IMG/VR virus record: IMGVR_UViG_3300032224_000591
Location: 1 to 64,000 of that record
From: a virus
DNA length: 64,000 nt
Strand: one strand, 5' to 3'
The number at the start of each line of letters is the position of its first letter. Within the stretch, counting starts at the first letter, position 1. The position numbers and the translations under genes were made by a program. Below the pieces are notes generated by a model that made no database searches, was not told the origin of the DNA, and saw only the letters and a list, made by a program, of their open reading frames with translations. This document shows, piece after piece, positions 1 to 64,000 of the stretch.

Positions 1-1
1 T

Positions 2-73
2 GTGATCGATCTTGTTCGCCAGTACTTCGGCGCAAAGTATATTCGACCTAACTATCTGACGCGTCAAGCCTAA
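2..73 (+). CDS. 3' end of an upstream gene, cut by the window start
   Basis: A frame open from base 2 to a TAA at 71-73 gives 23 residues ending in RPNYLTRQA. It ends ten bases before the next start codon, so it probably belongs to the same sugar-biosynthesis operon. Too little is left to recognise the product. Confidence 0.55.
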   Translation: MIDLVRQYFGAKYIRPNYLTRQA

Positions 74-83
74 GGAATTTATA

Positions 84-902
84 ATGAGTTTGATTTTCTC
101 TGATTTCGATCAGAATTCTGAAATGTCACAGAAGGCCATTGAAGCTAAACGCATCAATGGACCTGATTACTGGCCTACTATGCAAGAGGTGTTTGCACAC
201 GATTGCGAGACTCTTCCATTTCCACGCTTTCGTCTTTGGGCATCTTGTTGGAACGTTCCACTCATCACCACGGGCCGTGTCGCTAGATTTCTTGGTGCAG
301 CATTTGATGCTGCCTATAAGGATCCAGACATTAGTTATGCTCTAACTGAGAATTGGATTGGCATTCCTGAAGGTATTGAACCCCAGCTAAAGGTTGCTGA
401 TGACTTTAACACCAGCATGCAGCGAGTTCAAGATGTTGCACACCTTGTTATCTGTGGATTCACACCTGAAGAGATTCGTAATTGCAAGAGCATTGTTGAG
501 ATTGGTGGTGGTTATGGGGATATGTGTTCTGTTATCCATGATCTAGGATTCAAGGGTAAGTACACGATCTATGATTTCCCTGAAGTGCAGAAGATTCAGA
601 ACTACTATCTGACTGCACAGGATATTAATGCAAACTTCGTGTCTGATCCGAAGGATCTTGAGCAGGCCGACCTTGTTATTGCTACCTGGTCATTGAGTGA
701 GATTCCGATTGAGTTCCGTGATACTATCATGGAGAAGATCAAGGGTTCTGATAAGTGGCTTGTGATGTATCAGGCTAAGATCTTTGGGACTATCGATAAC
801 ACCGACTATTTCAAGAAGTGGTTTGCAGATCGCGATCCAGTCTTCATGAAGCATAATGTAACCGACGCTGATGGCGATAATACATATATGGTCATTAAAT
901 GA
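84..902 (+). CDS. Putative sugar O-methyltransferase
   Basis: This 272-residue protein has a class I SAM-binding motif, VEIGGGYGDM, near residue 140, followed by an acidic strand end (YTIYDFPEV) and a WSLSE segment. This pattern is known from the 'putative sugar O-methyltransferase' group found in LPS and capsule clusters. The start is preceded by AAGGA at a good distance. The stop overlaps the next start by four bases, the first in a chain of overlaps running to 4759. Its likely substrate is the glycan or activated sugar made by the rest of the operon, which is inferred from context only. The methyltransferase fold is fairly sure, the substrate is not. Confidence 0.7.
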   Translation: MSLIFSDFDQNSEMSQKAIEAKRINGPDYWPTMQEVFAHDCETLPFPRFRLWASCWNVPLITTGRVARFLGAAFDAAYKDPDISYALTENWIGIPEGIEPQLKVADDFNTSMQRVQDVAHLVICGFTPEEIRNCKSIVEIGGGYGDMCSVIHDLGFKGKYTIYDFPEVQKIQNYYLTAQDINANFVSDPKDLEQADLVIATWSLSEIPIEFRDTIMEKIKGSDKWLVMYQAKIFGTIDNTDYFKKWFADRDPVFMKHNVTDADGDNTYMVIK

Positions 903-1486
903 ATAATGAAAAAGTAGATCTAGCCATTAGTGATGGGCTTGGCCCGGGTCATACATTTATGGATCTAGATTACTTTACTAAACAAGCTGTAGAGGCAAAC
1001 CCTTCGGGTTTGTTTCTAGAGTTTGGTGTTGCGAGTGGTTTAACTATCAACAAGATGGCTAAAGCATTTCCTGAAATTACCTTTCATGGATTTGACTCAT
1101 TCAAGGGATTACCTGAGCTTTGGCGACCTGAAGTTCCTGAAGGCACATTTGCTTGTGATGTTCCAATAGTCGAAGAAAATGTGAAACTATACATTGGGCT
1201 GTTCCAAGATACACTTCAAGACTTTTTAACTAACAATCCAAGTGATATTAGCTTTGTGCATCTAGATGCGGACCTCTATTCGTCGACTGCATATGTACTA
1301 GAGAAGATGCAGCATCGATTTGTTGAAGGCACTATTGTGGTTCTTGATGAACTGGCCACGTACTCCGGTTATCAAGAGCATGAGTATAAAGCCTTCAATG
1401 AATTTCTAGAGCGCACTAGTTTCGACGTAGACTTCCTTGGTAAGATTCATGAAGAATCTTATGTATTCAAACTTGTGAGGAAATAA
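899..1486 (+). CDS. TylF/MycF-like SAM-dependent O-methyltransferase
   Basis: The 195-residue product has the SAM motif FLEFGVASG near residue 40, then ITFHGFDSFKGLPE, and VHLDADLYSST around residue 120 followed by VVLDEL. The DADLY and D-E metal-site pattern is typical of TylF-type (macrocin/mycinamicin) sugar O-methyltransferases, a family common in surface-glycan clusters. It is translationally coupled on both sides (ATGA upstream, one-base overlap downstream). It probably methylates a hydroxyl of a sugar made by this cassette. The exact acceptor cannot be read from sequence. Confidence 0.75.
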   Translation: MNNEKVDLAISDGLGPGHTFMDLDYFTKQAVEANPSGLFLEFGVASGLTINKMAKAFPEITFHGFDSFKGLPELWRPEVPEGTFACDVPIVEENVKLYIGLFQDTLQDFLTNNPSDISFVHLDADLYSSTAYVLEKMQHRFVEGTIVVLDELATYSGYQEHEYKAFNEFLERTSFDVDFLGKIHEESYVFKLVRK

Positions 1487-1908
1487 TGAAGCCACAACTT
1501 CCATTGCGTGTTGGATTCACATGCAGTGCGTTCGATCTTCTTCATCCCGGCCATATCGAGATGTTGAATGAGTGTAAGAGTCATGTAGACTGGCTTATTG
1601 TCGGTCTACACTCAGACCCAACTATCGATAGGCCCAATGTAAAGAACAAGCCTGTTCAATCCTTGTATGAACGTTTTGTACAGCTTCGTGCCGTTAAGTT
1701 TGTTGATGAGATTATTCCATACGAGACTGAGTATGACCTTATCAATATGCTTGGTATTGAACCTATTACACATAGGTTTGTAGGCATTGAGTATAAGGAT
1801 ACATATATTGTTGGACAGGACATCTGCGAGAATCGCGGTATCAATATTGTCTACAACAGTCGTTTTCATCAATATAGCTCTACGGAGCTTAGGAGCCGTT
1901 TAACATGA
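1486..1908 (+). CDS. Cytidylyltransferase-like nucleotidyltransferase (sugar-phosphate activation)
   Basis: A 140-residue single-domain nucleotidyltransferase. It has the HxGH signature (FDLLHPGH, about residues 17-24), a GLHSD segment, VGIEYKDTYIVGQDI in the middle and a C-terminal SSTELRSR matching the family's (I)SSTxxR motif. The family includes TagD-type glycerol-3-phosphate cytidylyltransferases and the adenylyltransferase half of HldE. Lying beside GmhA, GmhB and a heptose-7-phosphate kinase, it most simply supplies the last step, joining heptose-1-phosphate to a nucleotide. The nucleotide (ATP, CTP or GTP) is not decided by what I can see. Confidence 0.72.
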   Translation: MKPQLPLRVGFTCSAFDLLHPGHIEMLNECKSHVDWLIVGLHSDPTIDRPNVKNKPVQSLYERFVQLRAVKFVDEIIPYETEYDLINMLGIEPITHRFVGIEYKDTYIVGQDICENRGINIVYNSRFHQYSSTELRSRLT

Positions 1909-2492
1909 GTTTTAGTGACCTATATTTCCGTGAAGTGATTGAAATTGCTGAAGCACTTAACAAAGAAAAGGTAGAGATCCTTGCTAACACCCTCGCATCT
2001 ACTCGCGACCTCAGTGAAGGACGCGTTTTTATTCTGGGAGTCGGCGGCTCCGCTGGCAATGCCTCTCATATGGTCAACGATCTACGTAAGCTCTGCGGCA
2101 TCGAAGCTTACTGCCCTACAGATAACGTGTCAGAGCTTACTGCTCGAACAAATGATGAAGGCTTCGACACCGTATTTGAAGGCTATCTCAAAGTCAGCCG
2201 ACTCAACCATAGAGACACCATCTTCATTCTATCCGTCGGCGGAGGTGATGAAGACAGGAATGTGTCAGTAGGCCTTATCAAGGCTATTAAGCTTGCACGT
2301 TCAGTTGATGCCACAATCATCGGCATCGTAGGTAAGAATGACGGTTATACGGCTATCAACGCTGATGCAGTTGTAGTTGTACCACAGCTTGAACCATCAC
2401 GCATCACACCTCACTCTGAAGCGTTTCAGGCGATCATATGGCACTGTCTAGTCTCACACCCAAAGTTACAAATCAACGCTACGAAGTGGTAA
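1905..2492 (+). CDS. gmhA: Sedoheptulose-7-phosphate isomerase (GmhA-like SIS protein)
   Basis: The 195-residue protein is a SIS-domain sugar isomerase. GVGGSAGNASHMVNDLRK (about residues 45-62) is the phosphate-binding loop with the GmhA-type Ser and Asn-x-x-H arrangement. ELTARTNDEGF and ILSVGGGDEDRNVS follow, and the C-terminal SEAFQAIIWH carries the Glu/His region used in catalysis. GmhA converts sedoheptulose-7-phosphate to D-glycero-D-manno-heptose-7-phosphate, in the cytoplasm. Length is normal for the family. It overlaps the preceding gene by four bases and the next gene by up to 55. Confidence 0.85.
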   Translation: MSFSDLYFREVIEIAEALNKEKVEILANTLASTRDLSEGRVFILGVGGSAGNASHMVNDLRKLCGIEAYCPTDNVSELTARTNDEGFDTVFEGYLKVSRLNHRDTIFILSVGGGDEDRNVSVGLIKAIKLARSVDATIIGIVGKNDGYTAINADAVVVVPQLEPSRITPHSEAFQAIIWHCLVSHPKLQINATKW

Positions 2493-3028
2493 AGAAGGCA
2501 ATCTTCTTCGATCGAGATGGTGTGCTTAATCATCTCGTAGACCATGATGGAGAGATGACCGCTCCTTGGCACATCGATGAGTTTCGATTCATCGAAGGTG
2601 CTGGGGATGCAGTTGAACTAGCTAATGACATGGGTTACATATCTCTAGTTGTTACTAATCAACCAGATGTTTATGATGGTAAGTTGTCTATTCACCACCT
2701 AAAGATGATGATGAAGATGTGCATGCAGTGGCTTAATGCTGCTGATGCATTAGTTGCTTTCGAACGTGGTTCTGCATGGTACAAACCAAACAATGGTATG
2801 ATAGAGACATTGATCCGCGGTTATAACATCGATCGTGGACAATCATATATAATAGGTGACAGATGGAAAGACATCGTCGCCGGTCACAAGAGTAGGTTGA
2901 CTACTATCTATGTGGGTCCAGAACCCTATAGCTCCCCAGAAAAATATCAACACATATATCCAGACCATATCGCAAGCAATGTACTAGAGGCTTGCTTTCT
3001 CATAGCGGAGATGAACCCAGATGATTAA
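2438..3028 (+). CDS. gmhB: HAD phosphatase, GmhB-like (heptose-1,7-bisphosphate 7-phosphatase)
   Basis: A HAD-superfamily phosphatase with FFDRDGVLN (motif I, Asp-x-Asp), VVTNQPDV (motif II), a KPNNGM lysine and IGDRWKDI (motif III). This is the order seen in GmhB, which removes the C7 phosphate of heptose-1,7-bisphosphate. Unlike typical GmhB it has no cysteine-rich zinc loop before the KP motif: the segment reads ERGSAWYKPNNG. The start is uncertain. ATG 2438 has AGGCG upstream but overlaps gmhA by 55 bases, whereas GTG 2486 would sit on the gmhA stop and start just before the first strand. Function is supported by the neighbours. Confidence 0.75.
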   Translation: MALSSLTPKVTNQRYEVVKKAIFFDRDGVLNHLVDHDGEMTAPWHIDEFRFIEGAGDAVELANDMGYISLVVTNQPDVYDGKLSIHHLKMMMKMCMQWLNAADALVAFERGSAWYKPNNGMIETLIRGYNIDRGQSYIIGDRWKDIVAGHKSRLTTIYVGPEPYSSPEKYQHIYPDHIASNVLEACFLIAEMNPDD

Positions 3029-3752
3029 ACTATATGCCGATGGCGCTGATTGGAATGGCATCGTAGATGCTGCTAACGACCCAGATATTAAGGGTTTCAC
3101 CACTAACCCAACACTGATGCGTCAGGCTGGTGTCACAAACTACACTGACTTCTCTACGTTCGCTATCTCATACCTTGCCAAGAATCGTCCTGATACGACT
3201 TTAAGCCTTGAAGTGTTTGCAGATACTCCCTCTGAGATTATTCGTCAGGCTCGCAAGATTAATGATTGGGGTGATGCTGCTGGTTATCCAGTCTATGTGA
3301 AGATTCCTGTTATGTACACTAATGGTGATTCGACTGGCGATCTTATCAAGCAGTTGAGCCATGAAGGCATCAAGCTGAATGTGACCGCCGTGTTCACTGA
3401 AGAGCAGACTAGTGAGATTATCGATAACCTGTTTATCGATACTCCTAGCATCATCTCTATCTTTGCTGGTCGTATCGCTGATGCTGGTCAGGATCCGGAA
3501 TCGATTGTTACCCGCTGTACGATGTTGTATGATGAAGTTCGCGAGCTTGGTGGTAAGACAGAGTTCCTCTGGGCATCTTCACGTGAGGCATATAATATTC
3601 ATCATGCAGCCTGGGCTGGTTGTGACATCATCACAATGACTCCTGACTTGATTAAGAAGGTAAAGGCCTTCGGTAAGGATCTAACGCAGTTCTCACGTGA
3701 GACTTGCCAAATGTTCTATAATGACGCAGTGAAGAGTGGATTTGAACTATGA
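3021..3752 (+). CDS. Transaldolase / fructose-6-phosphate aldolase-like protein
   Basis: A 243-residue class I aldolase of the transaldolase family. It has LYADGADW near the N-terminus, the FTTNPTLM signature, YVKIPV with the Schiff-base lysine near residue 95, and NVTAVFT. TalC-type transaldolases occur in cyanophages and in small-transaldolase subfamilies. Transaldolase can form sedoheptulose-7-phosphate, which is the substrate of the GmhA encoded two genes upstream, so it plausibly feeds the heptose pathway from host pentose-phosphate pools (inference). It overlaps both neighbours by four to eight bases. Confidence 0.85.
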   Translation: MIKLYADGADWNGIVDAANDPDIKGFTTNPTLMRQAGVTNYTDFSTFAISYLAKNRPDTTLSLEVFADTPSEIIRQARKINDWGDAAGYPVYVKIPVMYTNGDSTGDLIKQLSHEGIKLNVTAVFTEEQTSEIIDNLFIDTPSIISIFAGRIADAGQDPESIVTRCTMLYDEVRELGGKTEFLWASSREAYNIHHAAWAGCDIITMTPDLIKKVKAFGKDLTQFSRETCQMFYNDAVKSGFEL

Positions 3753-4759
3753 GCTTTGAAGAGAATGAAGTTTCCATTAATGCAAATGGTGGAACCGAGA
3801 TCGCTAAGCGTAAGCTAGCACAGATTATCGATTCTGAATTACTCGATAACTTTCAGATTGTTAGCTCACGTATACGTGATTTGGATCCTACAAAGATTCG
3901 AATCTTCTGGGCACATGACCTTGCTGAAGATCCAGAGTCAAAGAAGTTTCAGGATCGAAGCTTTCAATCAAGCTGGCACAAGTATGTGTTTATCTCTGAT
4001 TGGCAGTATCAGCGTTATCAGCTAGTGCATGGTATTCCATATGATGCTAAGTCAGCTGTTCTTGAGTCTGGTATTGAACCTGCTGATGATAATGTTTTTG
4101 ATATGAAGAAGAGTGAAGATGGTAAGATTCATCTAGTCTATACATCTACGCCACAGCGTGGCCTTGAGATTCTTCTTCCTGTGTTTGAGAAGCTTACAGA
4201 GATTCATCCTGACATTCATCTTGATGTGTTCTCATCGTTTAAGATCTATGGATGGGACGATGCTGATAAGCAGTTTGAGCCTCTCTATGATCGTATTCGC
4301 AACAACCCTAACATGACATATCATGGTTTCGTTCCTAATGCAGACTTGAAGGCACATCTGAATAAGTCACATATCTTTGCCTATCCTTCTATCTGGCTTG
4401 AGACTTCATGCCGTGCAATGCTTGAAGCTATGTCTGCTGGATTAGTGTGTGTCCATCCTAACTTTGGTGCTCTTGCTGAAACATCTGGTGGTCTAAACAT
4501 CATGTATCAGGGTGACTTCGATGATAAGAATGCACATGCTAATATCTTCATCAATCATCTAAACTCTGCTATCAACTTCGTTCGCAATAACGATCATGAA
4601 TCGATGATTAGATTTAATAAGGTGTTTGCCGATTCACGATACAATATCACTCGTGTCAAGAATCAGTGGGAACTTATGCTGCGTGAGTTACTAAGGGAAT
4701 ATCCTACTGTTGAGTCGCGTGCAATCAAGAAGCTTCCCGATATGGTTTACAGGACATGA
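3749..4759 (+). CDS. GT4-like glycosyltransferase
   Basis: A 336-residue GT-B glycosyltransferase. It has an early GGTEIAKRKL glycine motif, a C-terminal domain starting LVYTSTPQRGLEILL, then YHGFVPNADLKAHL and PSIWLETSCRAMLEAMSAG, an E-x7-E-type motif characteristic of family GT4. The N-terminal acceptor domain is short. It should transfer the sugar activated by this operon to an acceptor. Host LPS or capsule, a virion protein and modified DNA are all possible and sequence does not choose between them. It is coupled by ATGA overlaps to the transaldolase and the kinase. Confidence 0.82.
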   Translation: MSFEENEVSINANGGTEIAKRKLAQIIDSELLDNFQIVSSRIRDLDPTKIRIFWAHDLAEDPESKKFQDRSFQSSWHKYVFISDWQYQRYQLVHGIPYDAKSAVLESGIEPADDNVFDMKKSEDGKIHLVYTSTPQRGLEILLPVFEKLTEIHPDIHLDVFSSFKIYGWDDADKQFEPLYDRIRNNPNMTYHGFVPNADLKAHLNKSHIFAYPSIWLETSCRAMLEAMSAGLVCVHPNFGALAETSGGLNIMYQGDFDDKNAHANIFINHLNSAINFVRNNDHESMIRFNKVFADSRYNITRVKNQWELMLRELLREYPTVESRAIKKLPDMVYRT

Positions 4760-5748
4760 TTGTAACAAGGACACCGTTACGAGTTAGTTTCTTCAGTGGC
4801 GGTAGTGATATGCCTAACTTCTTCGAGAAGGAGAAAGGTGCAGCACTATCCGTCACTATTGACAAGTACATCTACGTTATGGTCCATAAGACTCCACACC
4901 TTGGTGTGAAGATCATGTATGATACTATTGAGGAGTATCCAGACGTAGAGCAGATGCAGCATGCCATCACGCGTGAGAGCCTTAAGTTCTATGACATTGA
5001 TAGAGAGATTACGATCGCCTCTATTGCTGACATCCTTGCTAAGGGTTCTGGACTTGGCTCATCATCAGCATTTACTATTGGTTTGGTGAACGCCCTTGCA
5101 AATCCGGATCAACATAGTAGTCAGGTATCACGTGAGTATCTTGCACAGCAGGCATATCACATCGAACGTGATTTGTGTAAATATCCTGTAGGCAAGCAAG
5201 ACCAGTACGCGTCAGCATATGGCGGTATGAACCTATTCGAGTTCCATACTGATGGTACGGTTGGTATCCAATCTCTAGCCTACAAGCGTGAGATGTGGAG
5301 CAAACTAGAGGATAGGCTTCTCTTAGTATACTCAGGCAAAGGCCGCAACGCTAACTCGATTCTACAGAAGCAGGCTGCAGCTATGGATGATAGTGCTAAG
5401 TTTGCTCTAGTGCGCCAATCACGTGACAAGGCATACATCGGTGCTAAGTTCATTGAGGATGGAAGACTAGACGACTTCGGCTCACTTCTCCATGATGCAT
5501 GGATGGACAAGAAGGCAGTTGAAACTTCGATTACGAATGAGTACTTCGACGAAATATATACTCGTGCTCTTGCTGCAGGAGCTCTGGGAGGTAAGCTTCT
5601 TGGTGCTGGCGGCGGTGGCTTTTTTCTTTTCTACGTAGACCCTTCCAAGAGAGCTAACGTCATCAACTCTGTAACTAGAGAGACCGCGTGCAAAATCTAC
5701 GACTTCAAGTTCACCTTGGACGGTAGCCGCGTGTCGAGCTACAGTTAA
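4756..5748 (+). CDS. hddA: GHMP-family sugar kinase, HddA-like (heptose-7-phosphate 1-kinase)
   Basis: The 330-residue product has all three GHMP kinase motifs: RTPLRVSFFSGGSD at the N-terminus, the ATP loop KGSGLGSSSAF around residue 95, and LLGAGGGGFFLF near residue 285. The FFSGGSDMPNFF and GKQDQYASAYGG segments match HddA-type D-glycero-alpha-D-manno-heptose-7-phosphate kinases. The reaction gives heptose-1,7-bisphosphate, the substrate of the GmhB-like phosphatase in the same operon. It is the last gene of the chain and is followed by a late-promoter-like motif and an early promoter. Confidence 0.82.
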   Translation: MIVTRTPLRVSFFSGGSDMPNFFEKEKGAALSVTIDKYIYVMVHKTPHLGVKIMYDTIEEYPDVEQMQHAITRESLKFYDIDREITIASIADILAKGSGLGSSSAFTIGLVNALANPDQHSSQVSREYLAQQAYHIERDLCKYPVGKQDQYASAYGGMNLFEFHTDGTVGIQSLAYKREMWSKLEDRLLLVYSGKGRNANSILQKQAAAMDDSAKFALVRQSRDKAYIGAKFIEDGRLDDFGSLLHDAWMDKKAVETSITNEYFDEIYTRALAAGALGGKLLGAGGGGFFLFYVDPSKRANVINSVTRETACKIYDFKFTLDGSRVSSYS

Positions 5749-5754
5749 TAAATA
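5747..5754 (+). promoter_or_regulatory. T4-type late promoter-like octamer AATAAATA
   Basis: AATAAATA differs from the T4 late consensus TATAAATA at one base and sits at the end of the heptose operon, just upstream of the 5757-5784 promoter. Because it overlaps the hddA stop codon (TAA, 5746-5748), it may be chance. Confidence 0.35.
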
Positions 5755-5756
5755 GA

Positions 5757-5784
5757 TGTACAATCCCACCAGAGATGGTATAAT
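5757..5784 (+). promoter_or_regulatory. Sigma70-like promoter TGTACA-N16-TATAAT
   Basis: TGTACA at 5757-5762 and a perfect TATAAT at 5779-5784 are separated by 16 bases. It belongs to the same family as six other promoters in the window. A start about seven bases past the -10 falls at 5791, on the second of two in-frame ATGs (5788 and 5791), so the transcript may be leaderless. Confidence 0.7.
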
Positions 5785-5787
5785 TAC

Positions 5788-6171
5788 ATGATGCCAGCCA
5801 ATAATATAATAGAGTTCCCTAACAAGAATAAGCTACTTACCGGTAAGCCTAAGGATATGATTGAGGTGACTCTTAATGTCAATCAGATCAGGTTCAACCA
5901 TATCAATGAGACTCTGCAAGCCGTAGTCCCTATGATCTTTAGTAATATCGAGTTAGCTGGGTTCGACTTCATCCCCAATGAGGATGATGAGGATCCAAAC
6001 ATCAAAGACGGAGCATTGCTTGTAGAGTGTCTACGATCCATGCTTTGTAAGCACTACAATATCGAGCATCCTCTCCAGCGCGTAGCTGAGGAGCTGTTCA
6101 TTAGGCAAGATGACGACTCATTCACATTGGCTGACACTCTTGTTATAGACTTCGAGAAAGGAAACGGCTGA
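5788..6171 (+). CDS. Conserved T4-like phage protein of unknown function
   Basis: A 127-residue acidic protein with N-terminal IIEFPNKNKL, a central VEVTLNVNQIRFNH-like strand region and C-terminal LADTLVIDFEKG. It resembles small proteins found beside RNase H in T4-like phages of cyanobacteria and alphaproteobacteria. I know no function. The first two codons are both ATG and lie directly on the predicted transcription start, with no Shine-Dalgarno sequence outside the promoter. Confidence 0.65.
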   Translation: MMPANNIIEFPNKNKLLTGKPKDMIEVTLNVNQIRFNHINETLQAVVPMIFSNIELAGFDFIPNEDDEDPNIKDGALLVECLRSMLCKHYNIEHPLQRVAEELFIRQDDDSFTLADTLVIDFEKGNG

Positions 6172-6183
6172 CGCCGCCATATC

Positions 6184-7032
6184 ATGATTATTGTTGACTT
6201 CAACCAAGTGGTACTATCAAATTTGATGATGTCGTTGGGCAACCACACCAACGCACAGATTGAAGAGAATATGGTACGACACATGGTGCTGAATGCACTA
6301 CGTTCGTTTAAGGTAAAGTTTGGTGATGAGTTCGGTGAGCTTGTAGTCGCGTGTGACAACACGAACGTCTGGCGCAAGCAGATCTATCCATACTACAAGG
6401 CCAATCGTAAGAAGAGCCAAGAGAAGTCCGAACTTGATTGGAAGAGCATCTTCGAGTGCCTCAACAAGATTCGCCAAGAGCTCAAGGATAACTTCCCCTA
6501 TCGCATCATCGATGTTGAGTCTGCAGAGGCTGATGACGTCATTGCTACGCTTGTTAAGTACAAGCATGATGAGCAAAACATTATAATCATGTCAGGCGAT
6601 AAAGACTTCATCCAGCTTCATAAGTATGATGGTGTTCAGCAGTACGATCCCGTACGTAAGCGCAAGATCGCACATGATAATCCCAAGCGTTATCTTGTAG
6701 AGCACATCTTGAAAGGTGACTCAGGCGATGGTATACCTAACGTACTTTCTCCTGATAATTGCTTTGTTGTCGGCGAGCGCCAAAAGCCGATGACTGCAAA
6801 GAAGATTGCTCAGTATCTTACTAGCGATCCTTCTACTATTGAAGACCCTATTGTTCTGCGTAACTATCACAGGAACCAACAACTCATCGACTTGAGCTTC
6901 GTTCCTTCATATATAGAGGATAAGGTTCTGGAGCAATATGACTCCCAAAGGGGTAAAGATCGTTCCAAGCTTATGAACTATTTTATCAACAACAAACTTA
7001 AAAACCTTATGGAACATATGTCGGAGTTTTGA
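6184..7032 (+). CDS. rnh: T4-type RNase H (FEN-family 5'-3' nuclease)
   Basis: The 282-residue protein has the acidic motifs of the FEN/T4 RNase H family in order: IIVDFNQ at the N-terminus, VACDNTNVWRKQIYPYYKANR (helical-arch arginines and lysines), ESAEADDVIATL, IMSGDKDFIQL, and KGDSGDGIPN, the helix-hairpin-helix-like segment. T4 RNase H removes RNA primers and adjacent DNA from lagging-strand fragments. Length is close to T4 Rnh (305). It is followed two bases later by the next gene. Confidence 0.9.
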   Translation: MIIVDFNQVVLSNLMMSLGNHTNAQIEENMVRHMVLNALRSFKVKFGDEFGELVVACDNTNVWRKQIYPYYKANRKKSQEKSELDWKSIFECLNKIRQELKDNFPYRIIDVESAEADDVIATLVKYKHDEQNIIIMSGDKDFIQLHKYDGVQQYDPVRKRKIAHDNPKRYLVEHILKGDSGDGIPNVLSPDNCFVVGERQKPMTAKKIAQYLTSDPSTIEDPIVLRNYHRNQQLIDLSFVPSYIEDKVLEQYDSQRGKDRSKLMNYFINNKLKNLMEHMSEF

Positions 7033-7033
7033 A

Positions 7034-7471
7034 ATGGGTATGGTAATCGGCATGGCCGAGTTCTTAGAGAATGTATCTAAGCTAAAGAAGAGAGAAGAGA
7101 AGGTAGCGGCTCTTCAGCACAATGATAGTATTCCTCTTCGCACGATTCTTCAGGGTGCGCTGGACCCTAATGTTAAGTGGGCATTGCCTGAGGGTACCCC
7201 ACCTTATACACCAAACACACTAACGGATCAAGAGAGTGTACTCATTCGTGACATGCGAAAGATGACATACTTTATTCAAGGCTTTCATCCTAATCTCAAG
7301 CAGATTAAGCGTGAAGCTATGTTTATCGAGATGCTCGAGAATGTAGCTCCAAAGGATGCACTGCTTCTTTGTTCTATTAAAGACAAGAAGTTGCCTTACA
7401 AAGGTATTACCATTGACATTGTGAAAGAAGCACTTCCAGGATTGATCCCCGATGAGCAAGCAAACGTATAA
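7034..7471 (+). CDS. Conserved T4-like phage protein (DUF6433-like)
   Basis: A 145-residue protein with an N-terminal FLENVSKLKKREEKVAALQ helix and a segment on targets and peptide length typical of the DUF6433 group seen after rnh in T4-like phages: ILQGALDPNVKWALPEG, then FIEMLENVAPKDALLLCSIKDK. GGAG lies seven bases before ATG 7034. Function is not known; the position suggests a link to DNA replication or recombination. Confidence 0.7.
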   Translation: MGMVIGMAEFLENVSKLKKREEKVAALQHNDSIPLRTILQGALDPNVKWALPEGTPPYTPNTLTDQESVLIRDMRKMTYFIQGFHPNLKQIKREAMFIEMLENVAPKDALLLCSIKDKKLPYKGITIDIVKEALPGLIPDEQANV

Positions 7472-7682
7472 ATCTATGCGTAAGTACGAATACGAGGATG
7501 CGCCGGTATCACGTGTTCGTATAGATAAGAGTAAGGACCGTAGGGTTGAGAGAGCTCTCAGAGTGAGGAGCATCGAAGAGCTTACGGAGATTGAAGATGA
7601 AGGCCTTGATCCCAACGATGTTGTAGATGACATCTGGCTTGACGAAACATGGGATGACTCCATCGATTGGAAAAAGAAGTAA
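7452..7682 (+). CDS. Small conserved phage protein, highly charged
   Basis: A 76-residue protein starting inside the previous gene. It has a basic first half (KDRRVERALRVRS) and an acidic tail ending DDSIDWKKK. Similar short proteins lie between DUF6433-like and PhoH genes in related T4-like phages. The overlap on both sides (19 bases upstream, TAATG downstream) supports it as a real coupled gene. Function unknown. Confidence 0.65.
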   Translation: MSKQTYKSMRKYEYEDAPVSRVRIDKSKDRRVERALRVRSIEELTEIEDEGLDPNDVVDDIWLDETWDDSIDWKKK

Positions 7683-7924
7683 TGCCAACCTACAAGTTTC
7701 TAAATAATGATACTGGCGAGGAGCACGAGGACTTTATGAGTATCTCAGCTCTAGATGAATATCTACGTGACAACCCAAACATCACTCAACTCGTTCATGG
7801 TGCTCCGCTTATCCACTCCGGCAGAGGTATGGGTAAGCCTGATAACGGATTCCGTGATTTGCTCAAACATATTAAGAAGGGCAATTCAAAAGGAATTACA
7901 AGGAGCACTATCAACACTCATTGA
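7682..7924 (+). CDS. FmdB-like small phage protein without zinc cysteines
   Basis: An 80-residue protein starting MPTYKFLNNDTGE, the classic opening of FmdB-type zinc-ribbon regulators, but the CxxC pairs are absent. The C-terminal GFRDLLKHIKKGN and STINTH are typical of phage members. I chose ATG 7682 (TAATG overlap) rather than an upstream in-frame ATG because MPTY is the conserved beginning. A structural or regulatory role is possible, not shown. Confidence 0.65.
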   Translation: MPTYKFLNNDTGEEHEDFMSISALDEYLRDNPNITQLVHGAPLIHSGRGMGKPDNGFRDLLKHIKKGNSKGITRSTINTH

Positions 7925-7936
7925 AAAGAAGTTCAA

Positions 7937-8683
7937 ATGGATCAGAAAGCAGCCGCAAGATTAACAAGAAAACAGAAGCGCGTCATGCAGCAGGGAAATT
8001 TCAAGGAACCATCATTCAAGCTAACATTTAGGTTAAAGGATGTTCAACCTCTCACTGATAACCAAAGACTCACATTCGACTACTATGACACCGGAAAGAA
8101 CCTCCTCCTTCATGGAATCGCAGGTACCGGCAAGTCCTTCCTCTCCATCTACCTTTCACTGCGCTCAATCCTCTCAGACCAATGTCGATACAAGAAACTT
8201 GTTATCGTTCGTTCCGTCGTCCCAACTAGGGATATGGGATTTCTGCCAGGTAATAACAAGGAGAAAGCAAAGGTATATGAAGCCCCATACCAAGCCATCT
8301 TTAATGAGCTCTTTGATAGAGGTGATGCATATGAGTTTCTCAAAAATAAGAATCTTGTCGATTTCATCAGTACTTCTTTCATACGTGGCATTACTCTCAA
8401 TGATTGCATTATTGTTGTTGACGAGATAGCTAATATGACACTACACGAGTTGGACTCTGTTATCACTCGTGTCGGTAAGAACTGTAAAATCATCTTCTGT
8501 GGCGACTTCAGACAATCTGACTTCACTAAGGAGAATGAACGTAATGGCCTAAAAGACTTTATGAGAATCATCAACAAGATGGACTCATTTGAATTTGTGG
8601 ATTTCGATGAGAACGATATTGTTCGCAGTCGAATGGTGAAGGAATACATCATTGCTAAAACAAGGCTCAACATCGTGGCTTAG
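7937..8683 (+). CDS. phoH: PhoH-like P-loop ATPase
   Basis: The 248-residue protein has Walker A GIAGTGKS at residues 60-67, VVRSVVPTRDMGFLPG after it, Walker B IIVVDEIANM near residue 157 and IIFCGDFRQSD, all diagnostic of PhoH-like ATPases. PhoH is widespread in T4-like phages and is probably an RNA- or nucleic-acid-dependent ATPase. There is no KH or PIN domain. It overlaps the following nuclease gene by 32 bases. Confidence 0.9.
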   Translation: MDQKAAARLTRKQKRVMQQGNFKEPSFKLTFRLKDVQPLTDNQRLTFDYYDTGKNLLLHGIAGTGKSFLSIYLSLRSILSDQCRYKKLVIVRSVVPTRDMGFLPGNNKEKAKVYEAPYQAIFNELFDRGDAYEFLKNKNLVDFISTSFIRGITLNDCIIVVDEIANMTLHELDSVITRVGKNCKIIFCGDFRQSDFTKENERNGLKDFMRIINKMDSFEFVDFDENDIVRSRMVKEYIIAKTRLNIVA

Positions 8684-9365
8684 GCCTAAGTTCGAACGTG
8701 GAAAGACGTTCGAACACGACTTCCTACACTTTGAAGACTTTGAGGCAAAGATCATCGATGGAAAGCGTTACTATTTTGCCCCAGACGGCAACGCTTATCC
8801 ATCGGTGACTACAGTCCTCGGAGCAAAGAAGGACAAGACCCACCTTGACAAGTGGATCGATCGTGTTGGTAAGGAGCGAGCAGAGCAGATTAAGGTGCAA
8901 GCCGGTAATCGTGGTACTGCAATCCATACTATATGTGAAGAGTACATGCTCAACAAGGATCATTATCCTGAGAACGTGATGCCATCGAACATCATGACGT
9001 TCAAGAACATCAAGCATGTGCTTGATGAACGCATTGGCACAGTGTACGCTATTGAAGCGCCATTGTACTCTGCCGAGCTTCATACGGCTGGACGAACAGA
9101 CTGCATCGCAGAGTTCGATGGCTATATGAGCATCGTTGACTTCAAGACATCGCTAAAGCCGAAGAAGGAGGAGTGGATTACCGACTACTTCCTTCAAGCC
9201 ACGTGCTATGGTGAGATGGCATGCCAGCTATCAAACCGCCTAGAGATTCCTCAGATCGTTGTCATCATCTCTGTCGATGATCAGCCTGAACCGCAGGTGT
9301 TCATCAAGAACCGATATGACTATGTCAAACAGATGCGTGCTACATTCGATGGAACTATCCGATGA
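8652..9365 (+). CDS. PD-(D/E)XK nuclease (RecB/Cas4-like exonuclease)
   Basis: A 237-residue protein with YPSVTTVLGAKKD, then GNRGTAIHTICEEYML, then GRTDCIAEFDGYMSIVDFKTS, the D-x(n)-D-x-K core of PD-(D/E)XK_1 nucleases, and YFLQATCYGEMA (QxxxY-like) after it. Such nucleases sit beside PhoH in many T4-like phages and probably act in DNA processing. No ATG precedes the conserved part; TTG 8652 has AAGGA about nine bases upstream and is the best start visible. Confidence 0.78.
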   Translation: MLKQGSTSWLRPKFERGKTFEHDFLHFEDFEAKIIDGKRYYFAPDGNAYPSVTTVLGAKKDKTHLDKWIDRVGKERAEQIKVQAGNRGTAIHTICEEYMLNKDHYPENVMPSNIMTFKNIKHVLDERIGTVYAIEAPLYSAELHTAGRTDCIAEFDGYMSIVDFKTSLKPKKEEWITDYFLQATCYGEMACQLSNRLEIPQIVVIISVDDQPEPQVFIKNRYDYVKQMRATFDGTIR

Positions 9366-10045
9366 ATGTGGCTGTCATCACAGGAGCAAAATCGTGGATC
9401 GCTATTGAGACGAAGAAGAAGCTCGAGGCTAATGGTTGGACGGTCGTCATGTGTGATCGTACTGTCATGGACGTTCAGGATCCAATGTCAGTGCGGAAAG
9501 CGTTGAGCAAGATTCTAGCTGATCATGGCCACATCAATGCCATGATCAACGTCGCGGGTGGTATCAGGCTTCCTAACTCGAGTGGCAAAGAGCTGCGCGG
9601 GAACTTCACCACACAGGCACCATCAGAGTTCGCAGAGATCATCGACAAGAACTTCATGAGTGTGGTGAACACCAGCCGTGAGGTGATTCCATACCTCATG
9701 AACACACATGGATCGATCGTCAATGTCGTGTCCACCGCGGCTATCAGAGGAATTCCTCGAATGTCTGCATACTCAGCTGCTAAGGGAGCGGTTCTTGCCT
9801 TCAGCAGAGCCTTAGCACAGGAACTAGGCAGTTGGCAAGTCCGAGTGAACTGTGTATTACCCGGTGTTACAACCAGCCAGTGGAACCCACACGGCCGGAA
9901 TCCGATCAATACCGAGCTATCCCCCCTAGGCCGTATAACCTCACCGGTGGACGTGGCTGGTGCCATTGCATATCTGGTGTCTGAGGATGCTGGCCATACC
10001 ACAGGCGCGTGTGTGGACGTGTCCGGTGGAGTTGCCCTGCACTAG
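9362..10045 (+). CDS. Short-chain dehydrogenase/reductase (SDR)
   Basis: A 227-residue classical SDR. The N-terminal dinucleotide loop reads VITGAKSWIAIE (TGxxxxI with the last glycine replaced), followed by NVAGG, the catalytic Ser at VVSTAA and YSAAK as the YxxxK motif, then RVNCVLPGV and a C-terminal GACVDVSGG. It should reduce or oxidise a small substrate with NAD(P)(H). It overlaps the nuclease by four bases, so it is co-transcribed with DNA genes rather than with the sugar operon. The substrate is unknown; sugar or lipid tailoring is a guess. A strong terminator follows. Confidence 0.85.
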   Translation: MNVAVITGAKSWIAIETKKKLEANGWTVVMCDRTVMDVQDPMSVRKALSKILADHGHINAMINVAGGIRLPNSSGKELRGNFTTQAPSEFAEIIDKNFMSVVNTSREVIPYLMNTHGSIVNVVSTAAIRGIPRMSAYSAAKGAVLAFSRALAQELGSWQVRVNCVLPGVTTSQWNPHGRNPINTELSPLGRITSPVDVAGAIAYLVSEDAGHTTGACVDVSGGVALH

Positions 10046-10056
10046 CTAGAATCCAA

Positions 10057-10074
10057 CTGTGACAAATATGTCAC
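10057..10074 (+). repeat. Palindrome copy 1, TGTGAC-N6-GTCACA
   Basis: TGTGACAAATATGTCACA is an inverted repeat with six-base arms. It lies after the SDR stop and directly before a terminator. It is the first of three copies, each standing upstream of a promoter and a small gene. Confidence 0.75.
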
Positions 10075-10111
10075 ACGGCCCAGGGAAGTGTCTCTGGGCC
10101 GCATTTTTTTT
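10075..10111 (+). terminator. Rho-independent terminator after the SDR gene
   Basis: CGGCCC pairs with GGGCCG, then AGGGA with TCTCT (one bulged C), closing a GC-rich stem with a four-base loop and followed by eight T's. It ends the operon that starts at 5788. Confidence 0.85.
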
Positions 10112-10112
10112 A

Positions 10113-10141
10113 TGTACTTGCCTATAGATATGTCGTATGAT
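10113..10141 (+). promoter_or_regulatory. Promoter TGTACT-N17-TATGAT
   Basis: TGTACT at 10113-10118 and TATGAT at 10136-10141 with a 17-base spacer. It follows the terminator at once and drives the small gene at 10168. Confidence 0.65.
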
Positions 10142-10167
10142 CAGAGAGTCAACAACGGAGCTCAAAA

Positions 10168-10317
10168 ATGACTATCCAATCCATCTTTTCTGATTTCAAA
10201 TCCATTGTAACGGATTCCGAAAAAGTTGCTTTTCTACAAACGTTACAAACCCTTAACCTTCCTTACGATATTAATTACGAAACTCTTATCACTTTCTATA
10301 GAAATCGTAACAAATAA
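10168..10317 (+). CDS. Small phage protein, 49 residues, unknown
   Basis: ATG 10168 is preceded by GGAG eight bases upstream and lies 27 bases after a promoter -10 box. The product begins MTIQSIFSDFKSIVTDSEK and ends YRNRNK. It has a regular helix-like hydrophobic pattern (FLQTLQTLNLP). I do not recognise it. Promoter, ribosome site and a following hairpin together make it likely to be real. Confidence 0.6.
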   Translation: MTIQSIFSDFKSIVTDSEKVAFLQTLQTLNLPYDINYETLITFYRNRNK

Positions 10318-10323
10318 CGAAAC

Positions 10324-10359
10324 ACTTAGCACTGTGACTTTTATGTCACAGTGCTAAGT
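10324..10359 (+). repeat. Palindrome copy 2 inside a 15-bp perfect stem-loop
   Basis: ACTTAGCACTGTGAC (10324-10338) pairs perfectly with GTCACAGTGCTAAGT (10345-10359) around the loop TTTTAT. The core TGTGACTTTTATGTCACA matches copies 1 and 3. No T-run follows directly. A CTCTGGGGGCCGCATTTT segment just downstream resembles a decayed copy of the terminator after copy 1. Confidence 0.75.
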
Positions 10360-10386
10360 AATAGCTCTGGGGGCCGCATTTTCTAG

Positions 10387-10415
10387 TGTACTTCCCCCTC
10401 AGAACTTCGTATAAT
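10387..10415 (+). promoter_or_regulatory. Promoter TGTACT-N17-TATAAT
   Basis: TGTACT at 10387-10392 and TATAAT at 10410-10415, 17 bases apart, with the shared ACTTCG before the -10 box. It drives the 52-residue gene at 10449. Confidence 0.75.
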
Positions 10416-10448
10416 GATTAGGTTAGATGAGATCAGGAGCTAAGCAAT

Positions 10449-10607
10449 ATGATGTACGTTCGTCAAATCGAGACTCTTTTAGGCTGTGACCGTGATACTG
10501 CCATGGCCGTGTTTGACCTCATGTATGACCTCGATCTTTCCGAGTGCACTGACCGTCAGTTCAATCGGGCTGCTCGGGTGGCATATGCCGAGCTGCAGTC
10601 ACAGTGA
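10449..10607 (+). CDS. Small phage protein, 52 residues, unknown
   Basis: Begins ATG ATG (10449, 10452) with AGGAG about ten bases upstream, behind a clear promoter. The product starts MMYVRQIETLLGCDRDTAM and continues as a helical acidic protein (LMYDLDLSECTDRQF) ending YAELQSQ. Its TGA stop lies within palindrome copy 3. Not recognised. Confidence 0.62.
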   Translation: MMYVRQIETLLGCDRDTAMAVFDLMYDLDLSECTDRQFNRAARVAYAELQSQ

Positions 10608-10619
10608 CAAATTTGTCAC
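10604..10619 (+). repeat. Palindrome copy 3, GTGACAAATTTGTCAC
   Basis: A perfect 16-bp palindrome overlapping the stop codon of the 52-residue gene and lying 37 bases before the next -35 box. A weaker stem (CGCCTGG with CCAAGCG) follows at about 10622-10646. Confidence 0.75.
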
Positions 10620-10656
10620 ACCGCCTGGAAATGATATTGCCAAGCGAAAATAACTA

Positions 10657-10685
10657 TGTACGATGGCCTCGGAACTTCGTATAAT
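10657..10685 (+). promoter_or_regulatory. Promoter TGTACG-N17-TATAAT
   Basis: TGTACG at 10657-10662 and TATAAT at 10680-10685 with a 17-base spacer and the shared ACTTCG before the -10. The transcript leader is about 35 bases and carries GGAG before ATG 10726. Confidence 0.75.
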
Positions 10686-10725
10686 GATCAAGTTGAATCG
10701 AACAAACCTGAATGGAGACTACATA

Positions 10726-11244
10726 ATGGCTAAGCGTGGACAAAAGACTGCAACGACTATCTCTGTCATGGAAGCTAACCGTGGCAAGTCGTATGACGAA
10801 ATCGGTGCTCTGATCGCCGAAGCTCTCGGTGCTCAGAACGGTACCGGCCGCCTCTACTACCGCTACATGGTTGAGGCCGGCAAGGTTCAGGGTTTCCCTG
10901 CTCCTTGGATGGATGGAACTGCCACTAAGGCGCCTAAGGCTAAGGCCGTGAAGGCGACTGTGAAGCGTATGGCCAAGGAAGTGATTTCCAAGTCCAAGCG
11001 TTCTGTGACTGCTACGGTCAAGTCTGTCGACGAGATCGAAGCTATCAAGCAGAAGAACCTCGAGACGATGCGAGCTGTGAGCGCCAAGCTCTCTCGCGTT
11101 CGTGACTTCTCCAAGCCTGTCAAGGAAGAGGAAGTCAAGGACGGTGAGTACTCGCCCCACCTTGATCGCGAAGAGGAGCTCAACGTCCTCCGCTCTGAAG
11201 GTCTGATCGATCAGGTTCCTCAGTATTCTCACCTTGAAGGCTAA
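10726..11244 (+). CDS. Basic, lysine/alanine-rich phage protein (possible nucleic-acid binder)
   Basis: A 172-residue protein. Residues 1-65 look like a folded domain: MEANRGKSYDEIGALIAEALG, then GRLYYRYMVEAGKVQGFP, reminiscent of a small helix-turn-helix-like fold. A basic KAPKAKAVKATVKRMAKEV linker and an acidic tail follow. The start at 10726 is fixed by GGAG upstream and by the promoter, which lies over a longer upstream frame. Similar proteins occur in rhizobial T4-like phages. DNA binding is an inference from composition. Confidence 0.68.
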   Translation: MAKRGQKTATTISVMEANRGKSYDEIGALIAEALGAQNGTGRLYYRYMVEAGKVQGFPAPWMDGTATKAPKAKAVKATVKRMAKEVISKSKRSVTATVKSVDEIEAIKQKNLETMRAVSAKLSRVRDFSKPVKEEEVKDGEYSPHLDREEELNVLRSEGLIDQVPQYSHLEG

Positions 11245-11250
11245 TCGGTA

Positions 11251-11272
11251 GAGGGCAGCTTCGGCTGCCCTC
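11251..11272 (+). terminator. Stem-loop with UUCG tetraloop
   Basis: GAGGGCAGC pairs perfectly with GCTGCCCTC around TTCG. There is no T-run, so it may be a processing or stability hairpin or a weak terminator between the 10726 and 11317 genes. Confidence 0.55.
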
Positions 11273-11316
11273 CATCACGGACACATCTCGGTGTGCCTCT
11301 GATGGAGGGTATGACT

Positions 11317-11556
11317 ATGGAACCTGAAAATCTTACGTTCGAACATCTGACTATTGACGAGGCTCGTGCTCAAGCGATCACAATGCTTCGCTCTCTTGTC
11401 AAGGTAAAGGTATCGAAGATCAATAACCTGATCCGCGATATCGAGCGCGCCAAGAACTCTCGCGAGGTCCAGCGCATCATGTGGAATGCCTATATGGCCG
11501 GCACCGGCTTCGGTGTGTCCGGATCCGATTGGCAGAAGTTTCATAAGGGAGTCTGA
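11317..11556 (+). CDS. Small helical phage protein, unknown
   Basis: A 79-residue protein starting MEPENLTFEHLTIDEARAQ, with basic helical middle (LVKVKVSKINNLIRDIERAK) and a C-terminal FGVSGSDWQKFHKG. GGAGG lies about eight bases before ATG 11317, which fits better than the in-frame ATG at 11311. No function is recognised. The next gene starts two bases after the stop. Confidence 0.6.
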   Translation: MEPENLTFEHLTIDEARAQAITMLRSLVKVKVSKINNLIRDIERAKNSREVQRIMWNAYMAGTGFGVSGSDWQKFHKGV

Positions 11557-11558
11557 GA

Positions 11559-11822
11559 ATGGTTATCACGCCTACTAGCAAAGCTGGCCAGTCGAAGACT
11601 GGTGTGCTCTACGACATCACGGTCACCGCTATAGCCGAAGTCCTTGGATTTCCGCCCAACGTTGAGGATGATCCGGATAAGGTCGAGAACTCTTGGGGGT
11701 TCGAGATCGATGGAAAGCAGTTCGGCATTTGGGACTATAAGGGTTCTCACCACATGGGCCAGTTCTCGACCTATGGTGATAGCTCTGTCCTAGCTAAGCT
11801 CTTCCCCGCCCATTACGTGTGA
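11559..11822 (+). CDS. Small phage protein, unknown
   Basis: An 87-residue protein with FPPNVEDDPDKVENSWGFEIDG followed by FGIWDYKGS and FSTYGDSSVLAKLF. This GIWDYKGS/STYG pattern recurs in small proteins of tailed phages of many hosts but has no assigned role. It is co-transcribed with the previous gene and ends just before a new promoter. Confidence 0.62.
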   Translation: MVITPTSKAGQSKTGVLYDITVTAIAEVLGFPPNVEDDPDKVENSWGFEIDGKQFGIWDYKGSHHMGQFSTYGDSSVLAKLFPAHYV

Positions 11823-11831
11823 AATGAGCGA

Positions 11832-11860
11832 TGTACAACCCCCGTACTTCGTGGTATAAT
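11832..11860 (+). promoter_or_regulatory. Promoter TGTACA-N17-TATAAT with conserved leader (copy A)
   Basis: TGTACA at 11832-11837 and TATAAT at 11855-11860, spacer 17. The whole stretch 11830-11893, up to and including the ATG, matches 12167-12230 at 58 of 64 bases. Confidence 0.8.
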
Positions 11861-11890
11861 TATCCTATCAAATGAGGAAAGGAACTTAGC

Positions 11891-12160
11891 ATGTCGTTGT
11901 CTTTTACGAAGTTGCTCCAGTCGGTCCATCAGCTCGACAATGGTGAGCTCAATACCGTTATCGAGCATATCAAAGCTCGTCGCGCAGAGCTGGCCTCTCG
12001 CAACCGTCTGACCTTCAAGGTCGGTGACACAGTCACCTTCAGCGGTCGTGGTAAGTCCCACGTTGGCAAGATCGAGGCCATCAAGGTCAAGAACGCAGTT
12101 GTCCGCGAGGGTAACACCAACTGGCGTGTTCCTCTGAATCTGCTGGCTTCTGCTGCATGA
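11891..12160 (+). CDS. Small protein with SH3/KOW-like C-terminal domain
   Basis: An 89-residue protein. The N-terminal half is helical (LLQSVHQLDNGELNTVIEHI). The C-terminal half, LTFKVGDTVTFSGRGKSH followed by VGKIEAIKVKNAVVREG and WRVPLNLL, has the strand pattern of KOW/SH3-like barrels. Proteins like this are common in T4-like and other phages. RNA or protein binding is a family-level guess. It is expressed from its own promoter. Confidence 0.68.
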   Translation: MSLSFTKLLQSVHQLDNGELNTVIEHIKARRAELASRNRLTFKVGDTVTFSGRGKSHVGKIEAIKVKNAVVREGNTNWRVPLNLLASAA

Positions 12161-12168
12161 TTTAGAGA

Positions 12169-12197
12169 TGTACAATCTCGCTACTTCGTGGTATAAT
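12169..12197 (+). promoter_or_regulatory. Promoter TGTACA-N17-TATAAT with conserved leader (copy B)
   Basis: TGTACA at 12169-12174 and TATAAT at 12192-12197, spacer 17. It shares the leader with copy A, including CTATCAAATGA and GAAAGGAAC before the start codon of the DUF932 gene. Confidence 0.8.
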
Positions 12198-12227
12198 TAT
12201 CCTATCAAATGACGAAAGGAACATAGC

Positions 12228-13154
12228 ATGGCACATATGGTTGAGACGATGGCCTACGCCGGTGAAACACCTTGGCATGGTCTTGGATATAAAGTTCCGG
12301 CAGATCTGACACCTGCTCAGATGCTGGAAGCTGCAAAGCTTGATTGGACGGTTTCGAAGGTTCCCGCTTACGCAGAGATCAACGGCATCCAGACGCCAAT
12401 CGGCCGCTCTGCTCTCGTGCGTTCGTCTGATAGCTCGATGCTCGATGTTGTGTCTGACGACTGGAATCCTATCCAGAACCAAGAGGCCTTTGAGTTCTTC
12501 AATGAGTTCATCGCAGCTGGTGACATGGAGATGCATACGGCTGGTTCGCTCCGTGATGGTCAGATCGTGTGGGGTCTTGCTAAGGTGCGTGATTCCTTTG
12601 AGCTCTTCAAGGGTGATCAGGTTGACTCCTACCTTCTCTTCTCGAACTTCCACCGCTACGGCTTCAGCACTGACGTGCGCTTCACTCCTATCCGTGTCGT
12701 GTGCAACAACACACTGACTCTGTCGCTCAACTCCAAGGTTGAGAACTTTGTGAAGATCAGCCATCGTTCGAAGTTCGATGCTGACTCCACCAAGGAGATG
12801 CTCGGCATCGCCAAGGAGAAGCTTGCGCAGTACAAGGACATGGCTTCTTTCCTTGGCTCTAAGATGGCCAAGACTGAGAACATCGTCGAGTACTTCAACC
12901 GCATCTTCCCTGCGACTGGCAAGAAGGATGCAAGCCGCAATGCAGAGCGTGCGATGGAAGTGCTTCACACACAGCCTGGTGCAAACTTCGCCGAGGGTAC
13001 CTGGTGGCAGCCCTTCAATGCGGTCACCTACCTGACCGATCATGAGCTCGGTCGTACCGCTGATAGCCGCCTTGCTGCTGCATGGTATGGCTACAACAAG
13101 TCCCTCAAGACCAAGGCTCTTGAGGTTGCGGTTGAGATGGCGGAAGCAGCTTAA
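12228..13154 (+). CDS. DUF932 family phage/plasmid protein
   Basis: A 308-residue protein opening MAHMVETMAYAGETPWHGLG, the standard N-terminal signature of DUF932 proteins (phage/plasmid-like TIGR03299 group). RFTPIRVVCNNTLTLSL lies in the middle and GTWWQPFNAVTYLTDHELG near the end. The family is widespread on phages and plasmids; its biochemical role is not established as far as I know. Strong own promoter and a good AAAGGA ribosome site suggest high early expression. Confidence 0.85.
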   Translation: MAHMVETMAYAGETPWHGLGYKVPADLTPAQMLEAAKLDWTVSKVPAYAEINGIQTPIGRSALVRSSDSSMLDVVSDDWNPIQNQEAFEFFNEFIAAGDMEMHTAGSLRDGQIVWGLAKVRDSFELFKGDQVDSYLLFSNFHRYGFSTDVRFTPIRVVCNNTLTLSLNSKVENFVKISHRSKFDADSTKEMLGIAKEKLAQYKDMASFLGSKMAKTENIVEYFNRIFPATGKKDASRNAERAMEVLHTQPGANFAEGTWWQPFNAVTYLTDHELGRTADSRLAAAWYGYNKSLKTKALEVAVEMAEAA

Positions 13155-13163
13155 GCTGCTTCC
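13142..13163 (+). terminator. Perfect hairpin over the DUF932 stop codon
   Basis: GGAAGCAGC pairs with GCTGCTTCC around TTAA. The loop contains the gene's stop codon. Only a weak CCTTATAT follows, so termination would be partial. Confidence 0.45.
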
Positions 13164-13195
13164 CCTTATATGTAATCCCAAAATGGAGAATGTTA

Positions 13196-14323
13196 ATGGC
13201 AGCCCGTCGCCCCGCTAGCTTGTTGAAGGCTAAGTCTAAGGATAGGAAGCCTCGTGTTTCGCGTTCCGAGGCTTACCGGATCAATGTTAAGTATATGGGC
13301 GAGGAGCCTGTCTTTACGAAGCCATTGACGCCGAGTGAGTACGGTAATGCCTTGAACTGGTATAACTGTATGGCTGACAAGGACGAGGCACGTGAGTACA
13401 CGTACACGTACTTGAAAAACGAGGGCAGGCTTGAGGAGCTGAAGGCACTGAAGCGTGTGCCTGATACGTGGCTCAACCTCTCGTGCGCATGGGTGTGTCG
13501 TATGCTCACACTTGGCTATGTGCTTCCTGGTAATCCCAAGGAGTACATCGACATTCGCCTAAAGGAGCAGCTGCTCAAGGCGAAGAAGGAAGAGCCCGAG
13601 GTTGCCAAGCCTTCTATTCAGGATCGTACGCGTGAGAAGTCGCACGAAATCATTGGCGAGATCGAGGAGATGATCGACAATGAGACGATCTTCAGCATGT
13701 ATGATTGGCTGAAGGCTCGTACCATTCCTGCGATGTATGCTCCTATGATCATCGCTCATTATGCTCCATGGTTGTGTGAGTTGATCGAGGCATATGAAGG
13801 TAAGGATCCTCAGCTCAAAGAGGCCTATAGCTATCTGACGAAGAAGCAGCTGGCAGATCGTATCAAGTTCTTTCATGCGCTTATCTCTGATGCCGAGAAG
13901 TATGCTGGTGTTGCGAAGAAGACTCGTGCTCCTCGTAAGCCACGCCCTGTATCGAAGGAGAAGCTCCTGAAGAACCTGAAGTTCCAGAAGGAAGATGCAG
14001 ACTTTAAGATTGCATCCATCAATCCCGAGAAGATCCTTGGTGCACAGGAACTGTGGTGCTTCAATACGAAGTACAAAGTACTCACGGTGTTCCGTGCATT
14101 GGATCGTGGTGGTCTACAGATCAAGCGCTCGAGCATCGTCGGCTTCGATGAGAAGACGAGCATGAGTCGTGGGTGTGGACGAGGTGCTGACAAGATTGTA
14201 CAGTCGGTACTGACAGCCGGTAAGATCACACTGCGTAAGGTGATGGATGACTTAAAGACTGTAAGGGTTCTTGGTGAACGTATAAATGAGAACACAATCT
14301 TATTGAAGGTGGTCAATGGGTAA
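13196..14323 (+). CDS. Phage protein of 375 residues, unknown function
   Basis: A basic protein starting MAARRPASLLKAKSKDRKP. It has a helical first half (YGNALNWYNCMADKDEAREY, ending in a conserved-looking WVCRMLTLGYVLPG), a lysine/proline linker around residue 250 (KKTRAPRKPRPVSKEK) and a compact C-terminal domain with LWCFNTKYKVLTVF and GGLQIKRSSI. GGAG lies eight bases before ATG 13196, better placed than for the in-frame ATG at 13190. Similar proteins follow DUF932 genes in T4-like phages. I cannot assign a role. Confidence 0.7.
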   Translation: MAARRPASLLKAKSKDRKPRVSRSEAYRINVKYMGEEPVFTKPLTPSEYGNALNWYNCMADKDEAREYTYTYLKNEGRLEELKALKRVPDTWLNLSCAWVCRMLTLGYVLPGNPKEYIDIRLKEQLLKAKKEEPEVAKPSIQDRTREKSHEIIGEIEEMIDNETIFSMYDWLKARTIPAMYAPMIIAHYAPWLCELIEAYEGKDPQLKEAYSYLTKKQLADRIKFFHALISDAEKYAGVAKKTRAPRKPRPVSKEKLLKNLKFQKEDADFKIASINPEKILGAQELWCFNTKYKVLTVFRALDRGGLQIKRSSIVGFDEKTSMSRGCGRGADKIVQSVLTAGKITLRKVMDDLKTVRVLGERINENTILLKVVNG

Positions 14324-14528
14324 AAAGTATCGCATCTATGTTAAAGAGTCTGAGCGGTCGGACTGTGATCGTTGGGTTGAAACATATGATACATATAGCG
14401 AAGCGCTACAGCGAATCAACACTATTAATGGGCAGAACACCTTGAAGCGTTCACCTGATTGGTTTATGATTGCAGAAGGAAGGATCGATGTTATCCACGA
14501 TGGGAGGCCAGATGAAGATTCTGAATGA
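14316..14528 (+). CDS. Small phage protein, unknown
   Basis: A 70-residue protein starting MGKKYRIYVKESERSDCD, overlapping both neighbours (eight bases upstream, seventeen downstream). YDTYSEALQRINTING and SPDWFMIAEG look like a small alpha/beta fold. Not recognised. The tight overlaps support it. Confidence 0.6.
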   Translation: MGKKYRIYVKESERSDCDRWVETYDTYSEALQRINTINGQNTLKRSPDWFMIAEGRIDVIHDGRPDEDSE

Positions 14529-14946
14529 GTGCTCATTCCTCACCGATGCTGGTATCAGCAAGATCGAAGAGAAGTACAATGCAAAGTACGTCCTCGAGGC
14601 TTGCATCAAGGATGCTAATGGTCAATGGGCAAATATGCCGTGTGCTATCTTCTATAGTGAGGTGGCACATCCACAGGGCTCAAACTATTTTGCCTTATAC
14701 TACAGCGCACGCCACAACACATACATGATCACTAATGGTCTGTCAGCTGTGGATGGTGTTGAATTTAACGGCATCGAGTCTGAGGGTGAAGTCGTGTACT
14801 CACGTTATCGTCATGACTTCCGTAAGCACAAGAATGGTGCGTTCATCGATGGTGGGCGTGACTATGGTCGCTTCGGCGGCGACACTTTTAATGACTACAA
14901 CCACGTAAAGTTTGTCGTAAACCAGGATCGTTTAGAGATCATATAA
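14512..14946 (+). CDS. Phage protein of 144 residues, unknown
   Basis: Starts MKILNECSFLTDAGISKIEE, with GGGAGG seven bases before ATG 14512. Aromatic-rich segments ANMPCAIFYSEVAHPQGSNYF and YYSARHNTYMITNGLS follow, then GGRDYGRFGG. The composition suggests a compact soluble domain. No family is recognised. Confidence 0.65.
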   Translation: MKILNECSFLTDAGISKIEEKYNAKYVLEACIKDANGQWANMPCAIFYSEVAHPQGSNYFALYYSARHNTYMITNGLSAVDGVEFNGIESEGEVVYSRYRHDFRKHKNGAFIDGGRDYGRFGGDTFNDYNHVKFVVNQDRLEII

Positions 14947-14986
14947 TATCTCTAAAGTCTCAAAACAGCGCACAAGGGATCATATA

Positions 14987-15247
14987 ATGTTCATTGAAAT
15001 CGACGAAGAGCTTATCGACCGTATCATCAAGCAGCGCCTCGAGGAGGACTGGATCCATGCTAACAAGGAAGTCATGATCCTTGAGAGTGAGGATCGCCGT
15101 GGTGAACTCAAGCCTTATCAGCGTGAGGATCTTGAGATGTACCGTAGGCTAATTCCTGCAATGCGCATTATGGCTGCATGGCACTTCACAAAGCCCGAGC
15201 AGGAAGAAATCTTTGGTGTACAAGACGATGATGATGTGATAGAATAA
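14987..15247 (+). CDS. Small acidic T4-like phage protein, unknown
   Basis: An 86-residue helical protein starting MFIEIDEELIDRIIKQRLEEDW, with middle LKPYQREDLEMYRRLIPAMRI and an acidic tail ending DDDDVIE. Such proteins are common in the early regions of T4-like phages. It is the last gene before the tmRNA; its stop at 15245-15247 lies within a late-promoter-like AATAAATA. Confidence 0.62.
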   Translation: MFIEIDEELIDRIIKQRLEEDWIHANKEVMILESEDRRGELKPYQREDLEMYRRLIPAMRIMAAWHFTKPEQEEIFGVQDDDDVIE

Positions 15248-15250
15248 ATA
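15243..15250 (+). promoter_or_regulatory. Possible late promoter AATAAATA before the tmRNA
   Basis: One base off TATAAATA and just upstream of the tmRNA acceptor piece. It overlaps the stop codon of the preceding gene, so it could be coincidence. No sigma70-type promoter of the TGTACW family is seen for the tmRNA. Confidence 0.3.
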
Positions 15251-15255
15251 CAGTT

Positions 15256-15322
15256 GCAAAGGTTGTTGATGCGTAAGGAATAGACGTTCTGGACCCGGGG
15301 GCGGTACCCGGCGCCTCCACCA
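15256..15322 (+). ncRNA. ssrA: Two-piece tmRNA, acceptor piece (permuted ssrA)
   Basis: The segment ends GGACCCGG, a T-arm-like hairpin (CCGGG with CCCGG around the seven-base loop GGCGGTA), the 3' acceptor strand CGCCTCC (15312-15318) and A-CCA (15319-15322). The acceptor strand pairs over seven positions with GGGGGCG at 15453-15459, including a G3-U70 pair, the alanine identity element. In the permuted alphaproteobacterial tmRNA this acceptor half comes first and the tag-coding half second, exactly as here. The 5' end is approximate. The T-loop is not TTCRA; whether that is usual for the host lineage needs comparison. Confidence 0.85.
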
Positions 15323-15450
15323 TAAACACACAGGGGTCAATATGTGGTATCTTGCTTGGGCTTGGTTTTCTAATTCATCACATATCAATGTGAGCCAACA
15401 TAGGAAGCATACTTCCCGGTATGAAGATTTGTGCATGTAGTGTGTTTATG
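15321..15450 (+). ncRNA. Excised intervening segment of the pre-tmRNA
   Basis: CATAAACACAC (15321-15331) is perfectly complementary to GTGTGTTTATG (15440-15450). This 11-bp helix stacks on the acceptor stem and joins the two tmRNA halves in the precursor. The segment between is expected to be cut out. It holds no convincing reading frame. Confidence 0.7.
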
Positions 15451-15452
15451 AT

Positions 15453-15596
15453 GGGGGCGAAATAGGTTCGACAGGATGCAGTAAAGGTACGAGTAGACCA
15501 ATGCAAACGTTAGATGCAAACGATAATGCACCTCTAGTTATGGCACTTGCTGCCTAACATGCGTCCGGGGGAACGTGGAAACAGAATCCCCCATCT
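15453..15596 (+). ncRNA. ssrA: Two-piece tmRNA, tag-coding piece (permuted ssrA)
   Basis: Begins with the 5' acceptor strand GGGGGCG and a D-arm-like GAAATAGGTTCGACAGG. The tag frame at 15516-15557 reads ANDNAPLVMALAA and stop, with resume codon GCA. ANDN at the start and ALAA at the end are hallmarks of alphaproteobacterial degradation tags. A GGGGG/CCCCC stem at about 15567-15592 (pseudoknot region) follows, and the 3' end is placed there approximately. With the acceptor piece it would rescue stalled ribosomes and mark their products for proteolysis. Confidence 0.87.
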
Positions 15597-15602
15597 ATCT
15601 GT

Positions 15603-15679
15603 GGTCACTTAGCTCAGCTGGATAGAGCATCAGACTTCTAATCTGAGGGTCGATGGTTCGAGTCCATCAGTGATCGCCA
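15603..15679 (+). tRNA. tRNA-Arg (anticodon UCU), CCA encoded
   Basis: GGTCACT (15603-15609) pairs with AGTGATC (15669-15675), followed by discriminator G and encoded CCA. The D-arm AGCTCAGCTGGATAGAGC, the anticodon stem TCAGA/TCTGA with loop CTTCTAA, and the T-loop TTCGAGT are all present. Anticodon TCT reads AGA/AGG. It lies about seven bases after the tmRNA piece, so both may be processed from one transcript. Confidence 0.93.
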
Positions 15680-15718
15680 GCATATATAGTGAGTCCGAAA
15701 CTGACTGAAGGAGTCAAT

Positions 15719-17083
15719 ATGATTAAGCAACTGGCCGCAATCGGAATGGCCTTAACAACCTCTACAGTAGCTCTTGCTACTGATCTTCCGTCAAAGCGAG
15801 CAGCGCCGACATCAGCAAATTACATAAAGATTTGTGACGCGTATGGTGCAGGTTTCTTTGGTATTCCTGGAACTGACACTTGTATCAAGGTTGGTGGCAT
15901 GGTTCGTTATGATACGTTCTATTCGCCCTCTCAAGACCTATACAAGATCACTTCTGGTGCTAAGGCTGTAGCAACTAATAAGGCTACAGAGATGACATTG
16001 GGCAATGAGGTTCGTGGTCGTATCGACCTTGATGCTCGTACATCTACTGACTATGGTACGCTGCAGACCGTTGTGTCTTCACGTCTTGGTCGTACAAGTG
16101 GTGCACTTAACAGCGTGGCTGCTCCTACTGGTGCAACACAGTCTGGCACAACGACTACTCCTATTATGGAAGCTGCCTACATGCGTTGGGCTGGTTTCAC
16201 GGCAGGTATTGCACGTGACAACTTCCAGTATATGCCTGTTGTCACCTATACCGGCAACCAGCATTGGGCATCGTTCTCTAACGGTGCAAAACAGCTTGCC
16301 TACACTGCTGTAATTGGCGGTGGTCTGTCTGCAACGATCGCTATTCAGGATCCTACTGATACAGCGATCGCTCCTATTGGTGTAACTGCACTGTCTACTG
16401 TGTACTCTGTCAACCGCACTCCCCAGATCAACGGTCGTATCGACTTCGATCAGTCATGGGGCGGTGTTGCTGTAATGGGTGCAGCCCGTCAGGCTAATGG
16501 TATCGATCCAACTGGTGTTGCCTATGACAAGACTGCAAACGTCTGGGCTGCTGGTGCTGGTGCTAAGATCAATCTACCGTTCATTGCTGCTGGTGATGCA
16601 ATCTACTTCACTGCCAACTATGCAAACGGTATGACTGAGTACACATCGTCATATGGTTCGAACAAGGCTTCTGCAAACGTACAGCGCGATCTTGGTGGCT
16701 ATGTCATCAACCCGCCTAGCGTTGTGTATGGTGCTGCTGGTCTTGAACTTGTCAAGTCTTGGAACGTAGGCACTGCGCTTACTCATAACTGGTCTGACAA
16801 GTGGAAGTCTAACGTGTTCGCATCGTATGCTTCTATCACTGCTCCTGCTACATCTGCTGCACTTGTGTTTGATGGTAAAGCTGGCTTTGGTGATTCGAAG
16901 ACATGGAGTGCAGGCACTAACCTGACATTCAGCCCTGTCAAGGACTTTGACATCGGTGTTGAGGGTATCTACTCGAACATGAAGCAGGACGTTCGTTACA
17001 CGCTGGCTAGCTCGACAAATATCGTCACTAGTGAGTCAGTGAATAACTGGACTGCCCGCGCGCGAGTCGAACGCCGCTTCTGA
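15719..17083 (+). CDS. Porin_2-family outer membrane porin
   Basis: A 454-residue protein. MIKQLAAIGMALTTSTVALA is a signal peptide with a likely cut before TDLPSKRAAP. YIKICDAYGAGFFGIPGTDTCIKV and GGMVRYD follow, which is the highly recognisable start of Rhizobiales porins (Omp2/RopA type, Porin_2). The rest is alternating beta-strand sequence, and the last residue is a phenylalanine (ARVERRF), the usual outer-membrane insertion signal. I chose ATG 15719 with AGGAG upstream over a longer frame overlapping the tRNA side. A phage-borne porin could replace or mask the host receptor, alter permeability or block superinfection; this is inference. It overlaps the next gene by one base. Confidence 0.9.
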   Translation: MIKQLAAIGMALTTSTVALATDLPSKRAAPTSANYIKICDAYGAGFFGIPGTDTCIKVGGMVRYDTFYSPSQDLYKITSGAKAVATNKATEMTLGNEVRGRIDLDARTSTDYGTLQTVVSSRLGRTSGALNSVAAPTGATQSGTTTTPIMEAAYMRWAGFTAGIARDNFQYMPVVTYTGNQHWASFSNGAKQLAYTAVIGGGLSATIAIQDPTDTAIAPIGVTALSTVYSVNRTPQINGRIDFDQSWGGVAVMGAARQANGIDPTGVAYDKTANVWAAGAGAKINLPFIAAGDAIYFTANYANGMTEYTSSYGSNKASANVQRDLGGYVINPPSVVYGAAGLELVKSWNVGTALTHNWSDKWKSNVFASYASITAPATSAALVFDGKAGFGDSKTWSAGTNLTFSPVKDFDIGVEGIYSNMKQDVRYTLASSTNIVTSESVNNWTARARVERRF

Positions 17084-18204
17084 TGATTACCTTTTGTCCT
17101 GATAAGTTTGGGTTCTATCAAGTAGGCAATCGCTCTACCTATAGTAAACTCGAAGCCTTTGAATGGATGCAAGCTGAAAAAACAAAGGCGGAGTGGAACT
17201 TTAACCGCTCCGCCTTTGACTCTTTGGAATGGACAAAAGAACCAGAGATGGATCTCTGGACAATGTACAAACTAAGAGCGAGACAGATCCGTGAAGCTTA
17301 CGATTATGTTGTACTATTTTATAGCGGTGGCTCTGATAGTCATAATATACTCCATGCCTGGTTAGATGCAGGCCTTAAGATAGATGAGATAGCTACTACA
17401 TGGAACTATGCGGCAACTGGTGATAAACAGAATCACTACAATGCTGAGATTACTAACGTTGTATTACCAGACATTAAAACTTTAAAGGATGGTGGGCACG
17501 AGTTCATATTTAGATTGATAGATATATCACAATTCTGTATCGACCTATTCGATGTATGGGGTAATGAGTTCGACTACAATGTCAACTTTCATTTTAGCCC
17601 AAACAATCCAGCAAAACATCTCTTTCGTGATAAGATCGAAGACTACAAGAATCTAATAGCAGCCGGTAAGAAGGTCTGCTTTGTATGGGGTAAAGAGAAA
17701 CCAAATCTACGATATGCTGATGGATCCCACTACTTTGAGTTTTGTGATAATATCGATAACACAGTAGGACCATACGTACAACGTAAGTATCATCAAGGAT
17801 GGTATGATGAGCTGTTTTATTGGACACCAGACTTTCCTTTGATACCAGTAAAACAATCTCATGTCATATTAAACTATGTAGAACATGCACCTGAATCTGA
17901 TTTTGTAGAGAGAACTAAACCCAGTCAGATCCATAATGCCTACTCTAAGAAATATAATAAGTACCTAAAAGAGGAAGTGTTAAAAACAATCATATATCCA
18001 AAATGGTCTAATGATATTTTCTGTAACGGTAAAACATCATCGTTTACATACTCCATACGAGATGAATGGTTCTTAACATCTAACTTAGATATAAAGCGTA
18101 AATTTATCTATCTAACGAATTATTACTTTGCTAAAGTCGACCCAGATAATACACAGAGTCGAAGAAACATTCGACCATATTATACAACCTATAAGGTTAA
18201 ATGA
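17083..18204 (+). CDS. PP-loop ATPase (asparagine synthase/QueC-like fold), copy 1
   Basis: A 373-residue protein with EPEMDLWTMYKLRARQIREAY leading into YVVLFYSGGSDSHNIL, a clear PP-loop (SGGxDS) around residue 82. This loop binds ATP in N-type ATP pyrophosphatases, which adenylate a carboxyl, carbonyl or tRNA base. The C-terminal half (GWYDELFYWTPDFPLIPVKQS) is not a domain I know. It is clearly paralogous to the protein at 61789: the EPxxDLWxxYxxRAxQIRxxYxYVV block is shared. It is coupled to the porin stop (TGATG) and to the DUF2061 gene downstream. Substrate unknown. Confidence 0.75.
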   Translation: MITFCPDKFGFYQVGNRSTYSKLEAFEWMQAEKTKAEWNFNRSAFDSLEWTKEPEMDLWTMYKLRARQIREAYDYVVLFYSGGSDSHNILHAWLDAGLKIDEIATTWNYAATGDKQNHYNAEITNVVLPDIKTLKDGGHEFIFRLIDISQFCIDLFDVWGNEFDYNVNFHFSPNNPAKHLFRDKIEDYKNLIAAGKKVCFVWGKEKPNLRYADGSHYFEFCDNIDNTVGPYVQRKYHQGWYDELFYWTPDFPLIPVKQSHVILNYVEHAPESDFVERTKPSQIHNAYSKKYNKYLKEEVLKTIIYPKWSNDIFCNGKTSSFTYSIRDEWFLTSNLDIKRKFIYLTNYYFAKVDPDNTQSRRNIRPYYTTYKVK

Positions 18205-18650
18205 TGAAATATTTTGAGTCACATCAGCGTACAATCGCCAAGACTCTAACGATACGTGTTTTATTCACTCTCAGTCACCTACTCAATGGTTACATTGTAA
18301 CTGGTGACCTTATCATCGGCGCCCAGATTGCCGGTGTAGCTGCACTCATTAATATGGCTCTATTCTGGTTACATGATAGAGCTTGGGAGTTTGCTTCTTG
18401 GAATAGAAAGCCAGCCGATACTAAGCTGTTTGTTGATGGTCATCCACGTACAATCAGTAAGAGTATTACATGGCGTGGGCTAATTACAATCAACAACTTT
18501 ATGATACCATTCATCATGACAGGTTCATGGCAGACCGCTGCTGCATTCCTTGGTATCGCAACCATCCTTAACATTATCGTATATTACATACATGAGAGAA
18601 CATGGAATCTCGTGTTATGGGGAAAGAAGGAAATCGAAGATGGCGTTTAA
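18201..18650 (+). CDS. Membrane protein with two DUF2061 domains
   Basis: The 149-residue protein contains the DUF2061 pattern twice. Residues about 7-66 read AKTLTIRVLFTLSH to INMALFWLHDRAWEF, and residues about 84-143 read SKSITWRGLITINN to LNIIVYYIHERTWN. Each half has two hydrophobic helices and ends in the [HD]-E/D-R-x-W motif. DUF2061 proteins are small membrane proteins of unknown role, sometimes fused or adjacent to sulfur-assimilation or radical enzymes. It overlaps the PP-loop gene by four bases and the radical SAM gene by eleven, so the three form one unit. Confidence 0.8.
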   Translation: MMKYFESHQRTIAKTLTIRVLFTLSHLLNGYIVTGDLIIGAQIAGVAALINMALFWLHDRAWEFASWNRKPADTKLFVDGHPRTISKSITWRGLITINNFMIPFIMTGSWQTAAAFLGIATILNIIVYYIHERTWNLVLWGKKEIEDGV

Positions 18651-20013
18651 TAAAGAAACATTCTGTACAATGCCTTGGTCATCGATCATGATTTTACCAT
18701 CTGGTGATTTCAAGATCTGTTGTTTTACTGGGCATGACACAGAACGTGGTGATAGCCATGGTGTAGCGGTCGATGATGATTATACTGCTATGAATGTGCT
18801 TACACATAATATCATGGATGCTATGAATAGTAAGTGGCATAAGGAACTCCGTCTAGCTCAGTCACGTGGTGAACGTCATGAGATTTGTAAGGTGTGCTGG
18901 GATCGTGACGATGCTGCAAAGGTGCAGGGTGAAGTTCCTACATCTCTTCGTGTCGTAAGATCTTACTATCAGAATAATGGCAATAGAGAACGCATTGGTG
19001 GTTATCCAATGAAGGGTGCAGCTTTGCCTGAAACTGCTGACTCTTTGATGGCAGCTGATGGTACTATTACAAAGATGCCATTGAGTCTTGACATTCGCTT
19101 TAGCAATCTATGCAATGCAAAGTGTGTCATGTGTGAGCCGCTCTACAGTACGCTATGGTATGGTGACTGGATGGATATGACCGGCCGTGATGAGTTCTTT
19201 GCTGGCACTAAACAATACAAGATTACTAAGAAGCCAACTGCATCAGGCGGTGCTACATATTCATCTGATATTGATACGTGGAATGATGACCCACGCTGGT
19301 GGGCACAGTTCGATCAGATCGCACCACATCTTCGTCATGTCTATATCACTGGTGGTGAACCATTTGTTCAACCAACACATGATACCTTCATTCAGAAACT
19401 AGTTGAAGGTGGCTACGCTAAGAATATTGTTGTTGAGTATGACACTAATCTCAGTGTTCTAAATACTAAGATTCTTGATATGCTTAAGGAGTTTAAGGAT
19501 CTAATCTTTAGAGTTAGTGTCGATGATGTTGAAGAGCGATATGATTTGATTCGCCATCCTCTGAAGTTTAATAAGCTGCTTGCTAATCTTGAACTCATGA
19601 AAGAGTATGGATTCCATGAGAAGATTGTGAATCTCTCTACATGTGTCGGCATCTACTCTATCTACTCACCTATTAGGATCTACGAGTATTTCAAAGCTGC
19701 TGGTTATGATCGCCACTTCCCATTTGTTCGTATTCTTAGATCACCTGGCGCAGTTGATATGGCCAACCTTCCGCGTAGACTTAAAGAGAAGGTGATCAAG
19801 GACTATGAAGAATCTGATCTTCCACATTTCCATCAGACTCACGTAGTTGGCTACCTAAAGAACACACTTAACAAGTTTACTGATGAAGAGTGTGTTCCTA
19901 AGATGGTTGCATATTTCAAGTACATGGACACACTAGATAGATTGAGAAAGACTGACTGGAAAGCTACGTTCCCTGAGGTAGCCGAACTAGTAAAAGACTA
20001 CATACCAAAATAG
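18640..20013 (+). CDS. Twitch-domain radical SAM protein
   Basis: A 457-residue protein. The N-terminus has FCTMPWSSIMILPSGDFKICC and KVCWDRD, cysteines of the kind found in twitch/SPASM auxiliary-cluster proteins. The radical SAM core starts at SLDIRFSNLCNAKCVMC, a CxxxCxxC triad near residue 160, followed by HVYITGGEPFVQPTH (GGE motif). Twitch radical SAM proteins of unknown substrate are frequent in T4-like and large phages. I chose ATG 18640, which has AAGGAA upstream, over an in-frame start 90 bases earlier inside the DUF2061 gene. It probably performs a radical modification linked to the neighbouring PP-loop ATPase. Confidence 0.85.
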   Translation: MAFNKETFCTMPWSSIMILPSGDFKICCFTGHDTERGDSHGVAVDDDYTAMNVLTHNIMDAMNSKWHKELRLAQSRGERHEICKVCWDRDDAAKVQGEVPTSLRVVRSYYQNNGNRERIGGYPMKGAALPETADSLMAADGTITKMPLSLDIRFSNLCNAKCVMCEPLYSTLWYGDWMDMTGRDEFFAGTKQYKITKKPTASGGATYSSDIDTWNDDPRWWAQFDQIAPHLRHVYITGGEPFVQPTHDTFIQKLVEGGYAKNIVVEYDTNLSVLNTKILDMLKEFKDLIFRVSVDDVEERYDLIRHPLKFNKLLANLELMKEYGFHEKIVNLSTCVGIYSIYSPIRIYEYFKAAGYDRHFPFVRILRSPGAVDMANLPRRLKEKVIKDYEESDLPHFHQTHVVGYLKNTLNKFTDEECVPKMVAYFKYMDTLDRLRKTDWKATFPEVAELVKDYIPK

Positions 20014-20042
20014 TGTACAACCTAACCTACCTGTGGTATAAT
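20014..20042 (+). promoter_or_regulatory. Promoter TGTACA-N17-TATAAT
   Basis: TGTACA at 20014-20019 and TATAAT at 20037-20042, spacer 17, starting directly after the radical SAM stop. The expected start of transcription is at about 20049, which is exactly the first ATG of the next gene. Confidence 0.75.
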
Positions 20043-20048
20043 AGCTAT

Positions 20049-20255
20049 ATGATGAAAACTTCCAATAAACCACTCGGCATTATCTTCATACTCATGTCAA
20101 TGATCGCTATGGGGGTAGCATATAAGATTGTGCTACCTCCACTCGATATGAGTGTTTGGCTTCTTACTGTCCTACTCTTCATAGTGTGGGACAGATTCAT
20201 GGCACTTGGTATTGCCCTATTCTTGGGCGTAGAACTTGAGGATAAAAATGATTAG
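20049..20255 (+). CDS. Small membrane protein, unknown
   Basis: A 68-residue protein beginning MMKTSNKPLGIIFILMSMIA. It has two hydrophobic segments (about residues 9-28 and 35-60) and a charged end, VELEDKND. The longer frame from 20013 would start within the promoter, so I chose ATG 20049. There is no ribosome-binding site upstream other than promoter sequence, consistent with a leaderless message. It overlaps the next gene by eight bases. Inner-membrane location is inferred; function unknown. Confidence 0.6.
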   Translation: MMKTSNKPLGIIFILMSMIAMGVAYKIVLPPLDMSVWLLTVLLFIVWDRFMALGIALFLGVELEDKND

Positions 20256-20478
20256 TGCCATTACGGCTGCGAATACGTTTAATGATGAAATCGAGAAGCT
20301 ACGAAGGACCAAGAATCTTGAGTACATTGATGCAGTCATCTACTGGTGTGAAACCAACAAGATTGAGGTCGAGTTCGCAGCCGGCCTAATCAAGAAGGAT
20401 CCTGTGTTCAAATCAAAAGTTCAAATTGAGGCAGAAAATCTTAATATCCTCAAGCGAGGAGCTCGACTCCCTATATAA
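20248..20478 (+). CDS. 33: Late-transcription coactivator (T4 gp33-like)
   Basis: A 76-residue protein that matches the short gp33-type coactivators of T4-like phages: DEIEKLRRTKNLEYIDAVIYWCE, then EVEFAAGLIK and IEAENLNILK, ending RGARLPI. gp33 bridges the late sigma factor/RNA polymerase and the sliding clamp, allowing replication-coupled late transcription. GAGGA lies five bases before ATG 20248. Its presence fits the TATAAATA-like late promoters found before the structural genes. A gp55-like late sigma is not in this window. Confidence 0.78.
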   Translation: MISAITAANTFNDEIEKLRRTKNLEYIDAVIYWCETNKIEVEFAAGLIKKDPVFKSKVQIEAENLNILKRGARLPI

Positions 20479-20481
20479 ATA
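20474..20481 (+). promoter_or_regulatory. T4-type late promoter TATAAATA
   Basis: A perfect TATAAATA overlapping the gp33 stop codon, about 22 bases before the start of the SprT-like gene. It is the only perfect late octamer on the + strand that I found in a gene-junction position. Confidence 0.65.
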
Positions 20482-20502
20482 GGATAACAGCAGGTGGGAT
20501 CT

Positions 20503-20952
20503 ATGTACCTAAAAATCAAAGGTAAGCCTCTCAGACTCCCGAAGCAGCTTTGTAAGCAGGCTGCTAAACACTACGCCCTAAAGCTACTAGGTCCTCGTCT
20601 CTATCATCTAGTAGAGGTAGAGATTGAGTTCTCAGCCGATGACATGGACTCTGATGTCTATGCATACTGTGACTGGAATGATACTAACTATAAGGCTAGG
20701 GACTTCACAATCACACTCAGACCAAACCTAAGCAAGAAGCAGACGCTGCTTGCACTAGCACATGAGATGGTTCACGTAAAGCAGTATGCTAAGGGTGAGC
20801 TGCGCGACTATGTACGTACTAGACGTTGTAAGTGGCGTGGTGAGATATTCGATGAGCTCATCAGCTATTGGGATGCACCATGGGAGATCGAGGCACACGG
20901 ACGTGAGAAAGGCCTCTACATTAGTTTCATTAATGAGCAGCGAGCTAAGTGA
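20503..20952 (+). CDS. SprT-like zinc metalloprotease
   Basis: A 149-residue protein with ALAHEMVHVKQYAKGEL, the HExxH active site plus downstream residues typical of SprT-like peptidases, near residue 85, and a basic C-terminal region (RTRRCKWRG) followed by APWEIEAHGREKG. Homologues are common in T4-like phages. Substrates are unknown; the family includes DNA-protein crosslink proteases. ATG 20503 follows AGGTGGG; an in-frame GTG at 20494 is less likely. Confidence 0.78.
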   Translation: MYLKIKGKPLRLPKQLCKQAAKHYALKLLGPRLYHLVEVEIEFSADDMDSDVYAYCDWNDTNYKARDFTITLRPNLSKKQTLLALAHEMVHVKQYAKGELRDYVRTRRCKWRGEIFDELISYWDAPWEIEAHGREKGLYISFINEQRAK

Positions 20953-21230
20953 TGGTATATCGTAGCACAAGAAAAACAGCATGCGTAGAGGTTGATGTAG
21001 ACTTTGACCTTGATGACTTCGATGAACAAGATCTGATTGACTACATCGAAGATAAAGGTTATACTATTATAGAAGGTAAGGTAAGCACCAAATATGAAAC
21101 CTTCGATCAACTTGATAAGCAGATATGGGAACTGTATCTGCTCTACACGTCTGATAAAGGAGCGGGTCATCAGATGGATAAAGCGCTTGGTAATTTCTTT
21201 AGTGTGTACTACAACAAAGTCAGCGCTTAA
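20952..21230 (+). CDS. Small acidic phage protein, unknown
   Basis: A 92-residue protein with a strongly acidic start (VEVDVDFDLDDFDEQDLIDYIEDKGY) followed by a helical region and ending FFSVYYNKVSA. The DLxDYIEDKGY part resembles small acidic regions of phage single-strand-binding or DNA-mimic proteins, but this is weak. It is coupled to the SprT gene by ATGA overlap (ATG 20952). Confidence 0.6.
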   Translation: MVYRSTRKTACVEVDVDFDLDDFDEQDLIDYIEDKGYTIIEGKVSTKYETFDQLDKQIWELYLLYTSDKGAGHQMDKALGNFFSVYYNKVSA

Positions 21231-21257
21231 CTGTTTACATACCAGTAGAAACGTGAT

Positions 21258-21842
21258 ATGATGTCTGCATTCGATTGTTACAAAGAGTATGTTGCTCTGA
21301 AGAATCACTTCACTAAGCCTGGTTACGACTACTTCAAATACAATGGAAAGATGAAGCTCAACTACGCCTCATTCGAGAAGCGTAGTGATAAGCTGTTCTT
21401 TCAGAAGCTAGCGAAACATGAGGACCCGCAAGGCCTCATCGTATCCAACCTGCTGCGTGATAAGAAGCTTTGGATCCGTGATCTAGCTTACTCAGAGGTA
21501 GCTGAGAAAACATTCCAAGAGTGGCAGCGTCGTAAGCAGTCACTAACCTATACATTCAAGCAGGAGCTTGAACAGCTATTGCCAAACTTTGATGCTAACT
21601 TCAAGGTATCTGGTAATCATCCCCATCTGATGAAGCTCTACTTCTCAAAGAAGGTGAGTGTCGAGACGATGGTGATTTTGGTTGATCTTGTCAAGTGCTC
21701 TAAGCACTGGTACGATCAGCTTCAATACGACCCTGTCGCTGACGAAGTTCTTAACATAATTGTGAAATATAGACCATTCCTAGATTATGACCGTGAGAAA
21801 GTGAAAAATATTGTGGTTGAGAAGTTTTCTGCGACAGGGTAA
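21258..21842 (+). CDS. 59: gp59-like helicase loader
   Basis: A 194-residue protein aligning by eye with T4 gp59: FDCYKEYVALKNHFTKPGYD, FKYNGKMKLNYASFEKRSDK, FFQKLAKHED, VSNLLRDKKLWIRDL, and a C-terminal domain with KVSVETMVILVDL. gp59 binds fork DNA and gp32 and loads the gp41 helicase. Length is close to T4's 217. It precedes gp32 as a functional partner. ATGs at 21258 and 21261 are both possible; neither has a clear ribosome site. Confidence 0.88.
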   Translation: MMSAFDCYKEYVALKNHFTKPGYDYFKYNGKMKLNYASFEKRSDKLFFQKLAKHEDPQGLIVSNLLRDKKLWIRDLAYSEVAEKTFQEWQRRKQSLTYTFKQELEQLLPNFDANFKVSGNHPHLMKLYFSKKVSVETMVILVDLVKCSKHWYDQLQYDPVADEVLNIIVKYRPFLDYDREKVKNIVVEKFSATG

Positions 21843-21843
21843 G

Positions 21844-21851
21844 ATAAATAT
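21844..21851 (+). promoter_or_regulatory. T4-type late promoter-like GATAAATA before gp32
   Basis: One base from TATAAATA, directly after the gp59 stop and about 70 bases before the gp32 start. In T4 gene 32 is also transcribed late, so a late promoter here is plausible. Confidence 0.55.
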
Positions 21852-21853
21852 GA

Positions 21854-21885
21854 TTATACACAGAAATACGAATTTGTGTATAATG
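21854..21885 (+). promoter_or_regulatory. 10-bp inverted repeat and TATAAT in the gp32 leader
   Basis: ATTATACACA (21854-21863) is perfectly complementary to TGTGTATAAT (21876-21885), with a 12-base spacer. The right arm contains TATAAT (21880-21885), so the repeat could be an operator over a promoter or, if transcribed from the late promoter upstream, a leader hairpin. T4 gp32 represses its own translation through leader structure; a comparable role is inferred. Confidence 0.6.
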
Positions 21886-21922
21886 AAAAATACAAACAAT
21901 ACAATCAATACGGAGAATACAC

Positions 21923-22840
21923 ATGGTAGACTTTTCTAAGCTTAAGCAGATGTCGGGTAGTGCGTCACTTTCGAAGTTGACCTCTGAGGTTAACAAGATC
22001 AATGGCGGTGGTGAGCAGTCTGGTAAGGACGATCGCTTCTGGTACCCTAACGTCGATAAGGCCGGTAACGGCTATGCGGTTATCCGCTTCCTTCCCCCTC
22101 CTCCCGATGAAGATATGCCCTTCATCCGTATGTTCTCTCACGGCTTCAAGGGTCCGACCGGCTCTTGGTACATTGAGAACTCTTTGACGACACTTGGTAA
22201 GCAGGATCCTGTCGGTGAGCTTAACTCACAGCTGTGGAACTCTGGTATCGAGTCTGATAAGGAAGTTGCACGTGCGCAGAAGCGTCGTCTCAACTTTATC
22301 AGTAATGTATTGGTTATGGTTGACCAACAGAATCCTGAGAATGAAGGTAAGGTGTTCTTGTTCAAGTATGGCAAGAAGATCTTTGACAAGCTGAATGATG
22401 CCATGAACCCTCAGTTCCCCGGCGACGTTCCGATGAACCCGTTCGACTTCTGGACTGGTGCTAGCTTCAAGATTAAGATTCGTAATGTTGAAGGCTATCG
22501 TAACTACGACAAGTCTGAGTTCGGTGAAGTTGGTCCTTTGTCGAAGGACGACTCGGAGATGGAAACCATCTGGAAGAAGGAATACTCCCTGCAAGAGTTC
22601 CTTGCACCTTCTAACTTTAAGTCATATGATGAGTTGAAGGAAAAGCTGCATCGAGTCCTCGGACTTGATGGTTCGACTAATGGTCGTACCCCTGCAGCGG
22701 CTCGTGCAGTTGCAAAGACTGATGACGATTCTCCTTGGAATGAGGCGCCTAAGTTTAAGGCGACTCCTGCTCCAGCTGTACATGCAGCGGATGATGAGGA
22801 CGATGAGTCCTTGGAGTTCTTCAAGAAGCTCGCTGGCTAA
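21923..22840 (+). CDS. 32: gp32-like single-stranded DNA-binding protein
   Basis: A 305-residue SSB of the T4 gp32 type. The N-terminus (LKQMSGSASLSKLTSEVNK) has the LAST-like cooperativity region. The OB-fold core reads YAVIRFLPPPPDED, FKGPTGSWYIENSLTTLGK, VLVMVDQQNPENEGKVFLFKYGKKIFDKL and PMNPFDFWTGASFKIKI. An acidic C-terminal tail (DDEDDESLEFF) contacts partner proteins. The zinc-binding Cys/His cluster of T4 gp32 is absent: DPVGELNSQLW stands in that place, as in cyanophage relatives. GGAG precedes ATG. A strong terminator follows. Confidence 0.93.
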   Translation: MVDFSKLKQMSGSASLSKLTSEVNKINGGGEQSGKDDRFWYPNVDKAGNGYAVIRFLPPPPDEDMPFIRMFSHGFKGPTGSWYIENSLTTLGKQDPVGELNSQLWNSGIESDKEVARAQKRRLNFISNVLVMVDQQNPENEGKVFLFKYGKKIFDKLNDAMNPQFPGDVPMNPFDFWTGASFKIKIRNVEGYRNYDKSEFGEVGPLSKDDSEMETIWKKEYSLQEFLAPSNFKSYDELKEKLHRVLGLDGSTNGRTPAAARAVAKTDDDSPWNEAPKFKATPAPAVHAADDEDDESLEFFKKLAG

Positions 22841-22846
22841 GAGATT

Positions 22847-22872
22847 GAGGGGGAGAAATCCCCCTCTTTTTT
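22847..22872 (+). terminator. Rho-independent terminator between convergent genes
   Basis: GAGGGGG pairs with CCCCCTC around AGAAAT and is followed by six T's. It ends the gp32 transcript and lies between two convergent genes. Confidence 0.88.
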
Positions 22873-23329
22873 ATTGCTTGCTAGCAACCTTCTCTTGAGT
22901 TCTGCCGTAAGCAGCAACACCAAGAATGGCACCGAACGCCATGTGGATTAATCCACCATTTGATAGTGTCAGCGACTGCCATGCCATGTACGTCATGCCC
23001 TTAACAAGAATAGGCATGAACATAGAGATCGCAGGGAACGCAACGAAATCCATAAAACAAATGACCATATAGAGCCAACCCATTGCAGGTCGCCACATGG
23101 CTTTCATCCAATGCTCTTCTTCTTTCTTAGGAGCAGGATCCTCTACTTCCATAACAGGCATTGCAACCGGTTCACTAACAGTTTGGACCGGTGTAGGTGC
23201 AGGGGGTGGCGGAGGTGGTGACTGATACATAGGTTCTGGCGGTGGAACAACTACCGCTGGTTTTGGTGGAACCTCACGCTCAACTGGTGGCGCAGGTTCA
23301 TCATCAACTGATTTCCCGAATTTAGCCAT
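22871..23329 (-). CDS. Probable holin (3TM type) with proline-rich N-terminus
   Basis: A 152-residue protein. Residues 1-70 are proline-rich (PPPPPPAPTPVQ) and probably disordered. The C-terminal part reads WRPAMGWLYMVICFMDFV, FPAISMFMPIL, then LTLSNGGLIHMAFGAILGVAAYGRTQEK. The W-R-P start, three hydrophobic segments and the closing G-R-T-x-E-K fit 'holin of 3TMs' proteins of gene-transfer agents and phages. It would sit in the inner membrane and time lysis. No endolysin gene is adjacent apart from the hydrolase-like tail protein upstream. It is the last gene of the minus-strand tail operon. Confidence 0.65.
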   Translation of the reverse strand: MAKFGKSVDDEPAPPVEREVPPKPAVVVPPPEPMYQSPPPPPPAPTPVQTVSEPVAMPVMEVEDPAPKKEEEHWMKAMWRPAMGWLYMVICFMDFVAFPAISMFMPILVKGMTYMAWQSLTLSNGGLIHMAFGAILGVAAYGRTQEKVASKQ

Positions 23330-23343
23330 TATTTTCTTCCTTA

Positions 23344-25599
23344 TTAGTTACCCGGGTGAAACATTCCTAGCAAGCTACCAGATGAGTTCTGTGCTTGAGG
23401 CGCTGGTGTATCATTCTTTGAATTATTTTTCTTACTACCAGGTGGACCCATGTTACTTGTCTTATCAGAACTATATGGTGCTCCACCTGATCCGGCACCA
23501 CTAGCTGATTTCTTTGGTTTAGGTGGTGGCGGTGGAGGGGCTTTAGGTGCTGACTTTTCTGGCACAAATTGATCGATAGCATAATCAGCAACCATACTAC
23601 CAACCGCACCGACAACGCCACCACCGGGCGCCATACGTATAGCAGACTTCGCTGCCTTATTGTAGTCACCATTATAAGTGTGATAAGCAGTCTCAGCACC
23701 AGCTACAACCTGACCAGCAACCGGTACAAATGATATAGCAGTCTTTGCTAAACCCACACCAATGTCGATAAGCCCATCGTTATTATCATGAGGCTCAACA
23801 CGGTCACCTTTCTTTAGGTTAACAGCTGTTGCTCTATTTGGAGTGACTAATGTTTTACCGTCACGCTTAACTTTCTCTCTACCCTTCTCACCGACAATAG
23901 CCGGACCTGAATTTGGCACAGATGGTGAACCACTCGCATATCCCTTGATATTACCTTGACGATCTAATGGTACAGATCCGCCTTCACCCTGTGCTGCAGA
24001 GAAATGCATCGGATCGGGTGTACTTCTAAAGTTTCTACCCCAACCCAATCCCCACTTTGCAGCAATAGCATTCGTACCATCTGGCATATCTGACTGGCGT
24101 GAACCATTGGCATTAGTAGCGGGATTAATGTCGATAGCAGCACCAAATGAGTGATAGCTAAGGACGTTAGGGTTGTTAGCATTAGCGCGAACCGCCTGAC
24201 CACCCATCGACTTAATCTTATAGTCACGTGACTCTAGATCGTTAACAAGCCCTTGGAATGCAGCTTGATATGGCTTATTAACTTTGGCGGATGGTCCGCT
24301 CTTAGATGTAATCGACACGAGATCCAGTTTACTCGTGATACCAGAGTAGTCAATAGATCCACGATCGGTAGGTTGTGATGTGTCACCTACACCTTTAGCA
24401 TCGCTGGCAGATGGTGATGCACCTTTATCCTGAGAGCCGGGTGAACTACCAATGCCAGGTGTAGTCGATCCTGGCGTTGCTGATGATGTAATATCATCAA
24501 GACTCTGTACACCACCTAGTAGAATAACCTCATTGGCTTTAAGCTCCATCGTTGCAGCGATAAATTTAATCTGCTCAGACGCATTAAATGATAGTGTGTC
24601 CTTCATGATAGCAGTTGAACTGCCTTCAGTCTTTGCACCATGATCCTCAAGAACATTAGCAGCAATAGTCTGACCTTCACCAGAAACTAATGCTGCACCA
24701 TTTGTTGGCTTCTTTCCCTTCTTTTCAAACAGTTTATCGAGAAGCTTTTGCGTGACTTCTTCAACAGTATCACCTAGGAAATATTCAGCAACTGTACCAG
24801 CAGCAAGACCTGCAAGGAATCCAACGATAGCACCAGGACCTGTTGGTGAAAGGATAGCAGCCATAAGAGCTCCGGCGGCCATACCTAAACCAATGTGTGC
24901 AACTAGGCTCGTAACAATACGAGTCGCTTTCTCAAAATGATCTGGGTCATCAGGGCTAATAGCTGATAGTTCTTTATATGCATCCCATGCAAGCTTAGCT
25001 GCCATCAACCAGCCAACAGTTTTAACTACCTTCACACCGGTACTACTAGTACCAGCTGCGGGTCCTTCTGCAACCTTTGGGCCAGATACTTTCTCAGCTG
25101 GCTTTACACCGGTCGCCTTCTCTTGATTGACCATCTTACCGGTCTTCTCTTCATGATAGCGACCGGTCTTCTCATTATATCGATAGCCTTTTCTTGCCTT
25201 TGGTGGCTTCTTAGGCTTAGGCTTATCACCTTTTTTATTTCTATCATAATCAAAGTCTGGCAAATCAATAGGGTTTTGATTGTTCTTCAAATCTTGTAGA
25301 GCACCAAGAATATCTCTCAGTACTTCATTCTGTGCATTTTGCAATGCAACTGACTGAGAGAGAATCTCATTAGTCATGACAGTGTTTTCTGTCAGCTGAT
25401 CAACCGCCGCAGTTACTTCAGATGTAGCCGTTGGCTTATCTTTGTTACTCTTAGTTTTACGGAATCTCTCACCAAGTGCATATGCTTTTGGGAAGGCTCT
25501 AGAGAGAATCTCTTTACCAAGACCCTTCTCCTTAACTCCCTGAATAAGCTTTGTGGCTTCCGGAAATGCGATACTGCCTAATGTTCCTAGAACGCCCAT
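23344..25599 (-). CDS. Large tail protein with M15-type peptidase domain
   Basis: A 751-residue protein. The N-terminal 110 residues are helical (AVDQLTENTVMTNEILSQSV), then comes a lysine-rich linker, a hydrophobic glycine/alanine stretch around 230-275 (LGMAAGALMAAILSPTG) and at about 445-540 a peptidase M15 (VanY/L-Ala-D-Glu-like) domain with SYHSFGAAIDIN and DPMHFS, the H-x6-D and second His of the zinc site. The C-terminal 200 residues are low-complexity with PPPPPPKPKK. Such domains on tail proteins cut peptidoglycan during DNA entry. It overlaps the upstream gene by one base. Confidence 0.7.
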   Translation of the reverse strand: MGVLGTLGSIAFPEATKLIQGVKEKGLGKEILSRAFPKAYALGERFRKTKSNKDKPTATSEVTAAVDQLTENTVMTNEILSQSVALQNAQNEVLRDILGALQDLKNNQNPIDLPDFDYDRNKKGDKPKPKKPPKARKGYRYNEKTGRYHEEKTGKMVNQEKATGVKPAEKVSGPKVAEGPAAGTSSTGVKVVKTVGWLMAAKLAWDAYKELSAISPDDPDHFEKATRIVTSLVAHIGLGMAAGALMAAILSPTGPGAIVGFLAGLAAGTVAEYFLGDTVEEVTQKLLDKLFEKKGKKPTNGAALVSGEGQTIAANVLEDHGAKTEGSSTAIMKDTLSFNASEQIKFIAATMELKANEVILLGGVQSLDDITSSATPGSTTPGIGSSPGSQDKGASPSASDAKGVGDTSQPTDRGSIDYSGITSKLDLVSITSKSGPSAKVNKPYQAAFQGLVNDLESRDYKIKSMGGQAVRANANNPNVLSYHSFGAAIDINPATNANGSRQSDMPDGTNAIAAKWGLGWGRNFRSTPDPMHFSAAQGEGGSVPLDRQGNIKGYASGSPSVPNSGPAIVGEKGREKVKRDGKTLVTPNRATAVNLKKGDRVEPHDNNDGLIDIGVGLAKTAISFVPVAGQVVAGAETAYHTYNGDYNKAAKSAIRMAPGGGVVGAVGSMVADYAIDQFVPEKSAPKAPPPPPPKPKKSASGAGSGGAPYSSDKTSNMGPPGSKKNNSKNDTPAPQAQNSSGSLLGMFHPGN

Positions 25600-28529
25600 T
25601 ATAAGCCCCCGCGTGCAGCAGCGCTATTATTTTTCTTACCAAACAGATATGGGAAATATTTGCCCATCCAACTACCATCAGGGTCCGGATCGGTTGTATC
25701 ATGGCCGGTAGTCTGGTCAGAACCACTCTTATATGCGGCGCCTTGATCCCTGTCATCACCTTCACGTGCTGAAGCTCTCGCTGCAGCTTCTCTATTACCT
25801 TCAATATCAAATGATCCGGCATTTGCTAGAGCAGCATTACGTAATGTTCCAGCGGGACGTTGGACTCCATTAACCGGCGCTTCTGTTATCTGTTGTGCTA
25901 AGGGTTGTGCTGCAGCACCTCTTTTACGAATCTCATCATCATTCTCAATTTGCTGGCGTTCAGCGGCCGTGTTAGCCTCCGACCCTTCATCAATTCTCAT
26001 TGCCTTTAGTTTAGCCTGACGAGCATTCTCTTCCTCATCTCGCTTAGCATTAGCTTCAGCTGTTGCTGTTATACTTTTAGCGTGTTCTTGGCCTGCTCGT
26101 CGTGGATCACTTGCCCATTCAGCAGTTTCTCTATCACGCTTTTGTTGAAAATTTTCTTCAGGTGGTCCCTGGACTTCACCCAAACCTTCTGGTCTACGTG
26201 GTGGTGGTAGGGGCACAACCTTTTCAGCTGCTACAGTAATAGTCTTCTTAATCTTAGGTGGCTTCATACCAAGTTCTAGTGTACGCTGCTTATCAGCAGC
26301 AAAGAACATTGCATGAGTATCTTCACCGCGGCGCTCTGCATCCTGATGTGCCTGGAACATTGCACGTGACTTAGCATGACGATCCCAGTTAGGGTCATCA
26401 ATCTCAATAGTCTTAGTCTGTGGCTTTGGCTTTACGACCTTTTCTGGAGCAGGGATTGCTGCTGCTTTACGTGCAGCCACTTCTGCTGCACCATCTCCTC
26501 TACCACTGCCGACAAATTCTTGACGTGGAGTTCCTGGGATTGCAGCGGCCCCACTTCCACTTGCATCGTATATTGGTGCTTCACCCTCAATGAATGTATT
26601 AGGCTTTGGCTTTTTAGCATCGGCCGCTTCGGCTGCTTCCTTTGCAGCCATCATCTTCTCCATAGGACCAGTTATGGCTTTAGCATTAGCTGCAGCTGTT
26701 AGCTGTGCACCTTGTACCATGTCTTCTCTGTCAGCCGCATCCATTCTAGCATTAGATGCCTGCACACCAGGCGCAGCATCAGCGACTCTAACTGCACCAG
26801 CTGGCCCTGCGCCGGGGGCACCTGGAGGAGTGCCTTCTACTTTTTGTGCAGTGTCACCTGGCTTCTTTGCTACGCCACCGGATGTAAGTGCTGATAGGTA
26901 ATGAGCAGGTGCGGCACCGTTTGGATTACCGGTAACCCACTTTGCTGTAGCCTGACCAAGAGTTAGATTCGAATAACTTCTATCCCATAGAGCCTTTTGT
27001 GCCTTACGACCGGCTTCCATATCAGGGAACTTAAGAAGTGTACCGACAGAGTTTGACTGACCAAGCTCTGCACCAAACGGTTTAGCCCACTCTGGAACAC
27101 CTTTACCCTTACCGACAAGAATCGCACCAGGATTATTCATCCTGTTAGGAAGTGTACCGGCCTTAGTAGCGCCTTCGGCGCGGGCTTGATTATCTAGTAG
27201 CTTTTCCTTTTGATCGTCAGTGAGTTCACTCCACTTCTGGTTCGAACCTGGAGGAGCGCCTTGAGCTCCTGTAATAGCCGCTGTATCATTGCTACCACCA
27301 GGTGAACCACCTGGGGATCCACCAGGAGCGCCACCGGGTGATGCGCCAGGTGAGGATGATGATCCACCAGGGGAAGAACCGGTTGAGCCGCCAGGGCCGC
27401 TCCCTGCGGCACCAGCACCACCAGCCCCACCTGGTTTTTGGCCAGCACCACCGCCGGCAGATGTTGCAGCGTTAACTGACTGCTGTGACTTAGCTTGTAC
27501 CTTGCTTATTTCACTTTTTTTTACAGACTTTGCATCGATCGTTAGCTGACCGACTTCAAAAACAAGCTTATCAGTTCTAAATGTTAGATTCTTACTATCA
27601 AAGTTTAAGTTGCCCTTAAGCTTCTCACCACGACTCTGAGCTTCAGCTATTCCAGCTGTTGTAGACTTTCCACCAGTTGAAGGTGGAGGAGCTTGAACTG
27701 GCGAAGATGGTTGTAATGGTGAACTAGTAGGTGGAGTAGCTACATTCGGTGTAGGTGTATCGCTCTCTTCATTGAAGCGACCACCACCAAATGTTCCCTC
27801 ATCTTCCTCATCCTCGGGCATATAGCTATATGCGGTTACTCCAGCAACAGCGCCTGCTGCTAGACCTCCACCGATAATAGCACTACGCTTGCCGGCACCT
27901 GGGCGTTTAGGTGTAGTCTTACCGTTGCCACCACCTAAATTAGGTAGATTTAGGCCACTGCCAATCTTCATACCCTTAATGGCTTGTGATATATCAGATA
28001 GGATTGTTAGTGAGCGTGTCTGAAGACTAATCTGCTCTCTGATAAGCTGATTGTTCTCACGCATGATACCACCGACAGCATTAATACTGAACTTGGTTTC
28101 ATTCTTCTCACGCTTATCATCGTTGACTGCGTTGTTATCGGGGTTTGATGGGGTACTATTAGAAGGTTGACTGATGTTTATATTACGCTGCTTTTCCTTC
28201 TCAGCATCAGCATACATCTCCTTGAAGGCATCCTTCAAGAGCTTCTTTTCATTAACCTTACGCTTGTTCTCAGCCTTCGTATAAAGGTCGTCAAAGATTT
28301 CCTTGACGTCCTTCTTGGTAAGAATGCTCTTACGAGTTTTCTTACTCTCTTCCTTCTCAGCCTTGACTTCGTCCTTTAAAGCCTTCTGCTCAGCGTCAAG
28401 CTTTGCCTGTTCTGCTTGCTGTGCGGCAAGTGCGGCTGCGATCTGCTCTTGGGCACGACCACCACCCTTGCCGCCCTCGCGCATCAGTTGGGCAAGAATC
28501 TCTTCGCCTGATTGTGCTTTGCCTGCCAT
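25599..28529 (-). CDS. Large tail protein, candidate tape measure with lysozyme-like domain
   Basis: A 976-residue protein following the gp26/frameshift product, where many phages keep their tape measure gene. The N-terminus is coiled coil (AALAAQQAEQAKLDAEQKALKDEV). A glycine/proline/serine-rich segment spans about 355-415. At about 450-550 lies a domain with RMNNPGAILVG, FGAELGQSNSVGTLLKFPDMEAG and LTLGQATAKWVTGNP, resembling the 'NNPGNI' domains of phage virion lysins. The rest is helical and repetitive. Tape-measure or hub role is inferred from size, coiled coil and position; I cannot align it to T4 gp29. Confidence 0.6.
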   Translation of the reverse strand: MAGKAQSGEEILAQLMREGGKGGGRAQEQIAAALAAQQAEQAKLDAEQKALKDEVKAEKEESKKTRKSILTKKDVKEIFDDLYTKAENKRKVNEKKLLKDAFKEMYADAEKEKQRNINISQPSNSTPSNPDNNAVNDDKREKNETKFSINAVGGIMRENNQLIREQISLQTRSLTILSDISQAIKGMKIGSGLNLPNLGGGNGKTTPKRPGAGKRSAIIGGGLAAGAVAGVTAYSYMPEDEEDEGTFGGGRFNEESDTPTPNVATPPTSSPLQPSSPVQAPPPSTGGKSTTAGIAEAQSRGEKLKGNLNFDSKNLTFRTDKLVFEVGQLTIDAKSVKKSEISKVQAKSQQSVNAATSAGGGAGQKPGGAGGAGAAGSGPGGSTGSSPGGSSSSPGASPGGAPGGSPGGSPGGSNDTAAITGAQGAPPGSNQKWSELTDDQKEKLLDNQARAEGATKAGTLPNRMNNPGAILVGKGKGVPEWAKPFGAELGQSNSVGTLLKFPDMEAGRKAQKALWDRSYSNLTLGQATAKWVTGNPNGAAPAHYLSALTSGGVAKKPGDTAQKVEGTPPGAPGAGPAGAVRVADAAPGVQASNARMDAADREDMVQGAQLTAAANAKAITGPMEKMMAAKEAAEAADAKKPKPNTFIEGEAPIYDASGSGAAAIPGTPRQEFVGSGRGDGAAEVAARKAAAIPAPEKVVKPKPQTKTIEIDDPNWDRHAKSRAMFQAHQDAERRGEDTHAMFFAADKQRTLELGMKPPKIKKTITVAAEKVVPLPPPRRPEGLGEVQGPPEENFQQKRDRETAEWASDPRRAGQEHAKSITATAEANAKRDEEENARQAKLKAMRIDEGSEANTAAERQQIENDDEIRKRGAAAQPLAQQITEAPVNGVQRPAGTLRNAALANAGSFDIEGNREAAARASAREGDDRDQGAAYKSGSDQTTGHDTTDPDPDGSWMGKYFPYLFGKKNNSAAARGGL

Positions 28530-28532
28530 CTA

Positions 28533-28712
28533 CTAACCTTGTCTTTGACGTTCTTCTTGCTCTTTGATAAAGGCAATCAATAGCTCAACGTAAATATCCC
28601 TTTCGAAAACAATTAAGTTCTCGATTTCAGATATTTGATATTTATGATGCTGAGCCAGAGAGAAGATTGTCTGGTAGTAGTTGTCTAGGGTATTGTGACT
28701 CAGCGCAAGGTA
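28533..28712 (-). CDS. gp51-like extension of gp26, reached by -1 frameshift
   Basis: The -1 frame opens immediately after a TGA that precedes the U7 run and contains no ATG or GTG, so it cannot be started normally. After the slip it adds 59 residues, starting YLALSHNTLDNYYQTIFSLA and continuing QHHKYQISEIENLIVFERD to a TAG at 28535-28533. This sequence resembles the small gp51-annotated proteins next to gp26 in T4-like cyanophages. The fused product would be about 293 residues. The arrangement copies the G/GT tail-assembly-chaperone logic upstream of tape measure genes. Confidence 0.78.
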   Translation of the reverse strand, partial: YLALSHNTLDNYYQTIFSLAQHHKYQISEIENLIVFERDIYVELLIAFIKEQEERQRQG

Positions 28713-29413
28713 AAAAAATCAGATAACGTTGTAAGCTCGATCGTCTTATCGAGCCCCATTGTATTCTTGTACTCTAGCTTATAGTACAGTGAAGGGAGGT
28801 TTGACATAAACTCACGGACAAGTTCAAAGCTCTTGATGTCCATAAGTTCAAGGAACTCGAGGAGGTCATCCTCACTAAAGTCCTTGCCCTCATATACATT
28901 ATCTGCATCATAGATCTGGCCAATACAGCGAACGACCAGGCGATAGAACGTCTCATCACCCTCTGACTTAAGGAAGATCTTATCATCGTAGATGTAAGCT
29001 GGTGGGTACTGCATCACCAAACCTGACTTATCAGTGATTGCAATTTTAGTATCCTGGGATTCTGGATACTTAATTTCGACCTTCTTCAGGTCAACCTCAA
29101 AGTCATAGACTTGCTGGTCTTCCATATCACGGTATGATACCTTGATACTATCACCAATAGAGAACCCACGAAGACGAACGAATAGAAACTCAAGGGCAAA
29201 CAAAGGAATCTTATCAACATCGAATGTTGGATCCATACTACAATTGTTGACAACCTGCTTGATAGCTGTCAACATATCAGTCTTGTCATCACTGATTTTA
29301 GCCATCAGCAAAAGCTTCTCTTCCTTAACAAGCATCGGCCTAAATGAATAGGCTTTGTTATCAGGTGGAACAGTAAGTGAAATCGTAGGATACGAGATTT
29401 TAGGAAGTGCCAT
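28700..29413 (-). CDS. 26: gp26-like baseplate/tail chaperone protein
   Basis: A 237-residue protein opening MALPKISYPTISLTVPP, with FRPMLVKEEKLLLMAK, VKKVE-like strands and a helical C-terminus (DLLEFLELMDIKSFELVREF). This is the conserved form of T4 gp26-family baseplate proteins. ATG 29413 has TTGGAG six bases upstream; a TTG further up is not needed. The last codons, SDFF then TLR and stop, lie on the U UUU UUU slippery run, so two products are expected. It heads the gp26-tape-measure part of the operon. Confidence 0.83.
   Translation of the reverse strand: MALPKISYPTISLTVPPDNKAYSFRPMLVKEEKLLLMAKISDDKTDMLTAIKQVVNNCSMDPTFDVDKIPLFALEFLFVRLRGFSIGDSIKVSYRDMEDQQVYDFEVDLKKVEIKYPESQDTKIAITDKSGLVMQYPPAYIYDDKIFLKSEGDETFYRLVVRCIGQIYDADNVYEGKDFSEDDLLEFLELMDIKSFELVREFMSNLPSLYYKLEYKNTMGLDKTIELTTLSDFFTLR
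28712..28718 (-). promoter_or_regulatory. Slippery heptamer U UUU UUU for -1 frameshifting
   Basis: Seven consecutive T's on the minus strand stand in the X XXY YYZ register of the gp26 frame (GAT TTT TTT ACC). The gp26 stop follows four codons later. No strong downstream stem was found by eye; GUC at 28697-28695 can pair weakly with GAC at about 28685. Confidence 0.8.
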
Positions 29414-29435
29414 TATATACTCCAATTGTTAATGA

Positions 29436-30161
29436 TTAAGCCACAGACAAATTAGCTGGGATTACACGTGCATCGTTGTTAGGATTGTTTAGTGATGACT
29501 GTCTGGCTCTTTGTACTCGTGCAGACAAACCAGAAGCACCATCATCGATTGACCACTCACTGAATGAAATCTTAGCAGTAACCTTCAGAAGGTTATTGTT
29601 ATCACTCCATGATAGGGGCGTATCATTCAATGCAATAGGAAAGGCTTTATAAAGATTATATGATAGAACACGCTCGCCAGATGTATCGAATAAAGTAATT
29701 TCGATCTGCGCACAGTATGTATCCTTATACTCAGTCGTATAGAACTTTCTGTTATTATCTAGTTTAGATGATGTCATTCCAGTGGCGCCACCGGTAGCAA
29801 AAATATAGTTTATCCAATTATACCAAAATACATATGCCATACCTGATCTATCACATACAAATGTCAGATCGATGTCTGTATAGTTTCCGCTAAATGGAAT
29901 CTTCTCTTGAATACCAACACCAAAACGATTGCTATCGATGGTTCTTAGAGCCATACCAGGAAGTGAAGCAGCAATACATCTAAACGTTAGATCGTCAGCA
30001 ATATCTCTAACAGCTACTTGACCGGCTGCATCGGTCGATACAGTTGAGTTGACCATGGCATTATTTTGCCCAGAGAATGAGATCATTACCTCATACTTAT
30101 TTGTCTGGAGGATACCACCATCCTCCATTACAGCCTTAAATTCTTCGATGTCGAATGCCAT
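29436..30161 (-). CDS. 54: gp54-like tail tube initiator / tube-fold protein
   Basis: A 241-residue protein with N-terminal FDIEEFKAVMEDGGILQTNKYEVMI, LTFRCIAASLPGMAL, FGVGIQEKIPFSGNYTDIDLTF and a C-terminal half of beta strands (CAQIEITLFDTSGERVLSYN, then YKAFPIALNDTPLSW). This is the tail-tube (gp19/gp54/gp48) superfamily pattern. With gp48 encoded separately at 31347, gp54, the protein on which tube polymerisation starts, is the best match; a tube protein is the alternative. It starts one base before its neighbour's stop. Confidence 0.65.
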   Translation of the reverse strand: MAFDIEEFKAVMEDGGILQTNKYEVMISFSGQNNAMVNSTVSTDAAGQVAVRDIADDLTFRCIAASLPGMALRTIDSNRFGVGIQEKIPFSGNYTDIDLTFVCDRSGMAYVFWYNWINYIFATGGATGMTSSKLDNNRKFYTTEYKDTYCAQIEITLFDTSGERVLSYNLYKAFPIALNDTPLSWSDNNNLLKVTAKISFSEWSIDDGASGLSARVQRARQSSLNNPNNDARVIPANLSVA

Positions 30162-30847
30162 TAGATCCTCGTAAGTGATTCTTTCCAGACGTCTGATTTG
30201 CGTTTTCCTTGGAACCTATCAATAGGTAGCATCAAAGCAACATCCCATTCGTCTGGTGCTATATAAAGAAATGGCGACCTAACATGATTAATAAGGTATC
30301 TCTTCACACAAGGCTTAAATGGTCCAAACCTAGAAGCGCCCTGTAGAATCTGATATGAGATTTTAAGCTGTGTCTTCTCATCATATGTGTCCTCAACAGC
30401 TACAGCTTTAGATACAAACTTACCAGTCGCTACCTCAGTGTATTTCCCAGGTGATACTTCCTTATAGCCTTCTTTTATCTTAGTTCTTTTATTTATAGTG
30501 CTGTAAAGAGCGTCCATCAATTTAGCTCTCATCACAGGAGGCAGATAGTGCATGTTGATACCGAGGAATCCATCTGAATATATCTCGATTGGGAATATCA
30601 ATGGGTACATATCATAGTAGGGTAGGACTTCCTTCAGCTTTGGATCGTACTGGAAGGTGTACATCTTACCGATAGAATCCTCGTCAATCTTTCCTTTACG
30701 ATTAACCTCTGCAGCTTTATTGATGATATTGCCGGGCTTTACAGAACGGATAGATAAAGCCTTCTCACGAAACCAGTCTACAGACTTCTTCGGATCTAAA
30801 CCGGCAGCCTTGCCCTTATTCAGAATGTTTTGAAATGTTGTCGCCAT
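30161..30847 (-). CDS. Conserved T4-like phage protein next to gp4
   Basis: A 228-residue protein whose core reads GKMYTFQYDPKLKEVLPYYD, MYPLIFPIEIYSDGFLGINMH, YLPPVMRAKLMDALY and later YLINHVRSPFLYIAPDEWDVALMLP. The same block recurs in T4-like phages of cyanobacteria and rhizobia in structural regions. Its place right after gp4 recalls T4 gene 2 (DNA end protector), but I cannot confirm homology. Virion or head-completion role is inferred. Confidence 0.6.
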   Translation of the reverse strand: MATTFQNILNKGKAAGLDPKKSVDWFREKALSIRSVKPGNIINKAAEVNRKGKIDEDSIGKMYTFQYDPKLKEVLPYYDMYPLIFPIEIYSDGFLGINMHYLPPVMRAKLMDALYSTINKRTKIKEGYKEVSPGKYTEVATGKFVSKAVAVEDTYDEKTQLKISYQILQGASRFGPFKPCVKRYLINHVRSPFLYIAPDEWDVALMLPIDRFQGKRKSDVWKESLTRI

Positions 30848-31296
30848 TAGAAGGTCAACCCTAACTCTTTCTCGGTTATAATGATAAACTCGTATCCACG
30901 ATCTTTGCAGTACTCACGGGCTGCTTTCCACTTAGCATCATTCACACCCCATGTCATAACCTCATTAATATACCTGCGGTTCTTAGAACCACCCTTCTGG
31001 ACAGTCGGAGGTCTTGTCTGAGTCAATGGCTTCACCTCTACAATCGCTGTCTTTATCTTTCCATCAGCAGTACGCATGTTGACTGTAAAGTCAGTGAAGT
31101 ACCTATGATACCTACCATCAATCGGCGAACGGTAAGGGATGATAGTCTCCTCACTCTGCCACCAAATCACATTTGGATCATTATCAAAACGGTTCATCAC
31201 GATGAGTTCCCACCTCGAACGATACACAATATTTGTAGGATCACCCTTGTACTTCTGAGGATTTTTGGGCTTAAAGTATCCCTTATATGTAGCCAT
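30847..31296 (-). CDS. 4: gp4-like head completion nuclease
   Basis: A 149-residue protein matching T4 gp4 (gp50) along its length: MATYKGYFKPKNPQKYKGDP, VYRSRWELIVMNRFD, WWQSEETIIPYRSPIDG, RYHRYFTDFTV and AIVEVKP. The E...D...ExK residues are those of a TnsA-like endonuclease fold. gp4 acts in head completion, joining heads to tails. I start at ATG 31296; a TTG twelve bases upstream is in frame. A late promoter on this strand lies 34 bases upstream. Confidence 0.9.
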   Translation of the reverse strand: MATYKGYFKPKNPQKYKGDPTNIVYRSRWELIVMNRFDNDPNVIWWQSEETIIPYRSPIDGRYHRYFTDFTVNMRTADGKIKTAIVEVKPLTQTRPPTVQKGGSKNRRYINEVMTWGVNDAKWKAAREYCKDRGYEFIIITEKELGLTF

Positions 31297-31312
31297 GCGG
31301 TCCTGCAAAAAC

Positions 31313-31320
31313 GATAAATA
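31313..31320 (+). promoter_or_regulatory. T4-type late promoter-like GATAAATA (rightward)
   Basis: One base from TATAAATA, 27 bases before the gp48 start. It should serve the large rightward structural operon. Confidence 0.68.
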
Positions 31321-31329
31321 ACTTAAAGG

Positions 31330-31337
31330 TATTTATA
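31330..31337 (-). promoter_or_regulatory. T4-type late promoter TATAAATA (leftward)
   Basis: A perfect TATAAATA on the minus strand, upstream of gp4. With the rightward octamer at 31313-31320 it forms a divergent, crossing pair in a 50-base gap. Confidence 0.75.
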
Positions 31338-31346
31338 GGGATTCTC

Positions 31347-32354
31347 ATGGCATATACTCCTACTAAAGTTGCTATTGGCGCTGCTGCTGTTGCCGGCGGT
31401 GCAGCCGTAGCTGCAGCCTATTATAATAGCCTTAAACCGGATGTAGCTAATAGGGCCGCTCCAAAGGGAATTAATTCTATAGCTGCAGCCACTGATCCTT
31501 CAAATGGAACAATTCAGAGCAGTGTATCAAATGGAATAGCGCCTACTCCAAATAAAATGGCATTTCCGGAACGTTTGGAAGAGCAAAATTTCTGGATGTC
31601 ATTTAGTTTCTATGAGTATCAACGACCAACATTTGCAGGTAACCCGGTCCTTGGTGACAAGGGAACTATTCGTCTACCACTCCCGAATCAATTAGCTGAA
31701 TCACAGGGTGTAAATTACGCTAATAAAAATCTCGAGATGGGTCTTGGAATGGCACTAAACAAATTTGCTGGTGCTGGCGGTGGAGATCTTAGTGCCGCAG
31801 CTGGGGAAGCTGTTAAAGGATTGGCTGCAGGAGCTCTAGTCGGTGGAGCAGCGTCTGTACTTAATAGTGTCGGCGCAAATGCTGGAGCTGTTGCAGGAAT
31901 GGCCGGCGTAGCTTTGAATCCATGGCTTACCGTATTATTTGAAGGTCCAGAATATAGAACACATACATTCTCATGGACATTGACACCAACTAACGAGCGG
32001 GAGTCAAGAACTATTGCTCAGATGATTACAACATTTAAGTTTAACATGTTGCCTGATTCTTCTGGTGCCCTTGGTGGAACTCTCCTAAGTTATCCAAATA
32101 TTGTACAGCTGAGTATTGCCAAAGCTCGCGGTGAATATTGGAACTATATTTTTAAGCCAGGTGTTATTAAAACCTTTACAGTCAATTATGCACCAGCTGG
32201 CCAACCATCGATGTTCAACAGAACAAACGCTCCAACGGCCGTACAAATTTCAATGACTATTCAAGAGATTGAGTTCTTCCTACAAAGAGATTATGGTGCA
32301 TCACAAAATGGTGCTTCAGAGCTATTAAATTCAATGGCGAAACTAGGTCTATAA
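31347..32354 (+). CDS. 48: gp48-like baseplate tail-tube cap
   Basis: A 335-residue protein. After an alanine-rich N-terminus comes WMSFSFYEYQRPTF, a glycine/alanine hydrophobic stretch around 130-180, then NPWLTVLFEGPEYRTHTFSW, LTPTNERESRTIAQMITTFK, FNMLP and NAPTAVQISMTIQEIEFF. This is the conserved C-terminal half of T4 gp48, the first layer joining baseplate and tail tube. It is the first gene of the rightward structural operon, one base overlap to gp53. Confidence 0.85.
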   Translation: MAYTPTKVAIGAAAVAGGAAVAAAYYNSLKPDVANRAAPKGINSIAAATDPSNGTIQSSVSNGIAPTPNKMAFPERLEEQNFWMSFSFYEYQRPTFAGNPVLGDKGTIRLPLPNQLAESQGVNYANKNLEMGLGMALNKFAGAGGGDLSAAAGEAVKGLAAGALVGGAASVLNSVGANAGAVAGMAGVALNPWLTVLFEGPEYRTHTFSWTLTPTNERESRTIAQMITTFKFNMLPDSSGALGGTLLSYPNIVQLSIAKARGEYWNYIFKPGVIKTFTVNYAPAGQPSMFNRTNAPTAVQISMTIQEIEFFLQRDYGASQNGASELLNSMAKLGL

Positions 32355-33289
32355 TGGCAGAGACATACTTCAAAAATTTCAACATTATATCATACGCAAA
32401 CAACTATGCCGTCGATCTGACAGAGCGTGTTGTTGGATTAAGAAATGCGTTGAAGAACCCATATATATTCTACCCAATGACTATTGTTCAAGGCGTCAGG
32501 CCGGATCAGTTAGCTTATGGTAACTATCAAGACCCATATACTAGTTGGCTTCTGTATATCACTAATGATATTATTGATCCATATTATGAATGGTATCTGA
32601 CAGATTACCAGTTGACTCAGTTTATTAAAGAAAAATATGGAACACTTCAAAATGCTATGGATAAAGTAGCATACTATCGAAATGACTATGTCGAAAAAAA
32701 TTCAATAACGCCTGCAGCCTATAATGCTTTAACTTATAGACAGAAGGAATATTGGGAACCACAATATGCTGAGGGATCTAGAATTCTTGAGTATACAAGA
32801 AAAAAGTTGGATCTAAAAACCACTACTAACTATATCCTTAAGATAGGATATTTCGGTAACGGTGGATTTACAGATTCAAACACCGGTCTATGGGACTCTT
32901 ATTTTAAGAGTAATGAAGTCCTAAAAATTCAGCTATATAATAGTGTCACATCTAGATACGTAACAGGTAAAGCACAGTTCATACAGGCTAATTCATCAGC
33001 GATGCTTGTGCAACATGTCTCAGATGATGCTTTCCCGCACAATAATATTATTACTGGTCCAATCGCGTATGTGTATGGAACGGAAAGTGGTGCTAATGTT
33101 AGTATTACAAACAATGATATTAGTTTTGTTTCAAATAACATTCCATCTGATGTGCTTGCTTACTATACGCCGGTATACTATTATGATCTAGAGGTTGAAA
33201 AGAATGAGGGCAACAAAACTATTCGTTTACTTCAACCAGAATACGTTCCTGACTTTCTAAGAAACTTCAAAACACTATTGAGTCAATAA
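32354..33289 (+). CDS. 53: gp53-like baseplate wedge protein
   Basis: A 311-residue protein with TYFKNFNIISYANNYAVDLT, FYPMTIVQGVRPDQLAYGNY, DPYTSWLLYITNDIIDPYYEW and LTQFIKEKYG, which is the standard gp53 opening in T4-like phages. C-terminal LEVEKNEGNKTIRLLQPEYV is also typical. gp53 joins wedges into the hexagonal baseplate. It is longer than T4 gp53 (196) because of a middle beta-rich insertion. Confidence 0.9.
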   Translation: MAETYFKNFNIISYANNYAVDLTERVVGLRNALKNPYIFYPMTIVQGVRPDQLAYGNYQDPYTSWLLYITNDIIDPYYEWYLTDYQLTQFIKEKYGTLQNAMDKVAYYRNDYVEKNSITPAAYNALTYRQKEYWEPQYAEGSRILEYTRKKLDLKTTTNYILKIGYFGNGGFTDSNTGLWDSYFKSNEVLKIQLYNSVTSRYVTGKAQFIQANSSAMLVQHVSDDAFPHNNIITGPIAYVYGTESGANVSITNNDISFVSNNIPSDVLAYYTPVYYYDLEVEKNEGNKTIRLLQPEYVPDFLRNFKTLLSQ

Positions 33290-34516
33290 ATGGCAGGTTA
33301 TAATCCAGGTGATATTTTTATCGACGCTGTTACTGTATCATCACCACGTGGTGGGAGCAGGAACTTAGCGCCGCAATTTCTATCGGGTGAAATTACAGAG
33401 ACGATCTTTAGTCCAGGTTGCCTTGTGCAGATTAGGGTTATTGACTTAGATGACTATCTTGGTACATTTGGTAAGTTAACAGGTGACGAGACAGTAAAGT
33501 TCTCATTGCGTAAACCAAATGGTGGCTCAGCCACATATAATCTACATCTAAACTCTGTTAAGGAAGCACAAGGGACTGCTGCTGATAAATCTAAGACATA
33601 TATCCTGGACTGCATCTCAGAGGAAGTATTCCATGGTCAGGCAAAACATGTCCAGAAGGGATACAATACAACCATCGATGGTATTGTTAAGGATGTCTTT
33701 GGCCAACTAGGAAGTAAGTCGCGTATTAATGCTGAGGCTACAAAGGGTAAACGTAATCTGAAGATTACTAATCAACCAATCTTTCATGCTATTGAGATGT
33801 TAAGAAAAGAAGCTGTATCTGAGAAGAACAAGTCATCTAATTTCATGTTTTGGCAGACACATAGTGGATTTCACTTTAAGAGTCTAGAAGAGATGATGAG
33901 TGGCGGTGATGTTAAGACATTTAAGAGATCTAACACAGTCGGCGCAAATCATAATAGTGACTTTGATACTAATGCCCTAGCTTATAAAATTCTCCATAGT
34001 ATGGATGCCATCAATCGTATCCACTCAGGTGCTATGAATCAGAGAGTAGCTACATTCAATACCCATACAAATACGTTTGTATGGAAAGATATTAAGCCAA
34101 AAGGCAGTGATTTACGTAGTCTTGGTAAAGGTATTATTATGACTGCGGCATTTATCGATGCATTTGCTACCGGCATGAGAGCTGTAATGAGGGTGGTCAA
34201 TCATAATGATGATATTAAAATTGATAAGTCGCATGTACCAGAGACAATTCCACATAAGATGCTAGACCTTGCAAGAATGCAAGAGCAGACAATGCATATG
34301 ACAGTTATCGGCGATACAGTACTAGAAGCTGGTTCGACTATTAATAATAATATTCCAAAGATAACAGCTGAGCGGAATAACAAAGAGCAGGATGCGCAAG
34401 CTTCTGGGCGATGGATTATCTCAAAAGTAAAGCATGAAATTAAAGGAGCTGCTGATAGACCTAGATGGGTTTCGCACCTAGAGTGTATTAAAGGTTCATA
34501 TGAGGAGAGTGTCTAA
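33290..34516 (+). CDS. 27: gp27-like baseplate hub protein
   Basis: A 408-residue protein with FIDAVTVSSPRGGSRNLAPQ, ITETIFSPGCLVQIRVIDL, YILDCISEEVF, ILRK-like FHAIEMLRKEAV and FMFWQTHSGFHFKSLEEMM. This order is found in gp27-like hub proteins of T4-like phages. The trimer forms the torus holding the gp5 spike. It is followed directly by the OB-fold gp5 fragment, its usual partner. Confidence 0.75.
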   Translation: MAGYNPGDIFIDAVTVSSPRGGSRNLAPQFLSGEITETIFSPGCLVQIRVIDLDDYLGTFGKLTGDETVKFSLRKPNGGSATYNLHLNSVKEAQGTAADKSKTYILDCISEEVFHGQAKHVQKGYNTTIDGIVKDVFGQLGSKSRINAEATKGKRNLKITNQPIFHAIEMLRKEAVSEKNKSSNFMFWQTHSGFHFKSLEEMMSGGDVKTFKRSNTVGANHNSDFDTNALAYKILHSMDAINRIHSGAMNQRVATFNTHTNTFVWKDIKPKGSDLRSLGKGIIMTAAFIDAFATGMRAVMRVVNHNDDIKIDKSHVPETIPHKMLDLARMQEQTMHMTVIGDTVLEAGSTINNNIPKITAERNNKEQDAQASGRWIISKVKHEIKGAADRPRWVSHLECIKGSYEESV

Positions 34517-34824
34517 TGACAGAACAAGCTAGTGGTATGCATTTCTTCGTTGCTGATGTTCGTAATATTCAGGATCCGAATGAAGGTGGTAAAGTACAAA
34601 TCTGCGTCCATGGTCATCACAATATTGGTGATAAACCAATTCCGGATGATGACCTTCCATGGGCACACTGCATTATGAATAATAGCCCTTCACTAAATGG
34701 TATTGGTGAATCAGTTGGCTATATTGCACAAAGCACTGTTGTGGGATTCTGGTTAGATGGCGATAGAAAACAGATTCCATATATCATCGGTAGCGTGCAC
34801 CGTGGCGCACAGCCAAAGGGATAA
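34516..34824 (+). CDS. 5: gp5 OB-fold domain as a separate protein
   Basis: A 102-residue protein with FFVADVRNIQDPNEGGKVQI, DDDLPWAHCIMNNS and VVGFWLDGDRKQIPYIIGSV, the oligosaccharide-binding-fold N-terminal domain of T4 gp5 (gp5N). No lysozyme domain and no beta-helix follow; the helix is encoded separately at 36549. It overlaps gp27 by one base. Confidence 0.8.
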   Translation: MTEQASGMHFFVADVRNIQDPNEGGKVQICVHGHHNIGDKPIPDDDLPWAHCIMNNSPSLNGIGESVGYIAQSTVVGFWLDGDRKQIPYIIGSVHRGAQPKG

Positions 34825-34826
34825 TT

Positions 34827-36545
34827 ATGGCTATTGGTAAAGACACAATATCAAGCGGTTTAGGTAAAGTAACTGGCTTAGGCGGTGTACAAGGTGAAGA
34901 CCTTGAAGCACCTGCATCAACTAAAGGCAACAAAGGTGCGTCTACGCCTACTACAGACGCACCTAATCCAGGCCATATCCAGGATAATGGTAAAAAGCCT
35001 CCTACTAGCAGTGCGGCTGATATTCTTAAAGCAGCAAGCCAAGGAAAATATGGTCAATCGCCGGTAGGTGTTAAGAAGCCTAGAGAAGAATTAAAGAAAG
35101 ACGATAACGCTGTCAAGAGCGTTAAGGATAAACACACTGAAGATAATAAGGGCAAACCGACAGAGCCTAAGAATCCTACAGCAGGCGCATCAGTAGCAGC
35201 TAAAATTCATGATGCTTTGATGGAGGTTGATCCTGGTCAGATCGCTGCACCATTAAAGATGGCGCTGCAGTCTATGAATATGATACGTATGATGGATAGT
35301 ATGACGTCGCCCGCTGGTATTCTAGCAATGGCATCAGGCGGTATTGGCGGCGCACTCGGCGGATTAGCTGGGGCTGTTGGTCTGGGTGGTGTACAGAATG
35401 CTCTTAATGGTGCAATGGGTGGATTAAGTGCAATTGCTGGCGTAACAAGTACTATGCAGAATGCGCTTCAAGGCGGTATGATGGGTATGATTAGTGGTGC
35501 AGCACAAGGTGTGTTTCATCCGGCAGAGCTTGCGCAGACTATTGAGTCTGCATCTATCCTTCACACGGCCATGAATGAGATTGCAAGCGGTAGTCCATAC
35601 GCTATCGATGCTGTAGCACAGTTTGGTGGTCCAGCATTTGGCCTGACACCTGGTTCACTTGAGGCAAAGATTGCTCTACTCGGTCCTGGTGGACGGATGA
35701 CTCATACTCAGATAATCAACGGTGTGCGAGTTAATACGTATATTCAGACTTCATCTATTCCAATGAATAATTGGAATATGCCAAAGCTGAATGGGTTAGA
35801 ACATGTTGCAATTGCAGCAGGCGCTGTAAGTGATATTGCCGGCTCATTATCAAATTTGATGGGTGTTAATAATCCAATCGGTGATGCTTTAGGCCAAGCA
35901 GCTGATCTTCTTGGTGACGTATCTGATGTTGCGGGTATTGCCGGTAGTGTTGGTCACATTGGCGGTATGGTTGGTGGTCTAATGCAAGGTGGTCCAGCAA
36001 GTATTGCTGGTGGTTTAGCACTAGCATCGACCGCTACAAATGTCATTGGTGGTGTAGCCAATGCTTTAAGCGCCGGCGGATTAGCTGGTGCTCTAAGTGG
36101 TGGTATCGGAGGCATTATTGACGGTGGTTTGAATAAGATTCTCGGCGGCCCGCTTGGTGGATTAATGGATATGGCCGGTAGTTTAATACCTAGTGTCGGT
36201 GGGTCTATTATGGATATTGTTAAAAAAGAAGTACCGGGTATTGCAGCAATTGGTGGTAAGATGCCTAAGCTAGGTGAGACGATGACCGATTCTGTAAAGG
36301 TACTAGCGCTTAGTAAAAAGGGAGCTGACGCCGCACGCAATATATTCGAAGCACCACAAGCTGCGGCCATTGGCGAGATGGTTGGTATGACTGCTGGTCT
36401 TGCTGCCGCAGTAGGTTCGTTTAAAGCTATTACACCATTTGGTGATGTTATTCACTCTGTTGCTGCTGGTGCTGCTATCGGTGCTGTTGCTGGTTCAGCT
36501 ATTGGATCGGTTGCGCAGGGTCTTGGTTCTATTCTTAGGGGTTAA
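34827..36545 (+). CDS. Glycine/alanine-rich hub-associated protein, unknown
   Basis: A 572-residue protein lying between the two halves of gp5. Residues 1-115 are polar and low complexity (STKGNKGASTPTTDAPNPGH). The remainder is a long series of glycine/alanine/methionine helices (GALGGLAGAVGLGGVQNALNG, LADVSDVAGIAGSVGH-like). One less repetitive segment is FGLTPGSLEAKIALLGPGGRM. Conserved position between gp5 pieces suggests a hub-interior or membrane-active protein, perhaps released on infection. No family recognised. Confidence 0.62.
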   Translation: MAIGKDTISSGLGKVTGLGGVQGEDLEAPASTKGNKGASTPTTDAPNPGHIQDNGKKPPTSSAADILKAASQGKYGQSPVGVKKPREELKKDDNAVKSVKDKHTEDNKGKPTEPKNPTAGASVAAKIHDALMEVDPGQIAAPLKMALQSMNMIRMMDSMTSPAGILAMASGGIGGALGGLAGAVGLGGVQNALNGAMGGLSAIAGVTSTMQNALQGGMMGMISGAAQGVFHPAELAQTIESASILHTAMNEIASGSPYAIDAVAQFGGPAFGLTPGSLEAKIALLGPGGRMTHTQIINGVRVNTYIQTSSIPMNNWNMPKLNGLEHVAIAAGAVSDIAGSLSNLMGVNNPIGDALGQAADLLGDVSDVAGIAGSVGHIGGMVGGLMQGGPASIAGGLALASTATNVIGGVANALSAGGLAGALSGGIGGIIDGGLNKILGGPLGGLMDMAGSLIPSVGGSIMDIVKKEVPGIAAIGGKMPKLGETMTDSVKVLALSKKGADAARNIFEAPQAAAIGEMVGMTAGLAAAVGSFKAITPFGDVIHSVAAGAAIGAVAGSAIGSVAQGLGSILRG

Positions 36546-36548
36546 AAC

Positions 36549-37271
36549 ATGGCAAAGCCACCAAATAATCGATTTCCTGATCATCCACCTACACCGAAAC
36601 AATACCTAAGTCACGTGACAACACGTGTTGATGGAAGCTATCGTGCGCACTCAATCGATCCTAGTAATCGAATGAGAACAGTTGGATTCCTAACAGCAGC
36701 GGGTGTATTTTTAGCACATGTTATTGATGCAGCGGGGCATCAGAGTGCAGCTACACCCGGTGGTACAAAGCGATTCTCTCAGAGCGATACTAAGACCACT
36801 ACTAATCATGCTGACGCATCAGCCGGTGGCGGTAAGAGTGATAAGACGGCGGGTGGTGGTGATACGCAGCATGGTGGTGATAAGACAGACTCTGTAAAGG
36901 GTGCCAAATTAGCTGCATCAAAGCAATCTGCAAAGAACTTTGCTTCAGGTGGCAACGGTCGCCATGTAATGAAGGGTGATCAATCTAATGTCGTTGAAGA
37001 AGGCGGCATGCACTTTGACATTTCAAAGGGATATACACTTACTACTAAAGATGGATCAGTAGCATTAAAAAGCACCGGTGGTGACATCAATGTTTCTGCA
37101 CCAGCAGGTAACTATGCTATTACAACTGCCGGTAATCAGACGCACATTGCATCTGATGATATGATATTTTCTAGTACAACACGAATAATTTTACAGGTTG
37201 GTGCATCGTATATTGAGATTACACCAAGCAAGATCACTATTAAATCTGCTAAGGTTGATATTAACCCATGA
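36549..37271 (+). CDS. 5: gp5 C-terminal-like beta-helix spike protein
   Basis: A 240-residue protein. Residues 80-130 are low complexity. The C-terminal part, YTLTTKDGSVALKSTGGDIN, VSAPAGNYAITTAGNQTHIAS and YIEITPSKITIKSAKVDI, shows the short alternating strands of the triple-stranded beta-helix of gp5/VgrG spikes. The N-terminus (FPDHPPTPKQYLSHVTTRVD) may attach it to the hub. Together with the OB protein it replaces a single T4-like gp5. Confidence 0.75.
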   Translation: MAKPPNNRFPDHPPTPKQYLSHVTTRVDGSYRAHSIDPSNRMRTVGFLTAAGVFLAHVIDAAGHQSAATPGGTKRFSQSDTKTTTNHADASAGGGKSDKTAGGGDTQHGGDKTDSVKGAKLAASKQSAKNFASGGNGRHVMKGDQSNVVEEGGMHFDISKGYTLTTKDGSVALKSTGGDINVSAPAGNYAITTAGNQTHIASDDMIFSSTTRIILQVGASYIEITPSKITIKSAKVDINP

Positions 37272-37480
37272 GCCACAAGTTTACCATTCTAAAAGATGGC
37301 GTTCTTATAGACTACGATAAATATGAAGATATACCTGATTCTTTTGAACACGTAATTGCATTTCTACCTGAGATTCCTGATGGTCCACATACTGAGGATC
37401 AACATGATGAGATTGAGCAATGGAATGATAAACTTCAAGCATTAATGAAGAAGGAACGAGAGAATGCCAGCAGTAACTAG
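37268..37480 (+). CDS. Small acidic baseplate-region protein, unknown
   Basis: A 70-residue protein, FTILKDGVLIDYDKYEDIPD followed by HVIAFLPEIPDGPHTEDQHD and a charged helix ending KKERENASSN. It overlaps the spike gene by four and the PAAR gene by seventeen bases. Similar small proteins stand here in cyanophage tail clusters. No function known. Confidence 0.62.
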   Translation: MSHKFTILKDGVLIDYDKYEDIPDSFEHVIAFLPEIPDGPHTEDQHDEIEQWNDKLQALMKKERENASSN

Positions 37481-37754
37481 AAAAGGTGATGCTGATGTTT
37501 CTCACTGTAGTGGTATGACTAGAGATGGTTGTTCACCAGATGTTTATGTGAATGGTATTGCAGTTAGTAGACAGGGTGATAATAATACATCTCATCTATT
37601 ACCTGGAGCACCATGTCCTTCCCATGCAGCGCCAATAGATACTGGTTCATCGACAGTGTTTGTTAATGGTAAGGGTATTGGAAGAGTTGGAGATGCATTA
37701 AGTGGCTGCACATCAGTTGCAGCTGGTTCACCAAACGTATTTGCAGGCGGGTAA
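37464..37754 (+). CDS. 5.4: PAAR-repeat spike tip (gp5.4-like)
   Basis: A 96-residue protein with MPAVTRKGDADVSHCSG, VYVNGIAVSRQGDNNTSHLL, FVNGKGIGRVGDALSGCTSV and GSPNVFAGG. The paired PAVTRxGD/VNGxxxxRxGD repeats with His and Cys near them are the PAAR fold, whose metal-binding cone sharpens the tip of gp5/VgrG spikes. Confidence 0.88.
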   Translation: MPAVTRKGDADVSHCSGMTRDGCSPDVYVNGIAVSRQGDNNTSHLLPGAPCPSHAAPIDTGSSTVFVNGKGIGRVGDALSGCTSVAAGSPNVFAGG

Positions 37755-37755
37755 C

Positions 37756-38178
37756 ATGGTTAGCAGAGCAGACAGTATCGGACAACTATATTATAAGGCA
37801 GATACTTACTCTGACTTCTCAAACGCATTTACTAAACATCCGATCACTAAAGAACTTATCACATTAAAGAATGAAGACTCCGTCAGACAGTCGGTAAAGA
37901 ACCTGATCATGACCGGTGTTGGAGAGAGATTCTTCGATCCATTCTTTGGGTCAAATGTTAATCAGTGTTTGTTTGAGAACTTTGGCCCATTTACCGCCGA
38001 GGACATTGTCAAGTATATTAATAAGTCCGTCAGACTATATGAGCCTCGTGTCGATCAGATGATGGTTACACCCCTTAACGATCCTGATCGAAACGGGCTT
38101 GCTATTAACATTGTTTTCACACTAATAAATAAGCCAGATCCGGTTCAACTAAGCATCTTCTTAAAAAGAGTCAGGTAA
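37756..38178 (+). CDS. 25: gp25-like baseplate wedge protein
   Basis: A 140-residue protein with FTKHPITKELITLKNEDSVR, SVKNLIMTGVGERFFDPFFG and YINKSVRLYEPRV, the GpW/Gp25 family core. gp25 forms the sheath-initiating layer with gp6 and gp53. I start at ATG 37756, immediately after the PAAR stop; the frame continues upstream but into that gene. Confidence 0.93.
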   Translation: MVSRADSIGQLYYKADTYSDFSNAFTKHPITKELITLKNEDSVRQSVKNLIMTGVGERFFDPFFGSNVNQCLFENFGPFTAEDIVKYINKSVRLYEPRVDQMMVTPLNDPDRNGLAINIVFTLINKPDPVQLSIFLKRVR

Positions 38179-40011
38179 ATGGCAGCCAATACATCACTAT
38201 CACTGACATCACTAGATTTTGATACCTTAAAGGCAGACTTTAAGAGCTTCCTGACGTCTCAAGCTAAATTCAAAGATTTTAACTTTGAAGGTTCGAACAT
38301 GAACGTCCTTCTGGACGTTATGTCGTACAATACGTATCTAAACTCTTTCTACCTTAATATGGTAGCATCTGAGATGTTCCTGGATACAGCACAGAAGTAT
38401 GATTCAGTTGTATCACACGCCAAAGAGTTGAACTATCTTCCAAAGTCTGCAAAGTCATCACTAGCTACAGTTTCATTTTCTGCTGCTACTATCGGTATTG
38501 CATCACCATTTGCCATCCCCAAGGGAACTACATTCAGTGGTACTAACTCGAATGGTGTATTCACATTCTCAACAAATCAGCTTCATAATTATACCTCAGC
38601 TAATTCTACCTATACTGTAGAAAGTCTAAATCTATACGAGGGTGTATATACAACTGATGTTTTCATTGTTGACTACACTGTAGAGACACAAAAATATCTG
38701 CTAACAAATCAATATATCGATATTGACAGTTTGACCGTAACGGTAACTGAAGGAAGCAGCAACACCACTTTCACGCGTGTTCAAACTCTATTTGGTCTAA
38801 ATGAACTTTCTAGTGTATACTTCCTACAAGCTGCGCAAAATGGCGCATATGAAATAGTGTTTGGTGACGGACTATTTGGTCGTAAGCCTAATAATCTATC
38901 AGTCGTGTCAGTTGAGTATCGTGTTTGTAGTGGTCCATCGGCAGACGGCATTGACTCATTCCTGTGTACTATGGATCTTGGTGCACTAAACGGTGGCACT
39001 GCGGCCATATCAACACCTACCGCTACCGCTATTTCAGCCGGTGGTGCTGACCCAGAAAATATTGAATCTATCAGATTCTCTGCACCACGTTATTTTGCTA
39101 CACAGCAAAGAGCTTTAGCTTCGGATGATTATTCTGCCCTTGTTCTAGATAATTACGGTGGACAGATTGATGCTGTAAGTGTCTATGGTGGTGAAACGCT
39201 TGAGCCTAAACAGTATGGTCGCGTAGTTGTTGCACTAAAGCCAACAGGCGGTATCATTGCTCCTAACTATCTGAAGGATGACATTGCTAAGTACCTTAAA
39301 GATTACACAAGTTTACCTACACGCATTATTATCGCAGATCCTGAATATTTCTATCTAGGTATCGATACTAAAGTACAGTATGAAAAAGCAGCAACCACTA
39401 AATTAGTCAATGAGCTTCAAAGCTTATTAGTCAACTCTATTAATACATGGGGTCTAACAAATCTAGGACAGTTTGGTTCTGACTTCAGATACAGTAAATT
39501 TGTGGCAGCTATTGATGCTGTTGACACAAGTATCACAAGCAATAATACCGATGTCTATATTACAAAAAGACTTTCACCATTATTAAACTATGCAACAGGA
39601 TTTAAGATTGCATTTAACAATGCAGCTAATTCCGAAGGTGAGTCGCCTGGATATGTAAAAAATACACCTATGCACGATGAGCCCGTTTTGACATCTACTA
39701 ATTTTTCATACATGGATGTAGATGGCAATGTCTATGATAACTGCTATTTCAGAGATGACAACGTTGGTGGTATTATCATCTACTCGATGATAAATGGTGC
39801 ATTTACTATGATTAATAGCTTAGCTGGAACTATCGAGTATGATACTGGCCTAGTATCACTTCAGAAGTTTATAACTACTAACTATGATCAATACATAACA
39901 CTCAAATATCGTCCCTTAAATAAAGATGTTATCATCGGACAAAATGCAATTGCACTAATCGATATTAGTAGCCCTGACGTTACAGTTGCTGTTATAGAGA
40001 CATTAAAATAA
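38179..40011 (+). CDS. 6: gp6-like baseplate wedge protein
   Basis: A 610-residue protein opening with LTSLDFDTLKADFKSFL, FEGSNMNVLLDVMSYNTYLN and FYLNMVASEMFLDTAQK, the conserved beginning of T4 gp6. YFATQQRALASDDYSALVLD and VDAVSVYGGE-like segments, and TRIIIADPEYFYLGIDTKVQY, are also typical. gp6 makes the continuous inner ring of the baseplate. Length is near T4's 660. Confidence 0.93.
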   Translation: MAANTSLSLTSLDFDTLKADFKSFLTSQAKFKDFNFEGSNMNVLLDVMSYNTYLNSFYLNMVASEMFLDTAQKYDSVVSHAKELNYLPKSAKSSLATVSFSAATIGIASPFAIPKGTTFSGTNSNGVFTFSTNQLHNYTSANSTYTVESLNLYEGVYTTDVFIVDYTVETQKYLLTNQYIDIDSLTVTVTEGSSNTTFTRVQTLFGLNELSSVYFLQAAQNGAYEIVFGDGLFGRKPNNLSVVSVEYRVCSGPSADGIDSFLCTMDLGALNGGTAAISTPTATAISAGGADPENIESIRFSAPRYFATQQRALASDDYSALVLDNYGGQIDAVSVYGGETLEPKQYGRVVVALKPTGGIIAPNYLKDDIAKYLKDYTSLPTRIIIADPEYFYLGIDTKVQYEKAATTKLVNELQSLLVNSINTWGLTNLGQFGSDFRYSKFVAAIDAVDTSITSNNTDVYITKRLSPLLNYATGFKIAFNNAANSEGESPGYVKNTPMHDEPVLTSTNFSYMDVDGNVYDNCYFRDDNVGGIIIYSMINGAFTMINSLAGTIEYDTGLVSLQKFITTNYDQYITLKYRPLNKDVIIGQNAIALIDISSPDVTVAVIETLK

Positions 40012-42257
40012 TGGACTTTTCAGTAGAAAAGAAGATCTCTAATTTTATTGAGTCGCAGTTCCCTCAATTCTATCTGGATGAGGGCGAGAATTTTATTGCT
40101 TTCACTAAAGCCTATTATGAGTGGATGGAGACAGAGGGTGGCGCCATATATGGTGCAAGAAATATCTTCGAGTTCAGGGATATTGATAGAACACCTGACA
40201 CTATGCCATGGAACGAAGCCAGTCTTAATGGCTTTCTAGAACATTTTCAGCGTAAGTATCTCTATAGTATCCCATTTAATACGATCATCAATAAGCGCTT
40301 TCTTCTAAAGCATATCCTTGATGTCTATCGTTCTAAAGGAACTATCAGCTGTTATAAGCTTCTATTCCGCCTCATCTATAATGAGGATGTTGATATTTAC
40401 CTACCAGGTGTTAACATTTTACGCCTGTCTGATGGTAAGTGGAATGAGCCACGTTATCTAGAAGTCTCTGATAGTACACTTAACGCAAGTTTTGTAGGTA
40501 AGAAGATTCTGGGCATTGGTTCTGGTACTACAGCAATTATCGAGAGCTATAGCCGCGCGCCGATCAATGAGCAGATTATTGGCACATTCCAGCTTAGTAA
40601 TATATTACCTAAAGGCGGAAATTTCACTAAGGGTGAAAAGCTAATCACTGTAGGCGATGAGAATAATGGTATATTAATTAGTGCTGCTCCCGTCGTTATT
40701 GGTTCACTAGAGACGTTATCCATTATCAACGGTGGGCAGGATTATAAAGTCGGCGACGTTGTTAAGATTGCGCATCTATCATTGACTGGAAATGGTGCAG
40801 CTATTTCTTACGGTATTGATGGATCATTGCGTGTTACTGAGACAACAACTGCAAGCGGTGCAATACATTATGAAATACTAAATCGTGGATTTGGTGTTAC
40901 TGCAAACTCATTAATCTTTCAATATAAGACTTCAGCAAATGGTACGGGTGCAGCATTTGCGCTTGGACCACTAGCATACACAGTCCCAATTACGTACAAT
41001 ACCGATAATATTGCAGACTATCTTGATAAGGCTCTAAATACAACAGCATATGGATTTCCTGGTGCACCTACTGCAAATGCTACAACCGGTACTGTTGGTA
41101 GTGCATTAACATTTGCTACCCAGACTTTTGGGTCTATCTCAACACTGACTAATATGTTTGGTGGAAATGCCTATACCTCAAATCTAAATATTATTATACG
41201 TAGCACTCAGGATGTGACGAATGCTCATTCTGGCAACATCACATATAGTAGCACATCAAATACAATAACTGGTGTTGGAACTAGTTTTGAACGCTACTTT
41301 ACAGCCAATAGTGTTGTCTTACTGCAAGCTAATAGCTCGAATAATAATTCTAAAGAGTATGCTGTCATTAAGACTGTGACAAGTAATACGTCGATGATAT
41401 TATACGGACCACCATCATATAATTCAGTAGCTAATTTAGCATTGCATCGGGTTTCACCGGTTATTCTACCATCAAATTTTGCGCAGTATGAAACGACTGT
41501 GTCAACAAATGACGGTACGTATGCTGGAATTAACTCACAAATTCTAGCATCTCCTGTGACAGGTAGCGGCGTTATTTCTGGTTTAAGCTCAGTAAATTCT
41601 GGTAAAGGATACGTTGATCAAGAGGTTGTCGAGGCATATCTTTATGCTGGTCTAGCGGCTATTAGAATTGAGGATGGCGGTACAGCATATTCGAACGGTG
41701 ATATGATTGTGTTTGCAGGTGTGACTACCGGTACGCGTGCCTCTGGTTATGTAACAACATATGCAAATGGAACAATTATCGCTGCAACTATGACGACATC
41801 CGGATCTGGTTATACCGGTGCACCTCGATTAACAGTAAGATCTATCAATGGTAAAGGCGCTATATTAACAACAAGCGTTACTGAATTTAATGAAGCTAGT
41901 AAGATTACCGGTAGGGTAATCAAGGGCGGACTTGGTAAGACGGCCGGTTTCTGGAGTACAGATGACGGCTTCTTAGATGCGAATAAATACATTCAAGATA
42001 GCTATTTTTATCAGGATTTCTCATACCAAATTAAGACTGCAGCCACTCTTGATAAGTATAAGAACCTTCTGTATGACACATTTCACACCGCAGGTGCTCA
42101 ATTATTTGGTGAATTTAATAAAACAATGGTTGAGTCTGTCACAGCAACTATCGATACTGAATCAACAGCTGCATCGTATCTGAGCTTAATCTTTATTACT
42201 ACTGATACGAATACTATCAAGACTGATTCGAACTTCTACACGGCTGACCAACTCTAA
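40011..42257 (+). CDS. 7: gp7-like baseplate wedge protein
   Basis: A 748-residue protein after gp6. The N-terminus, ISNFIESQFPQFYLDEGENF, FTKAYYEWMETEG and HFQRKYLYSIP, is the standard start of the cyanophage-type gp7 wedge protein. Beta-rich repeats with GGTAYSNGDMIVFAG and GSGYTGAPRL follow, and the C-terminal DSYFYQDFSYQIKTAATLDK returns to the conserved form. It is shorter than T4 gp7 (1032). It overlaps gp6 by one base. Confidence 0.78.
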   Translation: MDFSVEKKISNFIESQFPQFYLDEGENFIAFTKAYYEWMETEGGAIYGARNIFEFRDIDRTPDTMPWNEASLNGFLEHFQRKYLYSIPFNTIINKRFLLKHILDVYRSKGTISCYKLLFRLIYNEDVDIYLPGVNILRLSDGKWNEPRYLEVSDSTLNASFVGKKILGIGSGTTAIIESYSRAPINEQIIGTFQLSNILPKGGNFTKGEKLITVGDENNGILISAAPVVIGSLETLSIINGGQDYKVGDVVKIAHLSLTGNGAAISYGIDGSLRVTETTTASGAIHYEILNRGFGVTANSLIFQYKTSANGTGAAFALGPLAYTVPITYNTDNIADYLDKALNTTAYGFPGAPTANATTGTVGSALTFATQTFGSISTLTNMFGGNAYTSNLNIIIRSTQDVTNAHSGNITYSSTSNTITGVGTSFERYFTANSVVLLQANSSNNNSKEYAVIKTVTSNTSMILYGPPSYNSVANLALHRVSPVILPSNFAQYETTVSTNDGTYAGINSQILASPVTGSGVISGLSSVNSGKGYVDQEVVEAYLYAGLAAIRIEDGGTAYSNGDMIVFAGVTTGTRASGYVTTYANGTIIAATMTTSGSGYTGAPRLTVRSINGKGAILTTSVTEFNEASKITGRVIKGGLGKTAGFWSTDDGFLDANKYIQDSYFYQDFSYQIKTAATLDKYKNLLYDTFHTAGAQLFGEFNKTMVESVTATIDTESTAASYLSLIFITTDTNTIKTDSNFYTADQL

Positions 42258-42269
42258 GGAATATAGGCA

Positions 42270-44432
42270 GTGGCACAACAAAATATTCTCGTAGGAACGA
42301 CTGTTAATGATGGTACCGGCGACCCACTACGCACGGCCTTCGTCAAGACACAGAATAATTTCTCTGACCTATACACTAACTATGTTTCAAATGCTCAGCT
42401 GATTGCAAACCTTGGCAATTATGTAACTACTAGTTCACTTTCTGGCAATATCGCCCTCTATTCTTCTAACAACTCATCATATCTTGGTGGTGTTGCTGCA
42501 GCATCTTATCAACTTAATTCTACACTAAATGCTAATATCTCCAGTTATCTACCATCATATGCTGGTGCTCTAAATGCTACATCTATTTCAATTGGTTCAA
42601 ATGTTACGGTTAATACGAGTGGTCTATATACCGGCAATTCGGTTGATCTGACGACTGGCGCCGGCGCAACAGTAGCTAATGACACAATCATCTTTATAGG
42701 CAATAACAGTTCGAACTCATATCTGACGACTGGAATGCTAAGTGTTAACGCGGTAACTATTGCAAACACCTCCGGTGTATACACAGGCACAGTTAACGCA
42801 GCATCTCATACAGTTGGCACCTCAACAATTGCTAACTCAACTGGTGTGTTTACTAGTATTGTAAATGGTGCGTCTATCACTGTAGGAACAACTGTTGTAG
42901 CCAACTCTACGGGTATTGTCACACCTACAGCTACAATTGGTACCTCAACAATTGCTAACTCAACTGGTGTCTATGCTGGTATAATCAATGCAACATCGCA
43001 TACAGTTGGTACCTCAACAATTGCCAACTCAACCGGTGTATATACCGGTGTAGTTAATGGTTCATCGATTACAGTCGGTACTAGCAGCATAATTAATGCT
43101 ACCGGTGTTTGGACTACCGGTGTAGTTAATGGTTCATCATATAGTATCGGTACACAGTTTGTTGCTAATACTGCTGGTGTGTATACCGGTCTAGTTAACA
43201 CTGCTGTTATCTCTATTGGTAACTCATCAGTAAACACATATATGAATAGCTCATCTATTAACATGTATGCTAATGCTGGTATGGTACCAACTCAACTGTA
43301 TATCTTTAACTCGACTATAGCTTCTACACCTTCGTATGTTCTAGCTACTGGTGTTGGCTCAATTGCAGTAACGGCTATAGCAAATGGAAGTCTTGGTACT
43401 GGCATCTATGCTTATGCACCTACCACAGGTAGTGTGGCCGGCCAGTTTGTTTCCGGTCCTTCAGGTAACGGCATTACTGCAACATCAACAAATGGTTATG
43501 GTGTATGGGCGCAGTCAAATGGATCTGCTATCTATGCTATAGCAGGTAATACATCAGCAAATATCGTAACATTAGCATCATCTGTTGGTGCTGTTATTAT
43601 GAACGTATTTGGTAATGGTAGTATTGGTTTTGGTAATACAGCACCTGTTGATCGTCTATCAGTTTCAGGTTCAATTTTCACATCTGGTTATGTTAACTCA
43701 TTCTCACACATCTCTGGTAGTTATGGTTCAGCGACTGGTGGTTCTATTCTAAACAGTACAATCCTTGCAGTTGGTAATAGCACTGTAAATGCCTACATTA
43801 ATACTACAGCGGTTTATTCTAGTTCAAATACCGGCATATACACAGCGGCTAATAGTTATATCTTCTTTAATAGTGGTCTTACAAACCGTGTTATAATTGA
43901 TAATATTGGTAGATTTGGTATTGGGACATTCCCATCACAACCACTTGATGTTAATGGTAATACCTACATCAGTGGTAATGCTCAAATTAATGGTATTGTC
44001 AATGCATCATCACTTACTGTTGGTACATCAGTCACTGCTAATGCAACTGGTGTATATACAACAGGTGTTGTAAACTCTGCCGGTATTTCTACAAGCGGCG
44101 TCTTCAACATTGCTTCTGCAAACGTCCTATCACAGGTTCTAGTTGATGGTACAACAGTCTCTTGGAATATTGCTCTTGGTCAGATTGCAACTATTACACT
44201 AGCTAACAATCGTACGATGGCTGCACCAACTAACTTAAAGGTTGGTAGCTATGTCTTATATGTTAAGCAGGATGCCGTTGGAACAAGACTTATGACATGG
44301 AACTCTGTATTTAAGTGGGCAAATGGTACTGCACCAACATTGACTACCAACGCAAACGCAACTGACGTATTAAGATTTGATTCTGATGGTACTAACTTAT
44401 ATGCCGGTTATAACACACTAAACGTTAAGTAG
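42270..44432 (+). CDS. Repetitive tail fibre-like protein with shared C-terminal domain (copy 1)
   Basis: A 720-residue protein starting at GTG 42270 with AAGGA upstream. The N-terminus, NILVGTTVNDGTGDPLRTAF, is a baseplate or fibre attachment motif. The body repeats units such as GTSTIANSTGVYTGVVNGSS. The last 90 residues (LGQIATITLANNRTMAAPTN to SDGTNLYAGYNTLNVK) match the ends of the proteins at 55775 and 59261. It lies between gp7 and gp8, an unusual place for a long fibre. Confidence 0.72.
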   Translation: MAQQNILVGTTVNDGTGDPLRTAFVKTQNNFSDLYTNYVSNAQLIANLGNYVTTSSLSGNIALYSSNNSSYLGGVAAASYQLNSTLNANISSYLPSYAGALNATSISIGSNVTVNTSGLYTGNSVDLTTGAGATVANDTIIFIGNNSSNSYLTTGMLSVNAVTIANTSGVYTGTVNAASHTVGTSTIANSTGVFTSIVNGASITVGTTVVANSTGIVTPTATIGTSTIANSTGVYAGIINATSHTVGTSTIANSTGVYTGVVNGSSITVGTSSIINATGVWTTGVVNGSSYSIGTQFVANTAGVYTGLVNTAVISIGNSSVNTYMNSSSINMYANAGMVPTQLYIFNSTIASTPSYVLATGVGSIAVTAIANGSLGTGIYAYAPTTGSVAGQFVSGPSGNGITATSTNGYGVWAQSNGSAIYAIAGNTSANIVTLASSVGAVIMNVFGNGSIGFGNTAPVDRLSVSGSIFTSGYVNSFSHISGSYGSATGGSILNSTILAVGNSTVNAYINTTAVYSSSNTGIYTAANSYIFFNSGLTNRVIIDNIGRFGIGTFPSQPLDVNGNTYISGNAQINGIVNASSLTVGTSVTANATGVYTTGVVNSAGISTSGVFNIASANVLSQVLVDGTTVSWNIALGQIATITLANNRTMAAPTNLKVGSYVLYVKQDAVGTRLMTWNSVFKWANGTAPTLTTNANATDVLRFDSDGTNLYAGYNTLNVK

Positions 44433-44443
44433 GAAAGCATTTA

Positions 44444-46009
44444 ATGGGAAAGTTATTACCAGGTTTTAGAAAAGCCTTAGTTGATGAGATTCAAAGTGGA
44501 ATTACTACTAACACTGCGCATTACTATGCGTTTGCCGCTTCGTATGTTCCAAACTCTGCTTGGGCCGCCATCTCTTCTTATGCATTACCACAAACTGCTG
44601 ATGATTATAGTGCAACATTTTCATCAGAATGGAAAATGCTCTTTGGTAAAAGAATTAATGCTAATAACATTTTTGCTATGGCAACAAGATATGATTGGGC
44701 AGCAAATACAGTCTATCAATTCTATGATGATAGGATGGATCTAAGTAATTCAAGCTTTTATGTTGTTACATCTCCAGTATCCGGATCCGGATACTTCCAA
44801 GTATATAAATGTATTGATGCTCCGGCAAATGGTGCACCTTCAACTATTCAACCAGACCTAGTACAGTCATTAAGTTTTACTAAATCAGATGGTTATACTT
44901 GGAGATATATTACATCTATTGATTATGTTACATTTGGTAAATATGCAACTACTAAGTATTTTCCAATTACATCTAATACCACAACTCAAGCAGCAGCAAA
45001 TAACTATACCAGCGTTGAGAAGGTTATTGTAACACAGGGTGGAAGTGGGTATCAAACATATCATACTGGCACTATCTCATCTGTGCCAGATCCTTATACT
45101 ATTCAAGTCTCAAGTAATGCTGCAGCTATTGACAATTATTATACTAATAATAGTATCTATATCTATGATAATGGTACTGCACAATTAAGAAATATTACAT
45201 CTTATCGTTCAACTCTTGGTGTAGGTAACTTTATCACTGTAGATACGGCTGTTAATACACAACAGATCACTGCAGGTTCTACTTCCTATAGAATCTCACC
45301 TCAAGTATATTTCGATACTGATGCTACTTCAAAGCCTAAGGCTTACACAACAATTAATGCTGTATCAAACTCTATTCTGAGTGTAGTTATAGTTGAACCT
45401 GGTGCTGGTGCAAATTGGGCCAATGCTAAAATCATCAGTAATACTGCTTATGGTTCTGGTGCATCATTAAGGGCAATTGCTCCACCTCCAGGTGGTCATG
45501 CCTCCAATCCTACAACCGAGCTTCAAGCAGAAGGTATTGGTTTCTCATTTACCTTTGCTAACACAGAAACAAATAAGATTCCAGTTAACGTGTCCTATAA
45601 TAAGATTGGTATCATTAGAAACCCAAAGCTGCTTCTTCAGAATGGCACAGGTTCTGCTAATAATACCGGTTATTTGTATGGTAATACATTTAGCCAAGTA
45701 TTGATGGGAAATATTACCCCAACTGGCGTGGTTTTCACTGTTGGTGATACTATTAATGGCGCTAATTCTAAAGCAACCGGACAAGTGGTATTCTCAAATA
45801 GTACGGTTCTGTATCTAACTGGTGACAAATACTTTTCAAATAACGAGACTGTTGTGTCAAGTGATGGAACGAAGTCCACTGCACTGACTATAAATACGTA
45901 TGGAGACATCTTTGTTGATGACGTATATCCCCTATATGTACAAAACATTGACAATGTCACCCGCTCTAACACCCAGTCTGAGACTTTCAAACTGATCATA
46001 CAGGTTTAA
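44444..46009 (+). CDS. 8: gp8-like baseplate wedge protein
   Basis: A 521-residue protein with ALVDEIQSGITTNTAHYYAF, DDYSATFSSEWKMLFGKRI, AMATRYDWAANTVYQFYDD and YFQVYKCIDAPANGAPSTIQ followed by DGYTWRYITSI. This is the cyanophage-type form of T4 gp8. The C-terminus carries LYVQNIDNVTRSNTQSET, also conserved. gp8 binds gp7 in the outer wedge. Confidence 0.86.
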   Translation: MGKLLPGFRKALVDEIQSGITTNTAHYYAFAASYVPNSAWAAISSYALPQTADDYSATFSSEWKMLFGKRINANNIFAMATRYDWAANTVYQFYDDRMDLSNSSFYVVTSPVSGSGYFQVYKCIDAPANGAPSTIQPDLVQSLSFTKSDGYTWRYITSIDYVTFGKYATTKYFPITSNTTTQAAANNYTSVEKVIVTQGGSGYQTYHTGTISSVPDPYTIQVSSNAAAIDNYYTNNSIYIYDNGTAQLRNITSYRSTLGVGNFITVDTAVNTQQITAGSTSYRISPQVYFDTDATSKPKAYTTINAVSNSILSVVIVEPGAGANWANAKIISNTAYGSGASLRAIAPPPGGHASNPTTELQAEGIGFSFTFANTETNKIPVNVSYNKIGIIRNPKLLLQNGTGSANNTGYLYGNTFSQVLMGNITPTGVVFTVGDTINGANSKATGQVVFSNSTVLYLTGDKYFSNNETVVSSDGTKSTALTINTYGDIFVDDVYPLYVQNIDNVTRSNTQSETFKLIIQV

Positions 46010-46017
46010 GGATAGAC

Positions 46018-49000
46018 ATGCCTATTAATACAGACTTAAACATTGCACCATTCTTTGACGATTTTGATGCTAACAACCAGTACTACCGCATCCTATTCAG
46101 GCCTGGAACTGCTCTTCAGGCGCGTGAGCTTACGCAGATGCAATCTATTATGCAGGGGCAAATTGAAAATTTTGGTAACTGGGCATTTAAAGACGGTGAT
46201 ATTGTTTCTGGTTGTGCTATTACTGATCAGCCGCAGATTCCATATGTGCGTATGCAGGACGCTCAGACAAATGGTGCAGGATTTAGTCCTACATTACTAG
46301 CTAATACACGTCTAGTCAGTACTTCATCTAATCTTCAGGCGCGCGTTATCCTTGGAAAACAAGGTCTAGGAACAAACTATCCTAATACAAATATCCTGTA
46401 TATTACGTATAATAATACCGGCACGGCTAACCAACAGATTTTCTCTCCGAACGAGACGATTAATGTCTATTCTATTGCAAATGGTTCTCTAGTAGCTGTT
46501 GTCAATACGTTCTCAAATACTGCTAATGCTGCAGTTACTGTAACCGGTTATGCACATGGCATATCAGTAGGTGCAGGTGTCGTTTACTTAAATGGCAATT
46601 TTATTAAGGTATTAGCGCCTACTTATGGTATTGTTAATGCTTATGGTACGGCTGCTGGAAATAACTTTGTTGGTTTCCAACTAACAGAAACAATTATCAC
46701 CGAGAATCAAGATCCTTCGCTTCTTGATAATGCACTTGGTTATCCAAATGAGAATGCTCCTGGAGCATATCGTTTGAAGCTTGAACCAACACTTGTTGCA
46801 ATGGATCAGACAAAGGCTGCAAATACAGATGGGTTTAATCCAATCGCTCAGTATAGCTTTGGTAAGCTTGTCAGTAAGGCAGAAGCTGCTAAAGACTTTC
46901 ACTCGATTGTTGATGATGCTATTTCAACACGTATCTATGAAGAAGCCGGCAACTATGTTGTTAACCCATTTGTTGTTGACACTATCTCTAATGCAGCTGC
47001 CCCCGATGCAGCTAATGCCGCTAATGGTTCATCAGATGCTACTAAAGTTCTAGCTCGTATTAATCCTGGTGTTGGTTATGCACAAGGTCATCGCGTTGAG
47101 CTTATTTCTACGCGTTATGCACCAGTACGCCGCGGTAATGATACTAACTCTTATAAGTCACAACAAGTAACCTTTAACTATGGTAGCTACTTTGTTCTTA
47201 ATGAAGTAGTTGGTAGCTTTAATCTTACAACAGTTCAAACAGTTGATCTATACAATAAGACACAAACAGCTGTAACAAGCAGAACATTTGGTAACTTATC
47301 AGTTACTGGTACTAAGATTGGTACAGCCCAAGTTCGTTGCTTTACATATAACAGCGGTATCCCTGGATTAAGAGACGCAACTTATCTGTTACATGTATTC
47401 AATATTCAGATGATCGCCGGCTATAATGTTAATCAGGTTCTGTCTGTTTACCTAGCAGGTACACCAAAAGCTGCTGGTGACCTTTCAATTGCAGGTCTGC
47501 AATCTCCTTCCACAAAAGATCAGCTATATTCCGTCGGGCGTATTGGTCTTAAGTCATTAAGAGATTCTGCTAATAATAACAATACGCAATATGTTTATAG
47601 AACACAGAACACTGCTGCAACTATGCTTGCTAATGGTTATATCTCTGTATCACTTGGTGGTTCTGCTGCTGGTGGTACTGATATTCTACCATATGGTAAT
47701 ACTGGCTCTGCTACACTTGCTTCTGGTGATGGTCAGTCATTTGTTGTAATCTCCCTGGCTAATAACCAGACAGCTGCACTTACTGGTACACTAAACTGTA
47801 GTACAACTTCAAATGTTGTTACAGCATCTTCACCTATTCTAACTTCAACATTCTATCAGGGCGATCAAGTTCTTGTTGGATCTGAAATTAGAACTGTTAC
47901 AACAGTGTCTAATGCTACAACTATGCAGCTTGATGCTGCATGGACATCTGCGTGTACAACTGCTACGTACTATAAGTTTATCCCAGCTGGTAAGATTATT
48001 CCAATCTATCAAACCGGTTCAACTGGTGGTGTGTATATTACTAATAGTACAAGTTTTGCTGTTGCAACAAACTTAGCATTAGCAGCACCTTCTACTGTAG
48101 CCGTTACTTTTGATGTTCTTAGAACTGGCACAGTGCCTGCCCAGAAAGTTATCAAGAAGAATCGCTTTATCAAGATTCAAGCATCTAATAATGCAGCTGG
48201 ACCACAAGGACCCTATTCTCTTGGTGTAGCTGATGTTCATCAGATTAGAGCAATCTACGGTTCAGCTGATGGTTCATACACAACTAGTGGCGTAGATTTA
48301 TCGGCTGCATTTGCATGGGATCATGGGCAAAAAGATACTCACTATGACTATGGTAAGATTATTCCTACCGGTGGTTATAGCCCAACAACTTATCCATACC
48401 TACTAGTTCAGCTAGATTACTTTACTCCAAACACAACACCTGGTTCTGGGTTCTTTACTGTTGAGTCATATCCAGTTGATGATACAAATTTAGCTAATAC
48501 TAATGGTATTCAGACTAAAGACATTCCTTTATATATCGACGAGGGCGGAACCCAACGTTGGTTAAGAGATTATGTAGACTTTCGTATTCCTGCAAATAAC
48601 GTATCTGCAGATACTGGTGCAATTGATACCAGTAATTCAAGTCAAGTTACTACTGCAATTGCATCGGCTACAGTTAATCCTTCTAGCACATTAACTCTTG
48701 CAGTTCCTACAACAGGATTAATGTCACCTTCATATGGTAAGAATATGCAGGCAGACTATACTGTATATCTGCCCCGCAAAGATCTTGTCATGATCACACC
48801 AGACACAACGATCAAGATTAAAGAAGGTCTATCTTCAGTTGCACCTCAGTCACCATTATCACCTGACAATGGTATGACATTAGCAGTGCTAAATATACCT
48901 GCCTATCCTTCACTGACAACAGATCAGTTAGATTCTAATCGTCTAATTAATCAGAGATCTATTAATCTAGCTAGAGATACTTCAACTGCAATCTCTATTA

Positions 49001-49791
49001 CGCTAGTTATGAATCGTCGTTATACGATGAAGGATATTGGTAAGCTTGATAACCGTATTGGTAACCTAGAGTACTATGCTGCTCTTTCTCTTCTTGAGCA
49101 GAAGGCAAAGGCTACTAACATTACTGATCAGAATGGTTTAAACCGCTTTAAGAATGGTATCTTCGTTGATCCATTTACTGACTTCCTCGGTAGTGATGTT
49201 ACTAGTCCGGAATATTCGATTGCTATCGATAAAAGAAAAGGTGTCGCTAGACCAAAGTTTGTTACTGAAGTTATTAGACTTGATTATAACACAAGCACAT
49301 CAACAAATATTCAAAAGACTGGGCGTCTTTTAACTCTTCCTTACACATCTAACACGTTTATTAGTCAGCCATATGCTACTAAATATAGATCATCAGCACA
49401 CGTAGCATCTGCATGGAATGGAACTGTTATATTAGCACCATCTTACAGCAATCATGTTGATCTAAATAATACAGCTTCTGTAAGTATTACACTTGATAAT
49501 GCAGCTCCATGGCAACAGTTTGCAAACTCACCTATGGGTTCAAACTATGGTGCTTGGCAGACAACATCAAATGTTACATCTAATGTTGTTACAACTGGTA
49601 CTCAGAGTGTAGGTGATAATTTAATGGTCGAGCTTGGTTATCAGTGGATTGATAGTACTGCTCAAGCCGCAGTTGATGCAGCAATTAGTCAATATCAGGC
49701 TCAGGGTTATACAATTGGTGGAACTTCACTTACATTTACCGGCGCGCATGGCGGTATTGGGTCGAATGCATCTGTTACAAAAATTAGTTAA
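46018..49791 (+). CDS. Large baseplate/fibre-network protein, DUF4815-like
   Basis: A 1257-residue protein whose N-terminus reads INTDLNIAPFFDDFDANNQY, YRILFRPGTALQARELTQMQ and SIMQGQIENFGNWAFKDGD, the DUF4815 opening found in large structural proteins after gp8 in T4-like phages of cyanobacteria and rhizobia. Middle parts are beta-rich. FVTEVIRLDYNTSTSTN and TYQPYATKYRSS-like text stand near the end. It probably takes the place of T4 gp10, linking wedges and fibres. Confidence 0.75.
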   Translation: MPINTDLNIAPFFDDFDANNQYYRILFRPGTALQARELTQMQSIMQGQIENFGNWAFKDGDIVSGCAITDQPQIPYVRMQDAQTNGAGFSPTLLANTRLVSTSSNLQARVILGKQGLGTNYPNTNILYITYNNTGTANQQIFSPNETINVYSIANGSLVAVVNTFSNTANAAVTVTGYAHGISVGAGVVYLNGNFIKVLAPTYGIVNAYGTAAGNNFVGFQLTETIITENQDPSLLDNALGYPNENAPGAYRLKLEPTLVAMDQTKAANTDGFNPIAQYSFGKLVSKAEAAKDFHSIVDDAISTRIYEEAGNYVVNPFVVDTISNAAAPDAANAANGSSDATKVLARINPGVGYAQGHRVELISTRYAPVRRGNDTNSYKSQQVTFNYGSYFVLNEVVGSFNLTTVQTVDLYNKTQTAVTSRTFGNLSVTGTKIGTAQVRCFTYNSGIPGLRDATYLLHVFNIQMIAGYNVNQVLSVYLAGTPKAAGDLSIAGLQSPSTKDQLYSVGRIGLKSLRDSANNNNTQYVYRTQNTAATMLANGYISVSLGGSAAGGTDILPYGNTGSATLASGDGQSFVVISLANNQTAALTGTLNCSTTSNVVTASSPILTSTFYQGDQVLVGSEIRTVTTVSNATTMQLDAAWTSACTTATYYKFIPAGKIIPIYQTGSTGGVYITNSTSFAVATNLALAAPSTVAVTFDVLRTGTVPAQKVIKKNRFIKIQASNNAAGPQGPYSLGVADVHQIRAIYGSADGSYTTSGVDLSAAFAWDHGQKDTHYDYGKIIPTGGYSPTTYPYLLVQLDYFTPNTTPGSGFFTVESYPVDDTNLANTNGIQTKDIPLYIDEGGTQRWLRDYVDFRIPANNVSADTGAIDTSNSSQVTTAIASATVNPSSTLTLAVPTTGLMSPSYGKNMQADYTVYLPRKDLVMITPDTTIKIKEGLSSVAPQSPLSPDNGMTLAVLNIPAYPSLTTDQLDSNRLINQRSINLARDTSTAISITLVMNRRYTMKDIGKLDNRIGNLEYYAALSLLEQKAKATNITDQNGLNRFKNGIFVDPFTDFLGSDVTSPEYSIAIDKRKGVARPKFVTEVIRLDYNTSTSTNIQKTGRLLTLPYTSNTFISQPYATKYRSSAHVASAWNGTVILAPSYSNHVDLNNTASVSITLDNAAPWQQFANSPMGSNYGAWQTTSNVTSNVVTTGTQSVGDNLMVELGYQWIDSTAQAAVDAAISQYQAQGYTIGGTSLTFTGAHGGIGSNASVTKIS

Positions 49792-49805
49792 TTTGGAGAT
49801 ATAAA

Positions 49806-52490
49806 TTGGCAGCCGTTCAAACCACATATACCACAGACGTTGAAACATCTACTCGCAGTGGTACCCAATTAACTGTTACAACAGATACTCAAAGACAAAC
49901 TGTAGGTAATTTTGTTACCGACATGTCAATACAGCCATATATGGCCGCTGAAGAAATCTCCTTCTATGCATATAATATGCGTCCAGGTTCACGTATTCAT
50001 TGCTTCTTTGATAGTGTTAATGTGGATGCTTATTGTGCACCTGGTGTATCAACTTCTGCAAATACAACATCAATTGACACGTCAACAAATGCTGCTATCG
50101 TAAAAACCGCTGCTTGGGGAACTGCAATCTATGCTGATTCTACCGGGCATGTGTATGGTAGATTTAATCTACCAGCAGGTAGATTTAAGACTGGTGATAG
50201 AGTATTCACACTAGCTGATACTACTAACCTAATTCTTGGTACTGATGCTTTAACAACTAAAGCTGCTGCTGTCTTTACAGCATCTAATATGAATGTCACT
50301 AAGTCAACAGTGACACTGACTACAATTAATCCTTTGATTGCAGTTATTCCGGTTTCACAGACAGTTGTTAATACGACTTACTCAAATACATCAATTGATC
50401 TACCTGACCTTCCTGGTGTTGTTTTTATTGATGCTCAGTGGGAACCTATTGCCCAAGCATTAAACATTAATACACCTCAGGGCGAAGCAGGCGTCTATGC
50501 GACATCGCTTGATTTATTTTTCAAGCAGAAAGCACAAATGCCTGGTGTTGACCATGGTGTTACTGTTTATCTGACAGAAATGAAGAATGGTTATCCTGAT
50601 GGTAAGTCTATCCTCCCATTCTCAACTGTGCATCTTAGGGATGCTGATATTAATATCAGTGAAGATGCAAGCGTAAAGACTACATTTGTATTCGAATCTC
50701 CCGTGTTCCTTAATAATAATATGGAATATGCTTTCATTGTTAAGCCCGATGCTAATGATCCAGACATCTGGGTGTATAGTGCATCTCTTGGTGATGTTGA
50801 TATTAAGTCTGGGGTTCAGGTATACAGCCAGCCTGTTACCGGTACGGCATTCTTTGGTGCTACCATGACAACATGGAGTGCTTTACAGTCAGAATACATC
50901 AAGCATAATCTAAATATTGCAGTCTTTAGTAATGCTCAGGGTGATGTATATTTTAATAACGCAAACTCTGATTTTGTAACTCTTCAGAATATTTCATTTA
51001 ATAATTCGAATAATACTATTTTACCTGGTGATACAATATATCAAGCAAGTAATAGTACACCTTCTACTGTATCTACATCGATTAATGGAATAGTTAGACA
51101 GTATGATAATACTAGAAATATCATATATGTTAGCAACTCGTCTGCAAATTTCACAAACAATGCCTTCATACAGGTACATAGATATGCTAACTCTACACTC
51201 AAGACATCCCCTGGGCCTAATACAACTACTATAATTGCTTCAGGTAATACGGGTGTACTTAATAATATTGTAGTCGATGGTATTTGTGGTCAGTTCGCAA
51301 CACTACTTCCTGCTGGTACGGGTATTGCATTTGACTACAAGGGCGCAAGCAATACATATCTAGCTGATTCAAATACTAACGTTATTACACCAGGTATTGA
51401 AACAGATATGTTTGATAAGGAAAGAATTGTAGCTAGTTTATCCAATGAAATAAGTGCTTCTAGTGGAAAGACTTTTACTATTCATGGTCGATTCCAGTCT
51501 GACTCTGCTCTTCTTTCACCGGCTATTGATCTAGTCAAAGCTAATGCTTTAAGTATTGCCAATCTAGTTGATCCAGTAGGATTTATCTATAATGAATACT
51601 ATAATAATGGTACATCCAAAACTAAGTATATCTCTCAAGTGGTTACACTAGCAAATGGTCAGGATGCACAGGATTTACAGATTCATATTACTGCGCATAA
51701 ACCAGTAGGAACTGATATTAAGTTATATGTAAAGTTCTTGAATAATCAGGACGTTGAGCCAATTGCCAATAAGACTTGGACACCAATGCTCAATCTAGGA
51801 TATAATATTTATAATACGGTTGAACCAAATGATATGACTGAGTTAGTTTATCAGACATTCCCTTATTATGGTCTAACTCCAACAACTGGGACTATCACTT
51901 CTTCGTTGGGTTCTAATACTATAACTGGTGTAGGAACAAAATTCCAGACAGAGTTAGTAGTTGGCCAATGGATTAATATGCCAGCAAACACAACTTATTC
52001 AGAAACAGCAAGACAGGTTATTGCTATTGCAAGTAATACCTCATTAACAGTGTCTAATACATTTGGTGTCGCATATACTGCAAATGCTTATTATGTAGTC
52101 CCACCACCAACTACAGCTTGGAAGTCTAATACATTCTCTACACTACAGACTGGTACAGTATCTGCTAACACAACAACTAATATTGTGACCGGTTCTGGTA
52201 CTAACTTCTTAAGCTTATTGCCTGGTCAGACTATTAGTTTTGCACAGGACAGCGATATTATTACAGGCATTACTAACTCAACGTCACTTACTGTACGTAC
52301 CCCATGGTCAGCCACTGTGTCAGCACAGACTTTCTATCTGGTAGCAACTGGTGGTGTTTCATACTTAAACTCTAAGAACAGTCTATTCACTAACTTCAGT
52401 CGTTTTCAAATCAAGATGATTCTACAATCAAATGATAGCTCTAAGGTCCCAATTGTTAGTGACATTAGAGCATTGGCTATGCAGCTCTAA
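49806..52490 (+). CDS. Large baseplate/fibre structural protein
   Basis: An 894-residue protein starting at TTG 49806 behind a good TTTGGAG site; no ATG is near. The start, VETSTRSGTQLTVTTDTQRQ, then FVTDMSIQPYMAAEEISFYA and YNMRPGSRIHCFFDSVNVD, is typical for the protein paired with the DUF4815 gene in related phages. VYLTEMKNGYPDGKSILPFS and C-terminal FSRFQIKMILQSNDSSKVP support a virion role. It probably shares in the outer baseplate. Confidence 0.72.
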   Translation: MAAVQTTYTTDVETSTRSGTQLTVTTDTQRQTVGNFVTDMSIQPYMAAEEISFYAYNMRPGSRIHCFFDSVNVDAYCAPGVSTSANTTSIDTSTNAAIVKTAAWGTAIYADSTGHVYGRFNLPAGRFKTGDRVFTLADTTNLILGTDALTTKAAAVFTASNMNVTKSTVTLTTINPLIAVIPVSQTVVNTTYSNTSIDLPDLPGVVFIDAQWEPIAQALNINTPQGEAGVYATSLDLFFKQKAQMPGVDHGVTVYLTEMKNGYPDGKSILPFSTVHLRDADINISEDASVKTTFVFESPVFLNNNMEYAFIVKPDANDPDIWVYSASLGDVDIKSGVQVYSQPVTGTAFFGATMTTWSALQSEYIKHNLNIAVFSNAQGDVYFNNANSDFVTLQNISFNNSNNTILPGDTIYQASNSTPSTVSTSINGIVRQYDNTRNIIYVSNSSANFTNNAFIQVHRYANSTLKTSPGPNTTTIIASGNTGVLNNIVVDGICGQFATLLPAGTGIAFDYKGASNTYLADSNTNVITPGIETDMFDKERIVASLSNEISASSGKTFTIHGRFQSDSALLSPAIDLVKANALSIANLVDPVGFIYNEYYNNGTSKTKYISQVVTLANGQDAQDLQIHITAHKPVGTDIKLYVKFLNNQDVEPIANKTWTPMLNLGYNIYNTVEPNDMTELVYQTFPYYGLTPTTGTITSSLGSNTITGVGTKFQTELVVGQWINMPANTTYSETARQVIAIASNTSLTVSNTFGVAYTANAYYVVPPPTTAWKSNTFSTLQTGTVSANTTTNIVTGSGTNFLSLLPGQTISFAQDSDIITGITNSTSLTVRTPWSATVSAQTFYLVATGGVSYLNSKNSLFTNFSRFQIKMILQSNDSSKVPIVSDIRALAMQL

Positions 52491-52491
52491 A

Positions 52492-52704
52492 ATGACTAAT
52501 AAATATGTTAAGACGGATGTTGAGGGGCTAATTAAGGATACACAGTCAGGCGCAATCTTGAGTGTCGACCATGCTGGCCTTGCAGCTTATAAGAAACAAA
52601 AGAATGCATTGGATATGGCACGAAACACCTCTCAGAGAATAGATCAACTGGAAGGTGATATTAATGACATTAAACAGATGCTACAACTGCTTTTAAAGAG
52701 ATAG
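52492..52704 (+). CDS. Small coiled-coil structural-region protein
   Basis: A 70-residue protein starting MTNKYVKTDVEGLIKDTQSG, then LSVDHAGLAAYKKQKN and a C-terminal coiled coil RIDQLEGDINDIKQMLQLLL. The VEGL-KD-x-SGAI form is shared by small proteins of T4-like phages in this place. The true start is ATG 52492, just after the previous stop, since the frame runs on upstream inside that gene. Function unknown. Confidence 0.7.
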   Translation: MTNKYVKTDVEGLIKDTQSGAILSVDHAGLAAYKKQKNALDMARNTSQRIDQLEGDINDIKQMLQLLLKR

Positions 52705-52710
52705 GCTTAG

Positions 52711-53289
52711 ATGACAGTCCTAGTTCAAAATACTCTAACTACTAGTACGTTCGACTACTGGCGAAACCGTACAAACGAACTTGCGACTGCAATGTCAGTA
52801 TCAGTGCTCACTGTTAACTCTAACACAGCAACTGGTAATGCTGCGATCACTGGAACGTTCACTTCTAACGTAATCAATATCTCGAACGGTTCTAGTAATG
52901 TTGTTATTTCATCACCAACGGCTGCACAGAAGACAAGCGGCCAATATCTATTAAATGCTAATAACTCCTGGACATATGACGCAGTAAGCAATGGTTCATT
53001 TGTAACTACCGGCACTCTAATTCAGAATGTCGATAGTTTTGCCATGGCATCATTCAATGCAGCAAAGTATTTGATTAGCATTACTGACAATGTCGTTAAC
53101 AATTTTGTCGCAACAGAACTATTAGTCACACATAATAACAGTAACGGGTTTATCACTGAGTATGGTGGTATCAACACTAATACTGCGATTGGTGTGTTCA
53201 GTATTGGTGCAAATCTAACTCATGCAATCTTAAGATATACACCAACGACCGCTAATGCTACTATTAAATTTGCAAGGACGCTGATCTAA
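52711..53289 (+). CDS. Structural-region protein, unknown
   Basis: A 192-residue protein with NTLTTSTFDYWRNRTNELAT at the N-terminus and a beta-rich C-terminus: DSFAMASFNAAKYLISITDN, FVATELLVTHNNSNGFITEY and GGINTNTAIGVFSI. This last block recurs in T4-like tail clusters. It is likely a virion protein attached near the fibres. One-base overlap to the next gene. Confidence 0.68.
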   Translation: MTVLVQNTLTTSTFDYWRNRTNELATAMSVSVLTVNSNTATGNAAITGTFTSNVINISNGSSNVVISSPTAAQKTSGQYLLNANNSWTYDAVSNGSFVTTGTLIQNVDSFAMASFNAAKYLISITDNVVNNFVATELLVTHNNSNGFITEYGGINTNTAIGVFSIGANLTHAILRYTPTTANATIKFARTLI

Positions 53290-53618
53290 TGTCTACGAAG
53301 GCTAATTTAGTCATCGATCAGGGAAGCACATATAATACTGAACTGAATTTAGCAGACCAGTATGGTGACCCGCTATATCTTGGTGGTTACACATGCCTAG
53401 CTCAGATTAGGAAGTGGTATACATCCACAAACTCAATCTCGTTTGCAACTTCTCTTAATGTCGCAAACGGCATTATTAGTCTATCTCTTACTTCAAATCA
53501 AACAGGAAGTATGTTAGCTGGCAGATACGTATATGACGTTGAGTTGACTGATGCCTCCAATAATGTTTCTAGGGTATTAGAAGGTATTGTTACTGTTACA
53601 CCACAAGTGACAAGGTAA
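53289..53618 (+). CDS. Small beta-sandwich tail protein, unknown
   Basis: A 109-residue protein: ANLVIDQGSTYNTELNLADQ, YLGGYTCLAQIRKWYTSTN and a C-terminal RYVYDVELTDASNNVSRVLE. The 'VIDQGSTY...YTCLAQIR' pattern is common in short phage tail proteins with an Ig-like fold. Probably virion-associated; exact role unknown. Confidence 0.68.
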   Translation: MSTKANLVIDQGSTYNTELNLADQYGDPLYLGGYTCLAQIRKWYTSTNSISFATSLNVANGIISLSLTSNQTGSMLAGRYVYDVELTDASNNVSRVLEGIVTVTPQVTR

Positions 53619-53624
53619 TCAGAG

Positions 53625-53849
53625 ATGACTAATACAATCACAGTTAAGCTTAATGACATGGGTGGGCTGACATCCCAGCTGCCAGTCACTATTAAGAATA
53701 CACCAACACTCGTTTCCGGCACTTTAAAGCTTGAAGGACTAACTAATATTGACACTACCCAGGAAGAGAATGGGTCGACCCTATTATATGACTCGATCAC
53801 TGGCAATTGGGTGGCTAGCCCACTCAATGTCGATGGCGGAAATTTCTAA
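53625..53849 (+). CDS. Small structural-region protein, unknown
   Basis: A 74-residue protein, ITVKLNDMGGLTSQLPVTIK and DTTQEENGSTLLYDSITGNW, ending VDGGNF. The 'NGSTLLYDSITGNWV' phrase resembles fibre-shaft units in larger phage fibres. It precedes a late-promoter-like octamer. Confidence 0.62.
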   Translation: MTNTITVKLNDMGGLTSQLPVTIKNTPTLVSGTLKLEGLTNIDTTQEENGSTLLYDSITGNWVASPLNVDGGNF

Positions 53850-53851
53850 AT

Positions 53852-53859
53852 CATAAATA
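53852..53859 (+). promoter_or_regulatory. T4-type late promoter-like CATAAATA
   Basis: One base from TATAAATA, in the 43-base gap before the first long tail fibre gene at 53893. Confidence 0.6.
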
Positions 53860-53892
53860 GAAGAAACGAGAACCTAAAAAAGGGTCAACCAG

Positions 53893-55476
53893 ATGGCGAA
53901 TAATCAGATACAAATTAAGAGAAGTGCGCTTACAGCTGCACCGGGATCATTGGTCGCTGGTGAACTTGCATATGCTAATAGCACTCAAGTCCTTTACATC
54001 GGCTCTACGGACGGTGGAACAGTTGTTCCTATCGGCGGTTATAGAGCACCTGGTATACTAACTGCTAATCAAGCCCTTGTTACTAACTCAACGAGTGGTA
54101 TCAATAAGGTCATTGCTGCAAACCTCCAAGTAAGCTTTATCGAAGCTAACGGCTCAGGTAATACCGGTACTGCTGGTTACTTCTTGATGTCCGGTGGTGC
54201 AGGTTCGAACGTTTACTGGAGCACAACAGTTTCAGCAACGTCGTTAACCACTGGTAATACAACTCTTGGCACTGGTGGCGTTTCTGTTAATACTACAGCT
54301 GTTGAAGTAGGTAATAATACCGTCAACACCATGATGACCAATGCCGGCTATACCTTGAATGGTACGGTCTTCATTGCTAATACAACTGGTATGTACCACA
54401 CTGGCGCAGCAAATGCTGCATCGTTCACAGCGGGTCTAATCGGTACCGGTACTGGCGGCTTTAATGCCAATGCGACGGTTATGACTGTTGGTAATAACAC
54501 AGTTAACACTAACATCACCAACGGCAATATTACAATTAATGGTACGACGTTTATTGCTAACGTCTCTGGACTGTACCATGCCGGCACAGTTAATGCTGCA
54601 TCATATAGCATCGGCACTACTTGGGTTGCTAATTCGACTGGTATGTACCACACCGGTACAATTAATGCTGCATCATTAACAATTGGTACGACAACTACTG
54701 CTAACTCAACTGGTCTATATCAAACTGCTCTAACTTCTCTTGCAAATACCACACTAACTGGTACATATGCAAATGTTCAGGCTACAACGACTACAATCGC
54801 TGGTACGACAACAACCATCTCATCTAACGTTGTGTTTACCGGCGCAACTGTTAATGCAACATCATCTACCTTTAACGTCCGCGATGCAGTTATCTCCGGT
54901 AACCTAACGATCAATGGTACACTAACAACTATTGATTCTCAGAATATCATTGTTAAAGATCCTACAATCAAGCTTGCTGATAACAATACCACAACCGACC
55001 TAATCGATATTGGTATCTACGGTGCACAGGGTAATGTTTCTTCAACATATTACTCAGGTATCTATCGTCATGCAGCAGCTTCGACTCTAACTAATCCAGT
55101 CTTCAAGCTCTTTGCATCTACAACAGAGCCTACTACTACTGTTGATAACACAGCGATCGGTTATACCTCAGGTACACTTATGGCGTACCTGCAAACTCCA
55201 GCCGGTACTGGAGCATTTATTGCTAATGCTTCAGTTGTTAATATTACAGCTAATGCGACTATTTCTGTTGCGCTCGTTGCTAATAGCTTAACACTATCAA
55301 CTCCGCTAGCAGCTACATCTGGTGGTACTGGCTATAACACATATACTTCCGGGGATATTCTAGTTGCTAATACCGGAAATGCTTTAACTAAGCTATCACT
55401 AGGTACGAACGGCTACGTATTGCAGTCAAATGGTACTGCTCTAGTCTATGGTGTTCTAGATGGTGGTACATTCTAA
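53893..55476 (+). CDS. Tail fibre protein
   Basis: A 527-residue protein. NQIQIKRSALTAAPGSLVAG followed by ELAYANSTQVLYIGSTDGG is the usual N-terminal attachment motif of phage fibres. The body has serine/threonine/asparagine-rich units (NTTGMYHTGAANAASFTAG) repeating three to four times. Near the end VRDAVISGNLTINGTLTTID and DPTIKLADNNTTTDLIDIG match late parts of cyanophage fibres. It ends GVLDGGTF, like the small protein at 53625 that ends VDGGNF. Confidence 0.8.
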   Translation: MANNQIQIKRSALTAAPGSLVAGELAYANSTQVLYIGSTDGGTVVPIGGYRAPGILTANQALVTNSTSGINKVIAANLQVSFIEANGSGNTGTAGYFLMSGGAGSNVYWSTTVSATSLTTGNTTLGTGGVSVNTTAVEVGNNTVNTMMTNAGYTLNGTVFIANTTGMYHTGAANAASFTAGLIGTGTGGFNANATVMTVGNNTVNTNITNGNITINGTTFIANVSGLYHAGTVNAASYSIGTTWVANSTGMYHTGTINAASLTIGTTTTANSTGLYQTALTSLANTTLTGTYANVQATTTTIAGTTTTISSNVVFTGATVNATSSTFNVRDAVISGNLTINGTLTTIDSQNIIVKDPTIKLADNNTTTDLIDIGIYGAQGNVSSTYYSGIYRHAAASTLTNPVFKLFASTTEPTTTVDNTAIGYTSGTLMAYLQTPAGTGAFIANASVVNITANATISVALVANSLTLSTPLAATSGGTGYNTYTSGDILVANTGNALTKLSLGTNGYVLQSNGTALVYGVLDGGTF

Positions 55477-55503
55477 TATTGACATTGATGGATCTATTAT
55501 ATC

Positions 55504-55740
55504 ATGAATACAGACCTTGTAAACCTTTATATTGAAAAACTACTCTCCGAAATAACTGAGTCTGTCAAGACTAGAATCTTGCTACAGACTCAGTTAACCT
55601 ACACGGAGCGCTTAAATAGTGAACTACAGCAAACTAATGATGAGTTAAAACGTGAGGTTGCTGGATTACAGGAACGTATTATCCAAGTAGAGGCTAACTT
55701 ACATAAGAAAGTCGCTGCTAAGACAAAAGATGATTTCTAG
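55504..55740 (+). CDS. Small coiled-coil protein between fibre genes
   Basis: A 78-residue protein, YIEKLLSEITESVKTRILLQ, then ERLNSELQQTNDELKREVAG and a lysine-rich end. It is a continuous coiled coil, similar to small fibre-region proteins of T4-like phages. A fibre-assembly or connector role is a guess. Confidence 0.65.
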   Translation: MNTDLVNLYIEKLLSEITESVKTRILLQTQLTYTERLNSELQQTNDELKREVAGLQERIIQVEANLHKKVAAKTKDDF

Positions 55741-55774
55741 ACCTCGGCTATATAGCTGATAATGAGGGAGCCAT

Positions 55775-58700
55775 ATGGCTAATAACGTATTTCAAGTAAA
55801 GAGAACGTCTGTAGCTGGCCGTACGCCAAATACGACATCCTCCTACGCTACAAATTCTCAGTATATTGCAGCCGGCGAGCTCGCCCTCAATATGACCGAT
55901 CAGATTCTCTATACATCTGATGGTACTAATATTATTTCAGTTGGCGCTAACATAGCAAACCAACGTATCACAAATTCTCTTACACTTAACAATAACGTAA
56001 AAATCAATTGGCGCGATGTTTATGGTGCTAACGTATCATTAGTTCATCAGAGTGATGATAACTCTGTATTCTATTCAACAAACGTAGCGCATCAACCAAG
56101 AGCTATTTGGTCGGTATTTGCTAACAGTGATACTAGTGCATTTACTATATCAGCACCAACACAATTTAATTCTAATGCTACATATAATGGCACAAACATT
56201 ATCCTTAGTGGTAGTGCTGGTATTGTGGCTAACGGTTCTTTAGGTTCAAATGGTTGGGTATTAACATCAAATGGTACGTCTGCATATTGGATCAGTGCCG
56301 GCGCAAGTTCGACTGATGTTACTGCAAACTTTGTTTGGCAGAACTCACATACATTTCAGAAACAAGTAGTATTTACCGGTAATGGTATTAGTCTTACAAG
56401 TAATACCGGTGGTGTAAACTATAATGGTAATACAGACACTAACTGGAGAATGGGTCGTAATACAGGTCTTACTACTAAGTTTTACTACAGCAATAATACT
56501 ATGGATATTATTGCTGGTGGATCAAATCTTGAAGGTATAGTATTTGGTCAGTCTAGTGGTAATACCTATCTAGAAACCGGTTATGCTGGAACATTCACAA
56601 AGAATCCAATTTATGTTGGTAACGCAACTGTAAACGTATCTATCAACTCTACATCATTTACTGGTACAGCAAACAACGCTACTAATCTTGGCGGTGTTGC
56701 GGCTGCATCATATGTTAATACTTCTGGTAACTATACTGTTTCAGGTAATATTAACTTCACCGGTGCAAACGTATATTACACATCAACATTATATGCTGCT
56801 GGGCAGGTTGTTATTGGTGCAGCTGGTGACCTTATTCTAGCTAATGGTTCAGGTATTCAGGCCAATGGCACATGGGGTGCTGCCGGTTATGCGCTGATGA
56901 CCGATGGTAGTGGTAATGATTACTGGGGAAATCCAGCAACAAATACCTCTGCACAGTATACTTGGTCTAATACACAAACGTTTAGTAATACGATTACATT
57001 TAGTGGTTCATTACTAGGCTCTACTATAAATGCTACATCATATACTACCGGCAACGTTACAACGGGTACTGGTGGTGCCGTTCTTAATACATCAGTATTG
57101 TTTATTGGTAATAATACTGTAAATGCTACATTTACTACATCTGGTGTAACTGTAGGAACATATTGGGTCACAAACTCAACTGGTGTATATCATACTGGTC
57201 TAGTAAATGCTGCATCGTATAACATAGGCTCAACCCTAATAGCTAATACTACCGGTGTATATCATACTGGTCTAGTAAATGCTGCATCGTATAATACGGG
57301 TGGTGGTTATGGCACAGTAACTGGCGGCTCTGTTGTCAATAGTTCAGTTATTGCTGTAGGTAATAGTACAGTAAACACAATTATCAATGCTACATCATTC
57401 AGTGGTGTTGCCAATAATGCTTCCAATCTTGATGGTGTTCCTGCATCAAACTATGTCAATACTAGTGGTGCATATACAATTAGTGGTGTGCATACACATA
57501 CTGCAAACATCTATGCTAACTCTGCATTGTTCTTTGCTAATGCTATAGCACACTCAGTCACAACTGGTGCAACTGCTAACGGCACTACTCAGGCTACAGC
57601 ATATCCTATTGTTACAACTGCAGTTCAATTCACAACTGTAGCAGCCGGTTCCGGGGCTATTCTTCCAACCGCTGTTCCTGGTCAACGTCTATTCATTGCT
57701 AATGATGGAGCGAATCAGCTTCTTCTATATCCAGCTGTTGGTGGTTTAATTGACCAGGCTGCAGTAAATGCGGCTATTACTATTGCCGCCGGCGGTATGT
57801 GGGAGGGTCATTCACTCACAACTGTCAACTGGACATCTATCTCTCCTGATACTCAGGGTTCAAACGGTGTTGTAGTTACGCAGGGCAATGGCGTAGTAAT
57901 GCTGACGGTAAACGCAGCTTACATCAATACTATATCAGCAAACAATGCTGCATATCTTGGTGGTACAGCTGCAGCATCATACCAGCTTAACTCAACACTT
58001 AATGCTAACATTGCTTCTTATCTTCCATTGTATAACGGTGTTGTTAACACATCATCAGTAACTATGGGCAATGCGTCAGTTGGATTTACCGGTAATACGA
58101 CTGGCCTTTATCATACCGGTATTGTAAATGCCGCTACATTTACTACAACTGGTGCTGCAAATGTTGGTTCACTAAACGTCAGTGGTAATGCTAGCATCAC
58201 TGGTAGTATGACTATCAGTGGTAACCTAACAATTAGTGGTAACAGTGTTAGCATCGGCGCTAACAACCTAATTGTTCAGGATGCTGTGATCAGTCTTCAT
58301 ACATACGCTAACCTTGCACCATGGACTGTGAACGATGGTAAAGCAGTCGGTGTAGCTTTCCATTACTTTGATACAGCTGATAAGCAAGGTCTACTTTCAG
58401 TCACCCAGTCAAACGGGGTACTTACCTACTATAGCACATCAACCGATGCTGCTGTTGCTGATCCAGTAGGCAATACTCTTGGAACGTTCCAGGCTGGTGT
58501 CTTGCTTGCAGGTAACTCGACTGTATATACTACTGTTAATGCTACTAACTATACCGGCACATCTAATAACGCGTTGTATCTTGGTGGTACAGCTGCAGCG
58601 TCATACGCACTAAAAGCAGATGTGCACTATATTGGCACAACTTCCGTAGCACTTAATAGAGCGTCAGCTGCATTATCATTAACTGGTGTTTCTATTGATG

Positions 58701-59227
58701 GTACTGCAAACAATAGTACTTATTTTAATAGTCAAGCCGCAACATACTATACGAATGCTACTAACATTACAACTGGTGTCCTTCCATGGGCACAAGCACC
58801 AACAAACACTGTTAATACAAGTGGTGCATTTACTATTACCGGTGTACACACCCATAGTGCTAATGTTAGTGTCACCGGCACGAGTAAGTTTACCGGTGTA
58901 GTCGACGCCGCATCAGCTAATACACTTAACCAGACACTAACTGATGGTGTTACAATCACGTGGGATACTTCACTTGGTCAGATTGGTACTGTAACACTTG
59001 CTGGTAATAGGACTATGGCTGCGCCGACAAATCTTAAGGTGACTACATACATCCTCCACGTTCTACAGGATGCAACAGGCGGCCGAACAATAACATGGAA
59101 CTCAGTGTTTAAGTGGACCGCAGGCGCAGCTCCAGTTCTTTCTACTGGCGCTGGCAAACGAGATGTGTTCTCATTCATCAGTGATGGTACTAATCTTTAT
59201 GGATCTTACTTGCCTGACGTCAGATAA
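55775..59227 (+). CDS. Long tail fibre protein with shared C-terminal domain (copy 2)
   Basis: A 1150-residue protein. N-terminus NNVFQVKRTSVAGRTPNTTS and YIAAGELALNMTDQILYTSD is the fibre attachment motif. The shaft is built of repeats such as NSTGVYHTGLVNAASYN and LGGTAAASYQLNSTLNANI, a phrase also in the protein at 42270. The C-terminal 90 residues (LGQIGTVTLAGNRTMAAPTN to YGSYLPDVR) are shared with the proteins at 42270 and 59261. This is the largest fibre and a likely receptor-binding protein. Confidence 0.82.
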   Translation: MANNVFQVKRTSVAGRTPNTTSSYATNSQYIAAGELALNMTDQILYTSDGTNIISVGANIANQRITNSLTLNNNVKINWRDVYGANVSLVHQSDDNSVFYSTNVAHQPRAIWSVFANSDTSAFTISAPTQFNSNATYNGTNIILSGSAGIVANGSLGSNGWVLTSNGTSAYWISAGASSTDVTANFVWQNSHTFQKQVVFTGNGISLTSNTGGVNYNGNTDTNWRMGRNTGLTTKFYYSNNTMDIIAGGSNLEGIVFGQSSGNTYLETGYAGTFTKNPIYVGNATVNVSINSTSFTGTANNATNLGGVAAASYVNTSGNYTVSGNINFTGANVYYTSTLYAAGQVVIGAAGDLILANGSGIQANGTWGAAGYALMTDGSGNDYWGNPATNTSAQYTWSNTQTFSNTITFSGSLLGSTINATSYTTGNVTTGTGGAVLNTSVLFIGNNTVNATFTTSGVTVGTYWVTNSTGVYHTGLVNAASYNIGSTLIANTTGVYHTGLVNAASYNTGGGYGTVTGGSVVNSSVIAVGNSTVNTIINATSFSGVANNASNLDGVPASNYVNTSGAYTISGVHTHTANIYANSALFFANAIAHSVTTGATANGTTQATAYPIVTTAVQFTTVAAGSGAILPTAVPGQRLFIANDGANQLLLYPAVGGLIDQAAVNAAITIAAGGMWEGHSLTTVNWTSISPDTQGSNGVVVTQGNGVVMLTVNAAYINTISANNAAYLGGTAAASYQLNSTLNANIASYLPLYNGVVNTSSVTMGNASVGFTGNTTGLYHTGIVNAATFTTTGAANVGSLNVSGNASITGSMTISGNLTISGNSVSIGANNLIVQDAVISLHTYANLAPWTVNDGKAVGVAFHYFDTADKQGLLSVTQSNGVLTYYSTSTDAAVADPVGNTLGTFQAGVLLAGNSTVYTTVNATNYTGTSNNALYLGGTAAASYALKADVHYIGTTSVALNRASAALSLTGVSIDGTANNSTYFNSQAATYYTNATNITTGVLPWAQAPTNTVNTSGAFTITGVHTHSANVSVTGTSKFTGVVDAASANTLNQTLTDGVTITWDTSLGQIGTVTLAGNRTMAAPTNLKVTTYILHVLQDATGGRTITWNSVFKWTAGAAPVLSTGAGKRDVFSFISDGTNLYGSYLPDVR
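57182..57294 (+). repeat. 41-bp exact direct repeat in the fibre gene
   Basis: 57182-57222 and 57254-57294 are identical over 41 bases, with a 72-base period (24 residues). They encode the repeated GVYHTGLVNAASYN unit. Such repeats allow unequal recombination that would change fibre length. Confidence 0.8.
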
Positions 59228-59229
59228 AT
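59222..59229 (+). promoter_or_regulatory. T4-type late promoter-like GATAAATA
   Basis: One base from TATAAATA, overlapping the long fibre stop codon, 31 bases before the next fibre gene. Confidence 0.55.
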
Positions 59230-59260
59230 AGATTAAAATGGCAACAGGGGAGAGTGAACC

Positions 59261-59740
59261 GTGCCAGATTCAAGTTTTGTAGTTAAGAATACACTAAGTG
59301 TTAATGGTGCCTTTACGGCCAATTCTACTTCATTGGCGTTTGGTAATACTACCATCTCACCAAACGGATATATTTCTGCTGCATCTGGTGCAACATTAAC
59401 ATTTACCGGATCGGTGAGCACAGCTCAAGCAAATATCATTTCACAGACTCTGACTGATGGTGCTACCATTGATTGGAATGTGGCTAATGGTCAAATTGCA
59501 TATCTTACACTAGGTGGCAATCGAACGATCAATGCGCCTAGTAATATCAAGGTTGGTACGTACATTCTTCATATCAATCAGGATGGTACCGGCAATAGAA
59601 CACTGACATGGAATGCCATTTATAAATGGACTGCTGGCGTTGCACCGGTTCTATCAACATCTGCTAATAGAAAAGATATTTTCACCTTCATGAGTGATGG
59701 TACGTACATGTATGGATCCTATCTTCCGGATGTAAGGTAA
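59261..59740 (+). CDS. Short tail fibre protein made mostly of the shared C-terminal domain (copy 3)
   Basis: A 159-residue protein starting at GTG 59261 behind GGGGAGAG. A short shaft ([20 protein letters not shown]) leads into the same end domain as the two long fibres: [20 protein letters not shown], then [20 protein letters not shown] and [10 protein letters not shown]. It could be a separate tip, an alternative fibre end or a product of gene duplication. Confidence 0.75.
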
Positions 59741-59744
59741 AAAG

Positions 59745-61313
59745 ATGTTTGTAGCGTTTCTACCACGCCCAACTCAGGTTGTCACAATCTCATCTGCGGC
59801 AAACAACATCAACCTGTTCACGCAGGCTAGTAGTCCGCCGTATCCATTGAATCTACTCTGCTTTATCAATGCTGCAGTCGGCTCAACATCAAACACAACA
59901 CCTGCGTTCAGAACTGGTACCGGTTGGGTACCAGGCACATTCCTTTATATTCAAAATTCAAATACAGTTACTGGTGGCGCCGGCCCAACAGGAAGCACTG
60001 GAAGCACAGGAACACCTGGTACAACTGGCTCGACAGGAACTACTGGGCCCGCTGGAACACCTGGTGGAACTGGAACGACTGGAGCAACAGGAAGCACCGG
60101 TCCAGCAGGTGGTGGTGGCGCAGGTGGAGCACAGGGTGGGCACGGAGCAGGCGGCCGTGGTGGTAATGGCGGCGCTAACTATCTAGCAGGTGATGGTGGT
60201 TCCGCAGGAAGTTATGGTGCTACAGGAAATCCAGGTGGCCCTGGCGGAAATGGTACACCTGGTGGAACAGGTGGCACTGGCGGTACTGGCGGAAATGGAA
60301 CTAATGGAACAGCTGGTGGCCCCGGTGGAACAGGTGGCACTGGCGGTACTGGTGGAACAGGTGGTGCCGGCGGCAGCGGTGGTATCGCGCTTCAGGCTGA
60401 CACAGTCACTGGTCTTATCACAGTTGTAAATAATACAACTACAATTAGCGGCGGAACGGCGGGCCCCGGTGGTGCTGGCGGGACTGGCGGGCCAGGTGGC
60501 CCGGGCGGAGTAGGTGGTCCTGGCGGTGCGGGCGGTAATGCTGGGCCTGGCGGGCCTGGTGGTCCTGGCGGACCCGGTGGTGCCGGCGGGGCGGGTGGTC
60601 CTGGAGGAATTGGTGGTTACGGCGGTGGCGGCGGCGGTGGCGGCGGCGGATCCGGATTTTATGCACCAGGTGTTCGATTTGCGCCTACTAGTGCACTAAC
60701 TTATGTCCACGGTGCAGCAGGCGGTGGAGGTGGCGGAAGCTATGGTTCAGTTGGTGCTGGCGGTGATGGTGGTTGGACTTACTCACCAGCGTACTATTCA
60801 CCTGCAGGTAAAGCCGATCCGCCTAACTTGAATCCAGCATTTAACGTATTTGCTTACGGAGGTGCTGCAGGATCTGGTGCATCCGGTGGTTCAGGTGGTG
60901 GTGCCTGGTACGGTGGTGGTGCTGGTGGTCGGGGCGGAGACGCACAAAATTCTGGAGCAGCAGGAAATGCTGGTACTGGTCATCCAGTTTATGCGCCAGG
61001 TGGTAAAGCGGATCCGCCTTATATCTCATATTATGATACATATTGGGGCGGTGGTGCAGGTGGAGCAGCCGGTGGTCAGGGTGGATCAGGATCAACTGGG
61101 CCAGCAGGAACGCCAGGAAGTACTGGACCACAGGGCGCGACTGGCGCAGCCGGTAGTGCGGGATCGCCTGGAGCAACTGGCCCAACAGGGCCAACCGGAG
61201 CGACTGGGCCAACAGGGGCAACAGGAACACCGGGTTCACAAGGACCAGCTATATCAGGTACAGCAAATATTACTTGGATAAACAATGGTACAAGAAACGG
61301 ACCAATAGGATAA
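59745..61313 (+). CDS. Collagen-like and glycine-rich tip adhesin
   Basis: A 522-residue protein. The N-terminal 80 residues ([20 protein letters not shown], then [20 protein letters not shown] and [10 protein letters not shown]) match a domain that precedes glycine-rich regions in many phage tip proteins. A collagen-like G-x-T stretch, a long polyglycine region ([20 protein letters not shown]) with inserted loops such as [19 protein letters not shown], and a second collagen-like stretch near the C-terminus follow. Polyglycine-rich adhesins of T-even phages (gp38 type) form stacked helices with variable loops that bind the host. Receptor recognition is inferred. Confidence 0.75.
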
Positions 61314-61317
61314 AGAC

Positions 61318-61785
61318 ATGGACATTCATTACAAGATTCTAGAAGTAAACCCAAATGAACATGCGATTGTCGTTAGATATTTCAGTGATGTTCTTAGTGA
61401 GGAACAGCTAGTTATAAACGCCGAAGATCCTAATCGTAGAGATGATGGAAGCCCATGGCGTTGTCGCACAGACTATAATTTGAACTTACCGGTACCTGCT
61501 CCAGTAGGAGAGGAACTTCATAAATTTATTGTGATGTCAGCACCAATCGGCTGGTTTGATATGCAGCATAAAGTTGTAAATCCGGACATCGATACTTCGC
61601 TATCACATATCACTGAGTTAGTTGATCAACATATTACTATAACAGGTGAAGACATTTTTAAGGCCTTTAATGTTGAAGTATCTACAAATGAATTAACTGG
61701 ACTATACGAAGAGCCTACTGGACCAATGACAGAAGACGATATTGTAGAACTTTTGAAAAAGGCAGCCGCTGGACAAGTAGGCTAA
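61318..61785 (+). CDS. Fibre-region protein, unknown
   Basis: A 155-residue protein with IHYKILEVNPNEHAIVVRYF, NRRDDGSPWRCRTDYNLNLP and a C-terminal helical half ending EDDIVELLKKAAAGQVG. Proteins with this opening lie after tail fibres in several T4-like phages and may be fibre chaperones; this is not shown. It starts five bases after the adhesin stop. Confidence 0.65.
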   Translation: MDIHYKILEVNPNEHAIVVRYFSDVLSEEQLVINAEDPNRRDDGSPWRCRTDYNLNLPVPAPVGEELHKFIVMSAPIGWFDMQHKVVNPDIDTSLSHITELVDQHITITGEDIFKAFNVEVSTNELTGLYEEPTGPMTEDDIVELLKKAAAGQVG

Positions 61786-61788
61786 TAA

Positions 61789-62859
61789 ATGGCATCTGGT
61801 CTTAAGCTAGGTAAGAATATTTTTTATTATGATGAGCATAATAACGTCTATGATAACAGACACGCTTTATTTGCTAATAGTAATGCAAAAGTAAAGAGAT
61901 TCTACTACTACGATAGAGAGTTCGATAAGGTTGACTGGAGAAAAGAACCTCCAGAAGATCTATGGACTCTCTATTCTAAAAGAGCACAACAGATCAGAGA
62001 TGATTATGAATATGTTGTGTTATGTTACTCTGGTGGTATAGACTCTACTACAATACTTGAAGCCTTTTACTACAACAATATTCATATTGATGAGATATTA
62101 GTAGTAGGTGCATTCTCTCAGGATAAGTTTGAAGGTGATGACACCAATCATAATGGTGACATCTACTACAATGTCTATCCTACGCTGAAGACAATGGATC
62201 TTCCAAACACTAAAATTACCATTAAAGACTACACTGATTATTTTGTAGATCCTAATAACTTTAGTCTAATCAAAGAATATGGTGATGACTTTAGTAAATT
62301 CTTAGGTTCATATACTAGTGTACACAATCTATTCTGGTATGACTTAAAGAAATTCATATCACTACCAGATAAGAAGGCTTGTTATATTATGGGGTCTGAT
62401 AAACCTAGACTAGCATTTCATTATGAAAATAGAAAATTCTTTACTCAGATAAATGACAATGCTGTAACTGACTATGGTGCAGCTATGTTTGATGATAACT
62501 TTACTAGGGTCAATTTCTATACACATCCAGATGCCCAAGAGATCATGCGTAAGCAGCTTCATATGATGATGCATTATTATATGCAGCAGGTCCTAGCAAC
62601 TCAACGGATGACTCATGATGATTATGATAAACACTATATAGCTATAGCAGATGCAATAATATATAACCTTAGAAATCCTCTGCAATTTAAGTCAAAGAAG
62701 TCTTCAATTGCATGCTTAAGTATAAGGGATACGTTTATACTAGATAAGCAAGACTCTAAAATGTTTCAGTTATATAAAGATTCATTGACTAGGATAGATA
62801 AAAAAGTAGCTATACCTAGAACTGGATTTAGGACTAAAGCATATTACATCACGGAATGA
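61789..62859 (+). CDS. PP-loop ATPase, copy 2
   Basis: A 356-residue paralogue of the protein at 17083. EPPEDLWTLYSKRAQQIRDD leads into YVVLCYSGGIDSTTILEAFY with the PP-loop SGGIDS near residue 82. The C-terminal regions differ. Members bind ATP and activate a substrate by adenylation. It starts the second accessory cluster, directly after the tail-fibre operon and three bases after the previous stop, so it is probably transcribed late. Confidence 0.75.
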   Translation: MASGLKLGKNIFYYDEHNNVYDNRHALFANSNAKVKRFYYYDREFDKVDWRKEPPEDLWTLYSKRAQQIRDDYEYVVLCYSGGIDSTTILEAFYYNNIHIDEILVVGAFSQDKFEGDDTNHNGDIYYNVYPTLKTMDLPNTKITIKDYTDYFVDPNNFSLIKEYGDDFSKFLGSYTSVHNLFWYDLKKFISLPDKKACYIMGSDKPRLAFHYENRKFFTQINDNAVTDYGAAMFDDNFTRVNFYTHPDAQEIMRKQLHMMMHYYMQQVLATQRMTHDDYDKHYIAIADAIIYNLRNPLQFKSKKSSIACLSIRDTFILDKQDSKMFQLYKDSLTRIDKKVAIPRTGFRTKAYYITE

Positions 62860-62862
62860 GTT

Positions 62863-63330
62863 ATGGATTATCTTTTCTATTTCCTTTTATGGACATTCAT
62901 GATATATTGGATGCATAGGTTAGTACATGTGGTTCCCTACGTAAGTAAGATCCATGGTGACCATCATGCCCAAGTATCACAGGAGACGATCCGTGGACTT
63001 CACTGGACGAACCTGTTTCTATTCTTTGATAGCTGGAAGAGTACTGCAGACCAATGGATCACTGAAGTTATTCCAACATTCATCTTGTGTTATATTACTG
63101 GACAGTGGTGGTTAATGATTTCTTACTATATCTGGGCAGCACTGATCCAAGAGTCTATTGAACACAATGAGAAGTTTGACTTGTACCCATTCATCACCAG
63201 TGGTAGATGGCATTTAATTCATCATAGAGATCCTAATTCAAACTATGGTGTATTCTTTCCTATTTGGGATGTATTATTTGGAACTTGGAAGGGAATAGAT
63301 GGCAACGTACAAAAATTGGTTCAGAAGTAA
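62863..63330 (+). CDS. Fatty acid hydroxylase-like di-iron membrane protein
   Basis: A 155-residue membrane protein carrying the histidine clusters of the fatty acid hydroxylase/sterol desaturase superfamily: H18-x3-H22 (HRLVH), H31-x2-H34-H35 (HGDHH), H101, and H117-x2-H120-H121 (HLIHH). Hydrophobic segments lie between them. The family uses a di-iron centre and O2 to hydroxylate lipids. It overlaps the next gene by 32 bases. Possible targets are host lipid A or membrane lipids; this is inference. Smaller than bacterial homologues (200-300). Confidence 0.78.
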   Translation: MDYLFYFLLWTFMIYWMHRLVHVVPYVSKIHGDHHAQVSQETIRGLHWTNLFLFFDSWKSTADQWITEVIPTFILCYITGQWWLMISYYIWAALIQESIEHNEKFDLYPFITSGRWHLIHHRDPNSNYGVFFPIWDVLFGTWKGIDGNVQKLVQK

Positions 63331-64000
63331 TATCAGTGCGCGGACAGATCAAGCGTTTGACCTTGATGTTACTATAAAGAAGATTGATCAGTGGAACCTT
63401 GATACTCCATGGGATAAAGCTTCTGAGAACGTAGTAAAGCTTATAACTGACCTTGATAAGCCGATCTTTATTGGTTTAAGCGGTGGTATAGATTCAGAAT
63501 ATGTGTGTACTGTATTTGAAGAGGCTGAAGTCGATTATACTCCTGTACTCATTAGAACACAAGGTAATAAAGCCGAGTTAGAATATGCTTATAGCTTCTT
63601 AGGTAGATGGGGCCGATATGATAAGGCAGTAATAGTTGACAAGAAGAATGTCGACATGCTATCTACCTACTACTATAAATTACTTACCGGCTGTTTTGGT
63701 TATGGTTATAATTCTGTAGCAACGTATATGGTCGGTGAGTATGCAAAACAGAATGATGGTATATATGTTATGGCTGAACACCTGATTGATGATTATGATA
63801 CAGGTGGGTTTAAGGTAGGTTGTAATGAGTGGGACTTCTATAATGACTTGCTTTTAGGTGAGGACAATACACACTACTTCTTCAACTATACACCTGAGAT
63901 TAGTGCTGCTATGATTAGAGAATTCCCTGATTATAGTGATATACAGAAGTCTAAAGCAGAGTTCTATGGTCTAAAGTATAGACTAAAGATGCACTATGAA
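63299..64000 (+). CDS. PP-loop protein, copy 3, cut by the window end
   Basis: An open frame of 234 codons from ATG 63299 to the last base. It has KPIFIGLSGGIDSEYVCTVF (PP-loop near residue 62), then FLGRWGRYDKAVIVDKKNV and YVMAEHLIDDYDTGGFKVG. It is more distant from the copies at 17083 and 61789, lacking the EPxxDLW block, and looks nearer to QueC/asparagine-synthase-type domains. The start overlaps the hydroxylase gene by 32 bases. The C-terminus lies outside the window. Confidence 0.7.
   Translation, partial: MATYKNWFRSNISARTDQAFDLDVTIKKIDQWNLDTPWDKASENVVKLITDLDKPIFIGLSGGIDSEYVCTVFEEAEVDYTPVLIRTQGNKAELEYAYSFLGRWGRYDKAVIVDKKNVDMLSTYYYKLLTGCFGYGYNSVATYMVGEYAKQNDGIYVMAEHLIDDYDTGGFKVGCNEWDFYNDLLLGEDNTHYFFNYTPEISAAMIREFPDYSDIQKSKAEFYGLKYRLKMHYE

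Follow-up and report, generated by a model that had tools for sequence, protein, structure and literature searches.

Gene organization at the gp26/51 locus

The locus lies in a window of 64,000 nucleotides (the whole stretch of DNA that was analysed) from a virus record of 167,756 bases. The gp26 homologue, the putative frameshift site and the -1 frame domain were all found on the minus strand, which the original prediction had not given. The features mapped in this region are as follows.

30847..31308, minus strand: gp4-like head closure protein (PHROG 218, E 2.3e-58)
30161..30847, minus strand: gp2-like DNA end protector (PHROG 429, E 4.3e-52)
29436..30161, minus strand: tail tube protein, upstream neighbour of the gp26 homologue (PHROG 45, E 5e-35; Pfam Phage_TTP_2, E 4.6e-11)
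28700..29413, minus strand: gp26 homologue, short form (TAC-N-like), 237 aa, ATG at 29413 and TGA at 28702-28700
28719..28721, minus strand: TGA shutting the -1 frame, immediately 5' of the heptamer
28712..28718, minus strand: slippery heptamer U UUU UUU, zero frame GAT TTT TTT ACC
28696..28704, minus strand: candidate stimulatory stem, 5' arm (GCUGAGUCA), which begins 7 nt past the heptamer and takes in the gp26 stop codon
28649..28657, minus strand: 3' arm of candidate stem (UGGCUCAGC)
28533..28712, minus strand: -1 frame gp51-like C-terminal domain, 59 codons (YLALSHNTLDNYY...RQG) and TAG (PHROG 634; T4 gp51 alignment)
25599..28529, minus strand: 976-aa gene just past the -1 frame stop, tape-measure candidate from position only
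23344..25599, minus strand: 751-aa gene with M15 peptidase domain, tail or lysis related (Pfam PF13539, E 8e-12)

The gp26 homologue has a GGAG 6 nt upstream of its ATG, and its zero-frame 3' end reads TCT GAT TTT TTT ACC TTG CGC TGA. The run begins with the last base of GAT, which puts it exactly in the U UUU UUU register, as had been predicted, and it lies three sense codons upstream of the gp26 stop. The -1 frame opens directly after the TGA at 28721-28719, at the run, and stays open for FF and 59 residues up to the TAG at 28535-28533. Its reported lack of a usable start also held, as the earliest ATG, GTG or TTG in this frame, a TTG, comes 122 nt beyond the gp26 stop and well inside the domain. 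The predicted gp26-51 fusion is 293 aa long with the junction ...SDFFYLALSH.... One copy each of the gp26 part and the gp51-like part was found in the 167,756-base record, at this single locus, and the same record did not contain two separate full-length gp26 and gp51 genes as in T4.

This arrangement very probably represents a -1 programmed frameshift that yields a short (gp26) and a long (gp26-51) tail assembly chaperone. Most ribosomes would read UUU UUU through to the stop and release the 237-aa short form, while a minority would move back by a single base at U UUU UUU, where both tRNA-Phe would pair with UUU again, and would go on in the -1 frame to give the 293-aa long form ending in the gp51-like domain. 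The two forms would then act jointly as a tail assembly chaperone pair like lambda gpG/gpGT, where the N-domain may bind the tape measure protein and the C-domain of the long form may recruit tail tube subunits. It is important to note that the shift itself, its efficiency and this chaperone mechanism are what we infer from the sequence, its homologies and its conservation.

Identity of the two parts and relationship to T4 gp26 and gp51

Profile searches matched the 237-aa part to Pfam PF12322 T4_baseplate (E 2.7e-45), the fusion to PHROG 150 (E 6.6e-57) and the 59-residue domain to PHROG 634, named 'baseplate hub assembly catalyst' (E 3.7e-24). The 59-residue domain, described earlier as compact and conserved-looking, is homologous to the C-terminus of T4 gp51 and aligned with it in our alignment A1. 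An AlphaFold2 model of the short form (mean pLDDT 91.5) gave no significant match in the PDB. Chains of the HK97 chaperone 2OB9 ranked 2 and 8 in the fold search without reaching significance (E 1.4-2.2; probability 0.38-0.41), and this predicted resemblance is a hint of HK97-chaperone kinship and no more. Among matches in a viral library, those that carry names were mostly gp26-like hub proteins, and the weak C-domain model (pLDDT 71.5) matched nothing in the structure search. Alignment A1 was too diverse for scanning, and single proteins therefore served as queries. The A1 profile searched against solved structures returned a leucine-rich-repeat match (E 0.0018) that was dismissed as implausible, and no credible match otherwise.

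In T4 itself, Krischvirus JSE, Lazarusvirus Konradin and Slopekvirus KP15, the short and the long protein each have a gene of their own, and the end of gp26 has no heptamer. Genes 26 and 51 are divergent in T4, whereas in JSE, Konradin and KP15 gene 51 is followed by gene 26 in tandem. T4 gp26 and T4 gp51 both match PF12322 (gp51 over residues 1-201), the end of T4 gp51 matches PHROG 634, and in alignment A1 T4 gp51 consists of the N-domain and the C-domain in one frame, with DVFKLL at the junction where others have FF. By this homology T4 gp51 is paralogous to gp26, has the C-terminal domain attached within a single frame and corresponds to the long form, which fits the earlier suggestion that gp26/gp51 of T4-like phages may do the same job. 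Relatives of T4 gp51 covering at least 80% of the query were present in 1,334 phage records. In an unrooted N-domain tree the two-gene sequences were separated from the frameshift sequences (99/97), and the long forms constituted one group (98/97). In KP15 (2501-3795 of its locus) the long gp51 and short gp26 stand in tandem on one strand, a possible trace of duplication.

The strongest alternative is that the frameshift is real and the pair nevertheless serves as a T4-type baseplate-hub factor with no G/GT-like role towards a tape measure. Database names for gp26 and gp51 (hub subunit and hub assembly catalyst) and the lack of a significant fold match to a known chaperone are in its favour, yet we consider it improbable given the gene order of tail tube, pair and large gene, the short and long arrangement, and the Konradin record, in which gp26 and gp51 are both labelled 'tape measure protein assembly chaperone'. 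Furthermore, short and long tail assembly chaperones of T4-like phages were identified earlier by Vladimirov, Gautam & Davidson 2022 (Virology 566:9-15), as cited in PMC10885494 and PMC12846349. The order tail tube - gp26/51 - large gene, the register, the absent start and the single copy all agree with the originally predicted frameshift fusion. The tape-measure identity of the large gene continues to follow from position only, the 976-aa product having no match in Pfam, PHROG or NCBIfam. The full order gp4 - gp2 - tail tube - gp26/51 - large gene is the same in Vibrio phage PG216 and agrees with the G/GT layout. A chaperone role would link T4 gp26 and gp51, whose names come from the baseplate hub, to the principle by which tail assembly chaperones work in other tailed phages.

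Conservation of the slippery site among homologous loci

Homologous loci possessing both parts were read directly in a set of 171, representing 64 clusters below 70% identity. The C-domain was in the -1 frame and T TTT TTN stood in slippery register in 171 of 171 loci, with T as the seventh base in 85 loci, C in 80, A in 5 and G in 1. At the cluster level T TTT TTY was found in 62 of 64, the remaining two having T TTT TTA and T TTT TTG, and the distance from the heptamer to the gp26 stop ranged from 0 to 8 codons among cluster representatives. Other Phe-Phe pairs in the same loci were encoded as T TTT TTY in only 12 of 138 cases (Fisher p 6e-40, a value that ignores kinship between clusters), and an in-register T6 occurred at 13 of 14,961 other codons of the gp26 ORFs. 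Judged by these codon counts, the slippery site is kept beyond the need of the protein, and the comparison strongly supports the predicted -1 frameshift that would fuse gp26 to the gp51-like domain. In-register heptamers of other kinds, GGG TTT A in cyanophages for example, were set aside as by-products of GGAGGG.

A tblastn search with the fusion retrieved 511 phage records, of which 492 covered at least 80% of the query, and among the matches listed each one spanning nearly the whole fusion was in two pieces. Isolates with the arrangement belonged to Kyanoviridae, Emdodecavirus, Pootjesviridae, Ionavirus, the Straboviridae genus Angelvirus and the subfamily Emmerichvirinae. They include Prochlorococcus phage Syn1 and Synechococcus phages S-PM2 and S-CRM01, as well as Pelagibacter phages HTVC008M and Mosig, Methylophilales phage Melnitz-1, Sinorhizobium phiN3, Rhizobium RHph_I46, Delftia PhiW-14, Stenotrophomonas DLP6, Aeromonas PX29 and AS-szw, and Vibrio D479 and VmeM-32. 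The Schizotequatrovirus PG216, read separately from the 171 loci, has the same gp26 end. Since it occurs in several families, and within the Straboviridae in genera that do not belong to the two-gene group, the frameshift would be the ancestral state.

One locus (L121) was considered as an exception and rejected, as an in-frame stop interrupts its gp26 (1464-2366) and the frameshift junction downstream is intact. Two loci have a gp26 end without six T's, namely Salmonella phage Se_AO1 of the Ackermannviridae (L124, 3231-3414; ATT TTC ATT TAA) and Vibrio phage D509 (L125, after 3181; CTT TTC AAG TAA). The -1 frame of both still encodes a C-domain-like peptide with MPWHL, so any shift site there must differ.

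Candidate stimulatory signals

In E. coli U_UUU_UUU is a weak shift site, and known stimulators are pairing to rRNA on the 5' side and stems on the 3' side (PMC5009743). At the present locus a candidate for such a stimulator was found at the usual distance, which is the stem 7 nt downstream in the window and an internal Shine-Dalgarno sequence in relatives. The stem pairs GCUGAGUCA with UGGCUCAGC over 9 bp and was found in the window's clade, here 28 sequences in 16 clusters defined by a stop three codons past the heptamer and not by pairing. For the window sequence alone the fold is -12.3 kcal/mol (z -2.2). Across the clade 98% of cells were paired vs 17-37% for slid controls, with pair 20:65 varying between GC, AU and GU and pair 21:64 between UG, CG and UA. 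When four neighbouring-clade clusters were added, taken regardless of pairing, both partners had changed in three of the pairs, and none of 500 shuffles, which leave relatedness in, attained the covariation score. Part of this pairing could reflect the conserved protein, the stem being within coding sequence. The nearest row to the window in the tree (L017, 2193-2276) has lost the stem, with CTA/CAA replacing CTG/CAG, and has no Shine-Dalgarno either, and its U UUU UUU is kept.

Downstream structure was not general, with a mean z of -0.6 over all clusters vs -0.2 for controls, and the stem was confined to the window's clade and its neighbours; a search of Rfam gave nothing relevant near the site. 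In most relatives a GGAGGG-like internal Shine-Dalgarno is present instead, about 10 nt upstream of the heptamer, and among Glu-Gly pairs the form NNG GAG GGN was used in 10 of 20 at the junction vs 1 of 88 elsewhere. The window's clade was without this signal, except for one locus (L136). Both signals are thus conserved features of the sequence; the slip is probably aided by the stem-loop in the window phage and probably by the internal Shine-Dalgarno in most relatives, a stimulatory role that we infer from their position.

Sorted by signal, 35 clusters had the Shine-Dalgarno only, 14 the stem only, 4 both and 11 neither, and a strong Shine-Dalgarno was negatively associated with the stem (p 1.3e-4 over clusters, uncorrected for kinship). 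In the fusion tree all 14 stem-only clusters fell in one clade (98/97) together with one 'both' and one 'neither' cluster, and the other three 'both' clusters were placed in the neighbouring clade. This distribution can be interpreted as an exchange of stimulators between lineages at one deeply conserved site, where most T4-like phages have a 5' Shine-Dalgarno and the window's clade has a 3' stem-loop that extends across the gp26 stop, with the neighbouring clusters bearing both signals as intermediates and the two-gene T4 branch having traded the frameshift away. We give this interpretation about even weight. If true, the locus would be a natural experiment on the rewiring of recoding signals in which the short and long protein are kept.

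Other routes to the -1 frame product

Transcriptional slippage, in which an extra U is inserted by RNA polymerase at the T run and part of the mRNA encodes the fusion, would give an identical product, and the run in the window is indeed seven T's long. We regard it as highly unlikely, as the run in 80 of the 171 loci is just six T's long and ends at a C, and slippage in bacteria has been described at stretches of nine A or T (PMC5009743). The codon register, which slippage does not need, is invariant, and a Shine-Dalgarno and a stem flanking the run are usual for sites of ribosomal shifting.

Less likely still is a separate small gene, with the gp51-like domain translated alone by re-initiation past the gp26 stop as annotated in GenBank. 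In many relatives annotated with a separate gp51, an ATG does follow the gp26 stop at a distance of 2-5 nt. However, the first possible -1 start is more than 30 nt past this stop in 28 of 64 clusters, the window offers none before the TTG described above, homology begins at FF upstream of the possible starts in relatives, and the domain is fused to an N-domain in T4 gp51. Record annotations also chose differing starts for gp51 or omitted the gene, as expected if its real start is a frameshift. Recognizing a programmed frameshift here would correct a widespread misannotation, in which the 'gp51' of many genomes of cyanophages and relatives represents part of a frameshift product or has been left out. 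An error of sequencing or assembly that split a single in-frame gene, conceivable for an error-prone homopolymer in a metagenomic virus contig, can be dismissed because the same -1 arrangement recurs in the 171 loci, several isolate genomes among them, and is shared by six-T and seven-T variants.

Comparison with known systems and previous work

The E. coli dnaX -1 frameshift combines a slippery heptamer with a 5' internal Shine-Dalgarno and a 3' stem-loop as stimulators. Both stimulators act at one site in dnaX, whereas the lineages described here mostly have one or the other. With the G/GT pairs of lambda, HK97 and P2 the locus shares a -1 shift, here a predicted one, near the end of the first ORF, a C-terminal extension in an overlapping frame and the position between tail tube and a large gene, but the slippery site is a different one and no sequence homology was found, the weak fold hint to 2OB9 being the one resemblance in structure. 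T4 gp26/gp51 are homologous and differ in the use of two genes. In the Vandenendeviridae/Andersonviridae, a different phage group that includes phage Adele, a -1 chaperone frameshift at a poly-T site is likewise present and the domain is routinely annotated as a separate hypothetical gene, with a GTTTTT motif in place of T TTT TTN (PMC12846349).

Our literature search for gp26/gp51 together with frameshifting met no direct report in the texts it covered, and Vladimirov et al. 2022 was encountered through the PRFect and Adele papers. According to these citing papers, some T4-like phages do without frameshifting and have a short chaperone gene alongside a long, fused one (PMC10885494), and the TAC-N genes of T4-like phages contain poly-T slippery sites (PMC12846349). 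As the chaperones of T4-like phages were identified earlier, the central idea is already published in the form in which these papers relate it. How widely loci were surveyed, the exact form of the T TTT TTN rule and the exchange of stimulators that the clusters suggest may be additions to that work as cited, and with a T4-like frameshift reported before, any novelty would lie mainly in the RNA signals that drive the slip. Natural variants of the locus differ separately in heptamer, internal Shine-Dalgarno and stem-loop, so that the strength of each signal and the needed ratio of short to long protein are testable.

Elsewhere in the virus record, ARAGORN identified a tmRNA (tag ANDNAPLVMALAA) overlapping a tRNA-Arg (tct) at window positions 15230-15679 on the plus strand.
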